Assembly: GCF_005406125.1 (NCBI RefSeq) | Contig: NZ_BIXZ01000003.1 | Span: forward strand, 186,001-250,000 | Direction: 5' to 3' | Source of the DNA: Haloarcula mannanilytica | GTDB lineage: Archaea; Halobacteriota; Halobacteria; Halobacteriales; Haloarculaceae | Length of the DNA: 64,000 nucleotides | Shown here: one piece after another, positions 1 through 64,000 of the stretch | Layout of the letters: every line of letters begins with the position of its first letter | How positions within the stretch are numbered: the stretch's first letter is position 1 | The notes under the pieces: model-generated | Databases searched by the model: none | The model's input: the letters and a program-made list of their open reading frames with translations, nothing else | Told to the model about the DNA's origin: nothing | Made by a program: the position numbers and the translations under genes

Positions 1-74
1 CTCAGGAACTGGTCCGGGCCGGCGTCGACGGGCTCATCTCCGACTACCCGACCGTGCTCTCGTTCCAGGACTGA
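1..74 (+). CDS. C-terminus of a glycerophosphodiester phosphodiesterase (partial)
   Basis: Only the last 23 codons are in the window; the reading frame starts at base 3 and the gene runs off the left edge. The tail contains GVDGLISDYP, which matches the conserved end of the GDPD TIM barrel, where the final strand carries G-x-D-G-[IL]-x-[ST]-D-x-P. Enzymes of this family hydrolyse glycerophosphodiesters to sn-glycerol 3-phosphate and an alcohol. The family assignment rests on this short motif alone, so substrate and subfamily cannot be judged. Confidence 0.6.
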   Translation, partial: QELVRAGVDGLISDYPTVLSFQD

Positions 75-111
75 CGGCGGAACTCGGTTTCGTTGTTCTT
101 TCTTCAAAGAA

Positions 112-372
112 CCAGAAAGCCCCTGCCGTATCGGCTCCCGCGACTTGCTGCGCTCCGGTAGGTGCTTGCGTCGTCGGGGTTCGCCGATACGGCAGCCCCT
201 TTCATCCCCACCCAGGCTGGATCGTCCAACAGGCAATAGGGAGGACTGAAAGGGGCGGCTGGCTAGACGAAGGTGGACGATGCAAGCACCGGAGGAACGA
301 CTGTAAGGAGTGACGAGGAGCGCAATGAGTCCCCCAAGCTCAGCCAGCCAGGACTTTTTGGCTGTTCGAAAT
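112..372. repeat. Structured inverted repeat element, copy A
   Basis: The element begins with CCAGAAAGCCCC (112-123), followed by a stem (CGTATCGGC near 127-135, GCCGATACG near 183-191) and GCCCCTTTCATCCCCACCC (195-213). After a short spacer the inverse motif GGGAGGACTGAAAGGGGC (239-256) opens a second module in opposite orientation, closed by its own stem (GGCTGGCT near 256 with AGCCAGCC near 342). The first module is homologous to the minus strand of the right module of copy B at 10,673-10,951. It lies between the GDPD tail and the MGMT-like gene. It could be a small mobile element, a structured RNA or a REP-like repeat. Confidence 0.7.
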
Positions 373-443
373 CGCTGCCCAGTCTGTGTATACAGTCAAT
401 CCAAGGCCGAATGTTGAAGGGGCGACCCGCCGACATCGCTACC

Positions 444-914
444 ATGGAAGCACCGACCGGAGACGCGGGAATCTACGCCCGTGAGTCGTCGTATCTCGAC
501 CGGTACGTCCAGCTCGGCGAGGCCGGCGACCGTATCATCTCGCTGTCGTTCCCGTCCCAGCCCGAGGACGATGTCAGCGAGGCCCACGCGCTGCTCGACC
601 GCATCGACGAATATCTCCAGGGGGTCGAGGACGACTTTACGGATGTCACCGTCGGCCTCACGGTCCCGACGGACCAGCGGAAAATACTGGAAGCCGTCCG
701 GGAAATCCCCTATGGCGAGGACGCCTCCGTCGCACAGGTCGCGCGGATGACACCGGACCTGGACGATGACGACGAGGACGACATCGCACAGGTCCGGGAG
801 GCACTGGCCGCGAACCCCGTACCGCTGTTGATTCCGGACCATCGGGTTCGGGACGGGCCAAGCGCCGCGCCGCCGCCGGTCGAACAGAAGCTCCGGGCCG
901 TCGAGGGCCTTTAG
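444..914 (+). CDS. Cysteine-less MGMT/alkyltransferase-like protein
   Basis: The 156-residue product ends in an O6-alkylguanine-DNA alkyltransferase domain: IPYGEDASVAQVAR (about 88-101) is the DNA-binding helix segment, and NPVPLLIPDHRV (about 124-135) aligns with the family's NPxPxxIPCHRV. The acceptor cysteine is replaced by Asp132, so methyl transfer to the protein is not expected. This recalls alkyltransferase-like proteins, which bind alkylated guanine and lack the cysteine (Trp or Ala in known cases). The usual glycine-rich GGL/KxxLL segment is replaced by a proline-rich stretch. I chose ATG 444 because longer in-frame starts run into repeat copy A. Its stop overlaps the stop of the convergent CPBP gene by 4 bases. 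Confidence 0.7.
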   Translation: MEAPTGDAGIYARESSYLDRYVQLGEAGDRIISLSFPSQPEDDVSEAHALLDRIDEYLQGVEDDFTDVTVGLTVPTDQRKILEAVREIPYGEDASVAQVARMTPDLDDDDEDDIAQVREALAANPVPLLIPDHRVRDGPSAAPPPVEQKLRAVEGL

Positions 915-1732
915 GCCCAGAGCCGGTCGACACCCAGCCCCTCGTGGACGACCAGTTCGAGTGCGTTGACGAGGTAATGGGCGACAACGACGGCGAGCAG
1001 GCTGTTCGTCGCGATGAACAGGCCGGCAAGCGCCAGCCCCAGCGTTCCGGTGACGACGATGCCTGCCCGGCCCTGTGCGCCGTGGCCCAGCGCGAAGGCG
1101 ACGGAGGCGACGATAGCCATCGCCCACGCCGGTGCGCCCAGTCCCGCGACGGGGACGCCGATAGCTGCCGCCCGGAAGAGGAGTTCCTCGACGATTGCGA
1201 TGACCGGCAGGACAACCCCGAGCAGGACGACCCAGCCGCCGACCGAGTCCGGCGCGAGCAGTTCCCGCAGCGACTCGTCGAAGGCGACGCCGAAGCCATC
1301 CGCCAGCGCGGCGGCGAGTTCGTTGCCGAGCCAGAAGCCGACACCCGCGCCGACGCCGACGGCTAGTGCGGGGCGGCCGGTCGAGAGCCCGTCCATGGTG
1401 ATACCGAAGGCACTGGCCGGGATTTCGAAGTAGAACGCGCCGGCGACCAGCAGGACGCCGAACAATCCCTGCGTGAACGCGACGTTGGCCAGCAACATGC
1501 CGGTCGAGACATCAGCCGGGGCGAGCGTGTCGCGCATCTGCTGGCGCTGGGCCGCTGCTCGTTGCGTCTCGAAGCGTGGGATGGTCGGGTCACCGTCGGG
1601 CATCGAGAGCCCGTCGGTCGTCGCGGAGACGCCGCCCTCGGGTCGCACCGCCCCCTGTGAGAGCCGTGCGAGACCGAGAAGCGCGGTTAGAAGAAATCCC
1701 GTCAGGCCGACGAATGCGGCCCACTCGGGCAT
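911..1732 (-). CDS. CPBP family intramembrane glutamic endopeptidase
   Basis: This 273-residue membrane protein carries the CPBP (Abi/CAAX-protease-like) signature: EELLFR (the EExxxR motif) in the middle, then FALGHG and a C-terminal ANSLLAVVVAHY-like segment supplying the other conserved polar and His residues. I see about seven hydrophobic segments, starting with one directly at the N-terminus. The family includes prenyl-protein and peptide proteases acting within the membrane; the substrate here is unknown. The start codon directly follows the lonB stop (TAG then ATG), so the pair is probably co-transcribed and translationally coupled. This would place two membrane proteases in one operon. 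Confidence 0.85.
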   Translation of the reverse strand: MPEWAAFVGLTGFLLTALLGLARLSQGAVRPEGGVSATTDGLSMPDGDPTIPRFETQRAAAQRQQMRDTLAPADVSTGMLLANVAFTQGLFGVLLVAGAFYFEIPASAFGITMDGLSTGRPALAVGVGAGVGFWLGNELAAALADGFGVAFDESLRELLAPDSVGGWVVLLGVVLPVIAIVEELLFRAAAIGVPVAGLGAPAWAMAIVASVAFALGHGAQGRAGIVVTGTLGLALAGLFIATNSLLAVVVAHYLVNALELVVHEGLGVDRLWA

Positions 1733-3853
1733 CTATTGGGGACTCGGACTGCCGCCGCTCTGCCGGCCGACCTCGTGGTCGAGCGCCTTGCCCGTGATGG
1801 ACTTGAGGCGGTCGACCAGCGAGTCCTTCTCCGCTTCGCCGGCCAGTGCGACCTCCAGGACCTCGGAAATGTGCGAGACGGGGATGATCTCGATCATGTC
1901 CTCGTACTCGTCTTCGATCATCACGTCCTGGGTGTTCGCTTCGGGGATGATGACCGTATCGAGGCCGGACTTGGCGGCCGCCTCGATTTTGTGGGTGACG
2001 CCGCCGACCGGGAGCACGTCGCCCCGGACCGACAGCGATCCGGTCATGGCGAGGTTCTGCTTGACGGGGACGTTCTCCAGCGCGGAGATGACTGCCGTGG
2101 CGACCGTGATAGAGGCGGAGTCGCCGTCGACGCCGCCCTCACCGGCCTGGACGAACTGGATGTGAACGTCCTTCTCGGAGATGTCCTCGTCGGAGAACTT
2201 CTTGATAATCGCCGAGACGTTCTGGACGGCCTCCTCGGCCATCTCCTGGAGCTGTCCCGTGGCGATGACCTGGCCGGGCCCCTGTGACGGGCTGACCTCG
2301 GCCATCACGGGGAGGACGATACCGCTGTCCTCGCCCATGACGGCGAGCCCGTTGACGCGGCCGATCACGTCGCCCTGGTTGACGGTGAGCTCGTAGTCTT
2401 TCCGGCGCTCGATGTAGTTGTCCGCGAGCTGTTGCTCGATGGACCGGGAGCGCCGTTTCGCCTGCAGCACGTCCTCGCGCTCGGTGCGGTCGCGGTCCTC
2501 GGCGCGGGCGATGTCGCCGGCGACGCGGACCAGTCCGCCGAGGTCACGGAACTTCAGGCTGAGGTGGCCTTTGCGCCCGGCGCGACGCCGGGCTTCCAGG
2601 ATAAGCTCCTGGACGGCTTCCTCGGTGAAGTGCGGGAGTCGACCGTCGTTTTCGACCTCCTGAGCGACGAAGCGTGCGTACTTCCGTCGCATCTCGGGGT
2701 CGTCTTCGATGGTGTCGTCCATGTACACCTCGTACCCGTACCCCTTGATACGGGAGCGCAGCGCGGGGTGCATGTTCTCCATGGCGTCGAGGTTCCCCGC
2801 GGCGATCATGATGAAGTCACAGGGGACGGGCTCGGTCTGGACCATCGCGCCCGAGGAGCGCTCGGACTGGCCCGTGATCGAGAACTCGCCCTCCTGAATG
2901 GCCGTCATCAGCTTCTGCTGGCTGCGGATGTCGAGCGTGTTGATCTCGTCGACGAACAGCACGCCCTTGTTGGCCTGGTGGATCGCGCCGGGCTCGACGC
3001 GGTCGTGGCTCGGCGTCTCCATCCCGCCGGACTGGAACGGGTCGTGGCGCACGTCGCCAAGCAGCGCACCGGCGTGGGCACCCGTAGCGTCCTCGAACGG
3101 CGCGGTCTTCTGGTTGGCGTTGTTGACCAGCAGGTTCGGAATCATCGCGTCGCTGCCACGCGAACCGTAGCGGAAGGCGAGATAGATGACACCGGCCGCG
3201 AGTATCCCCAGCAGGACTTGCTGGACGAGGATGAGGGCGTAGCCGATGACGATGGCGATGATGATCCACATGAGGAAGGTCCGCATCTGGTTGCGCTTGC
3301 GGGCCTCCTCCTTGTGGGCCTCGACTATCTGTTCCCCTTTACCGCCGGGGACAGTGCGTACTTTCGGTTCATTGCCGTCGTCGGGATTGTGATAGACGAG
3401 AACGTCCTGCAGTTCCTCCCGTGGAAGCAGTTGGGACATCGCCTTCGCCAGCATCGACTTCCCCGTCCCGGGGGAGCCGATCATCATCACGTGGCGGCGC
3501 TGTTTGGCCGCCTTCTTGATCACGTCACGGGCGTGGTCCTGCCCGATGACCTGGTCGACGAGTCGGTCTGGCACTTCGATGTCGGCGGTCGATTCGATTT
3601 CGAGGCCGCCCAGAAGGTTATCTTCGTCGCCGTCCAGATCGGACTCGCCGTCAACTTGGACATCGCTTCCGAGTGTCGTTTCGGACGTTTCTCCCTCGCC
3701 GCCCCATCGGTCTTCGGTTGGCTCCTCGGCTGAGGATTCGGAGGCGGGGTCGTCGGGGTCCTGCTTGGCCCCGTTGTTCGACGCCTCCTCCCCAGCGTCG
3801 GTTGCCTCCCGGTCGGGGTCGGGAGTCGCGTCGGTGTCGGTGTTGTCGCTCAT
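1733..3853 (-). CDS. lonB: Archaeal membrane-bound ATP-dependent protease LonB
   Basis: The product is 706 residues. After an acidic, low-complexity N-terminus of about 95 residues come the AAA+ core with Walker A GSPGTGKS and Walker B VLFVDEIN, and an inserted pair of hydrophobic helices (WIIIAIVIGYALILVQQV and a following segment) that anchors LonB in the cytoplasmic membrane. The C-terminal proteolytic domain has the Ser-Lys dyad: Ser579 in DGDSAS and Lys622 in THKIEAA. In haloarchaea LonB is the main membrane-associated regulatory protease, acting for example on phytoene synthase (established knowledge). I start at ATG 3853 (MSDNTDTD); the longer frame lacks the acidic character. The acidic leader probably reflects the salt-in lifestyle. 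Confidence 0.95.
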   Translation of the reverse strand: MSDNTDTDATPDPDREATDAGEEASNNGAKQDPDDPASESSAEEPTEDRWGGEGETSETTLGSDVQVDGESDLDGDEDNLLGGLEIESTADIEVPDRLVDQVIGQDHARDVIKKAAKQRRHVMMIGSPGTGKSMLAKAMSQLLPREELQDVLVYHNPDDGNEPKVRTVPGGKGEQIVEAHKEEARKRNQMRTFLMWIIIAIVIGYALILVQQVLLGILAAGVIYLAFRYGSRGSDAMIPNLLVNNANQKTAPFEDATGAHAGALLGDVRHDPFQSGGMETPSHDRVEPGAIHQANKGVLFVDEINTLDIRSQQKLMTAIQEGEFSITGQSERSSGAMVQTEPVPCDFIMIAAGNLDAMENMHPALRSRIKGYGYEVYMDDTIEDDPEMRRKYARFVAQEVENDGRLPHFTEEAVQELILEARRRAGRKGHLSLKFRDLGGLVRVAGDIARAEDRDRTEREDVLQAKRRSRSIEQQLADNYIERRKDYELTVNQGDVIGRVNGLAVMGEDSGIVLPVMAEVSPSQGPGQVIATGQLQEMAEEAVQNVSAIIKKFSDEDISEKDVHIQFVQAGEGGVDGDSASITVATAVISALENVPVKQNLAMTGSLSVRGDVLPVGGVTHKIEAAAKSGLDTVIIPEANTQDVMIEDEYEDMIEIIPVSHISEVLEVALAGEAEKDSLVDRLKSITGKALDHEVGRQSGGSPSPQ

Positions 3854-4021
3854 ACAAACGTTGCTAACATCCACATCGAAGGCCTGTCGACTGATATACT
3901 TTCTCCCCGCATCGGTCGTTACAGTGCCGGAAAACCGCAACACGGCGGCGGAATACGGTCGGCGGTACCGGGGGCGTCGCGCGTCGTCGGGTTTATGAAA
4001 CTACCGCCCACACTGAGGAGT

Positions 4022-4588
4022 ATGCGTGGGTTCTACATCGGCCGCTTCCAGCCCTACCACAACGGCCATCACTCGATGGTCGAGCGCATCGCCGAGGAAG
4101 TCGACGAGCTCGTTCTGGGCATCGGGAGCGCCGACGATTCACACACCACACATGACCCCTTTACGGCCGGTGAGCGGATCATGATGATCACGAAGGCCGT
4201 CGCGGAGTACGACCTGACGACGTACGTCGTCCCCCTGGAGGACATCAACCGCAATGCCGTCTGGGTGAGCCACGTGGAGAGCATGTGTCCGGACTTCGAC
4301 GTGGCGTACTCGAACAATCCGCTTGTCGTCCGATTGTTCGAGGAGGCCGGTATCGAGGTCCGCCAGTCGCCCATGTTCGACCGCGACCGGCTGGAGGGCA
4401 GCGAGATCCGCCAGCGGATGATCGACGACGAGTCCTGGCGCGACCGGGTCCCGCCGTCTGTCGTGCAGGTCCTCGAAGAGATTCACGGCATCAAGCGACT
4501 CCAGCACGTCTCGGACAGCGATTCGCTCGAACGGTACGCCGCTGCCGACGAATCGGTCGAGAAGTCGATCGACGACCTCGACGACTGA
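4022..4588 (+). CDS. nadM: Nicotinamide-nucleotide adenylyltransferase (archaeal NadM type)
   Basis: The 188-residue protein begins MRGFYIGRFQPYHNGHH, which holds the nucleotidyltransferase GRFQPxHxGH signature, and has GSEIRQRM further on in place of the ISxTxxR motif. It transfers AMP from ATP to nicotinamide mononucleotide to give NAD in the cytoplasm. Start ATG 4022 gives the glycine-rich strand directly at the N-terminus, as in the archaeal family, and length fits. Residues after about 165 form an acidic tail. The TGA overlaps the ATG of the next gene by one base (TGATG), suggesting coupled translation. Confidence 0.95.
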   Translation: MRGFYIGRFQPYHNGHHSMVERIAEEVDELVLGIGSADDSHTTHDPFTAGERIMMITKAVAEYDLTTYVVPLEDINRNAVWVSHVESMCPDFDVAYSNNPLVVRLFEEAGIEVRQSPMFDRDRLEGSEIRQRMIDDESWRDRVPPSVVQVLEEIHGIKRLQHVSDSDSLERYAAADESVEKSIDDLDD

Positions 4589-5364
4589 TGATTACGCTGA
4601 GTTCGGACTTCGGCGCACCGTATCCCGCAGCGATGAAGGGAGTCATCTGCCGGGCGACCGACGCCCGCATCGAGGACATCGCCCACGACTTCCCGCGGCA
4701 GGACGTTCGGGCCGCGGCGTTCTGGCTCACGCAGACGCTCCCGTACTTCCCGCCGGCGGTCCACTGTGTCGTCGTCGACCCGGGTGTCGGGACCGACAGG
4801 AACGCTATCGTCGTTCGCGCAGGCGAGCACGCGCTCGTAGGACCGGACAACGGCGTCCTCCTGCCGGTCGCACGCGAACTGGCCGAAAGCGGAGACAGCG
4901 CTGGAGACGCGTTCGAGGTGTTCACCTGGGCGTACGACGACCCAGCGAGCAGTACGTTCCACGGGCGGGACGTGTTCGCGCCCGCTGCGGCGGCCGTCCA
5001 CGACACTGGCGTCACGAACATCGAGACCCGGACAGAGACCACCCCGACCGACGACTACGTCGACCTTCGGTTTCCGAAGCCGTCCGTCGACGGCGACGAG
5101 GCGACCGGGGAGGTCCTCGTCGTCGACGACTTCGGCAATGCCGTGACGAACATTCCAGGCGACGTGCTCGCCGACCGGTTCGGCGGGGCGGTCGCGGTCA
5201 ACGGGACCGAGGCCCCGGTCCGGCGCGCCTACGCCGCCGTCGAGCCGGGCCAGCGACTCGTCACTGTCGGCAGTCACGGGAACGTCGAACTCGCCGTCAA
5301 TCGCGGCCGCGGCGACGAGGCGTTCGGCGTCGATGTCGAGGCGTCGGTTACCCTGTCGCTGTGA
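4588..5364 (+). CDS. SAM hydroxide adenosyltransferase / SAM hydrolase family (DUF62)
   Basis: The 258-residue protein has the hallmarks of the DUF62 family: LSSDFG at the N-terminus, CVVVDPGVGT (about 65-74), LVGPDNG (about 92-98) and FHGRDVFAPAAA (about 128-139), followed by the small C-terminal beta domain. Archaeal members hydrolyse S-adenosylmethionine to adenosine and methionine; related bacterial enzymes are the fluorinase and chlorinase. It shares the TGATG junction with nadM, so the two form a cofactor-metabolism operon. No unusual residue changes are apparent. Confidence 0.88.
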   Translation: MITLSSDFGAPYPAAMKGVICRATDARIEDIAHDFPRQDVRAAAFWLTQTLPYFPPAVHCVVVDPGVGTDRNAIVVRAGEHALVGPDNGVLLPVARELAESGDSAGDAFEVFTWAYDDPASSTFHGRDVFAPAAAAVHDTGVTNIETRTETTPTDDYVDLRFPKPSVDGDEATGEVLVVDDFGNAVTNIPGDVLADRFGGAVAVNGTEAPVRRAYAAVEPGQRLVTVGSHGNVELAVNRGRGDEAFGVDVEASVTLSL

Positions 5365-5424
5365 GGGGTGATTTCGCGGCCCCGAATTTTTAGGGACGCC
5401 GAAACATCGGTGCGCTTAAGTCTT

Positions 5425-5438
5425 TTAGGCCAGCCTAA
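5425..5438 (+). promoter_or_regulatory. Iron-box operator (DtxR/Idr-type) before the halocyanin-like gene
   Basis: TTAGGCCAGCCTAA is a near-perfect palindrome ending 8 bases before the ATG at 5447. Similar palindromes occur before 7988, 44379 and 45350 in this window. The consensus TTAGGnnnnCCTAA resembles the operator of the haloarchaeal iron-dependent repressors of the DtxR family (Idr/SirR). Its position over the transcription start implies repression by blocking initiation. Confidence 0.75.
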
Positions 5439-5446
5439 CAAATTGT

Positions 5447-7915
5447 ATGCCAGAGAGACGCGACTTGCTGAAGACGGTGGGAATCGCTACAACGGGGCTT
5501 CTCGCCGGCTGTCCAGGGGCGGGGTCCTCCGATACGGACACGCCTTCGGGGGGCACCGAAACTGCGACAGCGACCGAAGAAGCCACGGAAACCGACGACG
5601 GGGGCGAACCCGACGTTTCTGTCGGGCCGATGACCGCCGTCGCGACTGAGTGGAACGTCTATCGGGCGCGGTTGTTCGACGCCGTTGCCCTGGGGCGGGC
5701 CGGTGCTCCCGGTGCGGGGGCGACGGTCGCCCAGAACATCTTCGCCCGGTTCGAGGGGGCGTCGGGCGAGTACGGGGCCCACGAGCAGCTTGAATCCACG
5801 TCCGAGTCGGCATACGAGGGATTCGAGGAGGAGCTCGGAGCGGTCCAGTCGTCGCTGTCCGAGGGTGACGTGTCGGGGGCCGCCTCGGCCGCGGATGCGG
5901 CATCGAGCAACCTCCAGACGGCCCAGCAGGCTGCCGCGGGACAGCAGGCCACCAGAGTGCTGGACCTGCTCTTGCTGGGCAGTCGGGCGAGCAACGCCGC
6001 CATGGCCGCGACGCTGGGTTCTTTCGAGGGGGCCGCCGCTATCGCGGAGGAGACGATGACCGCGTTCGAAGACGGGCTGGTGTACAGCATGATCGAGGAC
6101 GCGGACGCGGATGCCTACGAGGCCTTCGAGAGTGCGCTGTCGGGCATCAGTTCCGCCGCAGGCAACGAGGACGCAAGCGGCGTCACAGAGCAGGCTCGGG
6201 CTGCACTCGATGCGGCTGTCACGGGTGCCTACGCGCTAATCTCCGAGGAGTCGGTCGCCGGTGCGGGCCACCTCTCGACGATGCAGGCCCGCGGCTGGGA
6301 CGCAGCCGCGCTCGCCTCCGCCGGCGGCCCCGGCCAGGCCTACGCGCACACGGTCACGCTCAACAGTTACCGCGCTCGGGTCGCCGACGCGGACTGGCTC
6401 GCGGCCAACGACGCGGCCGACGCAGCCTCGACGGCCGTCGAGAACGTCTTCGCCCACTTCGAAGGGGCGAACGCACACGACGCGCTGGAGGAGGCCGACG
6501 GCGAGGCCTACGAAGCCTTCGAGGGCGGGCTGGAGGACCTCTCCAGTGCCATCGAGAACGGCAACGGGGACGGCATCGACAGCGCCGTCGAAACGGTCGA
6601 TACGAACCTCGTAACCGGTATCGAAGCGCTGGTCGGCGGCGAGGACGCGCGGGCGGCACTGGAGTCGGCGTTCTTCCGCGCGCGCATCGCCGACGCCCGC
6701 GAACTGTACCGCCTCGGCAACGCCTCGGCTGCGGCGACTATCGTCTCGGACGTGTTCGCCCGCTTTGAGGCGAACGAACTGGGCTTCCACGAGACGATGG
6801 AACACGAGAGCGAGGACCTCTATCAACGCTTCGAGGAGGAGCACCTCACGTCGCTGCAGTCGGCCTACGAGAACGACGACAGCGAGGCCGTGGCGACCCA
6901 CCACGATGGGGTCCAGCAGGCCCTGCTCGACTTCGAGGCGGCCCTGTCGACGGCCGTCGCCAGCGGTGCGGAGGCCGACTACATGATTGGACGGGCCTTC
7001 GATGCGGCCGGGCTCGCGGCGCTGTCGGAGACCGACCGCGCGGCGACGGTCATTCAGGACACCTTCGCCCACTTCGAGAGCGGCGCGGCGGGCTTCCACG
7101 AGGCGCTGGAGGAAGCTGACGAGGAAATATACGAGAGCTTCGAGTCGACGCTTACGGACATTCGAACCGCTGCCGAGGACGGCGGGGATGTCACCGCCGC
7201 GGCGACGGCGTTCAACGACGAGGCCATCGCGGCGGCGTACGCCATCGCCGGGAGCGCCGGCGGCAACGGGGAAGCCGCGGCGGCCATCATTCAGGATGTC
7301 TTCGCGACGTTCGAGGAGGCGCGGGTCCACGAGATGCTGGAGGAGGCCGATCAGTCGGCCTACGAGAACTTCGAGGCCGCACTAAATGACTACTCGCAGG
7401 GGCTCACGAGCGGCGACGCGGACCCGGCGGTACTCGCGGATGCGACGCGAACCGCGCAGTTCGCCGTCGTCGGCGCTGTCGACAGCGCCCCGAGTGAGTC
7501 CGGAGGCGGTAGCGGCGAGGAATCCGAAGCGACCGAAACGTCGCTCTCCGGTGGTCCGAACGTCGTTGAGGGGGTCCCCGATGACGCCGATCACGTCGTC
7601 GACATGGAGGCGGTCGCATTCGCGCCCGAGGAACTCACCGTCAGCGTCGGCGATACGGTCGCTTGGGAGCACGTCGGTGGCGAACCACACTCCGTCACCG
7701 CTTTCGAGGACGAACTTCCGGAGGATGCGACCTACTGGGCCTCCGGCGGGTTCGAGAGCGAATCGGCCGCACGCGAGGGCTGGGAGAACGGGGAAGGGGC
7801 TGTGCAGTCCGGCCAGAGTTACGTCCACACGTTCGAGACGGCCGGCGAACACGGCTACGTCTGTATTCCGCACGAAGCCGCGGGGATGGTTGGCACCGTT
7901 ATCGTCGAAGAGTAG
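5447..7915 (+). CDS. Tat lipoprotein with six helical repeats and a C-terminal blue-copper (halocyanin) domain
   Basis: This 822-residue secreted protein starts MPERRDLLKTVGIATTGLLAGC: a twin-arginine signal followed by a lipobox with Cys about residue 22 and a Thr/Glu-rich linker. The body holds six degenerate units of about 100-120 residues, each with a core like xFAxFEx...H...LEEAD..YExFExxL. The last 105 residues form a cupredoxin: FAPEELTVSVGDTVAW, with type-1 copper ligands His748, Cys806, His809 and Met814. This resembles haloarchaeal DUF5059/halocyanin proteins. It probably sits on the outer face of the membrane and moves electrons or binds metal. The iron box just upstream suggests expression under iron limitation. 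The repeat function is unknown. Confidence 0.85.
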   Translation: MPERRDLLKTVGIATTGLLAGCPGAGSSDTDTPSGGTETATATEEATETDDGGEPDVSVGPMTAVATEWNVYRARLFDAVALGRAGAPGAGATVAQNIFARFEGASGEYGAHEQLESTSESAYEGFEEELGAVQSSLSEGDVSGAASAADAASSNLQTAQQAAAGQQATRVLDLLLLGSRASNAAMAATLGSFEGAAAIAEETMTAFEDGLVYSMIEDADADAYEAFESALSGISSAAGNEDASGVTEQARAALDAAVTGAYALISEESVAGAGHLSTMQARGWDAAALASAGGPGQAYAHTVTLNSYRARVADADWLAANDAADAASTAVENVFAHFEGANAHDALEEADGEAYEAFEGGLEDLSSAIENGNGDGIDSAVETVDTNLVTGIEALVGGEDARAALESAFFRARIADARELYRLGNASAAATIVSDVFARFEANELGFHETMEHESEDLYQRFEEEHLTSLQSAYENDDSEAVATHHDGVQQALLDFEAALSTAVASGAEADYMIGRAFDAAGLAALSETDRAATVIQDTFAHFESGAAGFHEALEEADEEIYESFESTLTDIRTAAEDGGDVTAAATAFNDEAIAAAYAIAGSAGGNGEAAAAIIQDVFATFEEARVHEMLEEADQSAYENFEAALNDYSQGLTSGDADPAVLADATRTAQFAVVGAVDSAPSESGGGSGEESEATETSLSGGPNVVEGVPDDADHVVDMEAVAFAPEELTVSVGDTVAWEHVGGEPHSVTAFEDELPEDATYWASGGFESESAAREGWENGEGAVQSGQSYVHTFETAGEHGYVCIPHEAAGMVGTVIVEE

Positions 7916-7930
7916 CGGCTGGCTATATAT

Positions 7931-7980
7931 TTTGGACTGCCTAAAAATCGATGCCTTTTTGTGTTTTAGGGTTGCCTAAA
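7931..7980 (+). promoter_or_regulatory. Pair of iron-box palindromes before a gene remnant
   Basis: An imperfect copy TTTGGACTGCCTAAA lies at 7931-7945 and a near-perfect copy TTTAGGGTTGCCTAAA at 7965-7980. The second has the same core-to-start spacing from ATG 7988 as the box before 5447, yet the reading frame behind it stops after 38 codons. The promoter therefore appears to have outlived its gene. Confidence 0.65.
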
Positions 7981-7987
7981 TAATTGT

Positions 7988-8104
7988 ATGCCGGACGACC
8001 AGACCACAACGAGGCGGGACATCTGTCGCCGGAGCGAGTCGGGTGCTGCCTTTCCTGTCGTCCGCGCAACGTCCGCCCGACAGGAGGTGAGAGTCAGGAC
8101 GTGA
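7988..8104 (+). pseudogene. Stub of an iron-regulated Tat-exported protein
   Basis: The 38-codon frame begins MPDDQTTTRRDICRRSESG, which looks like a twin-arginine signal peptide (polar N-region, RRD) but lacks the hydrophobic core and lipobox that should follow. A complete iron box sits directly in front. The next 200 bases show no continuation in any frame that I can recognise. I infer a deleted or decayed gene for an iron-regulated lipoprotein, possibly a former partner of the halocyanin-like gene upstream. A real 38-residue peptide cannot be excluded. Confidence 0.4.
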
Positions 8105-8310
8105 CCGAGTATTGACCTGTCGGTCTCGACCATCTTCAGCGGCGACGACCACCGTGGGCATAGCCCGTCGCCGCGCGCCACGAGTTTTATCGTGTCTGTC
8201 CCGTGGGCGTCTCCCCCAAGGACGCCCCATTTCAGGTCCTTCACTGTGGACCACACTGGAACACCGACGCTTGCCAGCTACTGGTGTCCGGAGAGTACGA
8301 GGACCTATGC

Positions 8311-9669
8311 TCAGTTGTCCGGGTCGACCGAATCGGAGACGACGGCTTCGATTCGGGTGACCTTCCGTTCCAGATACGCCCGTTCGAAGTACAGCAGTTC
8401 GACCGCGATGACAGCTCCTGCGATCACCAGTACCATGTAGAAGGTCGCTGGCTCCCGCGTTCGCAGATTCCACAGCATCAGCGGGAAAAACCCCAGCGCC
8501 CCGACCGCACCGAGGGCGGGCGGCACCGGGTGGACGGCGCTTTTGTCGCGTTGCTGGAACGCCAGAACGCTCATTGCGCCGAAGATGACGATGAACGATA
8601 GCGAGGCGAAGGAGGTGATGGCGTTGAGGCTTCCGACTGCCGCGAACGCCGCTGTGACGGTCCCGATGAGGACGACCGTCCGCTCGGGCACGCCGTCGGT
8701 TTCCGCGTCACCGACGTTGTCCGGCAGGAGATCGTCGGTCAACATCCCCTTGGCGAAATGCGCCGCGGAGAACAGCGTCGCGTTGATAGCGCTGCCCGTC
8801 GAGAACAGCGCCGACACCGACAGCAGTACCGCCCCGAACGAGGACAGTCCGTAAGGGGACAGCATCGTCGCCGCCGCGTCTTTCAGCGCGACGTGGGGGG
8901 AGTTCGTCAGCGCGTCCGGGACGAGATTGACGGTGACGACGCCGACCAACACGTAGACGGCGACCGCGACCGGGATTGCGATGTATACCGCTTTTCGGAT
9001 GGTCTCGACCGGATTCTCGATTCCCTCCTGATCGTAGAACAGCAACTGCCAGCCCTGGAACGCCACGAACGAGATCGCTGCCGCGACGATCGGGCTGGTG
9101 CTCGTGAGTCGATCCAGACCGATGTCCACTGGTGCGGCGCTGAATCCGTGGATGTAGGCGAGTCCTAGGATGCCGAAGGCGACCAGAATCGCTAGCTTCA
9201 GTGCGACAAGGATGTTCTCGACCGTCCCGGTCGAGCGTGCACCCAGCAGATTCAGGCCGACGAACGCGGCGACTGCCAGGACGGAGACCGCCGGCCTCGT
9301 CGGGAGGCCTGCGATACCGTCGGGGAGACCAAGCGCGATAGCGAACTCCGCGAACGCGAACGCGTACATCGCCATTGAACCGATGTAGCCAAACAGCAGC
9401 GTCCAGCCGACCATGCCGGCAAGCGTGGCGTTCCCGAGATAGCACTGCACGAACGACACGGAGCCGCCGTGGGCGTCACGAAGTGAATTGAGCGTGTTGT
9501 ACGAGTAGCCCGCACAGAGCGCAACGACGCCAGCAAGCACGAACGCCGCCCACGTCGCCGCCATCGTTATCTGTGCGACGACGCCCAATACGGCGTAGAT
9601 ACCGCCGCCGATCATCCCGCCGAGCGCAATCGAAACCGCTTCTGTGAGTCCCAGATTGCTCTCGCCCAT
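8311..9669 (-). CDS. APC superfamily amino acid permease
   Basis: The 452-residue integral membrane protein begins MGESNLGLTEAVSIALGGMIGGGIYAVLG, the first-helix motif (GGMIGGGI) of amino acid-polyamine-organocation transporters, and has roughly eleven to twelve hydrophobic segments. It likely imports an amino acid or related solute by cation symport; the substrate cannot be read from sequence. The open frame extends upstream over the nth gene, but that part is antisense to nth and rich in arginine and proline, so ATG 9669 is the sensible start. It is divergent from nth, with about 117 bases between the starts. The C-terminal residues are polar and charged. Confidence 0.88.
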   Translation of the reverse strand: MGESNLGLTEAVSIALGGMIGGGIYAVLGVVAQITMAATWAAFVLAGVVALCAGYSYNTLNSLRDAHGGSVSFVQCYLGNATLAGMVGWTLLFGYIGSMAMYAFAFAEFAIALGLPDGIAGLPTRPAVSVLAVAAFVGLNLLGARSTGTVENILVALKLAILVAFGILGLAYIHGFSAAPVDIGLDRLTSTSPIVAAAISFVAFQGWQLLFYDQEGIENPVETIRKAVYIAIPVAVAVYVLVGVVTVNLVPDALTNSPHVALKDAAATMLSPYGLSSFGAVLLSVSALFSTGSAINATLFSAAHFAKGMLTDDLLPDNVGDAETDGVPERTVVLIGTVTAAFAAVGSLNAITSFASLSFIVIFGAMSVLAFQQRDKSAVHPVPPALGAVGALGFFPLMLWNLRTREPATFYMVLVIAGAVIAVELLYFERAYLERKVTRIEAVVSDSVDPDN

Positions 9670-9786
9670 CGGCCCCAAAGTAGACCAGCTATCCGGAAGA
9701 GTCCGATGCCGGTATTTGCAGGGACCCCACCGACCGGCGTGCGATTCGGGACAGGCGTTTTGTCGCTCCTCGCCTTGCCTCCCGGT

Positions 9787-10626
9787 ATGAGCGACGAGGA
9801 ACCAGCGGAGAACATCAGCGGTGGGGCCGCCGGCGGCGGCCGGGCAGCCGCGTTCGACCCGGAGACGGCTGGCACGCGGGCCGAAGCCGTCGTTGACCAC
9901 CTTGGCGACCTGTACTGGACGAAGACCTACGGCGGCCGGGACGCCTTCGAGTGCCTCGTCCGGACGATACTCAGCCAGAACACCTCCGACAAGGCGAGCC
10001 AGCCAGCCCACGACGAACTGATGGCGCGGTACGGGAGCGACGGCGGAGACGTGGACGGCGAAGGAGACTCCGACGACACCGACCTCGCCCGCGCGCTGGC
10101 CGATGCCGACCAGGCTGAACTCGCCGAGACCATCTCCTCGGCCGGGCTCTACAACCAGAAGTCCGAACGCATCATCGCCCTCGCGGGGCGCATCTGCGAG
10201 GCGTACGGCGGCGAGGACGGCTTCGACGCATTTGTCCGAGACAGCGACCCCGAGGCGGTGCGGTCGACGCTGCTTGACATGAACGGCGTTGGCCCGAAGA
10301 CCGCTGACTGCGTCCTGCTGTTTGCGGGCGGCCGCGGCGGTGTGTTTCCGGTGGACACGCACGTCCATCGTATCGCCCGCCGCATGGGACTGGCCCCAGC
10401 CGACGCCGACCACGAGACCGTCCGCGAGTATCTGGAACGCGACGTACCGCCGGAAAAATGCGGGTTCGGCCATACGGCGATGATTCAGTTCGGCCGCCAG
10501 TACTGCTCGGCCAGAAAGCCGGCCTGTCTGGACGACCCCGACGCGTGCCCGCTGGCGGGCCACTGCGATCAGGTCGGCGTGTATCCGGCCAGTGGCGAGG
10601 TCGTCGACCCCGCCGAAGCGGAGTAA
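9787..10626 (+). CDS. nth: Endonuclease III homologue (HhH-GPD DNA glycosylase/lyase with Fe-S cluster)
   Basis: The 279-residue protein has the endonuclease III order: CLVRTILSQNTSD helix, helix-hairpin-helix with catalytic lysine in MNGVGPKTADCVLL, the catalytic aspartate in VDTHVHRIARR, and a C-terminal cysteine cluster. It removes oxidised pyrimidines and nicks the abasic site. The cluster reads C-x6-C-x6-C-x5-C, four residues longer in the middle loop than the classic C-x6-C-x2-C-x5-C. An acidic insert of about 12 residues (GDGGDVDGEGDSDDTD region) lies in the N-terminal domain. Start ATG 9787 (MSDEEPAEN) excludes a hydrophobic upstream extension. Confidence 0.9.
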   Translation: MSDEEPAENISGGAAGGGRAAAFDPETAGTRAEAVVDHLGDLYWTKTYGGRDAFECLVRTILSQNTSDKASQPAHDELMARYGSDGGDVDGEGDSDDTDLARALADADQAELAETISSAGLYNQKSERIIALAGRICEAYGGEDGFDAFVRDSDPEAVRSTLLDMNGVGPKTADCVLLFAGGRGGVFPVDTHVHRIARRMGLAPADADHETVREYLERDVPPEKCGFGHTAMIQFGRQYCSARKPACLDDPDACPLAGHCDQVGVYPASGEVVDPAEAE

Positions 10627-10672
10627 TCGAATCGACCCCGTGTTTTTACCAGCGTTTTGAGCGACGACGACT

Positions 10673-10951
10673 CCAGAAAGCCCCGAGGCGCTGGGCTCTT
10701 GCGACTCTCACGGTTCGCTTCGCTCACCGTTCGAGTGAGTCGTGGCGCTTTGCGCCACGTACTCGCTGCGCCCTTCGCTCACTTCGTTCGCTCCAGTGCT
10801 TGCCTCGTCTCGAACGCCCAGCACCTCGCCCCTTTCAGTCCCACCCGTAGCCGGTTGGTCAAACTGGGCTGGGTGGGACTGAAAGGGGCCGCGCTATCGG
10901 CGAACCCCGGCGCAGCAAGCCGCGGGAGCCGATAGTGCGGGGGCTTTCTGG
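10673..10951. repeat. Structured inverted repeat element, copy B
   Basis: Outer arms are CCAGAAAGCCCC (10673-10684) and GGGGCTTTCTGG (10940-10951). Inner arms are a perfect 19-base inverted repeat: GCCCCTTTCAGTCCCACCC (10828-10846) and GGGTGGGACTGAAAGGGGC (10871-10889), with a 24-base loop. Each half is a module: outer arm, a stem (GCTGGG/CCCAGC on the left, CTATCGGC/GCCGATAG on the right), a variable insert, and the inner arm. The right module on the minus strand matches the left module of copy A at 112-213. It fills the gap between nth and an aldo/keto reductase and contains no gene. Confidence 0.8.
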
Positions 10952-11004
10952 CTGGTAGAAGCTACGTTGTAGGAGAATCCAACTACAAAGACACTACCTA
11001 GCAG

Positions 11005-12036
11005 TCATTCGCGGTGGCCCCAGCGCTCGCCGTCGTCGGCATAGCGGGCGCTGACGATGCGGTTGAACTGGTCGTCGGACAGTGAGATGTCGGCCGCGCC
11101 GACGTTCTCGTCCAACTGGTCGACGGTACGCGCGCCGACAATGGGAACACAGGTGAAGTCCGGCTGTTCGATGAGCCAGCGCAGCGCCACCTGGGCGGGT
11201 GTGGCGTCGAGTTCGTCGGCCACGGCGCGGAGCTCGTCGAGGACGTGCCAGCCGCGCTCCGAGAGGTAGAAATCCTCGAAGCGGTCGGACAGCGAGCCGC
11301 GAGAGCCTTCTGGCCCCTCGAAGGCCGTCGGGTCATCGTCGTCCGTGCGCTCGTACTTGCCCGTGAGGAAGCCGCCCGCCAGCGGCGAGTACGGACAGAC
11401 GGCCATGTCCTGGTCGGCAGCGACATCGAGATAATCTTTCACGTCGTCGCGGTAGCCGGCGTGGAACAGCGGCTGGGTCACCTCGAAGCGCTGGTAGTCC
11501 TCGACATCGCTTTTCCACAGGGCTTTGGTCAGCTGCCAGGCGGCCATCGTCGACGCGCCGAGGTGGTGGACCTTGCCCGCGTGAACGAGGTCATCAAGCG
11601 CGGATAGCGTCTCCTCGATGTCGCTCTCTTCGTCCCAGCGGTGGATATAGTAGAGGTCGAGGTAGTCAGTATCGAGGCGGTCAAGTGTCCCTTCAATCTG
11701 AGCGCGGATGTGCTTGCGGCCAAGACCTGAATCGTTGGGGCCAGGCTCGCCGCGGCCGTCGAAGGGGAAGTACACTTTCGAGGCGATGACGAAGTCCTCG
11801 CGGTCGTAGTCATCGAGCCACTCGCCGATGTACTCCTCGCTGGTGCCGTTGGGGTTGCCGTAGACGTTGGCGGTGTCGATGAAGTTGATACCCCGCTCCC
11901 ACGCCGCATCGAGGAGGTCGTGGGCTTCCTCGCGGTCGGTCTCGACGACGCCGCCGGTCTCCCGGCCGAAGCGCCAGGTGCCGAAACACAGCTGTGAGAC
12001 TGTCGTCCCGGTCGAACCGAGTCTGGTGTACTCCAT
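11005..12036 (-). CDS. Aldo/keto reductase
   Basis: A 343-residue NADPH-dependent oxidoreductase of the aldo/keto reductase TIM-barrel family. Visible motifs are LGSTGTTVSQLCFGTWRFG at the N-terminus, NFIDTANVYGNPNGTSEE (catalytic Asp and Tyr), IASKVYF (Lys), LYYIHRWD (His) and PIVGARTVDQLDENVGA in the cofactor-binding region. The physiological carbonyl or alcohol substrate is unknown. A paralogue of similar size lies at 16383-17354 on the same strand. It is transcribed towards repeat copy B. Confidence 0.9.
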   Translation of the reverse strand: MEYTRLGSTGTTVSQLCFGTWRFGRETGGVVETDREEAHDLLDAAWERGINFIDTANVYGNPNGTSEEYIGEWLDDYDREDFVIASKVYFPFDGRGEPGPNDSGLGRKHIRAQIEGTLDRLDTDYLDLYYIHRWDEESDIEETLSALDDLVHAGKVHHLGASTMAAWQLTKALWKSDVEDYQRFEVTQPLFHAGYRDDVKDYLDVAADQDMAVCPYSPLAGGFLTGKYERTDDDDPTAFEGPEGSRGSLSDRFEDFYLSERGWHVLDELRAVADELDATPAQVALRWLIEQPDFTCVPIVGARTVDQLDENVGAADISLSDDQFNRIVSARYADDGERWGHRE

Positions 12037-12099
12037 ATCGGGGCCACGACGGGCTACCCGAAAAAGGGGCGCGGTCCCGGCGAAGGCTGTCCGGTACTC

Positions 12100-12519
12100 C
12101 TATGACCGCCCTGCAGACGCCGCGACGACCAGCCCGGTCACCAGCAGAAACGCCATCAGCGAGAGGTTGGGCACGGTCAGGCCGAGCACCCGATACTGTA
12201 CCTGCGCGCAACTGATCGCTCCGATGCCACAGGTCGTCTGGCTCACCTGTAGCCAGGAGTGGTAGGCCGCGATGGCAGTCCCTGGCACCGCCAGCGGCAG
12301 CGCCGTCCGGACGACGCCGGGACGGTTCTCGACGGCAGCGATGCCGAGGACGACCACTAGCGGGTACATCAGGATTCGCTGATACCAGCAGAGGCGACAG
12401 GGCGTGAGTCCGAGGCCCAGCGAGAGATAGAGGCTGCCGGCTGTCGCAACGGCGGCGACAACGGTCGCGGCGGCCAAAAAGAGCCGAGACCGGTCGGAGA
12501 CGAATCGGGAGTCGACCAC
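12100..12519 (-). CDS. Disulfide bond formation protein DsbB-like
   Basis: The 139-residue membrane protein has four hydrophobic helices and the DsbB active-site motif LTPCRLCWYQR at the end of the first helix pair, then a second cysteine pair (TTCGIGAISCAQ). DsbB-type proteins reoxidise DsbA-like thiol oxidases and pass electrons to quinones. The open frame extends far upstream but that part is antisense to the next gene; I chose the GTG at 12519, giving MVDSRFVSDRSRLF just before helix one. It stands alone, about 60 bases from the aldo/keto reductase start. Confidence 0.85.
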   Translation of the reverse strand: MVDSRFVSDRSRLFLAAATVVAAVATAGSLYLSLGLGLTPCRLCWYQRILMYPLVVVLGIAAVENRPGVVRTALPLAVPGTAIAAYHSWLQVSQTTCGIGAISCAQVQYRVLGLTVPNLSLMAFLLVTGLVVAASAGRS

Positions 12520-12619
12520 AGCAAAGCCGGCGACGCCCGGCGAAAAAAGCGTTCCGAGACCCGGGTCTGAGAGGCTCGGCAGCGCTCGCTTTTTCAGTCC
12601 CGCCGCCGACAGCCAGCGT

Positions 12620-12922
12620 ATGCCCGACGATTCGGACCCCGAGGCGAACCTCGAACAGTGGAAGTCCGCGATGCAGGAAGAACACGCAGAAGCCATCTCG
12701 AACCCCGATCCCGACGAGTTCCACCAGATCGAGGGCGTGGCACAGGTCACATATCGGGTGACCTTCGACTACGATGCCGACAAGGACGCGCTCGAACGGG
12801 AAAGCGCTGAGGAGGTCGACGACCTGACCGACCCCGAACTGCTCTCCTGTGCGTGTGGCGTTCGCGGGATGACGCCCGAGGAAGCGCGGGAGCATATGGC
12901 TGCCGCTGCCGAGCAGTCGTAA
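12620..12922 (+). CDS. Small acidic conserved haloarchaeal protein, function unknown
   Basis: I do not recognise a named family. The 100-residue protein is very acidic, with a predicted N-terminal helix (EANLEQWKSAMQEEHAEAI), a central beta segment (VAQVTYRVTFDYD) and a C-terminal motif LLSCACGVRGMTPEEAREHM with two cysteines two apart. The motif and coherent acidic composition argue for a real gene. A T-rich stretch near 12590 could be its promoter, fitting a leaderless start at ATG 12620. It diverges from dsbB. Confidence 0.7.
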   Translation: MPDDSDPEANLEQWKSAMQEEHAEAISNPDPDEFHQIEGVAQVTYRVTFDYDADKDALERESAEEVDDLTDPELLSCACGVRGMTPEEAREHMAAAAEQS

Positions 12923-12941
12923 TCAGCACCGCCAGGCCGTC

Positions 12942-13490
12942 TCAGTCGTGAATAGTCACGCCGTCGTGGTCGACGGTGATGTCGACCAGGCTCGTCACTT
13001 CGTAGTCGGTGCCGTCGAGCGCCGACTCACCCTGTTTCCGGAAGACGACGACGATGTCCGAGATGTTCGCCCCGATGCCGTCGAGTGCCTCACAGATGGA
13101 GGCCATCGTCCCGCCGGTCGAGAGCAGGTCATCAACGATGAGCAGGTCGTCGCCGGCCTCGATGTCGTTGATGAACATCTCGGATTCGGAGTAGCCGGTG
13201 GTCTTGTGCAGCGGGACCTCGTCGTCGAGGCCGTAGGAGCGCTTGCGGATGACCACGAGCGGGATGTCCGTCTGCAGCGAGAGCGCGGTCGCGATGTGGA
13301 TGCCCATCGCCTCCGGCGCGACGATCTTGTCCACGTCGAGGTCGGCCGCTCGCGTCACGCCGACGACGACCTCGCGGAGGAGTTCCGGTTCAAGCATCGG
13401 GACGCCGTTGCTGAGCGGGTGGACCAGGTAGGCGTACCCGTCTTTGTCGATAATCGGGGCCTCGTGCAGCGACTCGCGGAGCTTCTCCAT
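12942..13490 (-). CDS. hpt: Hypoxanthine/adenine phosphoribosyltransferase family (HGPRTase-like)
   Basis: The 182-residue protein carries the PRPP-binding motif LLIVDDLLSTGGTM (about 121-134) and the archaeal HGPRTase-like pattern IVAPEAMGIHIATALS earlier. It salvages a free purine base with PRPP to a nucleotide in the cytoplasm. ATG 13490 gives MEKLRESLHEAPIIDKDGY, the typical family start; the upstream extension is arginine and proline rich and not family-like. Which purine is preferred cannot be told from sequence; some halophilic members of this group have been described as adenine-preferring. Confidence 0.88.
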   Translation of the reverse strand: MEKLRESLHEAPIIDKDGYAYLVHPLSNGVPMLEPELLREVVVGVTRAADLDVDKIVAPEAMGIHIATALSLQTDIPLVVIRKRSYGLDDEVPLHKTTGYSESEMFINDIEAGDDLLIVDDLLSTGGTMASICEALDGIGANISDIVVVFRKQGESALDGTDYEVTSLVDITVDHDGVTIHD

Positions 13491-13607
13491 GCCCCCGTTA
13501 CCTGAAGGGAGACAATAAACCGTTCGAGGCTGGGCTGGGGTGTGCGCACCGATTCGCGGTGTCGTCATTCGGCTCGTTTGTCGGAACTGAGCGGCGAACA
13601 GATAGCG

Positions 13608-15131
13608 TCAGTCCGCCGTCGAGACCGACCGGTCCCGTTTCGTCTCGAACGGGCTGTCCTCGATGATGTCCCGGGCGGTGTGTTCGCCGCTGATGAGACA
13701 CATCGGCATCCCGATACCGGGCGTGGTGTAGCCCCCAGTGTAGTAGAGGCCGTCAAGGCCGGCGCGGTGACCGGGGCGGAGCGGCCCGGTCTGGAACAGC
13801 GTATGGGCCAGCCCAAGGGCCGTTCCCTGCGGGTCGCCGAAGCGGTCGGCGAACTCGCTGACACACGCCGATTCCTCGACGACGATGCGGTCCCGCAGGT
13901 CGACGCCGGTCTGTTCGGCGAGGTCCGCGAGGACGAACTCCCGGTATTCCTGGCGAATCTCGGGACCGTCGTCGAGCCCCGGCGCGATGGGGACCAGAAC
14001 GACGACGGCGTGGTGGCCGTCAGGGGCGACCGTCTCGTCGGTCTTCGACGTGACCGAGAGGTAGTACGCGGGGTCGTCGGGCCAGGCGGGGCGGTCGAAT
14101 ATCTGCTCGAAGTGACCGTCCCAGTCCGTCGGCAGGACCAGCGAGTGATGCGCCAGCGGTTCTACGTCGCCTTCGACGCCGAGATACAGCATGAACGCCG
14201 ACGGCGCGTAGGTCTGGTCGTCCCAGTAGCTCGGGTCGTGGTCGCGCGCGGCGGGGTCGAGGAGATTCTGCTCGGTGTACGCGGGGTTGGCGTTGCTGAC
14301 CACGATGTCAGAGCCGACGACGCCGTCCTCGGTGGTCAGTTCGAACGCCCCCGCCTCGCCAGCGATGTGCTGGACCTCGGTCCCGGTCCGAATATCGACG
14401 CCGAGTTCCCGGGCCAGCGACCCGAGACCGTCGACGACGCCGGCGATACCGCCCTCAGGGTAGAACACGTTCATGTTCAGGTCGACGTGGCTCATGATGC
14501 TGTACAGCGCGGGGGTGTTGTGGGGCGCGCCGCCGAGAAACACAAGCGTGTATTCGAGCAACTGCCGGAGCTTGGGGTGGTCGACGTAGCGGCCGACGTA
14601 GTCGTCCATCGAGCCAAAGAGCCGCGCCCGCGGGGCCAGCGGGAGGAGGTCGGTGTCGACGTAGTCGCGTAGCCGCTCGCGGCCCTCGTAGACGACCCGG
14701 TCCATCGCCAGGTCGTAGTTGCGCTCGGCGGTGTCGAGGTACTCAACGAGGGCGTCGCCGCCCCCCTCCTCGTAGGACTCGAACACCTCGCGGGCGTTCT
14801 CACGGTTGGGCCGCATCGTCACCCGGTCGCCGTCCTTCCAGAACACCCGGTACTGGGGGTCGAGCCGCTCCAGTTCGTAGTAGTCCGTGTGTTCGCGGTC
14901 GAAATGGCCGAAGAAGCGCTCGAACACGTCGGGCATCAGGTACCACGACGGGCCGGTGTCGAACCGGAAGCCGTCGCGTTCGAGGACACCTGCGTGGCCG
15001 CCGAGGCGGTCGTGGCGTTCGAGCAGTCGCACGTCGGCTCCGGCGTCGGCCAGGTAGCACGCCGCGGAGAGGCCGCCGAAGCCGCCGCCGACGACGGTCA
15101 CCGTCCGGTCGCGAGGGAGGCCATCACGCAT
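13608..15131 (-). CDS. crtI: Phytoene desaturase / CrtI-type carotenoid oxidoreductase
   Basis: The 507-residue flavoprotein starts with the dinucleotide-binding fold VTVVGGGFGGLSAACYLADAG and LLERHDRLGGHAG. It ends with the CrtI signature LYYTGGYTTPGIGMPMCLISGEHTARDI. CrtI-type enzymes introduce double bonds into phytoene to make lycopene, or saturate or desaturate later C40/C50 intermediates. Divergence from a Brp/Blh gene with 150 bases between supports a role in carotenoid and retinal supply. A TATA-like GACTATATTTG lies just upstream of the start on the intergenic side. CrtD-like 3,4-desaturase activity is an alternative. Confidence 0.85.
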   Translation of the reverse strand: MRDGLPRDRTVTVVGGGFGGLSAACYLADAGADVRLLERHDRLGGHAGVLERDGFRFDTGPSWYLMPDVFERFFGHFDREHTDYYELERLDPQYRVFWKDGDRVTMRPNRENAREVFESYEEGGGDALVEYLDTAERNYDLAMDRVVYEGRERLRDYVDTDLLPLAPRARLFGSMDDYVGRYVDHPKLRQLLEYTLVFLGGAPHNTPALYSIMSHVDLNMNVFYPEGGIAGVVDGLGSLARELGVDIRTGTEVQHIAGEAGAFELTTEDGVVGSDIVVSNANPAYTEQNLLDPAARDHDPSYWDDQTYAPSAFMLYLGVEGDVEPLAHHSLVLPTDWDGHFEQIFDRPAWPDDPAYYLSVTSKTDETVAPDGHHAVVVLVPIAPGLDDGPEIRQEYREFVLADLAEQTGVDLRDRIVVEESACVSEFADRFGDPQGTALGLAHTLFQTGPLRPGHRAGLDGLYYTGGYTTPGIGMPMCLISGEHTARDIIEDSPFETKRDRSVSTAD

Positions 15132-15281
15132 AGCAAGCGCTAGCGACTATATTTGAAAAAGGGTTGTCTGGATTCTCAGAAACTCACAACGACAGCAGTG
15201 CCGACGGGCTCTCGCCCGGTGTTCTCAGTTCGATGGAATTCGCAACATCGTTTATTGTGAGCGTTTCCCTAGGCTCGCCGT

Positions 15282-16346
15282 ATGCCCACGACCGGCCTGG
15301 GGTCCGTCTGGCAGCGCAATCGGGACATCAACCGCCATCCGTCGCTCTGGCTCTCGCGGGCGAGCCTGCTGGTACTTGCCGTTGTCTTCGGCCTCCTCGG
15401 AGTAGCGGGCGTCAGCGTCCCGCTCCGGGCACAGATGGTCGTCTACCTCGTCGGGATGGTCGCGCTCAATCTCCCCCACGGCGGCTACGAACACTTCGAG
15501 AACCTTCGTCGCCGTCGCCCCTCCTTTCGCTGGCGCTACGTCACGGTGTATCTGGCAGCCATCGGTGGATTCGTCGGCCTGTTCCTCGTGGCTCCGGTCG
15601 CCGGCCTCGCGCTGGCGCTGACCGTCGCCATGGCGAAGGGTGGCCTCGGCGGCCGACAGGTACTCGAAGCCACGAGCGGCACTGAGCACCTACAGTCCCG
15701 GTTCCAGCGCGGGCTCGCGGCGGCCGTCCGCGGCGGCGCGGTGATGCTCGTCCCCATCGTGTTCTGGCCGGACACGTTCTACGCGTTCAGCGCGTTGATG
15801 GTCGGGCTCGTCGAACCCGGGGCGCTCTCGTCGTACGCAGGCTCGTTCGACACGACCCGGCTCGTCATCGGGTCCGGCTACGGCCTCGCCCTGACGACAC
15901 ATATCCTCCTGGGCTACGCCCGCGGCGGCGGCCGCTCCTGGCTCGTCGACGCGGGGGAGTCGCTATTGCTGACGGCCTACTTCGCGTTCGTGCCCGTCCT
16001 CGTCGCTGTCGGGCTGTACTTCCCGTTCTGGTACTCCGCCCGGCAGGTGGCACGGACGGCAGCCGTTGAGGACGAACCGGTCGGCGACGAGCGCTGGGAC
16101 CTGCTCGGCGGCGCGGACCCCTCGTCCGTCGCACTGCGTGCCTGGGTCGTTCTCGTCGTCGGAGCGCTGGCCACCTTCGGCGTTCTCGTCGCCGTCTACT
16201 GGGCGTTCCCGAATCCGCTGGGCACGAGCGACCTGCTCCCCGGCGCGGTGGCGTTCTGGAGTATGTTCATCAGCATCGTCGCGCTGCCCCACATTGTCGT
16301 CGGGTCGTTGCTCGACCGTGACCGGGGCATCTGGTACGTACCGTGA
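15282..16346 (+). CDS. blh: Brp/Blh family beta-carotene 15,15'-dioxygenase
   Basis: The 354-residue protein has about eight to ten membrane helices and the family's conserved histidines: LNLPHGGYEHFENL near residue 65 and SIVALPHIVVGSLLDRDRGIWY at the C-terminus, probable non-haem iron ligands. Brp/Blh enzymes cleave beta-carotene into two retinals for rhodopsins. No rhodopsin gene lies in the window. The spacer to the divergent crtI is rich in possible promoter elements. Start ATG 15282 follows directly after a CCCTAGGCTCGCCGT stretch. Confidence 0.88.
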   Translation: MPTTGLGSVWQRNRDINRHPSLWLSRASLLVLAVVFGLLGVAGVSVPLRAQMVVYLVGMVALNLPHGGYEHFENLRRRRPSFRWRYVTVYLAAIGGFVGLFLVAPVAGLALALTVAMAKGGLGGRQVLEATSGTEHLQSRFQRGLAAAVRGGAVMLVPIVFWPDTFYAFSALMVGLVEPGALSSYAGSFDTTRLVIGSGYGLALTTHILLGYARGGGRSWLVDAGESLLLTAYFAFVPVLVAVGLYFPFWYSARQVARTAAVEDEPVGDERWDLLGGADPSSVALRAWVVLVVGALATFGVLVAVYWAFPNPLGTSDLLPGAVAFWSMFISIVALPHIVVGSLLDRDRGIWYVP

Positions 16347-16382
16347 CGGCGGACACCGCTGTACTACCGCAACGGCGACGGC

Positions 16383-17354
16383 TCACTCGTGACCCGAAAC
16401 CGGGACCGGCTCGTAGGGTTCTTCCAGGTACTTGATGTCCGACTCGCTGAGATCGATTTCCAGGGCTTCGACGGCTGCTTCGAGGTGGTCGACGCTCGAA
16501 GTCCCGAGAATTGGTGTCGTTACCCACTCCTTGTGGAACTGCCAGGCGAGGGCTATCTGGGCCATCGAAACGCCCTTCTCGGCGGCGAGTTCCCCCACGC
16601 GCTCGTTGATTTCCCTGCCGCCGCCCGCCGCGTACGGCCGACCGATTTCGGCCTCGTGCTCTCCGCGGGTCGTCGCGTCGAACTCCTCGTGCGGGCGGGT
16701 CAGGAAGCCAGCGCCCAGTGGGCTCCAAGGCATCACCGCGATGTCTTCTTTGTCACACAGCGGCAGCATCTCGCGTTCCTCTTCCCGATAGACGAGGTTG
16801 TAGAGGTTCTGCATCGAGACGAAGCGGTCGAGGTGCAGGCGCTCGGACGTGTGCAGCGCCTCGGCGAACTGGTACGCCCACATCGACGACGCCCCGAGAT
16901 GGTGGACCTGGCCGCGCCGCACCGCGTCGTCCAGCGCCCGGAGCGTCCCCTCGATGGGCGTGTCGTCGTCCCAGCGGTGAATCTGGTAGAGGTCGACCGT
17001 GTCCATCCCCAGCCGGGAAAGCGAGTTCGACAGTTCCTGCTCGATGGCCTTCCGAGAGAGGCCGCCGGAGTTGGGGTCGTCCTCGCGCATCTGGCCGTAT
17101 CCCTTCGTCGCGATGACGAACTCGTCGCGGTCGTACTCCGAGATAACGTCGCCCAGAATCGCTTCCGACTCGCCGTCGGAGTAGACGTTCGCCGTGTCGA
17201 AGAAGTTGATGCCCAGATCGATGGCCCGCTCGATTACCGCACGGCTCTCGTCCTCGTCGAGCGTCCACTCGTCGCCGTTCGTCCCGAAGCTCATGCAGCC
17301 GAGACAGATGTCCGAGACGGTGATGCCGGTCGAACCGAACGTCGAGTACTCCAT
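16383..17354 (-). CDS. Aldo/keto reductase, second paralogue
   Basis: This 323-residue enzyme has the same motif order as the paralogue at 11005: FGSTGITVSDICLGCMSFG, NFFDTANVYSDGESE (Asp, Tyr), IATKGYGQ (Lys), LYQIHRWD (His) and PILGTSSVDHLEAAVEAL. The SFG plus ANVYSxGxSE pattern is typical of the yeast YakC/YajO-like branch, reducing aldehydes with NADPH. It is followed on the same strand by nothing obviously co-transcribed; its 3' end faces blh. Substrate unknown. Confidence 0.88.
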   Translation of the reverse strand: MEYSTFGSTGITVSDICLGCMSFGTNGDEWTLDEDESRAVIERAIDLGINFFDTANVYSDGESEAILGDVISEYDRDEFVIATKGYGQMREDDPNSGGLSRKAIEQELSNSLSRLGMDTVDLYQIHRWDDDTPIEGTLRALDDAVRRGQVHHLGASSMWAYQFAEALHTSERLHLDRFVSMQNLYNLVYREEEREMLPLCDKEDIAVMPWSPLGAGFLTRPHEEFDATTRGEHEAEIGRPYAAGGGREINERVGELAAEKGVSMAQIALAWQFHKEWVTTPILGTSSVDHLEAAVEALEIDLSESDIKYLEEPYEPVPVSGHE

Positions 17355-17433
17355 ACCGCCCGGTCGGCCACAGCGGTATAAAATGCTGTGCCACCCGGAC
17401 GAGAGGCGGCAGATCCCCTCTCTGAACGGCTGC

Positions 17434-18768
17434 TCACTCAGTCGACGGTGAGTCGTCGCTGTCGCCCTCGCTAATGCGGATCGTCGTGATGCGAGCCCCG
17501 TCGACGCTCATCACCTCGAAGACGTAGCCAGCGGTTTCGACGCTGTCGCCGACTTCGGGCGCACGGTCGAGTCCGCCGAGTACCAGCCCGCCGAGGGTTT
17601 CGTATGCGTCGCTGTCGAGTTCGACGCCCAGCGTGTCGGCGACTGTCGACAGCGGGACGCCGCCGTCGGCGTCGTAGCTCCCGTCGCTTCGTTTATGTAT
17701 CGAGTGCTCCCGATCCTCAACGTCGAACCCATCGCGCAGGTCGCCGACGACAGCCTCGACCACGTCCTCGACCGTCGCAATACCCTCGAAGGACCCCCAC
17801 TCGTCGATGACCGCCGCCATCTGCTGGTGGTCCTGCCTGAACTGCAACAGCAGGTCGCTGATGGCGGTGGTCTCCGGAACGACGAGGACCTCACGGGCGA
17901 TGTCCTCGGCGGTCGCGTCGCCGTCGCCCTCCTCGCTCGCCCGGACCACGTCCTTGACATCGAGGAACCCGACGACCTGATTGCTGTCGTCGGCGTCGAC
18001 GACCGGATAGCGCGTGTGGCCTTCGTCGAGGACGAGCGCTCGAATATCCGACAGCGTGGCGTCGGCGGGCACGCTCACCACGTCTGGCAGCGGGACCATG
18101 ACCTCCCGGACGTTGGTGTCGTCGAGGTCGAACACGCGCTCGATCATCTGTACCTCTGCGGTGTCGATGTTCCCCTCCTCGCCGGAGCGGGCCAGTACCC
18201 GCCGTATCTCGCGTTCGCCGAGCGTCTCGTCCGTCTCGGAGGCCGGCGGGACACCGAGCAGTTGCGTGAAGGCGTTGGCCGAGCCGTTGAACACGACGAT
18301 ACCCGGGTAAAACAGGTAGTAGAAGAATTTCATCGGCGGTGCGAGCCACAGGGAGAGCTGTTCTGTCCGGGCGATAGCGAACGTTTTGGGCGCGAGTTCG
18401 CCGAAAACGACGTGGAGGAACGTGATGATGCTGAACCCGACCGCAAACGCGACGAGGTGGAGGAGGCTCTCGGGCAACACCGGGGCCAGAACGGGTTCGA
18501 GCAGCGCCGCGACGGCGGGCTCACCGACCCACCCCAGACCGAGCGACGCGAGCGTGATGCCGAGCTGGGTCACCGCGAGATAGTTGTCGAGGTCCGTCAT
18601 CACCGCCTGGAGCGACCCCGAACCGGCCCGCCCCTCCTCGGCCAGCTGATCGACCGACGTGCCGCGCACGCGAACGAAAGCGAACTCCGCGGCGACGAAG
18701 AAACCGTTCAGTCCAACGAGGAACAGCGCTAGCACCAGCTGTGCCGCCGAGAGCGCGACGTTTACCAT
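17434..18768 (-). CDS. CNNM/CorC-type (hemolysin C family) membrane protein with DUF21 and CBS domains
   Basis: The 444-residue protein has an N-terminal DUF21 domain with four membrane segments (about 1-190), a CBS pair (about 205-330, beginning MIERVFDLDDTNVREVMVPLPDV) and a C-terminal CorC_HlyC domain (about 350-435). Proteins of this architecture (CNNM, CorC, YfjD) export or regulate divalent cations such as Mg2+. The CBS pair probably senses nucleotides. It is single, about 80 bases upstream (in transcription) from the second aldo/keto reductase, on the same strand. Confidence 0.9.
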   Translation of the reverse strand: MVNVALSAAQLVLALFLVGLNGFFVAAEFAFVRVRGTSVDQLAEEGRAGSGSLQAVMTDLDNYLAVTQLGITLASLGLGWVGEPAVAALLEPVLAPVLPESLLHLVAFAVGFSIITFLHVVFGELAPKTFAIARTEQLSLWLAPPMKFFYYLFYPGIVVFNGSANAFTQLLGVPPASETDETLGEREIRRVLARSGEEGNIDTAEVQMIERVFDLDDTNVREVMVPLPDVVSVPADATLSDIRALVLDEGHTRYPVVDADDSNQVVGFLDVKDVVRASEEGDGDATAEDIAREVLVVPETTAISDLLLQFRQDHQQMAAVIDEWGSFEGIATVEDVVEAVVGDLRDGFDVEDREHSIHKRSDGSYDADGGVPLSTVADTLGVELDSDAYETLGGLVLGGLDRAPEVGDSVETAGYVFEVMSVDGARITTIRISEGDSDDSPSTE

Positions 18769-18911
18769 CGCAACTCTCCGACGGCGGCGTCAGTCGCTTT
18801 CGGTGTGTGCATACCGATGCATTACGGCCGACATACTAAAGTGCTGGAATCGGCGTGTGCAAGTGACTGCCATCACCTCCTTCTAAGCGCTGATAGCGAA
18901 TTCACGGGAAA

Positions 18912-18933
18912 GGCCTCGGCACTCACAACTCAC
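18912..18933. repeat. Direct repeat, left copy, flanking the toxin-antitoxin pair
   Basis: GGCCTCGGCACTCA followed at once by CAACTCAC. The same two blocks, with three extra bases between them, recur in the same orientation at 19834-19858. The two copies bracket the PIN toxin and its antitoxin. Confidence 0.6.
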
Positions 18934-18985
18934 AATCTATCCATAGTGGAAGTATTTAACGCGCCTCTGGAGTCCGCTTGTTCCG

Positions 18986-19456
18986 TTACCGTTCGTCCAG
19001 CATCCGGATGCCGCGCTCTACGACTGCCTCGGTCACGAAGAGACTCGTCTCACGCTGGAGTGCTCGCATACGCGATACCGCTTCATCTCTGTCGAGCAAT
19101 CCGCGGCCGTAACCGAGCGCGATGATGCCGATGGAACCGTGAACTTCGATGCCAGCGGCAGACGCTGCCTCTCGGGCTGCGAGGTCGTCGGTCAAGAGAA
19201 CGACGCCCCGATCCTCTGCGACCGCAATCGCAGCACGTTCCCCGGCATCCAGTTCTTCAGATCCGAGTTGGCTTTCCTCGGCTTCGACGAGTTCGTACGA
19301 GAGGTCGGCCAATCCGTCCGGAACACCACCGGCCTCAACTTCCTCGTAAACCGTCTCTGGAACGAGGAGCGTGTCAAACGTCGAGAGCAGTTCAAGCGAA
19401 TCTATTTCGGCGAGGTGAATGAGCGGCCCCGTGTCCGAGACAGCCGCAAGTGTCAC
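18986..19456 (-). CDS. PIN-like/DUF3368 toxin component
   Basis: The 156-residue protein starts MTLAAVSDTGPLIHLAEI, with the first acidic PIN residue in the DTGPL motif, and continues with LDAGERAAIAVAED (conserved Glu) and VVLLTDDLAAREAASAAGIEVHGSIGII (paired aspartates, then the GxxG segment). This is the DUF3368 branch of PIN nucleases, usually VapC-like RNases in toxin-antitoxin pairs. Its ATG overlaps the upstream antitoxin stop by 4 bases. The gene pair lies between direct repeats at the edge of an AT-rich island, consistent with horizontal transfer. Confidence 0.85.
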   Translation of the reverse strand: MTLAAVSDTGPLIHLAEIDSLELLSTFDTLLVPETVYEEVEAGGVPDGLADLSYELVEAEESQLGSEELDAGERAAIAVAEDRGVVLLTDDLAAREAASAAGIEVHGSIGIIALGYGRGLLDRDEAVSRMRALQRETSLFVTEAVVERGIRMLDER

Positions 19457-19704
19457 GCGTTCAAGCCCCAGTCGACATCTTCCTCGACAACCTCACGTTC
19501 TCGTTCTGCTCGCTCGACTTTCGTCCGGCCGACACGGTCGATTGCTTCTTCGCGGTCCAGTTCGTCGTCTAGGTACCGCGCAAGAACGATATCTTCCCAC
19601 AGGTCTTCGAGACCGCGTTCGAGAGCTTGTTCGAATACCTCGGACTCCGGAAGGCCGCGAGCCTCGGCAATTTCTCGAACCCGGTCGGAGATTTCGGCGG
19701 CCAT
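19453..19704 (-). CDS. Antitoxin partner of the PIN protein
   Basis: The 83-residue acidic protein begins MAAEISDRVREIAEARGLPESEVFEQALERGL, a ribbon-helix-helix-like N-terminal region, followed by a charged helical tail (DREEAIDRVGRTKVERAEREREVVEEDV) that probably wraps the toxin. ATG 19704 is preferred over an upstream ATG because the extension does not add family-like sequence. The 4-base ATGA overlap with the toxin gene is typical of such pairs. The antitoxin probably represses its own operon; no clear operator is visible. Confidence 0.8.
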   Translation of the reverse strand: MAAEISDRVREIAEARGLPESEVFEQALERGLEDLWEDIVLARYLDDELDREEAIDRVGRTKVERAEREREVVEEDVDWGLNA

Positions 19705-19833
19705 ATTCGTGTGATTGCTCGGCAATGTTCTTAAATCCGTGTCTGCCTACTTGGCGTGTATTCGACCGGGGCCTATGTCTACTGTGGCCACAGCTAGATG
19801 TCGTTAGAGACGCTATCGACCGTGAAAAATGCC

Positions 19834-19858
19834 GGCCTCGGCACTCATGTCAACTCAC
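19834..19858. repeat. Direct repeat, right copy, flanking the toxin-antitoxin pair
   Basis: GGCCTCGGCACTCA, three bases, then CAACTCAC; partner of 18912-18933. Immediately after it lies a short hairpin, GTGGTA/TACCAC, near 19860-19878, and the composition then drops sharply to AT-rich. Confidence 0.6.
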
Positions 19859-20102
19859 TGTGGTACTACAGTTACCACATTATTCTATATTATCGGAAAC
19901 GACTAGAAACTTTCGAAAGACGCTAATTATCCTATCAAGACCAAGTTCTAGGAACTGAATCTAGATAATTTGATTTAATATTTGGCTTGGCTTAGACCAC
20001 TCTTTTTTAAGAGGGTCAATTACTTGTCTGGCAATACTTAGTGACGAAAACAACTCAATAAATGAATGGAATTTTAGTAGTTGAGGAAACTGTTGAAATT
20101 TA
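19859..20102. other. AT-rich spacer at the left edge of the accessory island
   Basis: About 240 bases of sharply lower GC than the flanks. It holds a small hairpin near 19860 but no coding frame I would trust. A minus-strand frame at 19961-20242 is antisense to the better frame at 20103 and has the composition of a chance ORF. Confidence 0.5.
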
Positions 20103-20633
20103 ATGAGTAGCGGAGGACTGAATTCTTTCGAGTTGATTGTAAAGGCACAATACTTCTTTCCTATAGAACCCTCTGAAGAGAATCTAAGATCTATACAGAA
20201 TAGATTGATACAGATGCCGATGGAGGACGGATTCCGGATCAAAGACAGTCCACTTCCGTTCGTGCCGGTTGACCGTGCAATGGAATTTTGTCGTATGCCG
20301 CTGTCCAGTGAAAGATCTCGCTGGGAGAAAATTAAAGGATTCTAAAGCGAGAATAATAATCAAAGAGAGCCATTTGGCGGAGATAATTTCATTCGGAGGT
20401 TGAAACGACTGTGTGACGATCTCTCCTTCCGTCTTGTATTCAGGTTCAAAACATTTCGAGGGGAAGAGGCAGAAGGATACGACGTATTCGTCGAATCAAC
20501 ACCTACGCTTCTGCAGAAATCCCGGCAAGTCAAACTACCCTCTGATCACAGTTATAAACCGGATGGTAGGCGGGCATACTACAAGCGTGATATACACGCT
20601 GTCCAGCGGATCGAGTCCTGGTACGTTGAGTAA
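20103..20633 (+). pseudogene. Gene of unknown function split by one in-frame TAA
   Basis: Two frames, 20103-20345 and 20400-20633, are in the same phase and separated only by a TAA at 20343-20345; reading through gives 176 coherent residues ending KRDIHAVQRIESWYVE. The first part starts MSSGGLNSFELIVKAQYFFP. I recognise no family. The shared phase suggests one ancestral gene interrupted by a nonsense change, although two separate small genes (the second starting at TTG 20400) are possible. GC content is well below the flanks, pointing to foreign origin. The neighbouring sequence up to 20750 has no other frame worth reporting. Confidence 0.45.
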
Positions 20634-20750
20634 CTGTGTTTCCTGTGTTCTGCGATACCTGCTATTGCTTGTAGTCAGTTCATTACCATTAATTATCTAT
20701 CAGACCGCGAGTATTATTTTGAGGCAGCTACAGGCCTCGGATTAAGGGTC

Positions 20751-20764
20751 TTAGGCCGCCCTAG
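20751..20764 (+). promoter_or_regulatory. Possible degenerate iron-box palindrome
   Basis: TTAGGCCGCCCTAG differs from the TTAGGnnnnCCTAA consensus at the last base and lies about 90 bases before the TTG start at 20857. A short hairpin (ACGCC/GGCGT, T-rich loop) follows at 20765-20781 and could be a terminator for upstream transcripts. The spacing is unlike the four good boxes, so regulation is uncertain. Confidence 0.25.
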
Positions 20765-20856
20765 ACGCCTTTTTCGGCGTTAGTTATATGGGGGTTGGAA
20801 GTGTATGTTGACATGTCTCCCACTACGAAAAACAAGACGGAGACGGAGAGCAAACT

Positions 20857-21741
20857 TTGAGTTCGCACGTAGACACAAGAGAACTCGGTAGAGGACAGCA
20901 AACACTGCATGAAGCGGTTAATTCTCACCGGATATACGAGCCGGTTAGAGGTGTTCATCCCCGTGTTGAGCTTCCTGACGAGGAGTTCGAGGAGTGGCTC
21001 GACGGCAACCGGGAAGTCGAGTACGTGATAATTAATTTCTCGGATGCTGAAGAGGTGAAAGAGCGGGACGGGGATCTCAGCCAGGTTTTGGAGCCTTGGC
21101 ATATCCCGGTGATCCTTGGGACGGAGCACGATGAGTACGTGAACAGGCGTACTTTCCAGGACGTAGTGGATTTGCTGGAGGTGGCGCAGCCAGCGATCTA
21201 CGTTCCGGACGTGGTCTACAGCTACAACTGGATGGACGAAGAGATCCAGGAATATGCTATCGAGGCGTATACTGGCCACGTTCGGGATCTTCAAAAGGAG
21301 ATTATCAAGCAAGACTTCGATGTCCGGTTGATCCCGACGAACAAGGGCTGGAAGTACGAACACTTCACGGAGTACCAGGAGCTGTTCGATGAGTTTGACT
21401 ACGAAGAGTTCGCATTCTACGCCGTCCAGTACACTGGCTGGGATGCTGGGAACGCGATCAACGTACTTCGGAGCCACGTCAGGAACTCGATAGCCGCCCT
21501 GGATATGGAGGACGTTTTCCTGATCGGACGGCTTGCAGAGGACGATTTACTGGATTTCGCTCCGCGTGTCCGTGGAGCGACTGGGCTTCGGCAGTGGACT
21601 GACGACTGCTCGACGGAAGACGGGCTTTCGCAAGGTCTGTGGCCCGAGTTTCAGGAAGGCCGGGAGGCCAAGCTGTCGGTCAACGACGGGCAGGAGCAGA
21701 GGCCGATGAACGAGTTCGGCGGCAGGAAGGAGGACAACTGA
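20857..21741 (+). CDS. Uncharacterised protein with a probable TIM-barrel-like fold (DUF6610-like)
   Basis: The 294-residue acidic protein is not one I can name with certainty; it resembles haloarchaeal proteins filed as DUF6610. Alternating hydrophobic strands and helices (VEYVIINFSD, IPVILGTEH, AIYVPDVVYSYNWM, DVRLIPTNKGWKYEHFTEY, FAFYAVQYTGW, DVFLIGRLAEDDLLDFAPRVRGATGL) suggest a barrel, distantly reminiscent of tRNA-guanine transglycosylase-like folds, but no catalytic motif is clear. It begins at TTG 20857 behind a GGAG. The next gene starts 3 bases after its stop behind a GGAGG, so the two form an operon. A role in nucleic acid modification is only a guess. Confidence 0.65.
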   Translation: MSSHVDTRELGRGQQTLHEAVNSHRIYEPVRGVHPRVELPDEEFEEWLDGNREVEYVIINFSDAEEVKERDGDLSQVLEPWHIPVILGTEHDEYVNRRTFQDVVDLLEVAQPAIYVPDVVYSYNWMDEEIQEYAIEAYTGHVRDLQKEIIKQDFDVRLIPTNKGWKYEHFTEYQELFDEFDYEEFAFYAVQYTGWDAGNAINVLRSHVRNSIAALDMEDVFLIGRLAEDDLLDFAPRVRGATGLRQWTDDCSTEDGLSQGLWPEFQEGREAKLSVNDGQEQRPMNEFGGRKEDN

Positions 21742-21744
21742 ACG

Positions 21745-22947
21745 ATGGTTATCTTCATGGGTTCATACAGCGGCGGCGACTACGGTTCGTCCGATGACGA
21801 TGATTCACAGGATGAAGGATCGGCAGATGATCACTCGCAGCCCGGTTTAGATGATTACGGTGGCGGCGACGGAAGCGATGACTCTGAGCAGGAATCTGAT
21901 AGCGGTGCAGGTGCTGCTGCCGCGGGCGCTGCCGGTGCTGCTGGTACCGCGGCTGGCGCTGGTGCTGCTTCTGGTGGTGCTGGATCAGGAGCTGGTGCAG
22001 GTGCTGGTACGGGTACAGGAACTGAGCCAGCAGAAGGCGACGATTCCGAAGACACGGATGAATCCAACGACGGTGAAGACGAGGAGGAAGAAGATCAGCC
22101 AGACGTCCCGGACATCGAGGAGCCGGATATAGAACCGGAAGACGACGTCGACGAACCTGAGTCAGAGGAAGACACGGAGGAGGACGCCGAGGAAGAGGAA
22201 GATGAAGACGAGGACGAGGAAGAAGATGAGACTGTGGTCGTGGTTCAGGAGGTCGATGCGTTGAGCGCGATGTCCTGGGGCGTCCAACCGGTGATGAAAC
22301 GTGTCGAAGAGTGCTACTGTGAAGAGATCGAACTCTTTTACAAACCAGCTCCAGTCCGTGAAGTTGACCCGGAGCAGGAGAAACAGAAGTGGATTGACGC
22401 CGGACAGCAGTTCGGTATGCCGGTTGATCCCTCGTTCTGGGACGATGATCCGCCGGAGTCTACGGAACTGGTCAACAAGGCCTTCGAGGCAGCTATCGAG
22501 CAGTCCCGGGGAATGGATTACATCAGGGCGTTGTGGCGTCACGGTGTTGCAGCTGGCCGCGATATCCACGACCGGGAAGTCCTGATTGAGTCGGCGTCAG
22601 ATATCGGTCTGGACCAGGAACGGTTCGAGGAGGATCTGGATAGAGTGGAACTGGAGGTCGGGGAGTGTGGTGAGCTTCCTTTCACCTTCATGGAGATCCA
22701 AGGGAATCCCGTTCCGAAGAATGGCCGAGTCCGGTACTCGGACTTCAAGACCCAGTTCACGTTCCAGGGCATCGATGAGCAGGAGCCTCAGGAACTGCAG
22801 GGATTCGTGGAGGAACACGGGCCTGTGGCTACCCCGGAAGTGATGGAGGTGTACGGAGTCCAGCGGGAGGAAGCCGTTCAGCGTCTCCAAGATCTAGACA
22901 GTGTTTCGTCGTTCGAGGTCAGCGGCGAAAAGTTCTGGACGCTCTAA
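21745..22947 (+). CDS. Acidic fusion protein with a DsbA/FrnE-like domain lacking both active-site cysteines
   Basis: The 400-residue protein has a glycine/alanine-rich stretch (about 54-92), a very acidic stretch (about 97-162), then a DsbA-type thioredoxin domain. DALSAMSWG (171-179) aligns with the family's D-x-x-C-x-x-C-W-G, so both cysteines are serine (Ser174, Ser177). The helical insert follows (KWIDAGQQFGMPVDPSFWDDDPP... to about 300), and the C-terminus resembles a winged helix (ATPEVMEVYGVQREEAVQRLQDL). Redox activity is not expected; a binding or scaffold role is likelier. It follows the DUF6610-like gene within 3 bases. Start ATG 21745 has GGAGG about 10 bases upstream. Confidence 0.7.
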   Translation: MVIFMGSYSGGDYGSSDDDDSQDEGSADDHSQPGLDDYGGGDGSDDSEQESDSGAGAAAAGAAGAAGTAAGAGAASGGAGSGAGAGAGTGTGTEPAEGDDSEDTDESNDGEDEEEEDQPDVPDIEEPDIEPEDDVDEPESEEDTEEDAEEEEDEDEDEEEDETVVVVQEVDALSAMSWGVQPVMKRVEECYCEEIELFYKPAPVREVDPEQEKQKWIDAGQQFGMPVDPSFWDDDPPESTELVNKAFEAAIEQSRGMDYIRALWRHGVAAGRDIHDREVLIESASDIGLDQERFEEDLDRVELEVGECGELPFTFMEIQGNPVPKNGRVRYSDFKTQFTFQGIDEQEPQELQGFVEEHGPVATPEVMEVYGVQREEAVQRLQDLDSVSSFEVSGEKFWTL

Positions 22948-23057
22948 ATCGATTTCACACCGGTTTCCCGAGTTATAGGTTCTAGACGTCTGATGCTGGA
23001 ATAGAGGATGCGAAGATCCCTCAGTGTCACACGTTTTGCTCCCACACCACTTCATAC

Positions 23058-23985
23058 TGCTCTGTTGAATAGCGATCTAATTAGCTGTTATCGCGGAGTA
23101 GAAGGACGAAGCCGAGGAAATCGACTCTGTCATGGAAATCGACATCCTCGACTTCGTTGAAGAGTGTCGGCATCTAGCTAAACAAGCGTTAGGGAAGCAT
23201 GCGGGCGAGCCCGCCAGCGGCGGGTTCGCCCGCTGGATCCACGTTGTGTTGCACTGTTTCCGACTCGAAGAAGAGCACAGCTTCCGTGAAACGCCGAATC
23301 GGCTGAAATACATGGCGGAACTCCGCGACATTCTTGACCTTGATCAAGACGATCTCCCGGATTACACGACGATCTACAAATCGTTTGATCGGCTCAAAAT
23401 GTGGGTGTGGCGGGCGTTGCTGCGCGTTTCAGCGCAGCAACACCCGCAGTCTGGTCACGTAGCACTCGACAGCACGTTCTTCGACCGACGCTCGGCCTCA
23501 TCGTACTACCGACAGCGGTCTGGAAGCACTGTAAAAACGCTGAAAGTGACGACATTAACCGATATAGAGTCACTGGCTGTGCTTGACGTACATATCTCAG
23601 CACGGTGGCAACACGACACGAAGACCGGACCGCAGGTCGTCCGCCGGAACGCGGACGACCTGCAGTCCGTCGCCGCTGACTCTGGTTTCCAAGATTGGAA
23701 CACCGAGTACGAGATTGCTGCACTAGATATCGACTATCTTGTACACTACCGCGGTTCCTCACTGAACGCAACCGCGAATAACGCGCTCATCCGGTCAAAA
23801 GGGTACACTCAGCGCTGGATGGCTGAAACTTCGTATTCGACAACAAAGCGCTCGCTCGGCGATGCCGTGCGAGCGCTTGGCTGGTATCGACAGTTCCGTG
23901 AAATTGTCCTGATGTTCGCCATCACAAACATAGAAACGCTCTGTGAGCCGCTCTAACTATGATTCAGCATCTATTCAACAGAGCA
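23058..23985 (+). mobile_element. IS5-type insertion sequence
   Basis: Perfect 15-base terminal inverted repeats, TGCTCTGTTGAATAG (23058-23072) and its complement CTATTCAACAGAGCA (23971-23985), enclose one intact transposase gene; total length about 930 bases. I see no convincing target duplication at the edges. It is inserted downstream of the SxxS DsbA-like gene and interrupts no recognisable gene. Confidence 0.9.
23132..23956 (+). CDS. IS5-family (haloarchaeal) transposase
   Basis: The 274-residue protein has a DDE-type nuclease layout: VALDSTFFDRRSASSYYRQRSG with the first Asp, VAADSGFQDWNTEYEIAALDIDYLVHYRG with the second, and AETSYSTTKRSLGDAVRALGWYRQFREIVLMF with the conserved Glu and Y-(2)-R-type region. 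It looks full length and active. The coding strand contains four long potential hairpins (23201-23233, 23411-23446, 23627-23668, 23844-23880), with stems of 15-18 bases and one or two imperfections. Internal hairpins of this size are unusual for coding sequence. Confidence 0.9.
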   Translation: MEIDILDFVEECRHLAKQALGKHAGEPASGGFARWIHVVLHCFRLEEEHSFRETPNRLKYMAELRDILDLDQDDLPDYTTIYKSFDRLKMWVWRALLRVSAQQHPQSGHVALDSTFFDRRSASSYYRQRSGSTVKTLKVTTLTDIESLAVLDVHISARWQHDTKTGPQVVRRNADDLQSVAADSGFQDWNTEYEIAALDIDYLVHYRGSSLNATANNALIRSKGYTQRWMAETSYSTTKRSLGDAVRALGWYRQFREIVLMFAITNIETLCEPL

Positions 23986-24007
23986 CGTTGTTCTGGAACT
24001 ATAGGCG

Positions 24008-24280
24008 TCAAGAGTACAGTGAGTACATGAGCATCACGAATCCGACGGCAGTGAAACTACTCTGAATGATTGCGCTTTCGACGACTGGCAGGGAGAGGAG
24101 CTGATGAGCACTTCCGGCGAGTAGCGTTCCTGTCGTGATGAAACCGATTCCCAGACAAAGCGCTCGCAAGTGAGACGCTTTCTTTCGACGGTAGGCCTTG
24201 TACGTGAGCCACGTTAGTACGGTCCCACAAACCAGAATCACTGTTTTGATTGTGGTTAAAGCGAGTATGGTTAGGTCCAT
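24008..24280 (-). CDS. Small membrane protein, DUF7521-like
   Basis: The 90-residue protein starting MDLTILALTTIKTVILVCG has three hydrophobic segments and the pattern seen in haloarchaeal DUF7521 proteins: KTxxLxxGxxLTWLTYKAYRRKKASHLRALCLGIGFITTGTLLAGSAHQ. Function unknown. ATG 24280 is chosen over the upstream extension, which is not hydrophobic and not family-like. It is divergent from the gene at 24484. In other haloarchaea such genes often sit beside small winged-helix regulators, but none is seen here. Confidence 0.65.
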   Translation of the reverse strand: MDLTILALTTIKTVILVCGTVLTWLTYKAYRRKKASHLRALCLGIGFITTGTLLAGSAHQLLSLPVVESAIIQSSFTAVGFVMLMYSLYS

Positions 24281-24483
24281 TCTGGTTCGAACTCTCGCTG
24301 ACGCCGTACTATATAATTTGGCGTGTTCCCAACATTTGGAAATAGTACTTCCAATTATGAGACAGTAGAGAGAATATGAGGACAAGTTACGGTAATCAGG
24401 AGAACGAATATATTCCGCTACCGTACTAAGTAGCTGGCCCATTTGTGATCTGTTGTCACGGTCAGTGCCAGTACACGAACAGT

Positions 24484-25347
24484 ATGCCTAATACCGAGAG
24501 CACAGAGGCACAAGACGTGCTTGTAGACAAATGTCTCGCAGGCACCGTCTCGTTGGGAGTCCCCATACTGGATGTCTACGGAGCTCTGCCCGGCGTAGCC
24601 GGTGGGGTCATCGCGACTGTGCTAGGGGTGGCTGCGACGATCCGTGGAGTCAAAAGCGTGAGGGACTCGTGGAGATTATTGACTATCGATTCAGTGCCAC
24701 TTCGTGAGGCTGTCGCGACTGATGGGTTAGTTCGGGTCCACGGGACTGTTCGCCCGCCTCGGCCAGACGACACCCTCGTATCACCGATTCGGGAAGAAGA
24801 GTGCGTTGCATACGAGTACAATATCTACCACCAGGTGCAGGGGACTGGGGACCCTTCTATCGACGCTGGCATCGAATACAGTCCGTTCATCATCTCTGAC
24901 GGGACGGCGGAGATATATGTCAACCCCTCAGAAGAGAGTCTCTCACTGAAACACGAGACGGAGACAGTCATAGGTGAAGAATTGCTGGAACAGGTGGACG
25001 AAGCGAGACTTGATCTGGAGCCGTCGGCGGACACAGACTCCGGCCTGTTTGAGGACCCCACCGAACTTGTAGAGGGAACACTCCGTGTCGGCGAAACGGT
25101 AAGCGTCGTTGGGAACGCAAGCACAGCACCGGAGAGTGGAGCCGGAGGTGCAGATGGAGTCATGACACCGGTGGACGGGAACCTGATAGTGGCGAACGAT
25201 GAGCCAGAAAGTGCCGCGTTGAGAACGGGTGCTCGGGGACTTTTCCTGCTGGTCCTCGGGCTGGGATTCGATGTCATCGGCATAAGCGCTCTCATGGCTA
25301 ATACAGATAGTTTCGTGGAGATGTTACAGCTTGCCGGTACGATTTGA
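24484..25347 (+). CDS. Membrane protein with a GIDE/MUL1-like middle domain
   Basis: The 287-residue protein has a hydrophobic hairpin near residues 25-55 (PILDVYGALPGVAGGVIATVLGVAATI), a soluble central domain and a C-terminal hydrophobic segment (GLFLLVLGLGFDVIGISALM). The central part (VRVHGTVRPPRPDDTLVSPIREEECVAYEYNIYHQ ... SPFIISDGTAEIYVNP) follows the GIDE domain pattern known from E3 ligase MUL1 and many archaeal membrane proteins: G-x-[VA], SP, CVAY, F.I.DGTG. No RING finger is present. Function in archaea is unknown. Start ATG 24484 gives a polar N-terminus before the first helix. Confidence 0.6.
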   Translation: MPNTESTEAQDVLVDKCLAGTVSLGVPILDVYGALPGVAGGVIATVLGVAATIRGVKSVRDSWRLLTIDSVPLREAVATDGLVRVHGTVRPPRPDDTLVSPIREEECVAYEYNIYHQVQGTGDPSIDAGIEYSPFIISDGTAEIYVNPSEESLSLKHETETVIGEELLEQVDEARLDLEPSADTDSGLFEDPTELVEGTLRVGETVSVVGNASTAPESGAGGADGVMTPVDGNLIVANDEPESAALRTGARGLFLLVLGLGFDVIGISALMANTDSFVEMLQLAGTI

Positions 25348-25456
25348 TTTCTTCGCGCTGAATCCATCGAGACGACTTTTACGAGCTACGCATCGACTAC
25401 GCTGTCGCCACTCTTGGTGAGGACTTACTCGCTCAGTTAGACTCGACTGTGAAAGG

Positions 25457-26056
25457 CTACTCAGCGAGCAAGCAGTTCTTGATATACCGCTGAAACTCGG
25501 TTCTCACATCGTCAATGGTTTTCTCGTCGCTGGTAATCCGTTCTGCCTGAATACCGATTAACACCGTCTGGAACAGCGCGGCTGTCTGGGATGGGTCTTC
25601 GACAGCAAATGCGCCTGCATCAACACCCGCTTGGATGACACGAGCAATCTGTTTTCGAATAAAGTCATCACTCCTGCGAAAGAGGCGGTTGTAATCATTG
25701 TTGTGTGCTGCTTGCGCACGTAGTTCAATGACAGCCTGCGAAAACTCGATATCGCTGTTGCTGCTGGTGCCAAATATTTCGTCAACGATTATCTCGATAT
25801 ACTCCTCTGGGGACTGGTTGGGTAGTGGGACCTGATTTTCGACCTGTTCCAGCATATAATCCAGAAGATCTACCAACAGCTCATCTTTATCATCGTAGTG
25901 ATGATATATCAGTGACTGACTCTTCCCGAATTCATCACCTATCTTTGAAATAGTCAGATCCGCGTACCCGTGCCGACGTAATGCGTAGAATGTAGCTTCA
26001 AGGATTTCCTCGCGGGTCCCGTCTGGATTCTGAAAAAAGGATATATTGTTAGTCAT
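25457..26056 (-). CDS. TetR/AcrR family repressor (first of two around the exporter)
   Basis: The 199-residue regulator has an N-terminal helix-turn-helix (REEILEATFYALRRHGYADLTISKIGDEFGKSQSLIYHHYDDKDELL) typical of TetR. The C-terminal ligand domain is helical, with no recognisable ligand motif. It is transcribed away from the COG1361/MMPL genes, sharing the 490-base spacer 26057-26548. A second, related TetR lies directly downstream of the exporter at 31137. Both probably control the efflux genes in response to a hydrophobic ligand. Confidence 0.9.
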   Translation of the reverse strand: MTNNISFFQNPDGTREEILEATFYALRRHGYADLTISKIGDEFGKSQSLIYHHYDDKDELLVDLLDYMLEQVENQVPLPNQSPEEYIEIIVDEIFGTSSNSDIEFSQAVIELRAQAAHNNDYNRLFRRSDDFIRKQIARVIQAGVDAGAFAVEDPSQTAALFQTVLIGIQAERITSDEKTIDDVRTEFQRYIKNCLLAE

Positions 26057-26548
26057 CTTTACGTCGTCCGTTTCGTGCTTGTCTGGTACGGTTCAAATGG
26101 CTCACGGTTTTACTGTTTCTTTTTGTAAGTAACGGGAGTAACTTGAGTTAAGTTTTCTACCATTGAATTGCACAACGAGTTCAGGTCGCTATATTATTGA
26201 CTATACATTCAATATCCTTAAATATACTGTCACCCCTCCGTTCTAACGATCGCATTAAACCGTCTCATACTTCTCTATGAGGCATAATCCGATTCACCCT
26301 GAAGCTTAACGCGTTATAGAGTTGGAGATCAGTAGAATCCGTATTAAAATCAATTGATAGCGGAATCGATATCGGGTAGTAGTTGTTTGATCAAGCAACT
26401 GTCTCCATCTGCCTTCCGAACGATACGAAAGCACTATACGTGATTGAATGTTTAGTCAACAGCAAGGAAATGAGGACCGAGAAACGAAGAATTACAGAGT
26501 TGTTTATGGCTACCAAAGAGAGCCGGCTTGAATGGAACCGCTAATATC
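26057..26548. promoter_or_regulatory. AT-rich divergent regulatory spacer
   Basis: Nearly 500 bases separate the TetR start from the exporter operon start, with no plausible gene. AT-rich tracts such as GTTTATGG near 26502 could be the exporter promoter, about 45 bases upstream of ATG 26549. I could not identify a convincing palindromic TetR operator by eye. Confidence 0.4.
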
Positions 26549-28483
26549 ATGGTCTCTACATCCTACAAACTGTTACTCCTGGCTGTAATCGGGATCACCG
26601 TAACCAGCGGGACGGCGACTGCGATAGTCGTTGGAAGTCCCGATATCGATGCAACACTGGAAGACGACAATGTTTCTCCAGGCGAGCAAAAAACCATAGA
26701 AATTTCACTGGTCAACAGCGGCGATCTTGAAAGCGGCTCCGCCCAAAACCCGGCGTTGAACAGCGACGTAACAACGGCGAAGGGGCTTACTGTGTCATTC
26801 AAACCTGGTGACGCGCCGATTTCGGTCAAAAACTCGAAACGAAGCCTTGGGACGCTACAAGTGGGTCCGAAGACGACAGTCCCGTTTGATATTAGCGTTG
26901 ACGAAGGCGCTAGTTCCGGCACGTACGAGGCACGACTGAAACTCAATTATGAGTATGCGAGTTATATTTCTGAAAGGACGGGATCACAAGTCGAAAACGA
27001 GGAAACCCGAACTGTCGACATCGAGATCGACGTTACCGATGATGCCACATTCAATGTGACTGATATTGATTCGGAGGCACGTGTTGACTCTACAGGCACG
27101 GTGGCAGTGAGCGTCGAAAATACCGGAGGGAGCGCCGCACGGAACGCTGCGGTCACACTGGAATCACAGAACCAAGATCTCACAATGAGCGGTGGCGATG
27201 CCACTTCGCGATTTGTTGATAAGTGGGAACCGGGAGAGGTCCGGACGTTCAACTACCGTGTGAGTTCTTCTGAAGCCGCGGAACCTGAACCGTATGGGTT
27301 TGCATTGTCCGTTGGATTTGATAAAGAGAATGGCCTCCGAACGCAATCCGTATCACAATCTGTCGCAGTCGCACCTGATCCTCAACAGCAGTTCTCGGTC
27401 GTCAATTCAAGCAGTTCTGTCGCCGTCAGTAACACAGGCACGTATGAGGTCCAACTCCGCAACACGGGCCCGTTGACTGTTGAGGATGCATCTGTTACGT
27501 TTACTTCACAGAACGCAGATATAACGTTTGGACAGAGCTCTTCCACAACCGCATACGTGGGAGCATGGGAACCGGGCGAAGTCCGGACTGTCCGGGTCGA
27601 TACAACGGCGAGCCCCGATGCCGAGGACCGAAGCTACGCGCTGTCAGCCAGCGTGCAGTATGAGGATCAGGAAGGCGATACCAGCACGTATGATGATGTG
27701 CAGTTAAGCCTCAGTCCTGCGCCGGAACAGAACTTCGACGTGTCCAACGTCGAAACGTCGCTGCAAGCCGGTGAAGACGGATCACTGAGTGCAATCATCA
27801 CAAACACTGGGACGCGTGACGTTGAGAACGTCGTCATCACATGGGAAAGTCAGCAGTCGACACTGTCGACGAAAGAGACACAGTACGCTGTTGGAAATCT
27901 TGCAGCGGGCGAATCAGCCAACTTCAGCTTTGGCGTTGATGTGTCCAACAGCGCAGAGGCGGGTGCTCGACAGTTTGACTTCGGCGTGAGCTACCGCGAC
28001 GATAACGGCGACAGGGTCGAAGCGGACACACTTGAGGTCCGTTCACGGGTGGCTGGCAGTCAGGACGAATTCGACATCGAAATACAGAACTCGACGCTCA
28101 GTGTGGGACAAGACCGGTCAATCACGTTTACGATAACCAACACAAAGGACACCACGCTGAGAAGCATTGAGGGTAAGGCGTTCGTCAATGATCCGCTCAG
28201 CAGTAGTGACGACGAAACGTTCATCGCTGAACTGGAACCCGGAGAGTCGGAAACGGTCTCCGTCCAGCTTTCGGCGGGAAGCGATGCGCTGGAGAAGACG
28301 TATCCGCTCAATCTAGACTTCCAGTATGAAACGCCTGATGGTGAAAAACGAGTTTCTGACACCTACAGTCTCCCAATAGATGTCTCGGACCAGTCCGAAA
28401 GCGGGGGGACGCCGCTGTGGTTGGTTGGTGGCATTGGGCTCCTGGTAGTCGTTGGCGGCATCGTCTGGTACAGGCGACAGTAA
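26549..28483 (+). CDS. COG1361-type secreted membrane-anchored protein with repeated Ig-like domains
   Basis: The 644-residue protein has a Sec signal peptide (KLLLLAVIGITVTSGTATA), about five repeated beta domains of roughly 110 residues, and a single C-terminal membrane helix (PLWLVGGIGLLVVVGGIVWYRRQ). Each repeat ends in a motif like WEPGEVRTxxxxVxxSxxAEP followed by Y.....V.Y.D, the NEW3/CARDB-like pattern. It lies 27 bases upstream of an MMPL exporter and probably acts as its extracellular accessory component. Start ATG 26549 puts the signal peptide directly at the N-terminus. Mucin-like threonine/serine richness between repeats suggests glycosylation. Confidence 0.85.
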   Translation: MVSTSYKLLLLAVIGITVTSGTATAIVVGSPDIDATLEDDNVSPGEQKTIEISLVNSGDLESGSAQNPALNSDVTTAKGLTVSFKPGDAPISVKNSKRSLGTLQVGPKTTVPFDISVDEGASSGTYEARLKLNYEYASYISERTGSQVENEETRTVDIEIDVTDDATFNVTDIDSEARVDSTGTVAVSVENTGGSAARNAAVTLESQNQDLTMSGGDATSRFVDKWEPGEVRTFNYRVSSSEAAEPEPYGFALSVGFDKENGLRTQSVSQSVAVAPDPQQQFSVVNSSSSVAVSNTGTYEVQLRNTGPLTVEDASVTFTSQNADITFGQSSSTTAYVGAWEPGEVRTVRVDTTASPDAEDRSYALSASVQYEDQEGDTSTYDDVQLSLSPAPEQNFDVSNVETSLQAGEDGSLSAIITNTGTRDVENVVITWESQQSTLSTKETQYAVGNLAAGESANFSFGVDVSNSAEAGARQFDFGVSYRDDNGDRVEADTLEVRSRVAGSQDEFDIEIQNSTLSVGQDRSITFTITNTKDTTLRSIEGKAFVNDPLSSSDDETFIAELEPGESETVSVQLSAGSDALEKTYPLNLDFQYETPDGEKRVSDTYSLPIDVSDQSESGGTPLWLVGGIGLLVVVGGIVWYRRQ

Positions 28484-28510
28484 CCGTCCGAGGCTAACAT
28501 CTATGTCACA

Positions 28511-31003
28511 ATGCTAGATTATCAGAAATACATAGACATACTAGACGATTGGATTGTCACCCGTGACAAGACAGTCGTCGCTGTGTTCATCGTCACGACC
28601 CTCATTCTGTCGGCTGGTTTCGGGATGACCGCGACTGACTCGGGGACATCACAGTTCACTGAGGGCGTTCCCGCACAGGAAGCGTTCGACGAGGTCAACG
28701 ACAACTTCGAGCGCGAACCGTTCGGTGAAGGTACCGGTTCCACGACGCTTATTCAAAAGGACCAGAACGTCCTGTCGAAGCCGGCTATCCTCAACATGCT
28801 GAAAGCCCAAAACCGGCTTACACAGCGCGAATCACAGGACGTTGTCGGAACGACGAGTGTCGCACAGGCCGTCGCTCAGACGCTGGACCCGGACGCAGAG
28901 ACACTGCCTGAACAGATCGATGCCGTCGAAGCAGCCTCACAGACAGAGGTTAAATCCGCCACCCGAACGACGCTTGAGCAGCAGCCGTCAATCGCAGGAC
29001 TTCTCAGCAACGACCTGAACCGAGAGGAGCCGTCGGCATCTGCAACACTGACGACTGTAACACATGAAGTTTCAGGCGTCTCAAGCAGTGCTGGGACAGA
29101 GGGGTCATCACCACTGACGCCTATTCAACAAGAAGCGGAGTTCATTGTCAGTTCAGTTGACGGTGACATCTCTGTGTTCGGCAGTGGACTCATTTCTGCT
29201 GAGTTGAACAGTGTCATCTCCGATTCGCTGGGACTCGTCGTCCCCGCTGCTGTTGTCCTGATTCTGTTCTTCCTCATTATCGCATACCGGGATCCATTTG
29301 ATCTGTTAATTGGTTTGGTCTCCCTTGCGATGGCGATTATCTGGACATTCGGGTTCATGGGGTGGGCCGGGATCCCCTTCACGCAGATGTTGATCACAGT
29401 CCCACCGTTGCTCCTTGCCATTGGGATCGATTTCGGGATTCACGCTGTGAACAGATACCGCGAAGAACGGGTCGATGGCATCGAACCAACGTCTGCAATG
29501 CGGACCGCAACCGACCAGTTGCTCCCCGCGTTTTTCATTGTGACAGGAACGACTGTCCTGGGATTCGCCGCAAACGGGACCAGCCAACTCGGCCCGATCC
29601 GTGATCTCGGGTTCGTAGCCAGCGTCGGAATCATATTCACGTTCCTCATCTTCGGCATCTTCCTCCCGTCGTTGAAGCACTTCATGGACCGACAGCGTGA
29701 GCGATACACCCTCCCCGAATTCAGTATCGCTCCGATCGGGTCTGAGGACTCCGCAGTCGGGAAGTCGCTAACTGTCGGTGTTTCAATCGCTCGTAAAACT
29801 CCGTACATCTTCTTTGCCCTCGTGCTGGTGTCTACGGCAGCTATGGGGGCGTATGGAACAGGGATTGATACCCGGTTCACTACTGAAGACTTTCTCCCAC
29901 CGGAGGAAAATCCCGGATACGTTGAGGTTCTGCCGGAAGCTGTGGCTCCAAGCGAGTACACAGTCACGAAACAGATTAATTATCTTGAAGACACGTTTGA
30001 GAGCGGTGAGAGTGACACAGTAACAATATATGTTGAAGGGTCGTTTCAGGACGGAACAGCGTTAGAGGAGATCCACCGGGCAAATCAGGACCCACCCGAC
30101 TCCTTTGTTACAGCCGGCGGGAGTGCAGATACGACAAGTATTCTCACCGTAATTAACCAGTATGAGCGTGCTTCGCCGGAATTCCGTCAACTCGTCGCGA
30201 AGAACGACCAGAACGGTAACGGCGTGCCCGACCAGAATCTCCCGACCATCTACAACGCGTTGTATGACTCACCGTACGGTGACCGGGCGGAATCGTACAT
30301 GACTGATGACTACGCGCGAACGCGCATCGTGTACTCCGTCGAGTCCGATGCGAGTCAACAGGAAGTGACAGATGATACGAGAGCCGTCGCGGATGAGTTC
30401 CGGATGGAGGCGACTGCGACCGGCAGTGTTGTAGTATTGAAAGCCGTCTCGGACGTAATCGCAGAATCGGCGTACATAAGCCTGGCTCTCGCAATTCTTG
30501 CGTCTGCAGCGTTCCTGTTTTTCGCCTACTGGCTACTTGAACGTCGTCCCGGACTGGGCGCTGCGAATCTCGTGCCGATACTGCTCACTATTGCCGCCTT
30601 GGCTGCGACAATGCGGTATCTGGATATCCCATTCAACGTCCTCACCGGAACGACGTTATCGATTGGAATCGGGCTCGGTATCGATTACTCCGCCCACCTT
30701 GTGCATCGGTTCTCCGAAGAGTACCGCGGCGACACCGGCTTGCTTGAAGCAATCGACATCAGCGTCCGGGGAACAGGTGGTGCACTGGCGGGCAGCATGG
30801 TCACCACAACATCCGGAACTGGAGTGCTCGTCCTCGCCGTTGTTCCGATCCTGGGCCAGTTTGGATTGCTGATTGCCGTCAGCGTTCTTTATTCGTTCAT
30901 CGCGTCCATACTGGTCCTCCCGACATCGATTGTCATCTGGGACCACAGTCGGAACACGCTCGAGACACTCCTTTCGTCGCGTTCAACAGGGGGTCCGTAT
31001 TAA
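28511..31003 (+). CDS. RND superfamily (MMPL/HAE3-type) exporter
   Basis: The 830-residue protein has an RND layout: helix 1 near residue 25, a long extracellular loop, a bundle of five helices (about 235-390) starting with GLVVPAAVVLILFFLIIAYRDPF, then a second half with another loop and bundle. GIDFGIHAVNRYREE and GIGLGIDYSAHLVHRF are the repeated helix 4 signatures of MMPL/sterol-sensing-like transporters. It uses the ion gradient to export lipids or hydrophobic compounds. The upstream COG1361 gene and flanking TetR genes suggest an inducible efflux or lipid-export system. Confidence 0.9.
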   Translation: MLDYQKYIDILDDWIVTRDKTVVAVFIVTTLILSAGFGMTATDSGTSQFTEGVPAQEAFDEVNDNFEREPFGEGTGSTTLIQKDQNVLSKPAILNMLKAQNRLTQRESQDVVGTTSVAQAVAQTLDPDAETLPEQIDAVEAASQTEVKSATRTTLEQQPSIAGLLSNDLNREEPSASATLTTVTHEVSGVSSSAGTEGSSPLTPIQQEAEFIVSSVDGDISVFGSGLISAELNSVISDSLGLVVPAAVVLILFFLIIAYRDPFDLLIGLVSLAMAIIWTFGFMGWAGIPFTQMLITVPPLLLAIGIDFGIHAVNRYREERVDGIEPTSAMRTATDQLLPAFFIVTGTTVLGFAANGTSQLGPIRDLGFVASVGIIFTFLIFGIFLPSLKHFMDRQRERYTLPEFSIAPIGSEDSAVGKSLTVGVSIARKTPYIFFALVLVSTAAMGAYGTGIDTRFTTEDFLPPEENPGYVEVLPEAVAPSEYTVTKQINYLEDTFESGESDTVTIYVEGSFQDGTALEEIHRANQDPPDSFVTAGGSADTTSILTVINQYERASPEFRQLVAKNDQNGNGVPDQNLPTIYNALYDSPYGDRAESYMTDDYARTRIVYSVESDASQQEVTDDTRAVADEFRMEATATGSVVVLKAVSDVIAESAYISLALAILASAAFLFFAYWLLERRPGLGAANLVPILLTIAALAATMRYLDIPFNVLTGTTLSIGIGLGIDYSAHLVHRFSEEYRGDTGLLEAIDISVRGTGGALAGSMVTTTSGTGVLVLAVVPILGQFGLLIAVSVLYSFIASILVLPTSIVIWDHSRNTLETLLSSRSTGGPY

Positions 31004-31136
31004 TGGGTACCCCTCTCCCCATACTCGTGGCCCGTTACGACCAAATCAACTGGTCCAGTTCTGGCCCGAACCATGTCCAGTCCGAGGCAACCGAGTTGCG
31101 CTGGCAACGTAGCCACAACATGGGTAGGCTGTTCAC

Positions 31137-31733
31137 ATGACTGAAAATAGTGACACCCTGGGTGCCACTGAGAAAGAAATCATGTATGCAACGCACCACG
31201 CAATGGTTAAGAGTGGATACGCTGAACTCTCGATATCACGTATTTCGGACGAACTCGACAAGGCTAAATCGACGATATATCACTACTACGACTCAAAAGA
31301 CGCTCTCCTCCTTGATTTTCTTAGGTTTTCTATCGACCGATTCGAATCGACAGTCAATACGACCATCGGCGCCCATCCGAAAGGCGACCTTGACCACATC
31401 ATACTGACACTCCTCCCGTGCCAGCTAAAAAAGGAGAAACGCCAACTTCACTGCGTCTTGGTCAATATTATGCCGCACGCGCTGGACCAGGAGGCGTTCC
31501 GCGAGCAGTTCACCGAGATCGACAACCGACTCAAAACAATCATCGAAAAAACCGTCCGCCGGGGGGTCCGCACAAACGTCTTTCGGGACGTTGATCCGGC
31601 ACAAGCAGCCGAGCACATCCTGGCGGTGATCAAAGGGGCCATGTGTACCCGTCTCACAACAAACCGTGAAGCCGCAACAGCACGAGCAAGGACTTCTCTG
31701 TTCTCTTATATTGACTCGCATTTGATGGCATAA
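31137..31733 (+). CDS. TetR/AcrR family repressor (second)
   Basis: The 198-residue protein has the TetR DNA-binding region (EKEIMYATHHAMVKSGYAELSISRISDELDKAKSTIYHYYDSKDALLLDFL), clearly related to the regulator at 25457. It lies about 130 bases downstream of the MMPL gene on the same strand, so it may be co-transcribed or autonomously expressed. The spacer contains no other gene. Its C-terminal domain includes QAAEHILAVIKGAMCTRLTTNREAA, the typical dimer helices. Ligand unknown. Confidence 0.88.
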   Translation: MTENSDTLGATEKEIMYATHHAMVKSGYAELSISRISDELDKAKSTIYHYYDSKDALLLDFLRFSIDRFESTVNTTIGAHPKGDLDHIILTLLPCQLKKEKRQLHCVLVNIMPHALDQEAFREQFTEIDNRLKTIIEKTVRRGVRTNVFRDVDPAQAAEHILAVIKGAMCTRLTTNREAATARARTSLFSYIDSHLMA

Positions 31734-31758
31734 CACCTCTTAATACGATAAACACGTT

Positions 31759-31914
31759 GTGGCGACACCTGAGCGAGACAGTGATACTCTCTTTTTGCTG
31801 ACTTGCGGGCGTGTTCTGTACTGGGGTGCGGTAATTGCGGGTGTCCTCATCAGGCGGCACCACTGGCGACACCAACTAACAGACTCTCAAAAAGCGGATT
31901 CACAGAACGATTAG
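31759..31914 (+). CDS. Possible small membrane peptide
   Basis: A 51-codon frame from GTG 31759 encodes one hydrophobic segment (VLYWGAVIAGVLI) between polar ends. It lies just behind the second TetR gene. No homologue is recognised and the start is weak, so this may be chance. Confidence 0.2.
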   Translation: MATPERDSDTLFLLTCGRVLYWGAVIAGVLIRRHHWRHQLTDSQKADSQND

Positions 31915-32023
31915 GCTCTATTGAGATCTATTGTTTCGACACCTGTCCGTGGGAAACAGCTTTTAGATAGGTCTGAGAACTTACCCTAACTGCTTAGTGA
32001 TATCGTATCGAATTTTACGTGAG

Positions 32024-32197
32024 ATGCCAAAGCCTGATAGTACGGTCCTTGTGGTTTTTTCTGTAATCGCCCTATTCGCTGTTCTTCTAATGGTAGAGAA
32101 TGGTGATGTCGTTCAGGGACTGCTTTGGACAGGTATCTCTACAATCCTTTTCTGGGGACTCTGGAAGCATAAGAACGGTGAGTTGGTCAAACAGTAG
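32024..32197 (+). CDS. Small two-helix membrane protein
   Basis: The 57-residue product MPKPDSTVLVVFSVIALF... has two hydrophobic segments joined by ENGDVVQG and a polar tail (KHKNGELVKQ). This is a common layout for short haloarchaeal membrane proteins of unknown role. ATG 32024 is preferred to an upstream start at 31997 because it puts a short charged end before the first helix. It stands alone between the second TetR gene and the convergent enolase-superfamily gene. Confidence 0.45.
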   Translation: MPKPDSTVLVVFSVIALFAVLLMVENGDVVQGLLWTGISTILFWGLWKHKNGELVKQ

Positions 32198-32301
32198 GCA
32201 CGCTACACTGAGCGATTTACTGTCGATGCTTCCGGCTGTTCACTATAAACTGTCGTAGTTCAGTGGAAATAGTGCGTTGTAAGAACACATCGATTGTCGA
32301 T

Positions 32302-33750
32302 TCAGGTGTGTAACTGGTCGATCCACTCATCGATTGAGGTGAATTGGCCGCTATCGAACGTGGTTCCGACACCGAACGGTGCGTCGACGACTGAGGTCAA
32401 GTCGATTTTACCGCCCTGCACGTCAAGCGTCGGAAATCCTTCCTCGTGGCGGCGGTACAGGTCACCATGGGCCTCAAGAACCTCGTGTTGTACCGATTCG
32501 GGGAACGCGTCGAGGCCGCGGAAGTAGTGGTGGCCGTTTCGCTCGACGTGGTCGGCGCCGATGGTCGCCGTCACCGCAAGGTCCTGTAGGAGTTCTACCG
32601 GACCCACAGTTGTCAGATCCTCGGCGCTCAATACGTATTGCTGATCCGTGTCGGTGCGGTTGCGATGAGCGATCAGACAGGCGTTGACCACGCCCTTGAA
32701 AACGCCCTTGCAGTTCTTGTGACTCGTTCCGGCGTACCCGTACTCAAGTGCCGTCCCAGCACTGTCGATCCGGCCGTCTGACTCGTCGATAATGATCGGC
32801 GGCGCGTCGTCCCACCGTTCGAGGACGCCCTTCGTCGCGGACGTGAACGCGTCATCGCGGGCAAGGGGTTGTTCGACGTAGGTAAGTCGTTCGAAGAGAG
32901 CCGCAAGGGCGGGCTCGTCCGTGTGGGACATCCACTGGCGTTTGAACTCCCTGACAGACTCGTAGCCTTCGTTGGCGTCAACGGTACACCGGTATTCCGT
33001 AACGCCAAGATCAGCCAGGAGTTCGGCGATGTCCACGAGACGCTCGCGATCCCGCTCTAGGTCCGCGGAGAGCTTGATTTTGAAGTGGTTCACATCGTCC
33101 CGGCGGACGTACTCCGCGAGCGTCTGCGGGAGGCCGTCAGCAAGGCGGGATCCGGGAGTAGGGTCGTTGTCGGTCAGGGGGTCTTCCTGGCCGACAGTGT
33201 GGCGTATCGCAGTGGAAGTAAGCGGTTCCGCCGGCAAGAGGTCGGCAGGTTCGTACGTGGAGAGTTCCTCGTAGATACACCCCAGGTCAATGCCGAGTAC
33301 GTTCTTCCTGACCGCAGCCGCGAACGTTGTGTCCTTCCGCCGGCAGACGGCATCGATCAGGGCTTGCTCGACGAGGCTGACCCCGTAGGACCAGAGGAGG
33401 GGCGGGTGGTCCGTTTCGCTTGCCCACTCTCGCTGGCGTTCGTACAGCGACCACCAGCAGGCGAAGGCGGTCGGCGCTGGCTCCAGCGCTCGTGCGTGAT
33501 CCATACCGGCCCGGAACACCTCGATCATGTTGGTCAGGCCCGTGACGAGGCGCATGTCCGGGTCCTTGTAGAACCATCCGGGGATCAGCCCTCCCATCGC
33601 GGTCCCGCTTTGAGTCTCGCCGTCGATCTCGGCCGTTATCCGGAGGAAAACCTTCGGAATCTCGGTAACTTCGACGTTGCCGAAGTGAAACGGCATCCGG
33701 GTTTCAAGATCGAAGACGCGCAGCTCCGTTTCAGTAACTGAGACTGTCAT
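32302..33750 (-). CDS. Enolase superfamily enzyme (mandelate racemase/muconate lactonizing-like)
   Basis: The 482-residue protein shows the enolase-superfamily barrel: HFKIKLS (K-x-K catalytic lysine), CTVDANEGY (first metal Asp), YVEQPLAR (metal Glu) and IIIDESDG (third metal ligand), followed by GTSHKNCKGVFKG, where a lysine stands on strand six. Such enzymes abstract a proton alpha to a carboxylate for racemisation, dehydration or cycloisomerisation. It is longer than usual (about 370-400) because of an insert near residues 150-215. Two Gfo/Idh/MocA genes and an importer nearby suggest a sugar-acid or aromatic-acid substrate. Confidence 0.8.
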   Translation of the reverse strand: MTVSVTETELRVFDLETRMPFHFGNVEVTEIPKVFLRITAEIDGETQSGTAMGGLIPGWFYKDPDMRLVTGLTNMIEVFRAGMDHARALEPAPTAFACWWSLYERQREWASETDHPPLLWSYGVSLVEQALIDAVCRRKDTTFAAAVRKNVLGIDLGCIYEELSTYEPADLLPAEPLTSTAIRHTVGQEDPLTDNDPTPGSRLADGLPQTLAEYVRRDDVNHFKIKLSADLERDRERLVDIAELLADLGVTEYRCTVDANEGYESVREFKRQWMSHTDEPALAALFERLTYVEQPLARDDAFTSATKGVLERWDDAPPIIIDESDGRIDSAGTALEYGYAGTSHKNCKGVFKGVVNACLIAHRNRTDTDQQYVLSAEDLTTVGPVELLQDLAVTATIGADHVERNGHHYFRGLDAFPESVQHEVLEAHGDLYRRHEEGFPTLDVQGGKIDLTSVVDAPFGVGTTFDSGQFTSIDEWIDQLHT

Positions 33751-33830
33751 AGCACGGAAGAGATCCCGAAACAGGTTAGTACTTTCTCCCGGTCTCCGTT
33801 CGTCCGCCTCGCCAGGAGTAACCGCCGCCC

Positions 33831-34979
33831 TCAGAGCTCCAGTTCGGGGACCTCGACGCGTCGGCCCTCGTCCCAGGATCGGTAACTCGCCTCGGTCAGC
33901 TGGACGCCTTTCGCGCCCTCGCGGAAGTTCCAGGGGAACGGTTCGTCAGCGACAACGTGGCGGATATACTTCGCCCACTGCTCTTTGAACGCGTTCTCGA
34001 ACACTTGGTTGTCCGGAACGTCCTCCCAGTCGTCGTAGAAGTCGTGCTCGTTCGGCGTGTCAGGGTTCCACTCCGGCTTGGGGGTATTGGAGTGGTGCTG
34101 GGTCTTGCACTCTCGCAGACCCGCGACCGCACTGCCTTCGGTCCCGTCAACCTGGATCTCGAGCAGGTCGTCCCGGTTGACGCGGACGGTCCACGACGAA
34201 TTGAGCTGTGCAACCACGTCGTCTTCGAGTTCCATGATGGCGTAGGCGGCGTCTTCCGCGGTGGCCTCGTAGGTCTCACCGTTCTCGTCGACGCGCTCGG
34301 GGACGTGTATCTTGCCGAGACAACTGACCGTCTCCACGTCGCCGAAGAGACTCTCGAGTACGTAGCTCCAGTGGGAGAACATGTCGTCGATGATCCCACC
34401 GCCGTCCTCGGCACGGTAGTTCCACGACGGGCGCTGGGCGGGCTGAACGTGGCCCGTAAACACCCAGTAGCCGAACTCGACGCGCACCGAGAGGAGGTCG
34501 CCGAAAAAGCCCTGGTCGATAAGACGCTGGAGCTTCATCAACCCGGGGAGCCAGAGCTTGTCCTGGACGATTCCGTGCTTCACATCACTCTCCTCGGCGG
34601 CCCGGGCCACCTCCATTGCCTCGTCAAGGTCCGTTGCGAGTGGCTTCTCGCAGTAGACGTGCTTGCCAGCGTCGATAGCCTTCAGGAGAGCCTCAGGTCG
34701 ACGCGGTGTGACCTGGGAGTCGAAGTAGATTTCGTCGTCACCGTCCAGTACGGTTTCCAGTTCGGGGTCGACCGCGTACCGGCTGAGATCGTGTTCCTCA
34801 CACAGCGCCTGCAACTTCCGTTCGTTTCGACCGACGAGAATGGGGTCGGGGACGACCCGTTCACCGCCGGGCAGTTCTACGCCGCCCTCCTCGCGTAGCG
34901 CCAGAATCGACCGAATGAGGTGTTGATTCGTTCCCATCCGACCGGTGACGCCATTCATGATGATGCCAACGTCTTGCAT
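33831..34979 (-). CDS. Gfo/Idh/MocA family oxidoreductase (first)
   Basis: The 382-residue protein has an N-terminal Rossmann segment (VGIIMNGVTGRMGTNQHL), the cofactor-adjacent motif GKHVYCEKPLATDLDEA with the conserved EKP lysine, and a C-terminal beta-sheet domain with WNYRAEDGGGIIDDMFSHW (GG.l.D...H). It likely oxidises a sugar, inositol or sugar-acid derivative with NAD(P). The N-terminus lacks the perfect GxGxxG and has GVTGRMG instead, as in some subgroups. ATG 34979 is chosen over a start 15 bases upstream because it places the Rossmann strand at the N-terminus. Confidence 0.88.
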   Translation of the reverse strand: MQDVGIIMNGVTGRMGTNQHLIRSILALREEGGVELPGGERVVPDPILVGRNERKLQALCEEHDLSRYAVDPELETVLDGDDEIYFDSQVTPRRPEALLKAIDAGKHVYCEKPLATDLDEAMEVARAAEESDVKHGIVQDKLWLPGLMKLQRLIDQGFFGDLLSVRVEFGYWVFTGHVQPAQRPSWNYRAEDGGGIIDDMFSHWSYVLESLFGDVETVSCLGKIHVPERVDENGETYEATAEDAAYAIMELEDDVVAQLNSSWTVRVNRDDLLEIQVDGTEGSAVAGLRECKTQHHSNTPKPEWNPDTPNEHDFYDDWEDVPDNQVFENAFKEQWAKYIRHVVADEPFPWNFREGAKGVQLTEASYRSWDEGRRVEVPELEL

Positions 34980-35007
34980 AGCGAACTCCGTCAACGAAAC
35001 GAGGTTT

Positions 35008-35030
35008 CCCGAGTCTTAATAGCGTTTCGG
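35008..35030 (-). promoter_or_regulatory. Promoter of the first oxidoreductase gene
   Basis: On the minus strand CCGAAACGC then TATTAAG gives a BRE-like and TATA-like pair whose centre is about 39 bases before the start at 34979, compatible with a very short leader. Confidence 0.45.
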
Positions 35031-35144
35031 TCACCCACGTTCGCAGGCCAGTCAAGTCATTCGTGGCCCGGTTTCGAACGGTTCGACGCACGAACGGGGT
35101 CCACAACCCGTACTTTCTTGTACTATCTCGACCGAATTTCTGAC

Positions 35145-36254
35145 ATGCCTGTGAAAATTGGCTACGTCGGTGTCGACCATCACCACCGCGATCCCTACTT
35201 TTCCGTCGCAAGCAGTCTGGACCTCGACGTGACCGCCGTCTGTGAACCCGGGCGTCGCGTCGATGTCGAGACCCTCACTGCGATGGACGAGCGCCCGGAT
35301 GAGGTGACTACTGAGGGACAGAACGTCTCGGATCTCGTCGCGGGCGCGTCCGTATACGAGAACCCACACCGCCTGGTGGCTGAGGCGGATATCGATGTCG
35401 TCTGGATCACATACCGGAGTGACGAGACGCCGGCCATCGTTTCGAGCGCCGTCGACGAGGGCGTTCACGTCGTCAGCGAGAAACCGATCGGTCGAACCGC
35501 CGCGGACCTCGAGTCCATCGCCACGCGGGCGAACGAACGGGGCGTGACTGTCGCACCGACGATGTACTACCGGAAGAATCCGGTCGCAATGGACCTCCGA
35601 GAGCGCGTCCAGAACGGGTTTTTCGGCGATGTCTGGACAGTCGAGGGTCGATTCAACGCGAGTCAACTGTCCTACCGCGACACGACACACTACATCTACG
35701 ACCGCGAAACGAGTCGGGGCGGTGCGCTCCAGTGGGTCGGTCCCCACTGGATCGATATGATGCCGTGGATCCTCGACGACCCCATCGACCGGGTCAACGC
35801 TCAGTTCCACGAGGCCGAAGACGACCCGCACGCGGATGTCGACCTCGGTGGCGTCATGCAGTTCGAAACTGAAGGCGGTACGCTCGGCACATATCACTCC
35901 GGGTACTACCTGAGCGACCGCGGGAAGGACACGCACTTCGGTCTGTACGGAAAGGAGGGCCAGGCGCTCACACCAGTTCATCACGACGCGCTCCAGCACG
36001 AACCGACCATTCCGCTCGAACTGACATCCGAGGACGCCGAGTGGTCCGCAGCGCCCACGCGAACGATCGAGTACGAGTTCACATACGACCGGTTCCCGGC
36101 ATGGGGCGACTTCGTCTATGACTACTTCCAGGCCTTTTTCGAGGGCTACGAGACCGGCGACGTGCCGGCCACCGTCGACGACGCGGTCCAGTTGCTCCGG
36201 GTCCTCGATGCGGCGTACGACTCGGCCGAACGCGATGCGTGGGCCGAGGTATAG
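35145..36254 (+). CDS. Gfo/Idh/MocA family oxidoreductase (second)
   Basis: The 369-residue protein starts MPVKIGYVGVDHHHRDPYF, a Rossmann-like strand with a modified glycine loop, and has GVHVVSEKPIGRTAADLESIA (EKP motif) and a C-terminal domain with SRGGALQWVGPHWIDMMPW (GG....G.H..D). It is divergent from the first oxidoreductase with 165 bases between. The changed nucleotide loop (GVDHHHRD instead of GxGxxG) is unusual. ATG 35145 was preferred to a frame open from 34920 that would overlap the divergent gene. Substrate unknown, probably a sugar-like compound. Confidence 0.87.
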   Translation: MPVKIGYVGVDHHHRDPYFSVASSLDLDVTAVCEPGRRVDVETLTAMDERPDEVTTEGQNVSDLVAGASVYENPHRLVAEADIDVVWITYRSDETPAIVSSAVDEGVHVVSEKPIGRTAADLESIATRANERGVTVAPTMYYRKNPVAMDLRERVQNGFFGDVWTVEGRFNASQLSYRDTTHYIYDRETSRGGALQWVGPHWIDMMPWILDDPIDRVNAQFHEAEDDPHADVDLGGVMQFETEGGTLGTYHSGYYLSDRGKDTHFGLYGKEGQALTPVHHDALQHEPTIPLELTSEDAEWSAAPTRTIEYEFTYDRFPAWGDFVYDYFQAFFEGYETGDVPATVDDAVQLLRVLDAAYDSAERDAWAEV

Positions 36255-36329
36255 AGCGCTTCCTTGAGAATACGGAACCCGAGTCACCGATGCGAGGGAC
36301 CGCAGTGGCCGTCACTGTGTTCGATTATC

Positions 36330-36344
36330 CCGAACTTTAAATTG
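36330..36344 (+). promoter_or_regulatory. BRE/TATA promoter of the IclR gene
   Basis: CCGAACTTTAAATTG, with the TATA core CTTTAAAT centred about 28 bases before ATG 36366, fits a leaderless haloarchaeal promoter. Confidence 0.6.
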
Positions 36345-36365
36345 AGCGCTTCCCATAGAGAGTGT

Positions 36366-37133
36366 ATGGACCGCGAAACTGGGTCAAAAACGCTGCAGAC
36401 CACGGCCACATCCATTGAGATACTGGAGCTCCTCGAGGAAGTCGACGGGGCCGGCGTCAGCGAGATCGCCGAGCGGATGGACCTCCCCAAGAGTACCGTC
36501 CACGGCCACCTCGCTACCCTGGAAACGAAGCAGTTCGTCGTCAAGCGCGGTGACGTGTACTACCTCGGCCCGGAACTACTCCGCCTGGGCAACCAGGTCC
36601 GGACCCGCAAGGAGGGGTTCATCCTCGCCCGGGAGTACACCGAGCGCCTCTTCGACGAGGTTGGCTTCCGGACGACCTTCGCAGTCGAGATGGGGGGCCA
36701 GGCTGTCTTCATTCACACCGCGTCGGGCAATAAGATGGGGTGGGCACACGAGCGACTCGGCAACAGACTCTACCTCCACAACACGGCCGTCGGGAAGGCG
36801 ATGCTGGCGGCCATGCCTCGAATGCGAGTCGAACAGATCCTCGATAACTGGGGGATGCCACAGGAGACTGATCACACCATCACCGACCGGGACGAACTGT
36901 TCGCGGAACTGGCGGAGATACGTGAGCAGGGCTACGCCGTCAACCACGAGGAGAACATCCAGGACCTGTATGCCATCGGCGTCGCGGCGACGGAGCAGTC
37001 CGGGTCCGTCATCGGCGGATTCAGCATCACCGGCCCGAAACACTCCTTCTCGGACTCGACCCGGGAACGACAGCTAGCCGAAGTCCTCACGGAACAGATC
37101 AACGAGTACGAACTCGAACTGTCCCTCGTCTGA
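36366..37133 (+). CDS. IclR family transcriptional regulator
   Basis: The 255-residue regulator has an N-terminal winged helix (SIEILELLEEVDGAGVSEIAERMDLPKSTVHGHLATLETKQFVVKRGDVYYLG) and the C-terminal IclR effector domain (LHNTAVGKAMLAAMP ... YAVNHEENIQDLYAIGVA). IclR proteins sense small carboxylates and control catabolic operons. It sits between the second oxidoreductase and the ABC importer genes, so it probably governs the whole locus. A perfect inverted repeat at 37221-37248 is a candidate operator. Confidence 0.92.
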   Translation: MDRETGSKTLQTTATSIEILELLEEVDGAGVSEIAERMDLPKSTVHGHLATLETKQFVVKRGDVYYLGPELLRLGNQVRTRKEGFILAREYTERLFDEVGFRTTFAVEMGGQAVFIHTASGNKMGWAHERLGNRLYLHNTAVGKAMLAAMPRMRVEQILDNWGMPQETDHTITDRDELFAELAEIREQGYAVNHEENIQDLYAIGVAATEQSGSVIGGFSITGPKHSFSDSTRERQLAEVLTEQINEYELELSLV

Positions 37134-37220
37134 CTCCCAGTCCGGACTCGGATGCGCCCGCTCCCGCCACGCGGTCCACAGCGCTCGTTCGAATTTCCCG
37201 AACATTAAGTTAGAACCCAC

Positions 37221-37248
37221 TATATAACAAATGTACGCTTGTTATATA
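37221..37248. promoter_or_regulatory. Perfect inverted repeat upstream of the importer, candidate IclR operator
   Basis: TATATAACAA (37221-37230) and TTGTTATATA (37239-37248) are exact complements separated by 8 bases. The site lies in the AT-rich spacer between iclR and the solute-binding gene. A second, shorter palindrome GGAACGTTCC occurs at 37316-37325. The spacer 37134-37499 holds no gene. Confidence 0.55.
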
Positions 37249-37466
37249 TTAGCATCTGACCCTCCTTCCGTGGATTTGTCATGAAATATCATTCGATATA
37301 TACGAACGTTAAAATGGAACGTTCCGTCTCGGCGGAACCGTCGCGACTCGAACGTCGGTCACCGATCTAGAGACCAGAGTTGGCCCGAACCGCAGGCTTT
37401 CGGCCGTGAACGGAGCCAAGAGCTGCGATGAAACCATGTGTAAAATACCAATTTCCATTAATAACA

Positions 37467-37479
37467 ATTTTATATAATG
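37467..37479 (+). promoter_or_regulatory. TATA box of the importer operon
   Basis: TTTTATATAATG lies with its centre about 27 bases before ATG 37500, the spacing of a leaderless haloarchaeal transcript. Confidence 0.6.
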
Positions 37480-37499
37480 TATGTGAATGTCCCGACTGT

Positions 37500-38780
37500 A
37501 TGTCTGATAGAGAGCCAACCGCGGCTGAAGAACGAATCATCGACGAACTAGACGCCGTATTACCGGGCGAATTCGACCGGCGGAAGTTCCTGCACGGCAC
37601 CGCCGCAACGATAGGCGCGGCGATGTTCGCCGGGTGTTCCGGCGACGGCGGGGGCGGCGGTGACGGCAGCAGCGGAGGAAGTACTCCGACCGAGGCTTCC
37701 GGCGGCGGGACCACATCGACCGAGGCGAACGGCTTCATGGACGAGACGGATGCCGTCTTCACGACGCCCTGGAAGATAGAGCCGTCGTGGGGACACACGC
37801 ACGTGGCCGAAGGACGAGGGTACTGGGAGGACGCCGGTGTTCCGAATATTGACGGTGTCCGTGGGAACGGCTCGGACACCGAGTCCCAGAACATCGGGAC
37901 TGGTAACAAACCGATGGGCATCGCGTCGATGACCACGGCACTCAGCGTCTACCCCGAGACGGAAAACACCGAAGCGCTGGACATGAGCATGGTCGGTCTC
38001 GCCCGTGGGCGGCCGCTTCTCTCACTCATCTGGCGCAAGGACATGATGGAGAACCGCGAGGATATCGCCGGCAAGACGATCCTCGCCGCGTCCGGGTTCG
38101 CTGCGGCGACGATCCAGGTGTACCCGAACCTCGTTGGCGTCGATCCGAGCGAAGTGACGCTCCAAGAAGGGACCGAAGAGGTCGCCGCGCCGCGCCTCGC
38201 CAACGGCGAAGTCGCCGCAGTCTGGGGGTCCATCGACCTCCTACCCGTCTACCAGCAGGAGGTCGACGCAGAACTGGGCGTCACCCCACTGACGGCCTTC
38301 GGCGGTTTCCCTGGCTTCCCCATCTGGGTGAACAATAGCTGGTACGAAAACAAGGAGAACGCGCCCGAGTTCATGGGCCAGGTCATGACGGGCTACTTCA
38401 AGGCCCTGAAGTGGGGGCTGCTCAACCAGTCGGAGTACCTCGACTACCTCAAGAACGAGGTTAACCAGAACCTCCAGACCTGGACGGAAGACGAACTCAC
38501 GGGCCAGCACGAGGTGAACTGCGCCCAGGCCGTCACGCTCAACATGAAAGACGAAGGCCTCGGCTACTTCACCGAGGACGGCGTCGCCAACGTGCTCGAA
38601 AACGCCGGCCCGGCGCTCGTTGACAATCCCGACGCGCTCCCGTCTGCAAGCGAGATAGTCATCTCGGAGCCCTGGGAGAACACAGAAAAGGTCACGTTCA
38701 CTGACGAGGAGTGGGATCAACTCGGAGAGACAGCCGGTATGATTTGGGACCTATTCGAAGAGGCCGAGGCCAACAACTGA
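37500..38780 (+). CDS. NMT1/TauA-type ABC transporter solute-binding lipoprotein
   Basis: The 426-residue protein begins with a cytoplasmic-looking 30 residues, then DRRKFLHGTAATIGAAMFAGC: a Tat signal with lipobox and lipidated Cys near residue 47, then a Gly/Ser/Thr linker. The mature part resembles NMT1/THI5- and SsuA/TauA-type binding proteins (AGKTILAASGFAAATIQVYPNLVGVDP; EVAAPRLANGEVAAVWGSIDLLP). It captures a solute outside the membrane for the downstream permeases. Start ATG 37500 fits the TATA box. Solutes of this class include sulfonates, nitrate, pyrimidine precursors and aromatic acids. Confidence 0.87.
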   Translation: MSDREPTAAEERIIDELDAVLPGEFDRRKFLHGTAATIGAAMFAGCSGDGGGGGDGSSGGSTPTEASGGGTTSTEANGFMDETDAVFTTPWKIEPSWGHTHVAEGRGYWEDAGVPNIDGVRGNGSDTESQNIGTGNKPMGIASMTTALSVYPETENTEALDMSMVGLARGRPLLSLIWRKDMMENREDIAGKTILAASGFAAATIQVYPNLVGVDPSEVTLQEGTEEVAAPRLANGEVAAVWGSIDLLPVYQQEVDAELGVTPLTAFGGFPGFPIWVNNSWYENKENAPEFMGQVMTGYFKALKWGLLNQSEYLDYLKNEVNQNLQTWTEDELTGQHEVNCAQAVTLNMKDEGLGYFTEDGVANVLENAGPALVDNPDALPSASEIVISEPWENTEKVTFTDEEWDQLGETAGMIWDLFEEAEANN

Positions 38781-38949
38781 AAGTTCACCATCGATGGACC
38801 GACCCTCGCGCGGAAGTGGTCCGCGACCCGCCCCGAATCCCTTCGAGGCGGTGCATCGACGAGCGATTCGACGGCGGTGACGGCCGGAAACAAGTCACTC
38901 TACTAATCAGTTACGCTTATGTGGTGGGAAAAACCATCAACAAATAATA

Positions 38950-39795
38950 ATGAATAACAAAATAGAACAGCAATCCAGAACCGACGACGCTGAGTCGGTG
39001 GATCACACGATTTCGTTCGACAGTGTCGACAAGGTATATGGCGCAGATGCAGTCGCAGAGGAATCCGTGGTCGCGTTGCAAGACATCGATCTGGACGTGG
39101 AACGCGGCGAGTTCGTGTCGGTGGTCGGCCCCTCCGGCTGCGGGAAGACGACGCTGTTACACATGGCTGCAGGCATCCTTGAGCCGACGGACGGCTCGGT
39201 CCAAATAAACGGGGTCGACGTACAGAGTTCACAGCACGAGCGCAAGGAAGTCGGCCTCGTCTTCCAGCATCCGGTCGCTCTCGAATGGCGGACGGTTCGG
39301 AAGAACATCATGCTCCCCGTTCAGATCCTGAAGGAAAACGGGGCTATCGACAAGGACATGAGTCACTACGAGGACCGGGCCGACGAACTCCTCTCGCTTG
39401 TCGGACTGGAAGGGTTCGGTGACGCCTACCCCAACGAACTGTCCGGCGGGATGCAACAGCGGGTCACCATCAGCCAGTCGCTGATCTACAACCCGTCAGT
39501 GCTCCTGATGGACGAACCGTTCGGGTCGCTGGACGCGATGACGAAGGACGAACTCAACCTCGAACTGCTCCGCATCTGGCGCGAGACGGAGAAAACCATC
39601 CTGTTCATCACCCATGATTTGGACGAAGCGGTGTTCCTCTCCGACCGAGTCGTCGTGCTTTCCCCACGCCCGGGTGAGGTCGCAGATGTCATCGACATCG
39701 ATCTCGACAGGCCCCGGGGCGAGGACACTCGGGGCTCCACTCGATTCGTCGAACTGTCTGCTGAACTCCACCAGTACTTCAAGAGCCTGCAATGA
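38950..39795 (+). CDS. ABC transporter ATP-binding protein (SsuB/TauB-like)
   Basis: The 281-residue ATPase has Walker A GPSGCGKTT, Q-loop VFQHPVALEW, signature LSGGMQQR, Walker B VLLMDEPFGSLD and the switch histidine in FITHDLDEAVFLSD. It energises uptake of the ligand bound by the protein at 37500. Between those genes are about 170 bases with an AT-rich stretch before ATG 38950, possibly a second promoter. Its TGA overlaps the next ATG by 4 bases. Confidence 0.93.
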   Translation: MNNKIEQQSRTDDAESVDHTISFDSVDKVYGADAVAEESVVALQDIDLDVERGEFVSVVGPSGCGKTTLLHMAAGILEPTDGSVQINGVDVQSSQHERKEVGLVFQHPVALEWRTVRKNIMLPVQILKENGAIDKDMSHYEDRADELLSLVGLEGFGDAYPNELSGGMQQRVTISQSLIYNPSVLLMDEPFGSLDAMTKDELNLELLRIWRETEKTILFITHDLDEAVFLSDRVVVLSPRPGEVADVIDIDLDRPRGEDTRGSTRFVELSAELHQYFKSLQ

Positions 39796-40640
39796 TCGGG
39801 AACGCCGTGCGAAAACTGGGCAACGGGATCACCGGCGGGGGTCGGTTCAGCTTCGACAACGACAGACTCACCCGCTGGGTGCTCTCCGGATTCGGCCTCG
39901 TCCTACTGCTCGCGTTCTGGGAAGCGGTTACGACGGTGCTGTCGCTTAACCCGAAGTACTTCCCCGGACCGATGGGTGTGGTGAACGAACTCATCCGCAT
40001 CTGGCCGGCTATCGTCGCTGCCCTGCCGAACACGCTCTCGGCCGCGCTGGTCGGGTATCTGCTGGCGCTCGCACTCTCTATCGTCATCGCGATTCCACTC
40101 GTCGCCAGCGACCGCCTCCTGAACGCGCTGATGCCGTTCATCATCGGGACGAACACCGTCCCCCGTATCGCGATGACCCCGCTCGTGATTTACTGGGTTA
40201 GCTTCTACAGCGTCTCGATGCTCTACCTCGCGAACTACGTGATGGCGGTCTGGGTCGCGTTCTTCCCGATGCTGATCGCCGCCATCGACGGGTTCCGGAG
40301 CATCGACGAAGACACCGAGAACATGCTCGAAGTGTACGGCGCGACGACCTGGCAGGAGTTCAAGTACGTTCGGTTCAAGAACGGCCTTCCGTTCATCTTC
40401 GACGGCATGAAAATCGGATTCGTCCTGGCGATGATCGGAGCGGTCGTCGGCGAGTTCGTCAGTGGGACCTTCGGTATCGGCTCACAGGCCGCCTCGGCCA
40501 TCGGCCGGACGAGCATCGCCCGGGCGTTCGCCATCGTCCTCGTGCTTGGGCTGATCAGCACCGGCGTGGTCCTGATTGTCTACCTGATCGAGAGTAAAAT
40601 GATCTTCTGGCGCGAATCGTCGATTATGGGGGACGAGTAA
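39792..40640 (+). CDS. ABC transporter permease (first)
   Basis: The 282-residue protein has six membrane helices and the BPD permease EAA loop (VYGATTWQEFKYVRFKNGLPFIFDGMKIG). It belongs to the SsuC/TauC-type family and pairs with the next permease in a heterodimeric channel. ATGA overlap with the ATPase upstream and one base between its stop and the next start indicate a tight operon. Confidence 0.92.
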   Translation: MIGNAVRKLGNGITGGGRFSFDNDRLTRWVLSGFGLVLLLAFWEAVTTVLSLNPKYFPGPMGVVNELIRIWPAIVAALPNTLSAALVGYLLALALSIVIAIPLVASDRLLNALMPFIIGTNTVPRIAMTPLVIYWVSFYSVSMLYLANYVMAVWVAFFPMLIAAIDGFRSIDEDTENMLEVYGATTWQEFKYVRFKNGLPFIFDGMKIGFVLAMIGAVVGEFVSGTFGIGSQAASAIGRTSIARAFAIVLVLGLISTGVVLIVYLIESKMIFWRESSIMGDE

Positions 40641-40641
40641 T

Positions 40642-41514
40642 ATGTCGGGACTCTCCGAACGGCAGTTCGCGCTGGCCAAGCGGTGGCTCAAGCGCCAGTT
40701 CCCGACGCTGGTTACCGGCGTCCTGTTCATCGTCCTCTGGGAGGGTATCGCCCGAATCATCGGCAACAACCGCATCGTCGCGGACATCGGATATACGGTT
40801 AGTTCCCTGCAGGCGCAGGCCGATACTATTGTCGTGCGTGTCTCAGAGACGTTCTCCTCAGTCGTAGTCGCGTTCATCCTGGCAGTGGTACTGGGTGTCC
40901 TTCTCGGCATGATTATCGCCGAAATATACACGCTCAGGCAGATGACGATGCCGCTCATCATTTTCGCGTACGCCGTCCCGCACCCGGTACTCGCGCCGAT
41001 GTTCATCATCTGGTTCCTCGTTGGCGGCAGCTTCACGCTGTTTACGTTCACCGGTCCGTCGGCGTACATCTTCCCGGCTATGACCGCCGCGGACGCGCAG
41101 ATAGCCATCGGCATCAACGGGGTCAGTACGTTCGGTGCCTGGGTCGGCTTCTTCCCGGTGTTCATCAGCACTATAACCGGGATGAACGAACTCGAAGAGC
41201 GCTACCAGCACCTCGGGACGGTGCTCGGTGCGACCCGCTGGCAGATGGTGAAGTACTTCCGGTTCTGGCGGGCCCTGCCCAACATCGCGAGCAGCATCAA
41301 GTCGACGGTGCAACTCTCCATCGTTGGCGTCATCGTCGCCGAATTCATCGCCTCGTCTTCGGGTATCGGCTACCAGATCATCCTGGCTTGGAAGACCGGT
41401 GACCTGGGCTACATGTTCGGCGTCGTCCTGGTCATCATGCTTGTCTCGTACACGTTCTTCCAGCTCGCGGTCTGGACTGTGAAGTACGTGACCCCGCCGG
41501 GATCGACCACCTGA
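40642..41514 (+). CDS. ABC transporter permease (second)
   Basis: The 290-residue permease also has six helices and an EAA loop (TVLGATRWQMVKYFRFWRALPNIASSIKSTV). Together with the preceding permease, ATPase and binding lipoprotein it completes an importer. Two different permeases instead of one SsuC-type homodimer is a mild peculiarity. The following amidohydrolase gene starts about 100 bases downstream behind its own TATA-like element. Confidence 0.92.
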   Translation: MSGLSERQFALAKRWLKRQFPTLVTGVLFIVLWEGIARIIGNNRIVADIGYTVSSLQAQADTIVVRVSETFSSVVVAFILAVVLGVLLGMIIAEIYTLRQMTMPLIIFAYAVPHPVLAPMFIIWFLVGGSFTLFTFTGPSAYIFPAMTAADAQIAIGINGVSTFGAWVGFFPVFISTITGMNELEERYQHLGTVLGATRWQMVKYFRFWRALPNIASSIKSTVQLSIVGVIVAEFIASSSGIGYQIILAWKTGDLGYMFGVVLVIMLVSYTFFQLAVWTVKYVTPPGSTT

Positions 41515-41617
41515 CGCCATCGGCGGACCCCCTCGCTGAATCTCTCTGCGGGACCGTCACGGGCACGCTGGCTGCCGCATGGGAACCTTTAGGCCGGTGC
41601 GGGTCGACTCATGACCC

Positions 41618-42628
41618 ATGCGGATCGACGTACACACCCACTACCTGCCGGAGCAGTTCGTTGACCTCTTGCTGGACATGGACACCCCCGTGGGTCTCGA
41701 AACGGACGGCGACCGGCTATATATGCGCCACCAGTTCTCCGGGACGGCGAGCGTCGCATCCGGAAACCGCATTCCGGTCAACGAGGGGTTTATCGACCTC
41801 GACGCCCGCCTCGCGTGGATGGACGCGCACAATATCGACCGAACGCTCGTCTCCGTCTCAACGCCAAACCCGCTGGCTTCAGCGTTTACGACCGACCAGT
41901 CGACGCGGCTTATTCACGCTATCAACGACGGCTTCGCGGACGCGGCGGCAGCCTCTTCGGACCGCCTCACCGGGCTGGGCATGCTCCCACTCCGGGACCC
42001 GGAGGCGGCCAGGGCAGAGGTCGACCGAATCGTCTCCACCTCGGGTCTCTGTGGCGTTGCACTCCCGACCGCCCTCCCCGACGGTAAGCTCTCTGCTCCC
42101 GAACTGAAGCCCGTCTTCGACGCCATCGACGACCATGACCTGACAGCATTCGTCCATCCACATGGCAACCGGCTCAGCGAGATGCTTGACGAGACTGAGT
42201 CCTTCCTCAACCCGCTTGTCGTCTTCCCCACTGATACGACACTCCAGGTCGCCCGGCTCATCTACGACGGCTTCTTCGATGACCACGATTTCGATGTTGT
42301 CCTCGCGCATATGGGTGGCGCCCTGCTCCATCTCGCCGGGCGACTCGACCGGGGTCGCCGGGAGATAGACGATCCCGCTGCGCGGCCCGACCGACCCATC
42401 ATCGAGTACTTGCAGGAGTTCTACTACGATACCATCTCGTTTCACCGGCCCGCTTTCACCGCAGCGGTCGAAACGGTCGGCATCGACCACTTCGTGTTCG
42501 GGACGGACTACCCGTTCGACGAGGAGGACATCGACACAGCACTGGCCGACATCAGCGCCGTCGTCTCAGCCGAGGGAGACAGGGAGCGCGTGATGGGAAC
42601 GACCGCGACGGACTTGTTCGACCTGTGA
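41618..42628 (+). CDS. Amidohydrolase 2 family protein, ACMSD-like decarboxylase or hydrolase
   Basis: The 336-residue TIM-barrel enzyme has the metal-binding HTH of MRIDVHTHYLPEQF, the FVHPHGN histidine near residue 180, LAHMGGALLH and FGTDYPFDEED with the catalytic Asp. This is the ACMSD-like subgroup, whose members decarboxylate or hydrolyse aromatic or semialdehyde acids. The site CCTTTAGG near 41586, about 30 bases before ATG 41618, may be its TATA element. Its place at the end of the importer operon suggests it acts on the imported compound. The carbon source is unknown. Confidence 0.85.
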   Translation: MRIDVHTHYLPEQFVDLLLDMDTPVGLETDGDRLYMRHQFSGTASVASGNRIPVNEGFIDLDARLAWMDAHNIDRTLVSVSTPNPLASAFTTDQSTRLIHAINDGFADAAAASSDRLTGLGMLPLRDPEAARAEVDRIVSTSGLCGVALPTALPDGKLSAPELKPVFDAIDDHDLTAFVHPHGNRLSEMLDETESFLNPLVVFPTDTTLQVARLIYDGFFDDHDFDVVLAHMGGALLHLAGRLDRGRREIDDPAARPDRPIIEYLQEFYYDTISFHRPAFTAAVETVGIDHFVFGTDYPFDEEDIDTALADISAVVSAEGDRERVMGTTATDLFDL

Positions 42629-42705
42629 GCGCGACCGTGCAGGCATGGATTTTTACGGGACGAACTGGCTGCGGAGAAACTACCTGCTCCGTACTTGGTG
42701 AACTG

Positions 42706-42900
42706 AACGAAAGAAACGAACGCAACGAATAAAACGAACGCATTGATAGCAACGAGTGTGTTTACCTCAATGATTGTAACGAACAGTTGGTTTTAACTTC
42801 GTCGTAATCCTCTCACCGAGTGAAACGACCGCATCAAACGTGGCGAACTAAACGACCAAAACAACCAAAACGAACGAAACGAACACAACGAGATAAACGA
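42706..42900. repeat. Nine-base-period AACGA array, candidate centromere/operator
   Basis: AACGA starts at 42706, 42715, 42724, 42733, 42751 and 42778 (all multiples of 9 apart), then after a one-base shift in register at 42824, 42851, 42869, 42878, 42887 and 42896. Several missing slots are one base off (AATGA at 42769, AACAA at 42860). The array ends 6 bases before the parA start. The same pentamer with the same period recurs inside the partner gene at 43795-43880. Phased short repeats next to parA are typical of a parS/centromere bound by a small ribbon-helix-helix protein. Confidence 0.75.
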
Positions 42901-42905
42901 AGACA

Positions 42906-43724
42906 ATGGCCGACACCAATACCGCACGAATCACGGTGGCGAATCAGAAGGGAGGCGCTGGGAAGACGACTGACGTTATTCACACAGGCGGGGCGCTAGC
43001 TGCCCGGGGCTACGATGTCCTCCTGGTCGATATCGACTACCATGGGGGGCTCACCTGCTCGCTTGACTACGACGATCTGTACTACGATACCGACCGCACG
43101 ACGCTGTTTGACGTACTCGATTTCGACCAGATGGAGTCGGTGAACGACATCATCGTCGAGCACGAGGAATTCGACATCCTTCCCGCGAGCGAGAAGCTCG
43201 CGAACAACAAGAACATCCAGACCCTGCTTGAAGCGCCGAAAAGTCGGGAACGACTGGAGATGACTCTCGACGAACTCGACAAGGACTACGACTACATCAT
43301 CGTCGACACGCCGCCGTCCCTGAACGTCCTTACCGATAACGCCCTCGTCGCGACCGGGAACGTTGTCATCCCCGTCATTCCCGAGAAGCTCAACGCCAAC
43401 AGTCTCCAGATTTTCGCAAAGCAGCTGAGCTCCCTCGAACAGGCGTACGGAGACATCAATCGGCTCGCGATTGTCTGTAACCGTGTCGAGCAGAACGCCG
43501 AACACCGCGACACTATCGAGGAGATCAAGTCGGCGTACTCACTCCCAGTGTTCGAGATTCCGAAGCGGACCGATCTCTCCCAGTCAATTGGCGAGGGGGT
43601 GTCCGTCTTCGGCTTCGGGAAGGAGAACAAGCGCGTCGAGGATGCACGCGACCTGTTCAACGATATCGCCGACCTGTTCGACGAGACGTTCGAGAAGACC
43701 GCGCCTGAAGAGGTGGAAGCATGA
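42906..43724 (+). CDS. parA: ParA family partition ATPase
   Basis: The 272-residue protein has the deviant Walker A of ParA, NQKGGAGKTTDVIHTGG, switch/Walker B LLVDIDYHGG, and YIIVDTPPSLN. ParA binds DNA and ATP and segregates plasmid or chromosome DNA by interaction with a centromere-binding partner. The variation GKTTDVIHTGG in place of GKTTTAVNLG is familiar in haloarchaeal plasmid ParA proteins. Its stop overlaps the start of the next gene (ATGA), the classic parA-partner organisation. It sits among chromosomal genes, so it may mark an integrated plasmid or other element. Confidence 0.92.
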   Translation: MADTNTARITVANQKGGAGKTTDVIHTGGALAARGYDVLLVDIDYHGGLTCSLDYDDLYYDTDRTTLFDVLDFDQMESVNDIIVEHEEFDILPASEKLANNKNIQTLLEAPKSRERLEMTLDELDKDYDYIIVDTPPSLNVLTDNALVATGNVVIPVIPEKLNANSLQIFAKQLSSLEQAYGDINRLAIVCNRVEQNAEHRDTIEEIKSAYSLPVFEIPKRTDLSQSIGEGVSVFGFGKENKRVEDARDLFNDIADLFDETFEKTAPEEVEA

Positions 43725-44116
43725 CCGACGGTTGGGGCGACGCTTCCGGCATCGAGGGCAACTACGAAGAAGACGATGCGGTCGATTCCGACGAAACGAG
43801 TGAGGTGAGTGAAACGGTTGAAACCAGTTCATCGACCGAAACGACCGAATCGAGTTCAACGAGCGAAACGAGCGAAACGAAGACGAACATCAAGGACGAA
43901 TGGAACGGGCGGACGATATACATACCCGACGATGTCCTCGACGAGATGGAGGATACCTACCTCGAATCCCAGCTGAAGCTCCGCAAGGCGGGCCAGGACG
44001 AGTTCAAGAAGAACCGCCACTTCTACCCGCTACTCGTGCAGTTCGGTGTTGAAGCGCTCTCTGAGGCGGATCCTGAGGAAATCCAGACGCGGCTTTCGGA
44101 ACTCGGCGACGAATGA
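43721..44116 (+). CDS. Probable centromere-binding partner (ribbon-helix-helix-like), with Ser/Glu/Thr-rich N-terminus
   Basis: The 131-residue protein has an acidic Ser/Glu/Thr-rich region (about 25-50, repeats of S-E-T) and a C-terminal domain beginning RTIYIPDDVLDEMEDTYLESQLKL, a strand followed by helices that resembles ribbon-helix-helix DNA-binding proteins such as ParG or omega. Length, position after parA and the ATGA overlap support a partner role. The DNA that encodes the S-E-T region contains phased AACGA repeats. I infer it binds its own upstream array, and possibly sites within its own gene. Confidence 0.7.
   Translation: MTDGWGDASGIEGNYEEDDAVDSDETSEVSETVETSSSTETTESSSTSETSETKTNIKDEWNGRTIYIPDDVLDEMEDTYLESQLKLRKAGQDEFKKNRHFYPLLVQFGVEALSEADPEEIQTRLSELGDE
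43795..43880. repeat. AACGA array inside the partner gene
   Basis: AACGA at 43795, 43840, 43858, 43867 and 43876, with one-mismatch copies at 43813, 43822, 43831 and 43849, all on the 9-base period of the upstream array. Because nine bases are three codons, the DNA motif yields the S-E-T tripeptide run. Confidence 0.65.
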
Positions 44117-44350
44117 TCTCGTACAGAACCACAACCTCGGCGGATGGAAATGATGTGTGCCGTTATTTCGACACCGAGTGTTGTTGACTAACTGGTCCGG
44201 ATACCTGCACACGGTGGGAACTGTTTTGTCTGTCTCGAACAGGCGAGCGACAGCGTCAGCGATGGCGTCATCGGAGGACGAGCCGGTACCGCTGCGTGCT
44301 TAACTGGACACGGCCGTCTAAGGCGTAACAAAGCCGGATTGGAAAAAGAT

Positions 44351-44364
44351 TTAGGGTGGCCTAA
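44351..44364 (+). promoter_or_regulatory. Iron-box operator before the HTH regulator
   Basis: TTAGGGTGGCCTAA, in the longer palindrome TTTAGGGTGGCCTAAA, lies 14 bases before ATG 44379. It has the same core as the boxes at 5425, 7966 and 45331. The remaining spacer 44117-44350 shows no gene. Confidence 0.8.
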
Positions 44365-44378
44365 ATAACGGACATCTT

Positions 44379-45245
44379 ATGACGGCCGAGTACTCAGGAA
44401 AGCAGACGAAATGTACAGAGGATCAGCTGTCCGAGAACACAGTTGAGTACATCGCGTTTCTCACCCGTTCTGAACACCGTTTTCACGTGCTCACTCTGTT
44501 AGCAGACGGTGCCAACTCACGTGAGGACTTGCGCGACCGGTTAAACGTGGCTCGAGTCACCCTGAGCCGCATTCTCGGTGACCTTGCGGACCGGGAACTC
44601 ATCTGCCGACGAAACGCCGATAGGAGCTACGAACTAACCTCTTTTGGTGAAGCCGTGCACCGGGACCTCGTTCGGCTTCAAGAAACGATCACGGTGGGGC
44701 AAACCTACCCCAAACTGATTTCGCGACTCCCGACCGACTGGTTCGACTTCGACCTCCGTTGCCTCGCCAACGGGGAACACGTCCATGGGGAGAGCCAAGA
44801 CCCGCTTGCAGCCGCCCGTGTTATTGCCAACGCCATCAAAGGTGGTTCCTCGTGTGAGTCACTCGTCGGGACGTTCACTTCACTCCCAATGTATGGGCAC
44901 GAACAGGCCATCCGGAACGGGACTGATTCCGAGGTACACGTTATATTCGATTCGAACGTTACTGAAACGATGCTAGAGGACGAGTCTCTGCACACGAAGT
45001 GGCGGGAAATCGAGTCCCAGACTGGTTCGACCGTATACTTCAGCCTCGATGAACCTGTCCCCTGCACTGTCGATCTCGTTGACGGCGAAACTGTGTTTTT
45101 CACCGTTGCTCGGGATCAAGAGACTGGGTTCGACATCATCTCGTGTTCCCATCCCGACGTGATAGCGTGGGCCGATCGGGTACTTGATGAGTACCGTGAT
45201 CGTGCGGTGCCCCTCGCTGAACGGACACTCGACGTGGACGGCTGA
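44379..45245 (+). CDS. HTH transcriptional regulator in the iron locus (winged helix plus FilR1-like domain)
   Basis: The 288-residue protein has an N-terminal winged helix (EHRFHVLTLLADGANSREDLRDRLNVARVTLSRILGDLADRELI) and a C-terminal domain of the type found in haloarchaeal FilR1-like regulators (ENDLVRLQETITVGQ-like linker, then SQDPLAAARVIANAIKGGSS). It is preceded by an iron box, so it is itself iron-repressed, and precedes the iron ABC operon. It may act as a secondary regulator of that operon, or of other genes. The name and ligand are not certain. Confidence 0.82.
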   Translation: MTAEYSGKQTKCTEDQLSENTVEYIAFLTRSEHRFHVLTLLADGANSREDLRDRLNVARVTLSRILGDLADRELICRRNADRSYELTSFGEAVHRDLVRLQETITVGQTYPKLISRLPTDWFDFDLRCLANGEHVHGESQDPLAAARVIANAIKGGSSCESLVGTFTSLPMYGHEQAIRNGTDSEVHVIFDSNVTETMLEDESLHTKWREIESQTGSTVYFSLDEPVPCTVDLVDGETVFFTVARDQETGFDIISCSHPDVIAWADRVLDEYRDRAVPLAERTLDVDG

Positions 45246-45330
45246 GAGTGAACACCCCGTGTCATCCGTAACACACCGTGAATATCGTTCATACTGTGTC
45301 GAATCGAACAGCGAGAATCAATAAGTTGTT

Positions 45331-45344
45331 TTAGGGCATCCTAA
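45331..45344 (+). promoter_or_regulatory. Iron-box operator before the iron importer
   Basis: TTAGGGCATCCTAA lies only 5 bases before ATG 45350. TTTAGGGCATCCTAAA is a perfect 6-base inverted repeat with a 4-base centre. It overlaps where RNA polymerase would begin transcription. Confidence 0.8.
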
Positions 45345-45349
45345 AGAGC

Positions 45350-46555
45350 ATGGCACATCGACGCCAGATACTCGCAAGTAGTGCTAGTCTCATCGCCACG
45401 GCTCTCGCCGGCTGTGCTGGAAATGCTGCCGATGGAACGGACAGCACGGACCAGGTGACGAGTACCGCAACCGACACTGGTACCGTCAACGGGACGGACA
45501 ATCCCGAAACAGCGGCGTCTGACTCGACACCGTACACGGTCCAGATGGAACCCAACGACCCCTACACGTTTGAAGAAGTTCCGGAGACGTACGGTGTCGG
45601 TACCAGCCCCTTCATCGACATGGGGATGGCACTGGGCATCCACCCGACAGCGACTACCGGCCTCGAACGCGCTCCGCTGAAGTTCTACGACCTCCTCGAC
45701 CTCGGGTTCGACGAGAGCCGAGTCACGAAGATCGCCAGCGACGCCGAGTCCGGCTACGATAAGGAGAATTTCTACGCCGCAGACGCTGATGTCTGGCTCA
45801 TCTCCCGAAACAACATCGGCCGCTACGTCAACTGGGACGACTCCGACTTCGAGGACGTTGAGTCCCAGACGGGTCCCTTCCTCGGCACGACGCTTCGCTT
45901 TGCCCCGCAAGCCGCCGTCCAGGACGAACCGAATCCGTACACAATGTCCGAGGCCTTCGAGAAGGTCGCGGAGATTTTCCAGCGCCAACAGCAGTTCCAA
46001 GCCTGGCAGTCGCTCCACGACGACCTTACGAGTACTATCGAGGACGGACTCCCGCCGGAGGACGAACGCCCCACGGTCGCCGCCATTTGGCGCGGCGTTA
46101 GCCCCGACACCGGACGGTTCCGAATCGCGCCTCTCCACCGCCTCGGCAACAACACCAAGTCCTACTATCGCCTCGGCATGCAGGACGCCTTCGAGGGACA
46201 GTACCCGGACGGCCCGGTCGGCTACGAGGAACTGCTCCGCGCTGACCCTGATTACATCGGCGCAGTCGGCGCACTCACGTCCACGACACACGAGGAGTTC
46301 GTGAACACCGTCATCGAGCCGTTCGAGAACAACGAGGACGGCCAGCAACTCCGAGCCGTCCAGAACGGCAACGTCATCCGGAGTGGCGGCCAGTACATGG
46401 GTCCTATCGTCGACCTGTTCTCTACCGAGGCTGTCGCGAAGCAGGTCTACCCCGACGAGTTCGGGGAGTGGCCCGGTCCCGTCGGTGACGTTCCAGAGAG
46501 CGAGCAGCTCTTCGACCGCCAGCGCCTCATCGACATCGTCAACGGGGATCTGTAG
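45350..46555 (+). CDS. Iron (siderophore/haem) ABC transporter solute-binding lipoprotein
   Basis: The 401-residue protein starts MAHRRQILASSASLIATALAGCAG, a Tat-type signal with lipobox (Cys about residue 22), then a Thr/Asp-rich linker. The mature part is of FecB/periplasmic binding class III type (DPYTFEEVPETYGVGTSPFIDMGMALG; YAADADVWLISRNNIGRY). It captures an iron compound outside the cell for the FecCD-type permease and FecE-type ATPase that follow. The iron box upstream indicates expression under iron starvation. The exact chelate is not predictable. Confidence 0.88.
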   Translation: MAHRRQILASSASLIATALAGCAGNAADGTDSTDQVTSTATDTGTVNGTDNPETAASDSTPYTVQMEPNDPYTFEEVPETYGVGTSPFIDMGMALGIHPTATTGLERAPLKFYDLLDLGFDESRVTKIASDAESGYDKENFYAADADVWLISRNNIGRYVNWDDSDFEDVESQTGPFLGTTLRFAPQAAVQDEPNPYTMSEAFEKVAEIFQRQQQFQAWQSLHDDLTSTIEDGLPPEDERPTVAAIWRGVSPDTGRFRIAPLHRLGNNTKSYYRLGMQDAFEGQYPDGPVGYEELLRADPDYIGAVGALTSTTHEEFVNTVIEPFENNEDGQQLRAVQNGNVIRSGGQYMGPIVDLFSTEAVAKQVYPDEFGEWPGPVGDVPESEQLFDRQRLIDIVNGDL

Positions 46556-46560
46556 GATCG

Positions 46561-47673
46561 ATGGCGGAACTGTTCGACCGGCTTGCGGACCGCCAAGCCG
46601 CAGCCAGCCGTTGGTACACCGACTCAACGCTGGCGGGCGTCGCGCTCGGGAGCATCGCAGTGTTGGTCGGCGCGACACTCCTTCAGGTGAGCTTCGGTGC
46701 GTTCCCGCTGACACTCGGAGAAGCATGGGGTGCAGTCTTCGATCCCAGAATCCTGTTCAGCCTCGAAGCCTGGCGGGGATTCTTGCTCGGCGCTGACAAC
46801 CCTGAGTGGTTCACCCAGCAACAGCACATCGTCTGGAATATCCGCCTGCCGCGTATCCTCGTCGGCGTGCTCGTCGGTGCGAACCTCGCTGTTTCCGGCG
46901 CGATCTTCCAGATTATCACCCGGAACGAGCTCGCCAGCCCATACATCCTCGGCGTCAGCGACGGCGCGGGGCTCGTCGTGCTGGTCGTCCTGACGGCGTT
47001 CTCCGAGGTACTCCCCCTCGTGCCCGTACTCGCCGCAATCGGGGGCGGAGCGGCGTTCCTACTGGTGTACGTCATCGCGTGGAAGAACGGAACGAGTCCC
47101 GTCCGGCTGGTACTGGCTGGCGTCATCGTTGGCACCGTCTTCGGGTCAGTTCAGCGTGCACTGTTCTTCTTTATCGACGACCTCAGCACTGTGATGTCTG
47201 CACAGGCGTGGCTCTCCGGGTCGCTGCTGAACACCGACTGGGCGGAGGTCCGCATTGCGCTCCCGTTTACCGTACTGGCGCTCGCGCTCGCGTTCGTGGT
47301 GACCAAGGAACTGGACGTGCTCGCGCTCGGCGAGGAGACGGCAGATTCCCTCGGTATGCCCGTCGAGAAGATGCGGTTCGCGGTCGCCGGCATTGCCGTG
47401 CTGTCGACGGCGGCAGCTATCGCGGTCGCGGGCCTCATCGGCTTCGTCGGACTCATCGTCCCGCACATGGTCCGGAACGTCGTGGGCGGCGACTCGCGGC
47501 GGCTCTTGCTCGGGTGTCTGTTTCTCGGGCCGGCGCTGCTGGTCGGTGCCGATGTCGGCGCGCGCCTCGCGCTCAACCCCATCCAGCTCCCGGTCGGTAT
47601 TATCACGGGACTGGTCGGTGGTCCGTACTTCCTCTATCTGATGCGGACGACCGAGAATCTGGGTGAAGTGTGA
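46561..47673 (+). CDS. FecCD family ABC transporter permease
   Basis: The 370-residue integral membrane protein has about nine to ten helices and FecCD motifs: RLPRILVGVLVGANLAVSGAIFQIITRNELASPYILG and GLIGFVGLIVPHMVRNVVGGDSRRLL. It forms the channel for ferric-chelate import. It starts 5 bases after the binding protein gene and its TGA shares a base with the ATPase start (TGATG). The C-terminus ends with LITGLVGGPYFLYLMRTTE-type sequence (IITGLVGGPYFLYL), as in BtuC and FecD. Confidence 0.93.
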   Translation: MAELFDRLADRQAAASRWYTDSTLAGVALGSIAVLVGATLLQVSFGAFPLTLGEAWGAVFDPRILFSLEAWRGFLLGADNPEWFTQQQHIVWNIRLPRILVGVLVGANLAVSGAIFQIITRNELASPYILGVSDGAGLVVLVVLTAFSEVLPLVPVLAAIGGGAAFLLVYVIAWKNGTSPVRLVLAGVIVGTVFGSVQRALFFFIDDLSTVMSAQAWLSGSLLNTDWAEVRIALPFTVLALALAFVVTKELDVLALGEETADSLGMPVEKMRFAVAGIAVLSTAAAIAVAGLIGFVGLIVPHMVRNVVGGDSRRLLLGCLFLGPALLVGADVGARLALNPIQLPVGIITGLVGGPYFLYLMRTTENLGEV

Positions 47674-48602
47674 TGCAGGACAACGAGATGCCGCACAAGC
47701 GCGCATCGTGCGGTGAATCCACGGGTGCTGGCCCGGACGCGACGGCGTCGCGGACGGCTCTCGATGCGGACGAACTCGTCGTCGGGTATCCAACCGCCGA
47801 CGAACCGGTCATCGACGGCCAGACACTCGCTGTCCCGGAGGGCGAGGTGACGGCGCTCATCGGTCCGAACGGCAGCGGCAAGTCGACACTGTTGAAAGGG
47901 CTCTCGAACCGACTGGAGCCCGAGGACGGCCGCGTCCTCTTGGACGGTCGGCGCGTCGACTCGTTCGAATCGAAGGAACTCGCGCGGAAGCTCGGGCGAC
48001 TCTCCCAGCAGAACACTGCACCCGACACCATCAGCGTCGAAGAACTCGTCGAGCGCGGGCGCTACCCCCATCAGGGATTCTTCGAATCGCGGACCGAGAG
48101 TGACGAGCGAGCCGTCAACGAAGCAATCGCGATGGCCGGCGTCGAACACCTCCGCGACCGTGAGGTCGGCACGCTCAGCGGCGGGCAGACGCAACTCGTC
48201 TGGATCGCGATGGCAATCGCTCAAGACACCGACGTGTTGCTGTTAGACGAGCCGACGACGTTCCTTGACCCGCACCACCAACTGAAAGTGATGCAGATCG
48301 TGGAGACGTTGCGCGACGACAGCCAGATGACCGTCGTGCTCGTCCTCCACGATATTGCGCAAGCGGCGCGGTACGCCGACAACGTGGTCGCGCTCAAGGA
48401 CGGCTCGATGGAGGCTCGCGGACCACCCGAGGAGGTGATCACAAAACAGCTCCTCGCGGATGTATTCGACATCAAGGCAACAGTCATCGAGACGGAGTAT
48501 GGCCCACAGGTCGTCCCAATCGAACCACTGGATGACGACGAGTCCCAGTCCAGTCTTTCACGGTCCGAACGGACCGAATCACGACCTGACTCGCCAGACT
48601 GA
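47673..48602 (+). CDS. Iron ABC transporter ATP-binding protein (FecE-like)
   Basis: The 309-residue ATPase has Walker A GPNGSGKST, signature LSGGQTQL, Walker B VLLLDEPTTFLD and switch His in VLVLHDIAQAARYAD. It has a 40-residue acidic N-terminal extension and a Ser/Arg-rich tail. A GTG one codon upstream (47670) is an alternative start; ATG 47673 gives the TGATG overlap with the permease. It completes a binding protein-permease-ATPase importer under iron control. Confidence 0.93.
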   Translation: MQDNEMPHKRASCGESTGAGPDATASRTALDADELVVGYPTADEPVIDGQTLAVPEGEVTALIGPNGSGKSTLLKGLSNRLEPEDGRVLLDGRRVDSFESKELARKLGRLSQQNTAPDTISVEELVERGRYPHQGFFESRTESDERAVNEAIAMAGVEHLRDREVGTLSGGQTQLVWIAMAIAQDTDVLLLDEPTTFLDPHHQLKVMQIVETLRDDSQMTVVLVLHDIAQAARYADNVVALKDGSMEARGPPEEVITKQLLADVFDIKATVIETEYGPQVVPIEPLDDDESQSSLSRSERTESRPDSPD

Positions 48603-48909
48603 CAGTCGCTCGGTTGAGCGAAAAATTCTATGCTTATGCGACCGGAGTACTGCTCAGTCCCCTCCGACGTGAATCGAACTGGAACGGAGCACACGGAAGC
48701 GCAGAGTCAGTCAGTGACACAGGAACATATTATTTAGCTGAAAGTAGGCGCTAAGCCCCCTTCCTCAGCGAGCGCCGACCGAACGGGAGGCGCGAGCAGG
48801 GAGGGGATACAGCGCCGCACAGTTCTCATATACAATTCGGTGGCAGGACTACAGGCCCACGCAATCGCAATGTTCTTGCAGTGGGGTAGCATGGTATTGA
48901 CCGAACCCA

Positions 48910-49314
48910 ATGGAGTACGACCTCGACTCGGGAGCGCACTCGACGTATTCCCTGCACTACCACCTGATACTCACCACAAAGTATCGGCGCGGGGTGCTAA
49001 CCGAGGAGCGAACCCAATTCATTCACGAGGTCATCAGCGGGTTCACGGACAACTACGGTGTCGAACTGACGAACCTCGATGGCGAGGACGACCACGTACA
49101 CATCCTGTTCCGAGCGAAACCAACCACGGACCTCGTGAAGTTCATCAACACGGTCAAGGGCGCAACCGCCCGCCGTATCCGCAACGAGTACGCGGACGAA
49201 CTGAAGACCGAACTGTGGGGCGACTCGTTCTGGAACGACTCGTACTGTCTCATCTCGACGGGGCAGGTCTCGCTGGATGTACTGAAACAGTACGTAGAGG
49301 ACCAACGCGAGTAG
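48910..49314 (+). CDS. tnpA: TnpA, IS200/IS605 Y1 HUH transposase
   Basis: The 134-residue protein has the Y1 HUH motif DHVHILF (His62, His64) and the catalytic tyrosine in LKQYVEDQ (Tyr128). N-terminal SLHYHLILTTKYRR is the typical start of the fold. It cuts single-stranded DNA at the element ends and joins them. Length is normal and no disabling change is visible, so it may be active. The next gene begins 4 bases downstream. Confidence 0.92.
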   Translation: MEYDLDSGAHSTYSLHYHLILTTKYRRGVLTEERTQFIHEVISGFTDNYGVELTNLDGEDDHVHILFRAKPTTDLVKFINTVKGATARRIRNEYADELKTELWGDSFWNDSYCLISTGQVSLDVLKQYVEDQRE

Positions 49315-49318
49315 CGCC

Positions 49319-50560
49319 ATGTACTACGCCTATAAGTACCGTCTCAACCCCTCCGAAGTCCACCGTGAGGAGTTGGACCGCCACCGAGACATTTGTAGGC
49401 AACTGTACAACCACACGCTCTACCGCCTCAACGAGTACCAAGACGAACACGGTGAGATCCCGTCCATGACCGCACTTCGGTCGGAACTGCCCGACCTCAA
49501 GAAGTGGTGGGACGACCTCTCGGACGTGTACTCGAAGGTTCTCCAAACCGTCGTGGAACGCCTGTTCGACAACCTCAAAGGACTCTCGGCGCTCAAGAAA
49601 AACGGCTACGGCGTCGGTCAACTCAAGTGGAAGCCGCCACGGGAGTTCCGTAGTTTCACGTACAGTCAGTCTGGCTTCAAGCTCGACAAGAAGGGCGGTC
49701 AGACTGTGCTGTCGCTCTCGAAACTCGCGGACATACCGATTCGGCTCCACCGCGCCATCCCCGACGACGCCACGCTCAAGCAGGTCACGCTGAAGAAAGA
49801 GCCGACAGGTGAATGGTTCGCCACGTTCGGCGTCGAAATGGACCGTGAACCACCCGAACCGCCTGAGAACCCCGAGAAGTGCGTCGGTATCGACGTTGGG
49901 ATTCTCAAGTACGCCCACGACACCGACGGTACGGCGGTCGGGTCCCTCGACCTGTCTGATGAACGTGAGCGGTTGGAACGTGAGCAACGGAAACTCTCGC
50001 GGAAGCAACACGGGTCGAACAACTACGAGAAGCAGCGACGGCGCGTCGCAGAGTGTCACGCGTCCCTCAAGCGCAAGCGCCGTGACTTCTTGCACAAACT
50101 CTCGAACTACTACGCTCGGGAGTACGACCTCGTGGCGGTCGAAGACCTGAACGTGAAGGGGATGATGGAAAGTCGGTCGAACAGCCGCAACAGGGCCTCT
50201 GCCGCGTGGCGAACGTTCCTCTCGTTGCTCGAATACAAGTGCGAGCGTGAAGGAACGCACTTCGTCGCGGTCAACCCGAGAGGGACGACCAAGGAGTGCG
50301 CGTCGTGTGGCGTTTCGACCGACAAGCCGTTGTGGGTCCGTGAACACTCCTGTCCCGCCTGCGGGTTTGAGGCGGACAGGGACGTGAACGCGGCGTGGAA
50401 CATCCTTTCTCGCGGTCTACAAGATGTAGGAGTGGGATACTCCGAATCAACGCCTGTGGAGACTGGGCTCCCTGTGGATACGCCTGTATCTGCAAAGCGT
50501 GTCGTGGAAGCAGGAAGCCCTACCCTCACGGAGCGAACGGCGTCAGCCGTGAGCGAGTAG
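49319..50560 (+). CDS. tnpB: TnpB, RNA-guided nuclease of the IS605 element
   Basis: The 413-residue protein has N-terminal OrfB-type helices, the RuvC-I Asp192 in GIDVGILKYAHD, RuvC-II Glu275 in VAVEDLNVKGM, a zinc ribbon with Cys327, Cys330, Cys345 and Cys348, and RuvC-III Asp355 in EADRDVNAAWNIL. All catalytic residues are present, so it is probably a working nuclease guided by a transcript from the element's 3' end. Its last codons and stop overlap the right-end hairpin. It is the likely ancestor type of Cas12. Confidence 0.92.
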   Translation: MYYAYKYRLNPSEVHREELDRHRDICRQLYNHTLYRLNEYQDEHGEIPSMTALRSELPDLKKWWDDLSDVYSKVLQTVVERLFDNLKGLSALKKNGYGVGQLKWKPPREFRSFTYSQSGFKLDKKGGQTVLSLSKLADIPIRLHRAIPDDATLKQVTLKKEPTGEWFATFGVEMDREPPEPPENPEKCVGIDVGILKYAHDTDGTAVGSLDLSDERERLEREQRKLSRKQHGSNNYEKQRRRVAECHASLKRKRRDFLHKLSNYYAREYDLVAVEDLNVKGMMESRSNSRNRASAAWRTFLSLLEYKCEREGTHFVAVNPRGTTKECASCGVSTDKPLWVREHSCPACGFEADRDVNAAWNILSRGLQDVGVGYSESTPVETGLPVDTPVSAKRVVEAGSPTLTERTASAVSE

Positions 50561-50562
50561 GG
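50518..50562 (+). ncRNA. Candidate 3' guide RNA (omega RNA) scaffold of TnpB
   Basis: CCCTAC and CTCACGG near 50518-50531 pair with CCGTGAG (50547-50553) and GTAGGG (50557-50562), forming a stable hairpin at the end of tnpB. In IS605 elements the RNA scaffold spans this region and the guide is the sequence just outside the right end. RNA expression is inferred, not seen. Confidence 0.45.
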
Positions 50563-50630
50563 TAGGGTAGTTCACACAATTCAGGCGGCTTTCCACGGAT
50601 TTATGGTTGTGATTACGGTGACCATTAGTT

Positions 50631-52091
50631 ATGAGTAGTACTGGTAGCGCATCTACCGACCGGATTACCATCTCTACGGAGCATCCTTGGTATTTCGAAT
50701 ACAAGGGCGAACCAGTAATCCTCATTGGCGGGTTTGAAGACGATAATCCATTCCAATGGACCGGTGATGAACTGACTGAGGCGCTGGATATACTCGAGTC
50801 AAGCGGCGGGAACTTTCTCCGAAACGTTCTCTCATATCGTGATGACGGAGATGTCCCTCCTTTTGCGGAGGTTGAAGACGGAATATACGACCTCGATGAG
50901 CTGCACGAGGAATTCGAGGATAGACTTATTACTTTCTTGAAAGAGACACAGAAGCGTTACCTGGTTGTCCAGATTACGTTTTGGGATCAGTTCGACCATT
51001 ACGGCCGGTGGTCGGATGTCCCGTGGAATCCGGAAAACAACGTGAATTATACACAAGCGGAGTCCGGCCTCCCCGATGAGTACGATGCTGAAGAGGGTGA
51101 GGTATCGACCTTCTATAATTCCGTCGCGGAGGGCAATGACTTCCTGCTGGGCTACCAGGAACAGTACATCGAATCGATCCTTGATTGCACGCTCCCGTTC
51201 GGGCACGTCATTTATAATATCTCCAATGAGTCGCGGACCCCTCAATCGTGGGAACGACACTGGCTTGAGTTTGTCCGATCATACGCCGAAGAACAGCTTC
51301 CCCAGGCCAGCGGTCGAACCCCTGAGCACCAACACGACGACGCTACCAAGACACACGATGGAATCGTTAACGTCACCGCGATGCGGATCAGCCCCGGTGA
51401 ATCAGTGTCACGGGCGCTCGGGAATCCCGACCTGTATTCACACGTTGAAATTTCCCAGAACAATCAGAACGCCGAAGGGGCAGTTGGGCAACAGCACTGG
51501 GACAATATCCAATCCTGGCGGGCTGAACTCTACTCACAGGAAGCGGTTCGGCCACTGAGCAACGAGAAAATCTACGGCGGCGTCGAAGCCGAACAGGGAG
51601 ATCATCAAAAGTGGGCTGCAGGGACGGCACAGGAGGCGATTGCACGCTTCTGGCGGAATCTAATTGGTGGCTGTGCGACCGCCAGATTCCACCGTAGTGA
51701 CAGCGGATGGGGACTCGGCCTCCGAGATGTGGTCCAGCGACAACTTGCGTCTGCACGAATGCTACTCGATGAGGCTGATCTGATAGCAGCCACCCCGTCA
51801 AATAGTCTCCTTCGGGATAGAGATACTGAACACCTCGCTGAATTCGCCCGAGAAGACGATGAAGCGTACTGTGCCGCCAACAGGGATCGGGGAGAATACA
51901 TCGTATACTTCCCATCTGGCGGTCGCGTCCCGTTCGATGCAGCCGACACGTCTGGGTCGTTTAGTGTCCGGTGGCTCGATATCGATACCGCAGAATGGGC
52001 CGGCAAGTCCAGTGCAAGCGTTGCAAACGAACAGATCGAACTTGAAACACCGTCAGAATCGGGATGGATAGCTGTACTCCGCGAAGAGTAG
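50631..52091 (+). CDS. Glycoside hydrolase, GH140/DUF4038-like with C-terminal collagen-binding-like domain
   Basis: The 486-residue protein begins with ITISTEHPWYFEYKGEPVILIGG, the start of DUF4038-type (apiosidase-like) TIM barrels. A probable acid/base Glu sits in HVIYNISNESRTP; the segment SHVEISQNN may hold the other. The C-terminal 70 residues (YCAANRDRGEYIVYFPSGGRVPFD ... SGWIAVLRE) match the Collagen_bind_2 beta domain. It has no signal peptide, so it acts in the cytoplasm on imported oligosaccharide. Position beside the alpha-L-rhamnosidase suggests degradation of a plant or algal pectin-like glycan. It lies directly downstream of the IS605 element. Confidence 0.75.
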   Translation: MSSTGSASTDRITISTEHPWYFEYKGEPVILIGGFEDDNPFQWTGDELTEALDILESSGGNFLRNVLSYRDDGDVPPFAEVEDGIYDLDELHEEFEDRLITFLKETQKRYLVVQITFWDQFDHYGRWSDVPWNPENNVNYTQAESGLPDEYDAEEGEVSTFYNSVAEGNDFLLGYQEQYIESILDCTLPFGHVIYNISNESRTPQSWERHWLEFVRSYAEEQLPQASGRTPEHQHDDATKTHDGIVNVTAMRISPGESVSRALGNPDLYSHVEISQNNQNAEGAVGQQHWDNIQSWRAELYSQEAVRPLSNEKIYGGVEAEQGDHQKWAAGTAQEAIARFWRNLIGGCATARFHRSDSGWGLGLRDVVQRQLASARMLLDEADLIAATPSNSLLRDRDTEHLAEFAREDDEAYCAANRDRGEYIVYFPSGGRVPFDAADTSGSFSVRWLDIDTAEWAGKSSASVANEQIELETPSESGWIAVLREE

Positions 52092-52363
52092 TTTACTAAC
52101 GCAATTCTATCCCCACTCCTATATACTGGCAGATGCGACTATATTAAATCTAAATATTACGTAAACATCTTCGAATTGGATTACCTTATCGAAATAAGTA
52201 ATAAACGCCGATTAAATATAGTTTCATCAATCTCGTTCATGTCAATAGTAGCCGCTCACTACCACTGGATATCTCTTACTACCGTTCGATAATTCTCTCT
52301 CACCGGATCTCGCTGCCAGACCGGCATACAGTACAGCAAAAAGAAGAGTGTTCTGAGCGATTT
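52092..52363. other. AT-rich spacer between convergent glycosidase genes
   Basis: About 270 AT-rich bases without a coding frame separate the stop of the GH140-like gene from the stop of the rhamnosidase on the other strand. It holds poly-T tracts such as those near 52170 that could end transcription, but no clear hairpin. Confidence 0.4.
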
Positions 52364-55300
52364 CTATTCTACGGTAAAGTCGTATGTACCGCTTCCAGCC
52401 GAAAGGACAAGGTCACCACTCTCGTGGTCTATTGACAGGATACCCTCAGGGGCCCCATCTGCGAGCGACACGCCGGATTCGACGACCGTGTGGTCGCCTG
52501 CGTCAGGAAGGCGGACCGTGGCGTCGGTGTTCCAGGGAACGGTCACTGAGAGTTCATAGGCACCATCACAGTCCCGCGTCCAGTCGACTATCAGTTCGCC
52601 GTGTGGGGTTTCGACGCTCGCTGACGCCCATTCGAGGTCGTCGACGAGGCGAGGCGCGATAGTCACGTGTTCCGTGGCCGGGCGGTCCTCAAACCGGATA
52701 CCGCCCAGTACCTCGTAGAAGAACTCGGAGACGTGGGTAAAGGGCGAGTGGTTCAGTGAGTTCATCCCTGACCCGACGCTCTCGTCTGAGTCCCACCGCT
52801 CCCACATCGTCGTCGCACCGTTGCGCGCCATATAGACCCAGCCGGGCTGCTCCGGCTGACTGACGACCTCGTACGCGAGGTCAGCGTGGCCGTGGTTGGC
52901 GAGCGTCTGGATCAGCGGACGCGTGCCCAGGAACCCGGTTTGCAGTTTCCCGCCGTCTTGCCGGACCTTCTCGGCGAGGTTCTCGACGACGAGGTCTTCC
53001 TTCTCGTCAGGAACCAGACCAAGGAACAGCGGCACGGAGTACGACGACTGGGTTCCCGGTCCGTAGACACCCTCCTTAGGGTTGAAGTAGCGGTCGTTGA
53101 ACGCCTCGGCCATCTCCTCCGCGTAGCCGCGGTACTGGTCCGCGTCGGTCTCGTTCCCGAGGACGCTGGCGATCTTTGCGAACGTGTCCACGACCTGGTA
53201 CACGAAGGCGGTGTTGAACAGGTCATGAGGGAGCCCCCGCCGGCCGTCGATGTTCTCGAACGCGAGCCAGTCGCCGAACTTGCCGTAATCATCGGGGACG
53301 ATACCGTCTTCCGTGACGGAGTACCAGTAGTCGACGTACTCGCGCATCCCCTCGTACTGCTCGCGGAGAATCCCTTCGTCGCCGTCGTGGAGGTAGCAGT
53401 ACCACGGGACCATCACGCGCGTAATCGACCACGTCGGGTCGGCGGGGTCCTCGTAGGCTTTGTTCGGAATCACGTCGGGGACGTACCCCATATCCGACGC
53501 GACATCGCTGTGGTCTCTGGCCCACTTCTCATCGAAGCGGACTGCGTCGTAGTTGAACAGGAGCGACCGCGTCGAGATTTGAGCGTCGCCGGTCCAGCCA
53601 AAGCGCTCGTCGCGCTGTGGACAGTCCTCTGGGATGGAGTGGGTGTTACCGCGTAGCCCCCACACAGAGTTGTGCTGGAGTTGATTGAGGTCCTCGTTCG
53701 AGCAGGCGAACTCGCCTCGGCGGTCCATCGCCGTGTGAACGACCTTAGCCGTCACGTTCTCGGGATTCAGCTCGCCCGGATAGCCCGAGACCTGCGCGTA
53801 GCGGAAGCCGTGGTAGGTGAATCGCGGCTCGTAGATTTCGCTGTCGTCGCCCCGTGCGATGTACGTGTCACTGGCGTCAGCGGTTCGGAGGTCCGTCGTT
53901 GAGAGGTCACCCGCCTCGGTGAGCGTTTCGGCGTGGCGCAGGGTGATCTCGTCGCCCGTGTTCGGGTCCTCGATCTCGATTTCGAGCCAGCCCGTGAGGT
54001 TCTGCCCGAAGTCGAGAATCGGACCCTCCGGGTGATCCTGGACCTCGTCGACGTCGAACGTCTCGACGACTCGCATCGGCTGGATGCGCTCGGGGCGGAG
54101 TGTCCCACCCGGTTCGTCGACGACCGCCGCCGCGTCCCAGTTTGTGTCGTCGAACCCGGGAGACTCCCACCCGTCTGCTTCTTCGCGGGCGTCGTAGACC
54201 TCGCCGTCGTAGATGTCGTTCTCGGACAGCGGGCTCTTACGGGCCCGCCAGTCGCCGCTGGTCGCGAGTGTCCGGGTCGTCCCGTCCTCGAATTCGACCG
54301 TGAGTGTGGCCCTGGCGCGGGGCGCTCCGTCCGACACCCAGTAGGAACTGCTCTTTGCGAACCAGCCGCGGCCTATCCAGAGACCCAGCGCGTTTGTCCC
54401 CTCACTCAGCCTGTCGGTCAGGTCGTGGCTTACGTAGAGGACGCGATGCTCGTAGTCGGTCCAGGCGGGGTCGAGCTGTCGGTCGCTCACGCGCTCGCCG
54501 TTGACGTGCAGTTCGCCGTACCCGACGGACGCGAAGTGGATTCGCGCCGACGAGACCGCTTTCTCAAGTTCGAACTCCGTCCGCAACTGCGGCGAGGTAG
54601 ATGCTATTCGAGACTCCGTGTGACCGTTCACGAGCTGTGCTCGTCCCCACGTATCGGACTCGTAAGACGACGACGCTTGGACGGTTCCATCCTGGGCCAG
54701 GTCCGTGTCGTCGTCGCCCTCGACGGTCAGCGCCGCGAGCGCGAAGCACTGCCAGGCGCTCGTTGCCTCCACCTTCCGGTCGTCGCTCCGGATGTGGGAC
54801 TCGTCGTCCGTCGACGGCGTCACCTCGAAGAGGTCCGTGGCGACCACCCGGACATATCGACCCTCGGCGTCGAGGTCGGTGTGTGTTCGAGCCGAAACTT
54901 CTTCCTCAGTCGGGACACCGACGGGTTCTTCATCGGCTCTGTCGTCGTCGGCTGTCACGGTTGCGACGACGGTTGCGTTCTCGAAGTCAGGGTCGTCGGC
55001 GACCTCGATTCGGTACGCGTCGGGGAAGCCGAACCCCTCTATCGGGTTCTCCGACCACGAGATGGTCACGGCCGTGTCGTCGGGCGTTCGTACGACATCG
55101 ACCGGACTTGATGGGTGGAGGGTGACAGTCGAAAGGTCGCGCCGCTCCCCGAGGTCTACCTGTACCCACTCTTCGCCGTCCCAGTCGCTGGGGCGCCACC
55201 GCGAGCGCCAGCCGTTCGTGTCGCCGCCGTCGGGCTGGTGGGCGATCCAGTCACCGCGCCAGTCTTCGGGCTCCAGTGCGGTCGAGAAGGTGGCCGGTTC

Positions 55301-55636
55301 GGCCCACGGCGTCTCGCCGATGTCTGTCCAGAGCTTCACTGACCAGTAGTACGTCTCGTCGGCTGCGAGTTCGGGTCCGTCGTGAACCACGTCCGTCGCG
55401 CGGTCCGAGTCGACGCGACCCGAATCCCAGAACGTCCCTCGTCCCTCGGCGACGGCATCGCGGTCGCGACTGACGATGACCCGGTAGGCCGTCTGCTCGG
55501 CTCCCCGCCGGTCGGTATCACAACGCCACGCGAACCGCGGCGTGCCGGTCGGATCGACGTTGACGGGATCGTTTTCGTACTCGACACGCAAGTCTGTCGG
55601 CGGACGTATTTGCTCCTCTCCGTCGGGTGCTGACAT
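52364..55636 (-). CDS. GH78 alpha-L-rhamnosidase
   Basis: The 1090-residue enzyme has N-terminal beta domains (including RPPTDLRVEYENDPVNVDPTGTPRFAW) and a C-terminal (alpha/alpha)6 barrel with the GH78 signature SIPEDCPQRDERFGWTGDAQ, holding catalytic acidic residues; the LNHSPFTHVSEFFYEVLGGIR segment and a C-terminal beta domain (PHGELIVDWTRDCDGAYELSVTVPWNTDATVRLP) follow. It hydrolyses terminal alpha-L-rhamnose from glycosides. It has no signal peptide, so it acts inside the cell on imported oligosaccharide. A four-residue longer start exists; ATG 55636 (MSAPDGEE) looks better. It is divergent from the MalK-type gene. Confidence 0.93.
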   Translation of the reverse strand: MSAPDGEEQIRPPTDLRVEYENDPVNVDPTGTPRFAWRCDTDRRGAEQTAYRVIVSRDRDAVAEGRGTFWDSGRVDSDRATDVVHDGPELAADETYYWSVKLWTDIGETPWAEPATFSTALEPEDWRGDWIAHQPDGGDTNGWRSRWRPSDWDGEEWVQVDLGERRDLSTVTLHPSSPVDVVRTPDDTAVTISWSENPIEGFGFPDAYRIEVADDPDFENATVVATVTADDDRADEEPVGVPTEEEVSARTHTDLDAEGRYVRVVATDLFEVTPSTDDESHIRSDDRKVEATSAWQCFALAALTVEGDDDTDLAQDGTVQASSSYESDTWGRAQLVNGHTESRIASTSPQLRTEFELEKAVSSARIHFASVGYGELHVNGERVSDRQLDPAWTDYEHRVLYVSHDLTDRLSEGTNALGLWIGRGWFAKSSSYWVSDGAPRARATLTVEFEDGTTRTLATSGDWRARKSPLSENDIYDGEVYDAREEADGWESPGFDDTNWDAAAVVDEPGGTLRPERIQPMRVVETFDVDEVQDHPEGPILDFGQNLTGWLEIEIEDPNTGDEITLRHAETLTEAGDLSTTDLRTADASDTYIARGDDSEIYEPRFTYHGFRYAQVSGYPGELNPENVTAKVVHTAMDRRGEFACSNEDLNQLQHNSVWGLRGNTHSIPEDCPQRDERFGWTGDAQISTRSLLFNYDAVRFDEKWARDHSDVASDMGYVPDVIPNKAYEDPADPTWSITRVMVPWYCYLHDGDEGILREQYEGMREYVDYWYSVTEDGIVPDDYGKFGDWLAFENIDGRRGLPHDLFNTAFVYQVVDTFAKIASVLGNETDADQYRGYAEEMAEAFNDRYFNPKEGVYGPGTQSSYSVPLFLGLVPDEKEDLVVENLAEKVRQDGGKLQTGFLGTRPLIQTLANHGHADLAYEVVSQPEQPGWVYMARNGATTMWERWDSDESVGSGMNSLNHSPFTHVSEFFYEVLGGIRFEDRPATEHVTIAPRLVDDLEWASASVETPHGELIVDWTRDCDGAYELSVTVPWNTDATVRLPDAGDHTVVESGVSLADGAPEGILSIDHESGDLVLSAGSGTYDFTVE

Positions 55637-55787
55637 AGAATGGACCACTTTTCCGGTCGGCTTAATTCTTTGGCTCGCCCGCGCCGGATTGCACTGGTCT
55701 GGAAGGGTCGGTGCCGGTTCGAGAGCCGGAAGGAACCTTCATAATAGAAAAATCTTAATGCCTGCGTCATCAATCGAACTATATCCT

Positions 55788-56948
<1,161 letters not shown>

Positions 56949-57314
56949 TGTCTCCCTTTTAGTATCGTTCTCGTCCCACTGGACGGCCTCTGTTCATTCC
57001 TTTTATTCAGATAGTTAACGAGGAGTGGCAGTCTATACCGCCGGAGATACGTGACATGGGCCGTCCCGGAGCGGATGGCGCCTGGACGCCAACCGTCTCG
57101 GTGGACTATCCGAGACATTCTCTGGGACTCCCGGGGAAGACTCTAGTAGCCATTGGATGTCACTACACACCGACGTATGACCGCGGTGTGATCGGTATCC
57201 GAATCGTTCAGGCGTTACTGTAGTTCACGCCAAAAGCGAGGAACAGCCCCTCTTGTTAACCGGATTACTGTTTGTAAGAAGGAGTTAGTCAAGAATCGAA
57301 GACCGAAGTTGATC
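56949..57314. other. Spacer between convergent transporter genes
   Basis: About 365 bases between the stop of the MalK-type gene and the stop of the MalG-type permease. No coding frame is supported. GGGACTCCCGGGG near 57124 is GC-rich but forms no clear element. Confidence 0.35.
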
Positions 57315-58196
57315 TCAGCCCTTGAGACCACCGACGACGAACCCGCGGACGTAGTACTGTTGCATGGACACGAACAGGATGACCATCGGGACGAGCGTGA
57401 TGGCCGTCGCTGCCATCAGCGGTGCCCAGAGCGTGCTGGTCTGCCCTTGGAAGAAGCCAAGCGCAACTGGGAGATTGAAGAGTGCGGAATCACGCGCCAG
57501 GATCAGCGGCCAGAGGAACGAGTTCCAGACCGTGATGAACGTGATAATCCCGAGCGTCACGAGCGCGGGCTTCAGCATCGGCACGACAATGCGCCAGAAC
57601 ACGCCGAAGCGCGAACAGCCGTCGATGAGCGCGGCGTCCTCCAAGTCAGAGGGCAGTGTCTTGATGAATTGCCGCATCAGGAACACCCCGAACGCACTGT
57701 ACGTGTGTGGCAGGATGATCCCAAGCCGCGTGTTCACGAGCCCGAACTGGTTGAACCACGTGTACACGGGGATGAACAGAATCATCGGCGTGATCATCAG
57801 TGTGGAGACAATGGCGAGGAAGGTGATATCCCGACCCCTGAACTCCAGGCGGGCGAAGGCGTACCCCGCGAGCGTGTCGATCGCGAGGATGATGAGCGTT
57901 GCCCCGCCGGCGTAGATGATTGAGTTAACGAAGAAACCGACAAACGGCTCGTCGAGTAGTGCCGTGTTCCCGACCCAGACGTTGGTGTAGTTCACGAACG
58001 ACCAGGTGTCGGGAATGAGCTTCGGCGGCGTCACGGGCTGCCAGCCCTCGCCCATGAGCGAGATCAGGATCATCATGACGTATGGTCCGGCCGTCAGCAG
58101 CGCCAGAATCGACAGATACGCGTGCGCTCCGAGACGCTCGAGTCGACCCTGTAGTGTGTCGGCGCTCTCGAACAGCCGTTCGTGTTCGGAACTCAT
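57315..58196 (-). CDS. Carbohydrate ABC permease, MalG-like
   Basis: The 293-residue protein has six membrane helices and the EAA loop DLEDAALIDGCSRFGVFWRIVVPMLKPALVTLGI. It is the MalG-type half of the sugar channel. Its start lies about 47 bases downstream of the MalF-type stop on the same strand, so the two are co-transcribed after the binding protein. The C-terminus ends QQYYVRGFVVGGLKG, the typical ending of this permease family. Confidence 0.93.
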   Translation of the reverse strand: MSSEHERLFESADTLQGRLERLGAHAYLSILALLTAGPYVMMILISLMGEGWQPVTPPKLIPDTWSFVNYTNVWVGNTALLDEPFVGFFVNSIIYAGGATLIILAIDTLAGYAFARLEFRGRDITFLAIVSTLMITPMILFIPVYTWFNQFGLVNTRLGIILPHTYSAFGVFLMRQFIKTLPSDLEDAALIDGCSRFGVFWRIVVPMLKPALVTLGIITFITVWNSFLWPLILARDSALFNLPVALGFFQGQTSTLWAPLMAATAITLVPMVILFVSMQQYYVRGFVVGGLKG

Positions 58197-58242
58197 CGGA
58201 CTGTCACCTCACTGTCGCGCGTATCGGTGTCGTGTGTTCGTT

Positions 58243-59211
58243 TCATTGGTAGTACTCCGTGTTACCCTGGAGCGGTTTGTACAACACTAGCGCCAGGATG
58301 GCCGTGACGAGGAACATCCCGATCGCGACCGTCGACGCACGGCCGAACTCGTTGTACGTAAACGCCAGTTCGTAGACGAGATAGGAGGGCACCATCGACG
58401 CGTTCAGCGGTCCACCCTGGGTCATGACGAACACCGTCGCGAATCCGAGTCGGGTTACCATGACCAGTTGAATGACGACCAGGAACAGCGTCGTCGGTTT
58501 CATCAGCGGCCAGATGATGTACCGGATGCGCTGATACTTGTTCGCACCGTCCATCGCTGCCGATTCCATGACCGACGACGGGAGCCCGGAGAGGGCTGCC
58601 ATGTATATCAGCATCGAGAGCCCGAACGACCAGATAACCGACATGATAACCGACGGGATGGCCAGGCTCTGGCTCGACAGGAAGGGGATGTACTCCCCGA
58701 TGACGCCGAGTGCCAGCAGCATCGAATTCACGATACCACCCTCGTTGGGGAACAGCATGAGCCGCCAGATAATCCCCCAAATGACCGGTGGACCGGCGAC
58801 CGGGATGATGAACGCGATGCGGTACAGCGTGCTCCCACGGAGCTTCTCCCGGAGGAGCAGCGCCGCCGTGAACGAGAAGATGATATTGGTTGGTATCTTC
58901 ACAGCGCCGATGAGCAGGACGTTCCTGACTGCCGTCCACCAGACGCCGTAATTGATCAGCCACCTGTAGTTCTCGAGGCCGACGAACTCCCCAGGCAGAT
59001 TGAGGAGCGACGAACTCGTGAAACTCAGGTAAATGCCGAACACGAGCGGGAAGCCGAGCACGAAGAGGCCGATGGCGAGTTTCGGGGCCACGAACAGCCA
59101 TCCCTCTATCGACTCCTGACGCTGTAGCGAGAGGTTATCGAACAGGGACCGGGTTCCGGTCGATCCCTCATCGGGTAGTTCTATCGACTGTTCTTCTGAT
59201 TCTGAGGCCAT
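58243..59211 (-). CDS. Carbohydrate ABC permease, MalF-like
   Basis: The 322-residue permease has six helices and the EAA loop VMESAAMDGANKYQRIRYIIWPLMKPTTLFLVVI. A 35-residue cytoplasmic N-terminus precedes the first helix (WLFVAPKLAIGLFVLGFPLVFGIYLSF). It pairs with the MalG-type protein. It is about 60 bases downstream of the binding-protein gene in the same operon. Confidence 0.93.
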   Translation of the reverse strand: MASESEEQSIELPDEGSTGTRSLFDNLSLQRQESIEGWLFVAPKLAIGLFVLGFPLVFGIYLSFTSSSLLNLPGEFVGLENYRWLINYGVWWTAVRNVLLIGAVKIPTNIIFSFTAALLLREKLRGSTLYRIAFIIPVAGPPVIWGIIWRLMLFPNEGGIVNSMLLALGVIGEYIPFLSSQSLAIPSVIMSVIWSFGLSMLIYMAALSGLPSSVMESAAMDGANKYQRIRYIIWPLMKPTTLFLVVIQLVMVTRLGFATVFVMTQGGPLNASMVPSYLVYELAFTYNEFGRASTVAIGMFLVTAILALVLYKPLQGNTEYYQ

Positions 59212-59269
59212 ATATGTGGGTGCATGTCGTAGGTAAAAGTAGTTTTGTTCCGAGCGCTACCGTCCGTGG

Positions 59270-60895
59270 TCAGTTCACGGGACCGGCTTGTGGCTCAGGC
59301 GCGTTGTACCCGATGCTCTCCGGGTCAACCTCGGTGTCGCCAGCCTCTTGGATGAGCTGTCCCCACCGCTCTTCTCCCTGCGTAAATCGCCCTTGCGGGT
59401 CGGAGTTGTTGCTCTGGGCCAACTGTTGGAGCACGCCGCCCATGGCGTCGTGGACGCGGCCGCTGCCGACGCTCTGTGGCGTAGTCGTGATGGGGTTGCC
59501 AGCGGCGTTCGTGGCGATGTCCGAGTACCGGTTCAGAATGGCTTCCTGTGCGGCGGGGAAGTCTTCCATCGCCTGGTTGACGCGTTCCTGCACGGCCAGC
59601 CCGCGTGTCTGCTCGACGAAGTCGGAAACGCCTTCCTCTTGCATGAGGTTGTATGACTCCCGGTTCGGGATGACCTGCGAGGAGGTGTTGAACCAGTTGT
59701 ACTGGTTCCGGGCGTTGTTTCGGAATTTGATGAACTCGGCTGCCTCCTCGGGGTTCGCGCCGACTTCCTCTTTGAATGTGGTAAACAGGATCGTCGCGTT
59801 GACGATACTCGGGCCGTACACGGCAATGTTCTCGTCACCGTTTTTCGTCGGGTACGGGATGATCTCGAACTCGAAGTCAGCCTGGTCCGCGAACTCCACC
59901 CGCGAGAACGTTGTATGGTGGAGCAGACCGACCTGTCCCGAGCTGAACGGATCCTGCATCTCGAGGTGTTCGTAGGCCATCGGATTATTGGTCCAGCCGT
60001 TCTCGATCGGCGTCCCGAAGAGGGCGTTCCAGGCGTCGACCTCGGGGTCTGAGGCGGCCGTGAGAACCGTTTGGCCGTCCTTGTTTTCATAGCCATTCCC
60101 GACGAGACTCCCGGCTGTCCGAGAGATTTGTCCGATGAAGCTACTGCTCCACTCCTGGTTCGACACGGCATCGGACAGCCCGACACCGGTTCCGTTGACC
60201 GTTGTTCCGTTGACCTCAGTCCCGTTGATCTGCTCGACAGCGTTGAGGTACTCTTCCCAGCTCCAACTGCCTTCCGGCAGGTCACCCAGGCCCGCGGCGT
60301 TCCAGGCGTCGACGTTGACGTACATCAACCCCGGGCTGAGACCGCCGATGAAGGGAATGCCGACGACCCCTCCCCACAGGGACTCCTGGACGTTCATGTA
60401 CGGATCGTAGAACTCGTCGAGAAAACTCTCGTCGACGTAGTTGTCGATGTAATCGTAGGAGGCTTCCTGCTCGATGGTTTCTCGGTCCTTTCCGGCGGGA
60501 TCATAGTACTGGCGCGTGAATGTCCAAGCGACATCAGGCGCGTCGTTGGAGCCGATGGCCGTTCTGACAGCCTGTGCATGGTCACCGAACGGGTTGGTAA
60601 CCGTTTCGACCTCGATTCCCTGTTCAGCTCCGGGGCCTTCGTTGAACGCCTCAACGATATCGTCTTCTCCCTGGTTCGACGGGTCCGTTGAGTGGGGCCA
60701 CCGCCAGTACTCAATTGTGGTAACGCCGTCGGTATTGCCGGTCGTCGTCCCGGATTCGCCGTCGCCGCCCCCACTACAGCCAGCCAGTGCAGTCAAGCCA
60801 GTCGCACCGGTTGCTGCGATCATTTGACGCCGGGTCAACCGACCTTTCGATCGTTCAGTTCGTTCACTGGTCGTGCCGCTGTCTCCGTCGGACAT
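59270..60895 (-). CDS. Extracellular sugar-binding lipoprotein (ABC family 1)
   Basis: The 541-residue protein has a Tat signal with lipobox, LTRRQMIAATGATGLTALAGCSGGG (Cys near residue 40), then a Gly/Thr linker. The mature part is of family 1 sugar-binding type (TIEYWRWPHSTDPSNQGEDDIVEAFNE; WSWEEYLNAVEQI). It delivers an oligosaccharide to the MalFG-type permeases. It is the first gene of the minus-strand operon and diverges from a YesL-like membrane protein gene. The 180-base spacer 60896-61078 is AT-rich near the start, fitting a promoter. Confidence 0.9.
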   Translation of the reverse strand: MSDGDSGTTSERTERSKGRLTRRQMIAATGATGLTALAGCSGGGDGESGTTTGNTDGVTTIEYWRWPHSTDPSNQGEDDIVEAFNEGPGAEQGIEVETVTNPFGDHAQAVRTAIGSNDAPDVAWTFTRQYYDPAGKDRETIEQEASYDYIDNYVDESFLDEFYDPYMNVQESLWGGVVGIPFIGGLSPGLMYVNVDAWNAAGLGDLPEGSWSWEEYLNAVEQINGTEVNGTTVNGTGVGLSDAVSNQEWSSSFIGQISRTAGSLVGNGYENKDGQTVLTAASDPEVDAWNALFGTPIENGWTNNPMAYEHLEMQDPFSSGQVGLLHHTTFSRVEFADQADFEFEIIPYPTKNGDENIAVYGPSIVNATILFTTFKEEVGANPEEAAEFIKFRNNARNQYNWFNTSSQVIPNRESYNLMQEEGVSDFVEQTRGLAVQERVNQAMEDFPAAQEAILNRYSDIATNAAGNPITTTPQSVGSGRVHDAMGGVLQQLAQSNNSDPQGRFTQGEERWGQLIQEAGDTEVDPESIGYNAPEPQAGPVN

Positions 60896-61078
60896 ATTCA
60901 GATTCTATACGGCAACCCACATAAACATACTCATTGATGATGTATATGGAACAGGTGTTCATAGCGTGTGTTCGCAGTCCTGATGCATCTGAACCGGTGT
61001 TTTCAAGCCCAAACGGACACTTTGAACGCCAATGACGACTCACAGAGAAACCGGGGCATCGTTGCGGTGGTGTGATCC

Positions 61079-61750
61079 ATGAGCTACCGGCAGACAGTAC
61101 GGAACACCGTGCAAACGGGGACCTCAAATTTCGTCGGTATCACGCTCACGAGCGCCGTGGTCAGTCTGACGGCCCTTCCGCTCGTCGCCACGATTCCGCT
61201 CGGGCTCGCTGCGGTCGTCGGCGGACTGTGGACATCGTGTCTCCTGTTGGGCGTCGCACTGGTCGGCTTATTCCAGTTCGCGCACACTGCCGCCGACCGC
61301 GGCGTTGGAATTTCTGCGTTCCCGCACCTGATTGGGGCAGCAAAGCGACCGCGCGTCGGGCTCGAACTCGGTGTGGGCACATTCGTGGTGGTACTCGGGG
61401 CGCTGATGGCCGGCCTTGCTCCCGACGGGGTGCGGGCGATTGCCGTCGGTGTCGCCCTGTCTGTCCTCGTGTGCTGGTACCTCGTCGTTGCATTAGCGGT
61501 CCCGGAGCTGGGCACTGGCGTGGCGTTCGGACCGGCACTCCGTGCGGGGGCCGACCGATTCGCTCGTTCCCCTACCACGGCTGTCTGGTTTCTCCTGCTC
61601 TCGACAGTCTGTGCGGCTGTTGCGGGTGCCACCGTCGTAACGTTACTTCTGTTTTTACCCGGGACGCTCGGACTCCTCGCGGCACATGTCGCGGCCGACG
61701 TTGCGAGTGCCGATGAACTTCAGACCACTGGTGGCGAAGCGGAGACCTAA
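61079..61750 (+). CDS. Membrane protein, YesL/DUF624-like (first)
   Basis: The 223-residue protein has about five to six hydrophobic helices. The pattern TVRNTVQTGTSNFVGITLTSAVVSLTALPLVATIPLGLAAVVGGLWTS is shared with the paralogue at 61770 (VRVTIRNPFAVILVSIATSVSLLPFLTGIFLAGAFGGLVGLWTS). It resembles YesL/DUF624 proteins found beside sugar ABC transporters in Bacillus rhamnogalacturonan loci. Function unknown; perhaps it supports transporter assembly. The assignment is by overall pattern and context and could be wrong. Confidence 0.6.
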   Translation: MSYRQTVRNTVQTGTSNFVGITLTSAVVSLTALPLVATIPLGLAAVVGGLWTSCLLLGVALVGLFQFAHTAADRGVGISAFPHLIGAAKRPRVGLELGVGTFVVVLGALMAGLAPDGVRAIAVGVALSVLVCWYLVVALAVPELGTGVAFGPALRAGADRFARSPTTAVWFLLLSTVCAAVAGATVVTLLLFLPGTLGLLAAHVAADVASADELQTTGGEAET

Positions 61751-61769
61751 ACCGACGCGGAGGGGGCCG

Positions 61770-62432
61770 TCACTCGGTGTCGGTTTCGGCCGCCCGTTGG
61801 ACAACTGCGGTACCGATAAAGAGAACGAATCCGGGCAGAACCACGGCAGGGGCGATAATTAGCGGGATCATGATGAGCGCCCAGCCGATGGCCTGGACGA
61901 CGAGCCAGACAGCTGCGACCGGTCGCTCCAGAATGAGTCGGCCGCCATCACGGAACGATGCGCTGACGCTTTGCGGGTCCCCGTCCGACGCCCAACAGGT
62001 CAGTGCGAAGACAGCGAGTGTGAACCAACCGACCACGGCATACGCCCCCAGCAATATGACGCTCAGTCCGGGGACACCTGTCAGTGGATTCTGTGCGAGA
62101 ACCAGTGCAAGAGCGGCCACAAGGAATGTTCCGGAACCGACCGCCGCTGCCATCTTCGGGCCGTCGCTGATTCCCTCCCAGAAATAGCTGGTTCCGAGCG
62201 ACACCTCACGCTCCAGAACAACTGTTGCGATGCGTGCTCCGCCTACGCCGACTGCACCAAGCATGAACGATGATGTCCAGAGACCGACCAAGCCGCCGAA
62301 CGCACCGGCTAGAAATATGCCGGTGAGAAACGGAAGTAGCGACACCGAAGTGGCAATGCTCACCAGAATGACGGCAAACGGATTGCGGATCGTGACCCGG
62401 ACCGCCTTCACCACCGTATCGGCGTATTTCAT
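61770..62432 (-). CDS. Membrane protein, YesL/DUF624-like (second)
   Basis: The 220-residue paralogue of the gene at 61079 has the same helix layout and the shared G-x-W-T-S motif at the end of helix two. The genes converge with 19 bases between stops, so they are not an operon; they probably arose by duplication with inversion. Residues after about 160 (SASFRDGGRLILERPVAAVWLVVQAIGWALIMIPLI) match GADRFARSPTTAVWFLLLSTV in the first copy. Located beside the sugar importer, it may help sugar uptake. Function inferred from context only. Confidence 0.6.
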   Translation of the reverse strand: MKYADTVVKAVRVTIRNPFAVILVSIATSVSLLPFLTGIFLAGAFGGLVGLWTSSFMLGAVGVGGARIATVVLEREVSLGTSYFWEGISDGPKMAAAVGSGTFLVAALALVLAQNPLTGVPGLSVILLGAYAVVGWFTLAVFALTCWASDGDPQSVSASFRDGGRLILERPVAAVWLVVQAIGWALIMIPLIIAPAVVLPGFVLFIGTAVVQRAAETDTE

Positions 62433-63440
62433 ACCTGTTTATAAGCAGTATACCGTATATATTCCGCGGTCGAGTGTGTCGGTACCGGCCACAGAATGGT
62501 CTGGTGGAATGGTGAAAAATCGACGATGTTAGTGCAGAATCTGCCAGTTTGGGCCAGTCGATTGCAGAATTTAGATACTACTTCGTCGTTGATTTGGTCG
62601 CTTCGGTGGATGTAACTCTCTACCTTGTCGTTCCGGTATAGACGGAAAAATATCATGGAATCGTGGGAGAACACTTGTCTGTGTCTGGAGATGGGCGTCT
62701 TATCGCATATATCGGTGCTACAGATGCCTCCACGACCAGTGACCGTATAGTACTATCTCCAACCATCCGATAATAGCGGATATATCTAGTTGGGGGCCAT
62801 TAGGCCGACCAACGGGTTCGAGTGACCCATCGCGTATGTGCTATACGCTTGTTTCGGACCAGTTAGATCCTCCGTTGGGGCACTCCAGGAACTCACTATA
62901 CGTTCATTGGGTTGTGTTCGATGCCCGAGAACGCAGCTGTAACTACATAGAAACAATAGTGGTATTATTATTCTATTTCGAGTAATGAATTTCACCGTCT
63001 ATCCGGCAACACCGGATTGATCGATACACTAATTACTGGACTCCCGGATATTGTGGCAAAGCCAATTGGTTTTTGTCGCAGTCAGTCCCTTCTTCGAGTC
63101 TCTTATCGGTTCGGTCAGACTCTCTCACAGCGTATCACATTCAATCTGAATCGACAGATCCGCTAAATGTCTGCATCTGAACGTTGCTCGTCATTGTACA
63201 AGCCAAGAACCGATCAATATTCCGAACTGTCATGCTGGGTTTCATTAGCTAATATGTCTGATTCGGAGGCGGACATAAGTCAAATAACGAACGTACTAAT
63301 GTTATTTGAATCTCCAATAATTCTCAGGCGTTCCTTCTGTCTCAGCCACTAACGGAAGTACAGAGACTGTTATATCCAGCCGGTGGAGCATTCTACCACA
63401 GCAATGTCACAAATATCAGCACCTCACAAAGCGGTTAGAT
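62433..63440. other. AT-rich region without a confident gene
   Basis: About 1 kb of lower GC. Short frames occur on both strands, but none has haloarchaeal acidic composition, a recognisable motif or a convincing start. A small inverted repeat (CCGATAATAGCGGATA) lies near 62766. It may be the remains of mobile DNA next to the ISH3-type relic downstream. Confidence 0.5.
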
Positions 63441-63462
63441 AGAACGCCTGCTTGCTGAAGGT

Positions 63463-63790
63463 GTGTTCAAAACTCAACAAGCAGGCTGTGAAATGCACGA
63501 AGATCAACTCCGTAACTTCCACGTCAACCAACTTGACGAAGATGTTTCTCTCAGCATTGGCGACCAACAACGAAGCGTTTGCCTAGATACTCGCAGACAA
63601 ACTCGACACGGACATGCAGGACCATTGACCCGACTGACATCGGGGGACGCAACGACCGCGCCGGTAACCCATTGTCCCGATACCGCGGACAACCCGCTGT
63701 TGTGCTGAAAAAATGGGGCCAGCCTGCTGTCGGTGACAGCTTCTCGATGCCCTCGAATGATCTGTGCCTAGAATATTGATTCGAAATCCC
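63463..63790 (+). pseudogene. Decayed N-terminus of an ISH3-type transposase
   Basis: From GTG 63463 the frame reads FKTQQAGCEMHEDQLRNFHVNQLDEDVSLSI, which follows the start of haloarchaeal ISH3-family transposases (K-Q-A-x-G-E-x-H-E-D-Q-L-L-N-F-x-V-N-x-L-D-E-x-V-x-L-S-L). After SLSI the frame shifts; the next phase gives LATNNEAFA, a stop, then ILADKLDTD. The catalytic domain is absent. It is a truncated and frameshifted relic. The 210 bases after it to the window end are AT-rich and hold nothing I can identify. Confidence 0.5.
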
Positions 63791-64000
63791 TTGTGACGCT
63801 GATTCGGTGAGTATTGTAGTTTTATTCGGTGCCTAGAGATATCAGAGAGAATATAAACTTATTCTTGGTTATTTCGTAAATATTAGTGAACCCGATACAC
63901 TCATATTGGGAAATAACCGGCAGATGTGCACACAAAGGGAATAAGGAACTTACTAATTTCGATTTGGACACCTCTTATTCGGTAACTATACAGTTTAGAG

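Follow-up and report, generated by a model that had tools for sequence, protein, structure and literature searches.

The window, by which we mean the whole 64,000-nucleotide stretch of Haloarcula mannanilytica DNA analysed here, contains a parA gene followed directly, in the same operon and with a 4-nt overlap, by a small partner gene (Table 1). The encoded ParA starts straight at its P-loop domain, without an N-terminal HTH or other DNA-binding extension, and both this architecture and the position of the partner are those of type Ib partition systems. Plasmid records annotate the partner as 'hypothetical protein'; in searches against Pfam and NCBIfam it reached no family above cut-off, the only matches being PHROGs of unknown function. 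In size and lack of a Pfam family it thus differs from the HTH/CTPase ParB proteins of about 300 aa found in type Ia and chromosomal systems. Its acidic N-terminal peptide, MTDGWGDASGIEGNYE, probably contacts ParA.

Table 1. Features of the par locus, in positions of the window
Feature	Position	Strand	Description
Leader array, block 1	42706-42782	+	six AACGA, filling register positions 1-4, 6 and 9; 5' of the TATA-like element (putative promoter); conserved in family A loci
TATA-like element GGTTTTAAC	42789-42797	+	between the two leader blocks
Leader array, block 2	42824-42900	+	six in-register AACGA plus one off-register copy; between the putative promoter and parA, ending 5 nt short of the parA start
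parA	42906-43724	+	272-aa deviant Walker ATPase (NQKGGAGKTT); AAA_31 (E 9.6e-36), CbiA match, phrog_164 ParA-like
Partner gene	43721-44116	+	131 aa; start overlaps the parA stop (ATGA)
Acidic N-terminal peptide of partner	43721-43768	+	(nearly) invariant in the family A alignment, in contrast to the variable linker
Intragenic array	43795-43880	+	five exact and four one-mismatch AACGA in a 9-base register (three codons); encodes the S-E-T linker
Partner C-terminal domain	43877-44113	+	predicted strand and helices, ribbon-helix-helix-like
Predicted DNA-reading strand WNGRTIYIP	43901-43927	+	its type changes with the array motif from family to family

The original prediction for this locus described 12 exact AACGA copies at a 9-base spacing, with one register shift, over the 195 bases just before parA (42706-42900), and our counts reproduce it. 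Copies start at 42706, 42715, 42724, 42733, 42751 and 42778 in block 1 and at 42824, 42851, 42869, 42878, 42887 and 42896 in block 2, each block keeping its own 9-base register with a single +1 shift between them (42778 to 42824 is 46 bases); the one off-register extra copy lies at 42873. When the upstream region was shuffled 5000 times with dinucleotides preserved, no shuffle matched either the copy number or the number of 9-spaced pairs. No other 5-mer in the entire 64 kb is as 9-periodic as AACGA (counted with its complement), whose 9-spaced pairs are absent from parA and occur only once elsewhere in the window. As judged from the sequence, the operon is preceded by a repeat array of the kind that precedes par operons in type Ib systems. 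The TATA-like element between the blocks is the probable promoter of the parA operon; a scan for sigma-70 promoters, a model irrelevant to archaea, gave no match.

Inside the partner gene, exact AACGA copies start at 43795, 43840, 43858, 43867 and 43876, all separated by multiples of nine, and four one-mismatch copies, also predicted originally, lie at 43813 (AACGG), 43822 (AACCA), 43831 and 43849 (both ATCGA). The array is translated as a Ser-Glu-Thr run (...TSETSET, codons GAA ACG AGC), so that the earlier equation of nine bases with three codons also stands.

Close homologues of this parA, which we call family A, were collected from many haloarchaeal genera by a genome-contig scan and from the loci of a domain-profile search, yielding 54-55 loci. 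In the set from the contig scan, the leader array was present at every locus and the linker array in each partner gene that was readable. All of the 54-55 loci retain both arrays, the exceptions being thin arrays: fewer than three in-register copies occur in the leader of one locus only (L053) and in the linker of another only (L151, two copies). Across 54 loci the leader holds 5-14 copies (median 11) and the linker 2-10 (median 7). The density of AACGA per kilobase is highest in the leader (53.8), followed by the linker (33.1); parA has 3.4, the remainder of the partner gene 2.7 and the opposite strand 0-1.3. The TATA-like element is present in 50 of 55 loci, most commonly 108 nt before parA, with on average 5.7 AACGA copies before it and 5.3 after it. 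In many families other than A, a box GTCTGACG/TCTGACGT is found just 5' of the TATA-like element (leaders of L042-L050, L140 and L158-L205).

The source genome carries a second family A par locus with the same motif on a different contig (L094, C10:92780-94256; the window locus, 42706-44116, is on C3), a situation that would predict cross-talk or incompatibility between the two. The same contig C10 encodes a VirB4-like ATPase (L093:1492-3726, contig positions 11491-13725), whose C-terminal tail (ATNGTNETSE) contains a 9-phased AACGA array. This array is seen in about 12 close homologues, most of which share contig and strand with a family A par locus; it is missing from homologues of 70-76% identity and may be an additional partition site. 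The genome's third par locus is directly preceded by a CRISPR-like array of direct repeats with a recurrent GTTACAGACGGACCCTTGTGGGGTTGAA-type unit (L095:4446-5534, contig C15).

A periodic motif inside a low-complexity coding region raises the question of whether selection acts on the DNA or on the peptide. Conceivably, the intragenic array could be the by-product of an S-E-T peptide that is itself under selection or prone to slippage, leaving the leader array alone functional; disordered linkers rich in S, T and E are common in haloarchaea, and the peptides themselves have a three-residue periodicity. Codon choice, however, speaks against this. When the linker of the window was redrawn with synonymous codons, the protein being held fixed, the redraws contained on average 0.29-0.57 AACGA, compared to the five observed, and none of 2000 reached five. 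Equivalent redraws with parA codon usage gave p < 0.005 in nearly all family A loci, with L028 the weakest at 0.0125; under the codon usage of the window's neighbouring genes, the weakest were L028 (0.019) and L053 (0.034). Glutamate preceding threonine in the linkers is encoded by GAA 182 times and by GAG 7 times, against 26% GAA and 74% GAG in parA, while ACG accounts for 65% of linker threonines (28% in the comparison) and AAA for 59% of linker lysines (17-22% elsewhere).

The synonymous sites of the S-E-T segment, which the original prediction had singled out as informative, point in the same direction. In alignments anchored on the conserved NIK, the entropy at third codon positions of the motif is lower (0.82) than at second codon positions of the spacer (1.03), the reverse of the order that protein-driven conservation would produce. 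Moreover, the linker peptide varies (ETN, ETS, KTK, ETT, STS, KTN, GTS and others) while the DNA bases persist, and no homologue was found that keeps the S-E-T peptide without the AACGA bases. Finally, the logos of in-register units from the non-coding leader (377 units) and the linker (198 units) agree at all nine positions, spacer included, reading AACGARYRA. In family A the intragenic array is thus selected as DNA and is not a by-product of the peptide; these observations already contradict the by-product explanation there, and overall we regard it as highly improbable. The variable linker between the N-terminal peptide and the DNA-binding domain would, by analogy, be suited to hosting DNA sites, since it is free to vary.

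Which protein might read the two arrays is suggested by the C-terminal domain of the partner. Its sequence follows the pattern of a strand (NGRTIYIP), a long helix, a KN turn and a second helix. AlphaFold2 modelled the 79-residue domain as a monomer with a pLDDT of 80 and helices at residues 18-37, 45-56, 58-63 and 66-76, the strand remaining unformed; prediction of the full-length partner was poor. Foldseek returned no match to solved structures at an E-value of 0.001, and VIA-align, PDB sequence and Pfam searches of the domain yielded no family. We do not count the Foldseek result against a ribbon-helix-helix (RHH) fold, because the strand of this fold forms only in the dimer. Considering the strand-helix pattern together with the link between strand and motif described below, the partner is probably an RHH protein.

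Of the 391 haloarchaeal genomes sampled, 202, from 62 of 86 genera, had matches to a profile of this domain; about 80 further loci then served to pair ParA and partner in 25 ParA clusters. Across these families the 9-base period persists, as the original prediction would have it for related loci, while the motif differs (AACGA, CAAAG, CTAAG, CAAAC/CGAAC, CAAAA). Averaged over ParA clusters, identity at lag 9 in linker DNA is 0.478, compared to 0.26-0.32 at other lags; the corresponding value for the leader is 0.298, against about 0.255, and for parA 0.294. Compared with synonymous redraws, the linker signal is above z = 1.64 in nine of 23 clusters; in the others, peptide periodicity alone could explain the linker DNA. 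Halovirus phiH1 also encodes a ParA-partner pair of this family (L208, 30866-35093). Its linker contains CAAAG with 9-base periodicity, and a start site is annotated 5 nt upstream of parA. In a cross-family k-mer coupling test, leader and linker motifs match more often than by chance. Without family A the coupling is still significant, but a control with the 3' end of parA is equally strong (z 3.1 vs 3.0); we therefore do not rely on this coupling, which outside family A is only suggestive.

The array motif changes together with the predicted DNA-reading strand of the partner. Partners with the strand WNGRTI are accompanied by 4.7 AACGA copies per linker and 9.7 per leader, whereas CAAAG goes with RKNVNM (3.7 and 3.0 copies, respectively) and RRNVNM (2.8 and 1.3), CTAAG with RPSVLM (2.7 and 1.3), CAAAC and CGAAC with GTYM-type strands, and CAAAA with KTALTM (3 and 3). 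With the domain body and ParA held constant in a partial Mantel test, the linker motif depends on the strand (r 0.17, p 0.011) while the body has no significant effect; the dependence of the leader motif on the strand is weaker (r 0.10, p 0.063). A further case is a group of four loci (the L160 group), whose domain body shares 69% identity with family B and 28% with family A, while the strand is 100% that of family A. Their linkers carry the A-type motif GAAACG rather than CAAAG, and all four leaders have CGTTTC at -20 and -11 relative to parA, in the orientation opposite to that of the linker copies. Judged by sequence, this group is a natural strand-motif swap, combining a CAAAG-type body with an A strand and an A motif. 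Halovirus ChaoS9 follows the same pattern, with the strand WNGRTIY, a family-B-like end and many GAAACG in the linker. The notion that ChaoS9 has a linker array only was dropped: three GAAACG lie at its annotated parA start. The motif of the arrays thus tracks the predicted reading strand and not the rest of the domain, a pattern that fits binding of both arrays by the partner.

Based on these results, we consider it likely that the locus is a ParA partition module of a haloarchaeal replicon, in which a dimeric, probably RHH partner with the 9-bp unit AACGARYRA coats both arrays. By analogy with omega on its 7-bp units, a partner dimer would read one 9-bp unit and polymerise along the arrays, one of them lying around the parA promoter and the other about 1 kb downstream, within the partner's own disordered N-terminal linker. 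As the DNA unit spans three codons, (E/K)-T-(S/N/K), the needs of DNA and protein would be met together. Binding of the partner around the TATA-like element would repress the operon, and the two arrays would jointly form the partition complex, to be moved by ParA via the conserved N-terminal peptide. Binding, the RHH fold, autoregulation and the centromere function of the arrays are thus what we infer for this module.

A broader proposal, to which we give slightly less than an even chance, is that the whole family carries its centromere within the coding sequence of the partner as a selected trait, such that the DNA specificity of the domain dictates the linker peptide and specificity and site form a single cassette. 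If this were true, a change in the recognition strand would force the linker to be rewritten, giving rise to new incompatibility groups, and the 9-bp unit would have the length of three codons because the array must also translate into an intact disordered linker.

Alternatively, the partner might bind the linker array for local gene control, by acting as a roadblock or by looping with the promoter, and the leader array would be the centromere proper. The linker array is indeed the shorter of the two, its distance of about 1 kb from the promoter is plausible for looping, and RHH partition proteins often repress their own operons (PMC9499535). On the other hand, intragenic sites of SegB are scattered over the chromosome (PMC12284271), and regulation alone does not obviously require an array that is kept across families. 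We consider this reading unlikely; local control and segregation are compatible roles for the linker array and do not exclude each other. It is improbable that the arrays are iterons, or a signal read by another protein, for example a replication initiator, and that their match to the partner is coincidental. Many direct repeats close to plasmid genes are replication iterons, and the genome contains Cdc6/Orc1 genes, one of them on contig C10; however, none was found on the contig of the window, the arrays lie around parA and in the partner gene instead of at a rep gene, and the motif shifts with the strand residues of the partner, the natural swap included. That the repeats act in mRNA, for example as sites for a translational regulator, is barely credible: transcription would cover block 2 and the linker array, but block 1 precedes the TATA-like element, the start site of phiH1 would leave almost no leader RNA in that virus, and the reversed leader copies of the L160 group suit a function in DNA, not in RNA.

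How archaeal plasmids and chromosomes build their centromeres was listed as an open question in a 2016 review of archaeal segregation (PMC5120986). For a module whose partner domain occurs in the 202 genomes mentioned above, the partition model proposes a concrete centromere, a binding protein and a recognition strand, and the natural strand-motif swap makes the specificity code testable. It would also be a case of a disordered linker shaped by a DNA site in its own gene. The original prediction knew of no description of such an organisation. For an array in phase with the codons of the binder's own disordered tail, our search of open papers likewise found none, which is not proof of absence, and this is the part that appears to be new. 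Partition sites within genes as such have precedents that the prediction did not mention: parS lies inside coding sequence in mycobacterial parA (PMC2346475) and in repABC replicons (PMC9040568), and SegB sites are about 83% intragenic in both species; they lie 5' of segA, and those of S. acidocaldarius are also found in segAB itself and in numerous further genes (PMC12284271). The intragenic parS sites, however, are single palindromes placed opportunistically and bound by HTH-type ParB, not periodic arrays matched to the binder's own linker.

Among described systems, delta-omega of pSM19035 is similar in having a small ParA, an RHH partner (here predicted) and tandem short non-palindromic repeats that overlap the operon promoter (PMC9499535). 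The earlier comparison with this system is apt as an analogy and only as such: pSM19035 has 7-bp WATCACW repeats, separate promoters and no reported array in the omega gene, whereas the window locus has 9-bp AACGARYRA units, one operon and an intragenic codon-phased array. Activation of ParA in pSM19035 requires at least four contiguous repeats (PMC9499535); the longest runs of exact consecutive units here are four in each leader block and three in the linker array, extended by one-mismatch units. TP228 ParFGH shares a ParA homologue, a small partner (an RHH protein in TP228) with a flexible N-terminal tail and an upstream array of degenerate repeats plus operator, but is built of tetramer boxes with AT-rich spacers, and the ParG tail supplies an arginine finger (PMC7308502); the window's partner lacks both Arg and Lys ahead of residue 54. 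Like the bacterial pCXC100 ParABS, a type Ib system whose centromere consists of direct repeats only (PMC5016525), the haloarchaeal locus uses direct repeats. Sulfolobus SegAB likewise pairs an archaeal ParA with an overlapping downstream partner, an RHH protein in that case, but is chromosomal, and its site is a single 13-bp palindrome, TCTAGASTCTAGA, with no tandem array and no tie to codons or to the tail of SegB; positions 42706-42905 of the window contain no TCTAGA and have direct 9-bp repeats instead. From its sequence, the motif makes the module a member of none of the described systems, and its mode of operation would be that of type Ib ParA-RHH systems and of SegAB.
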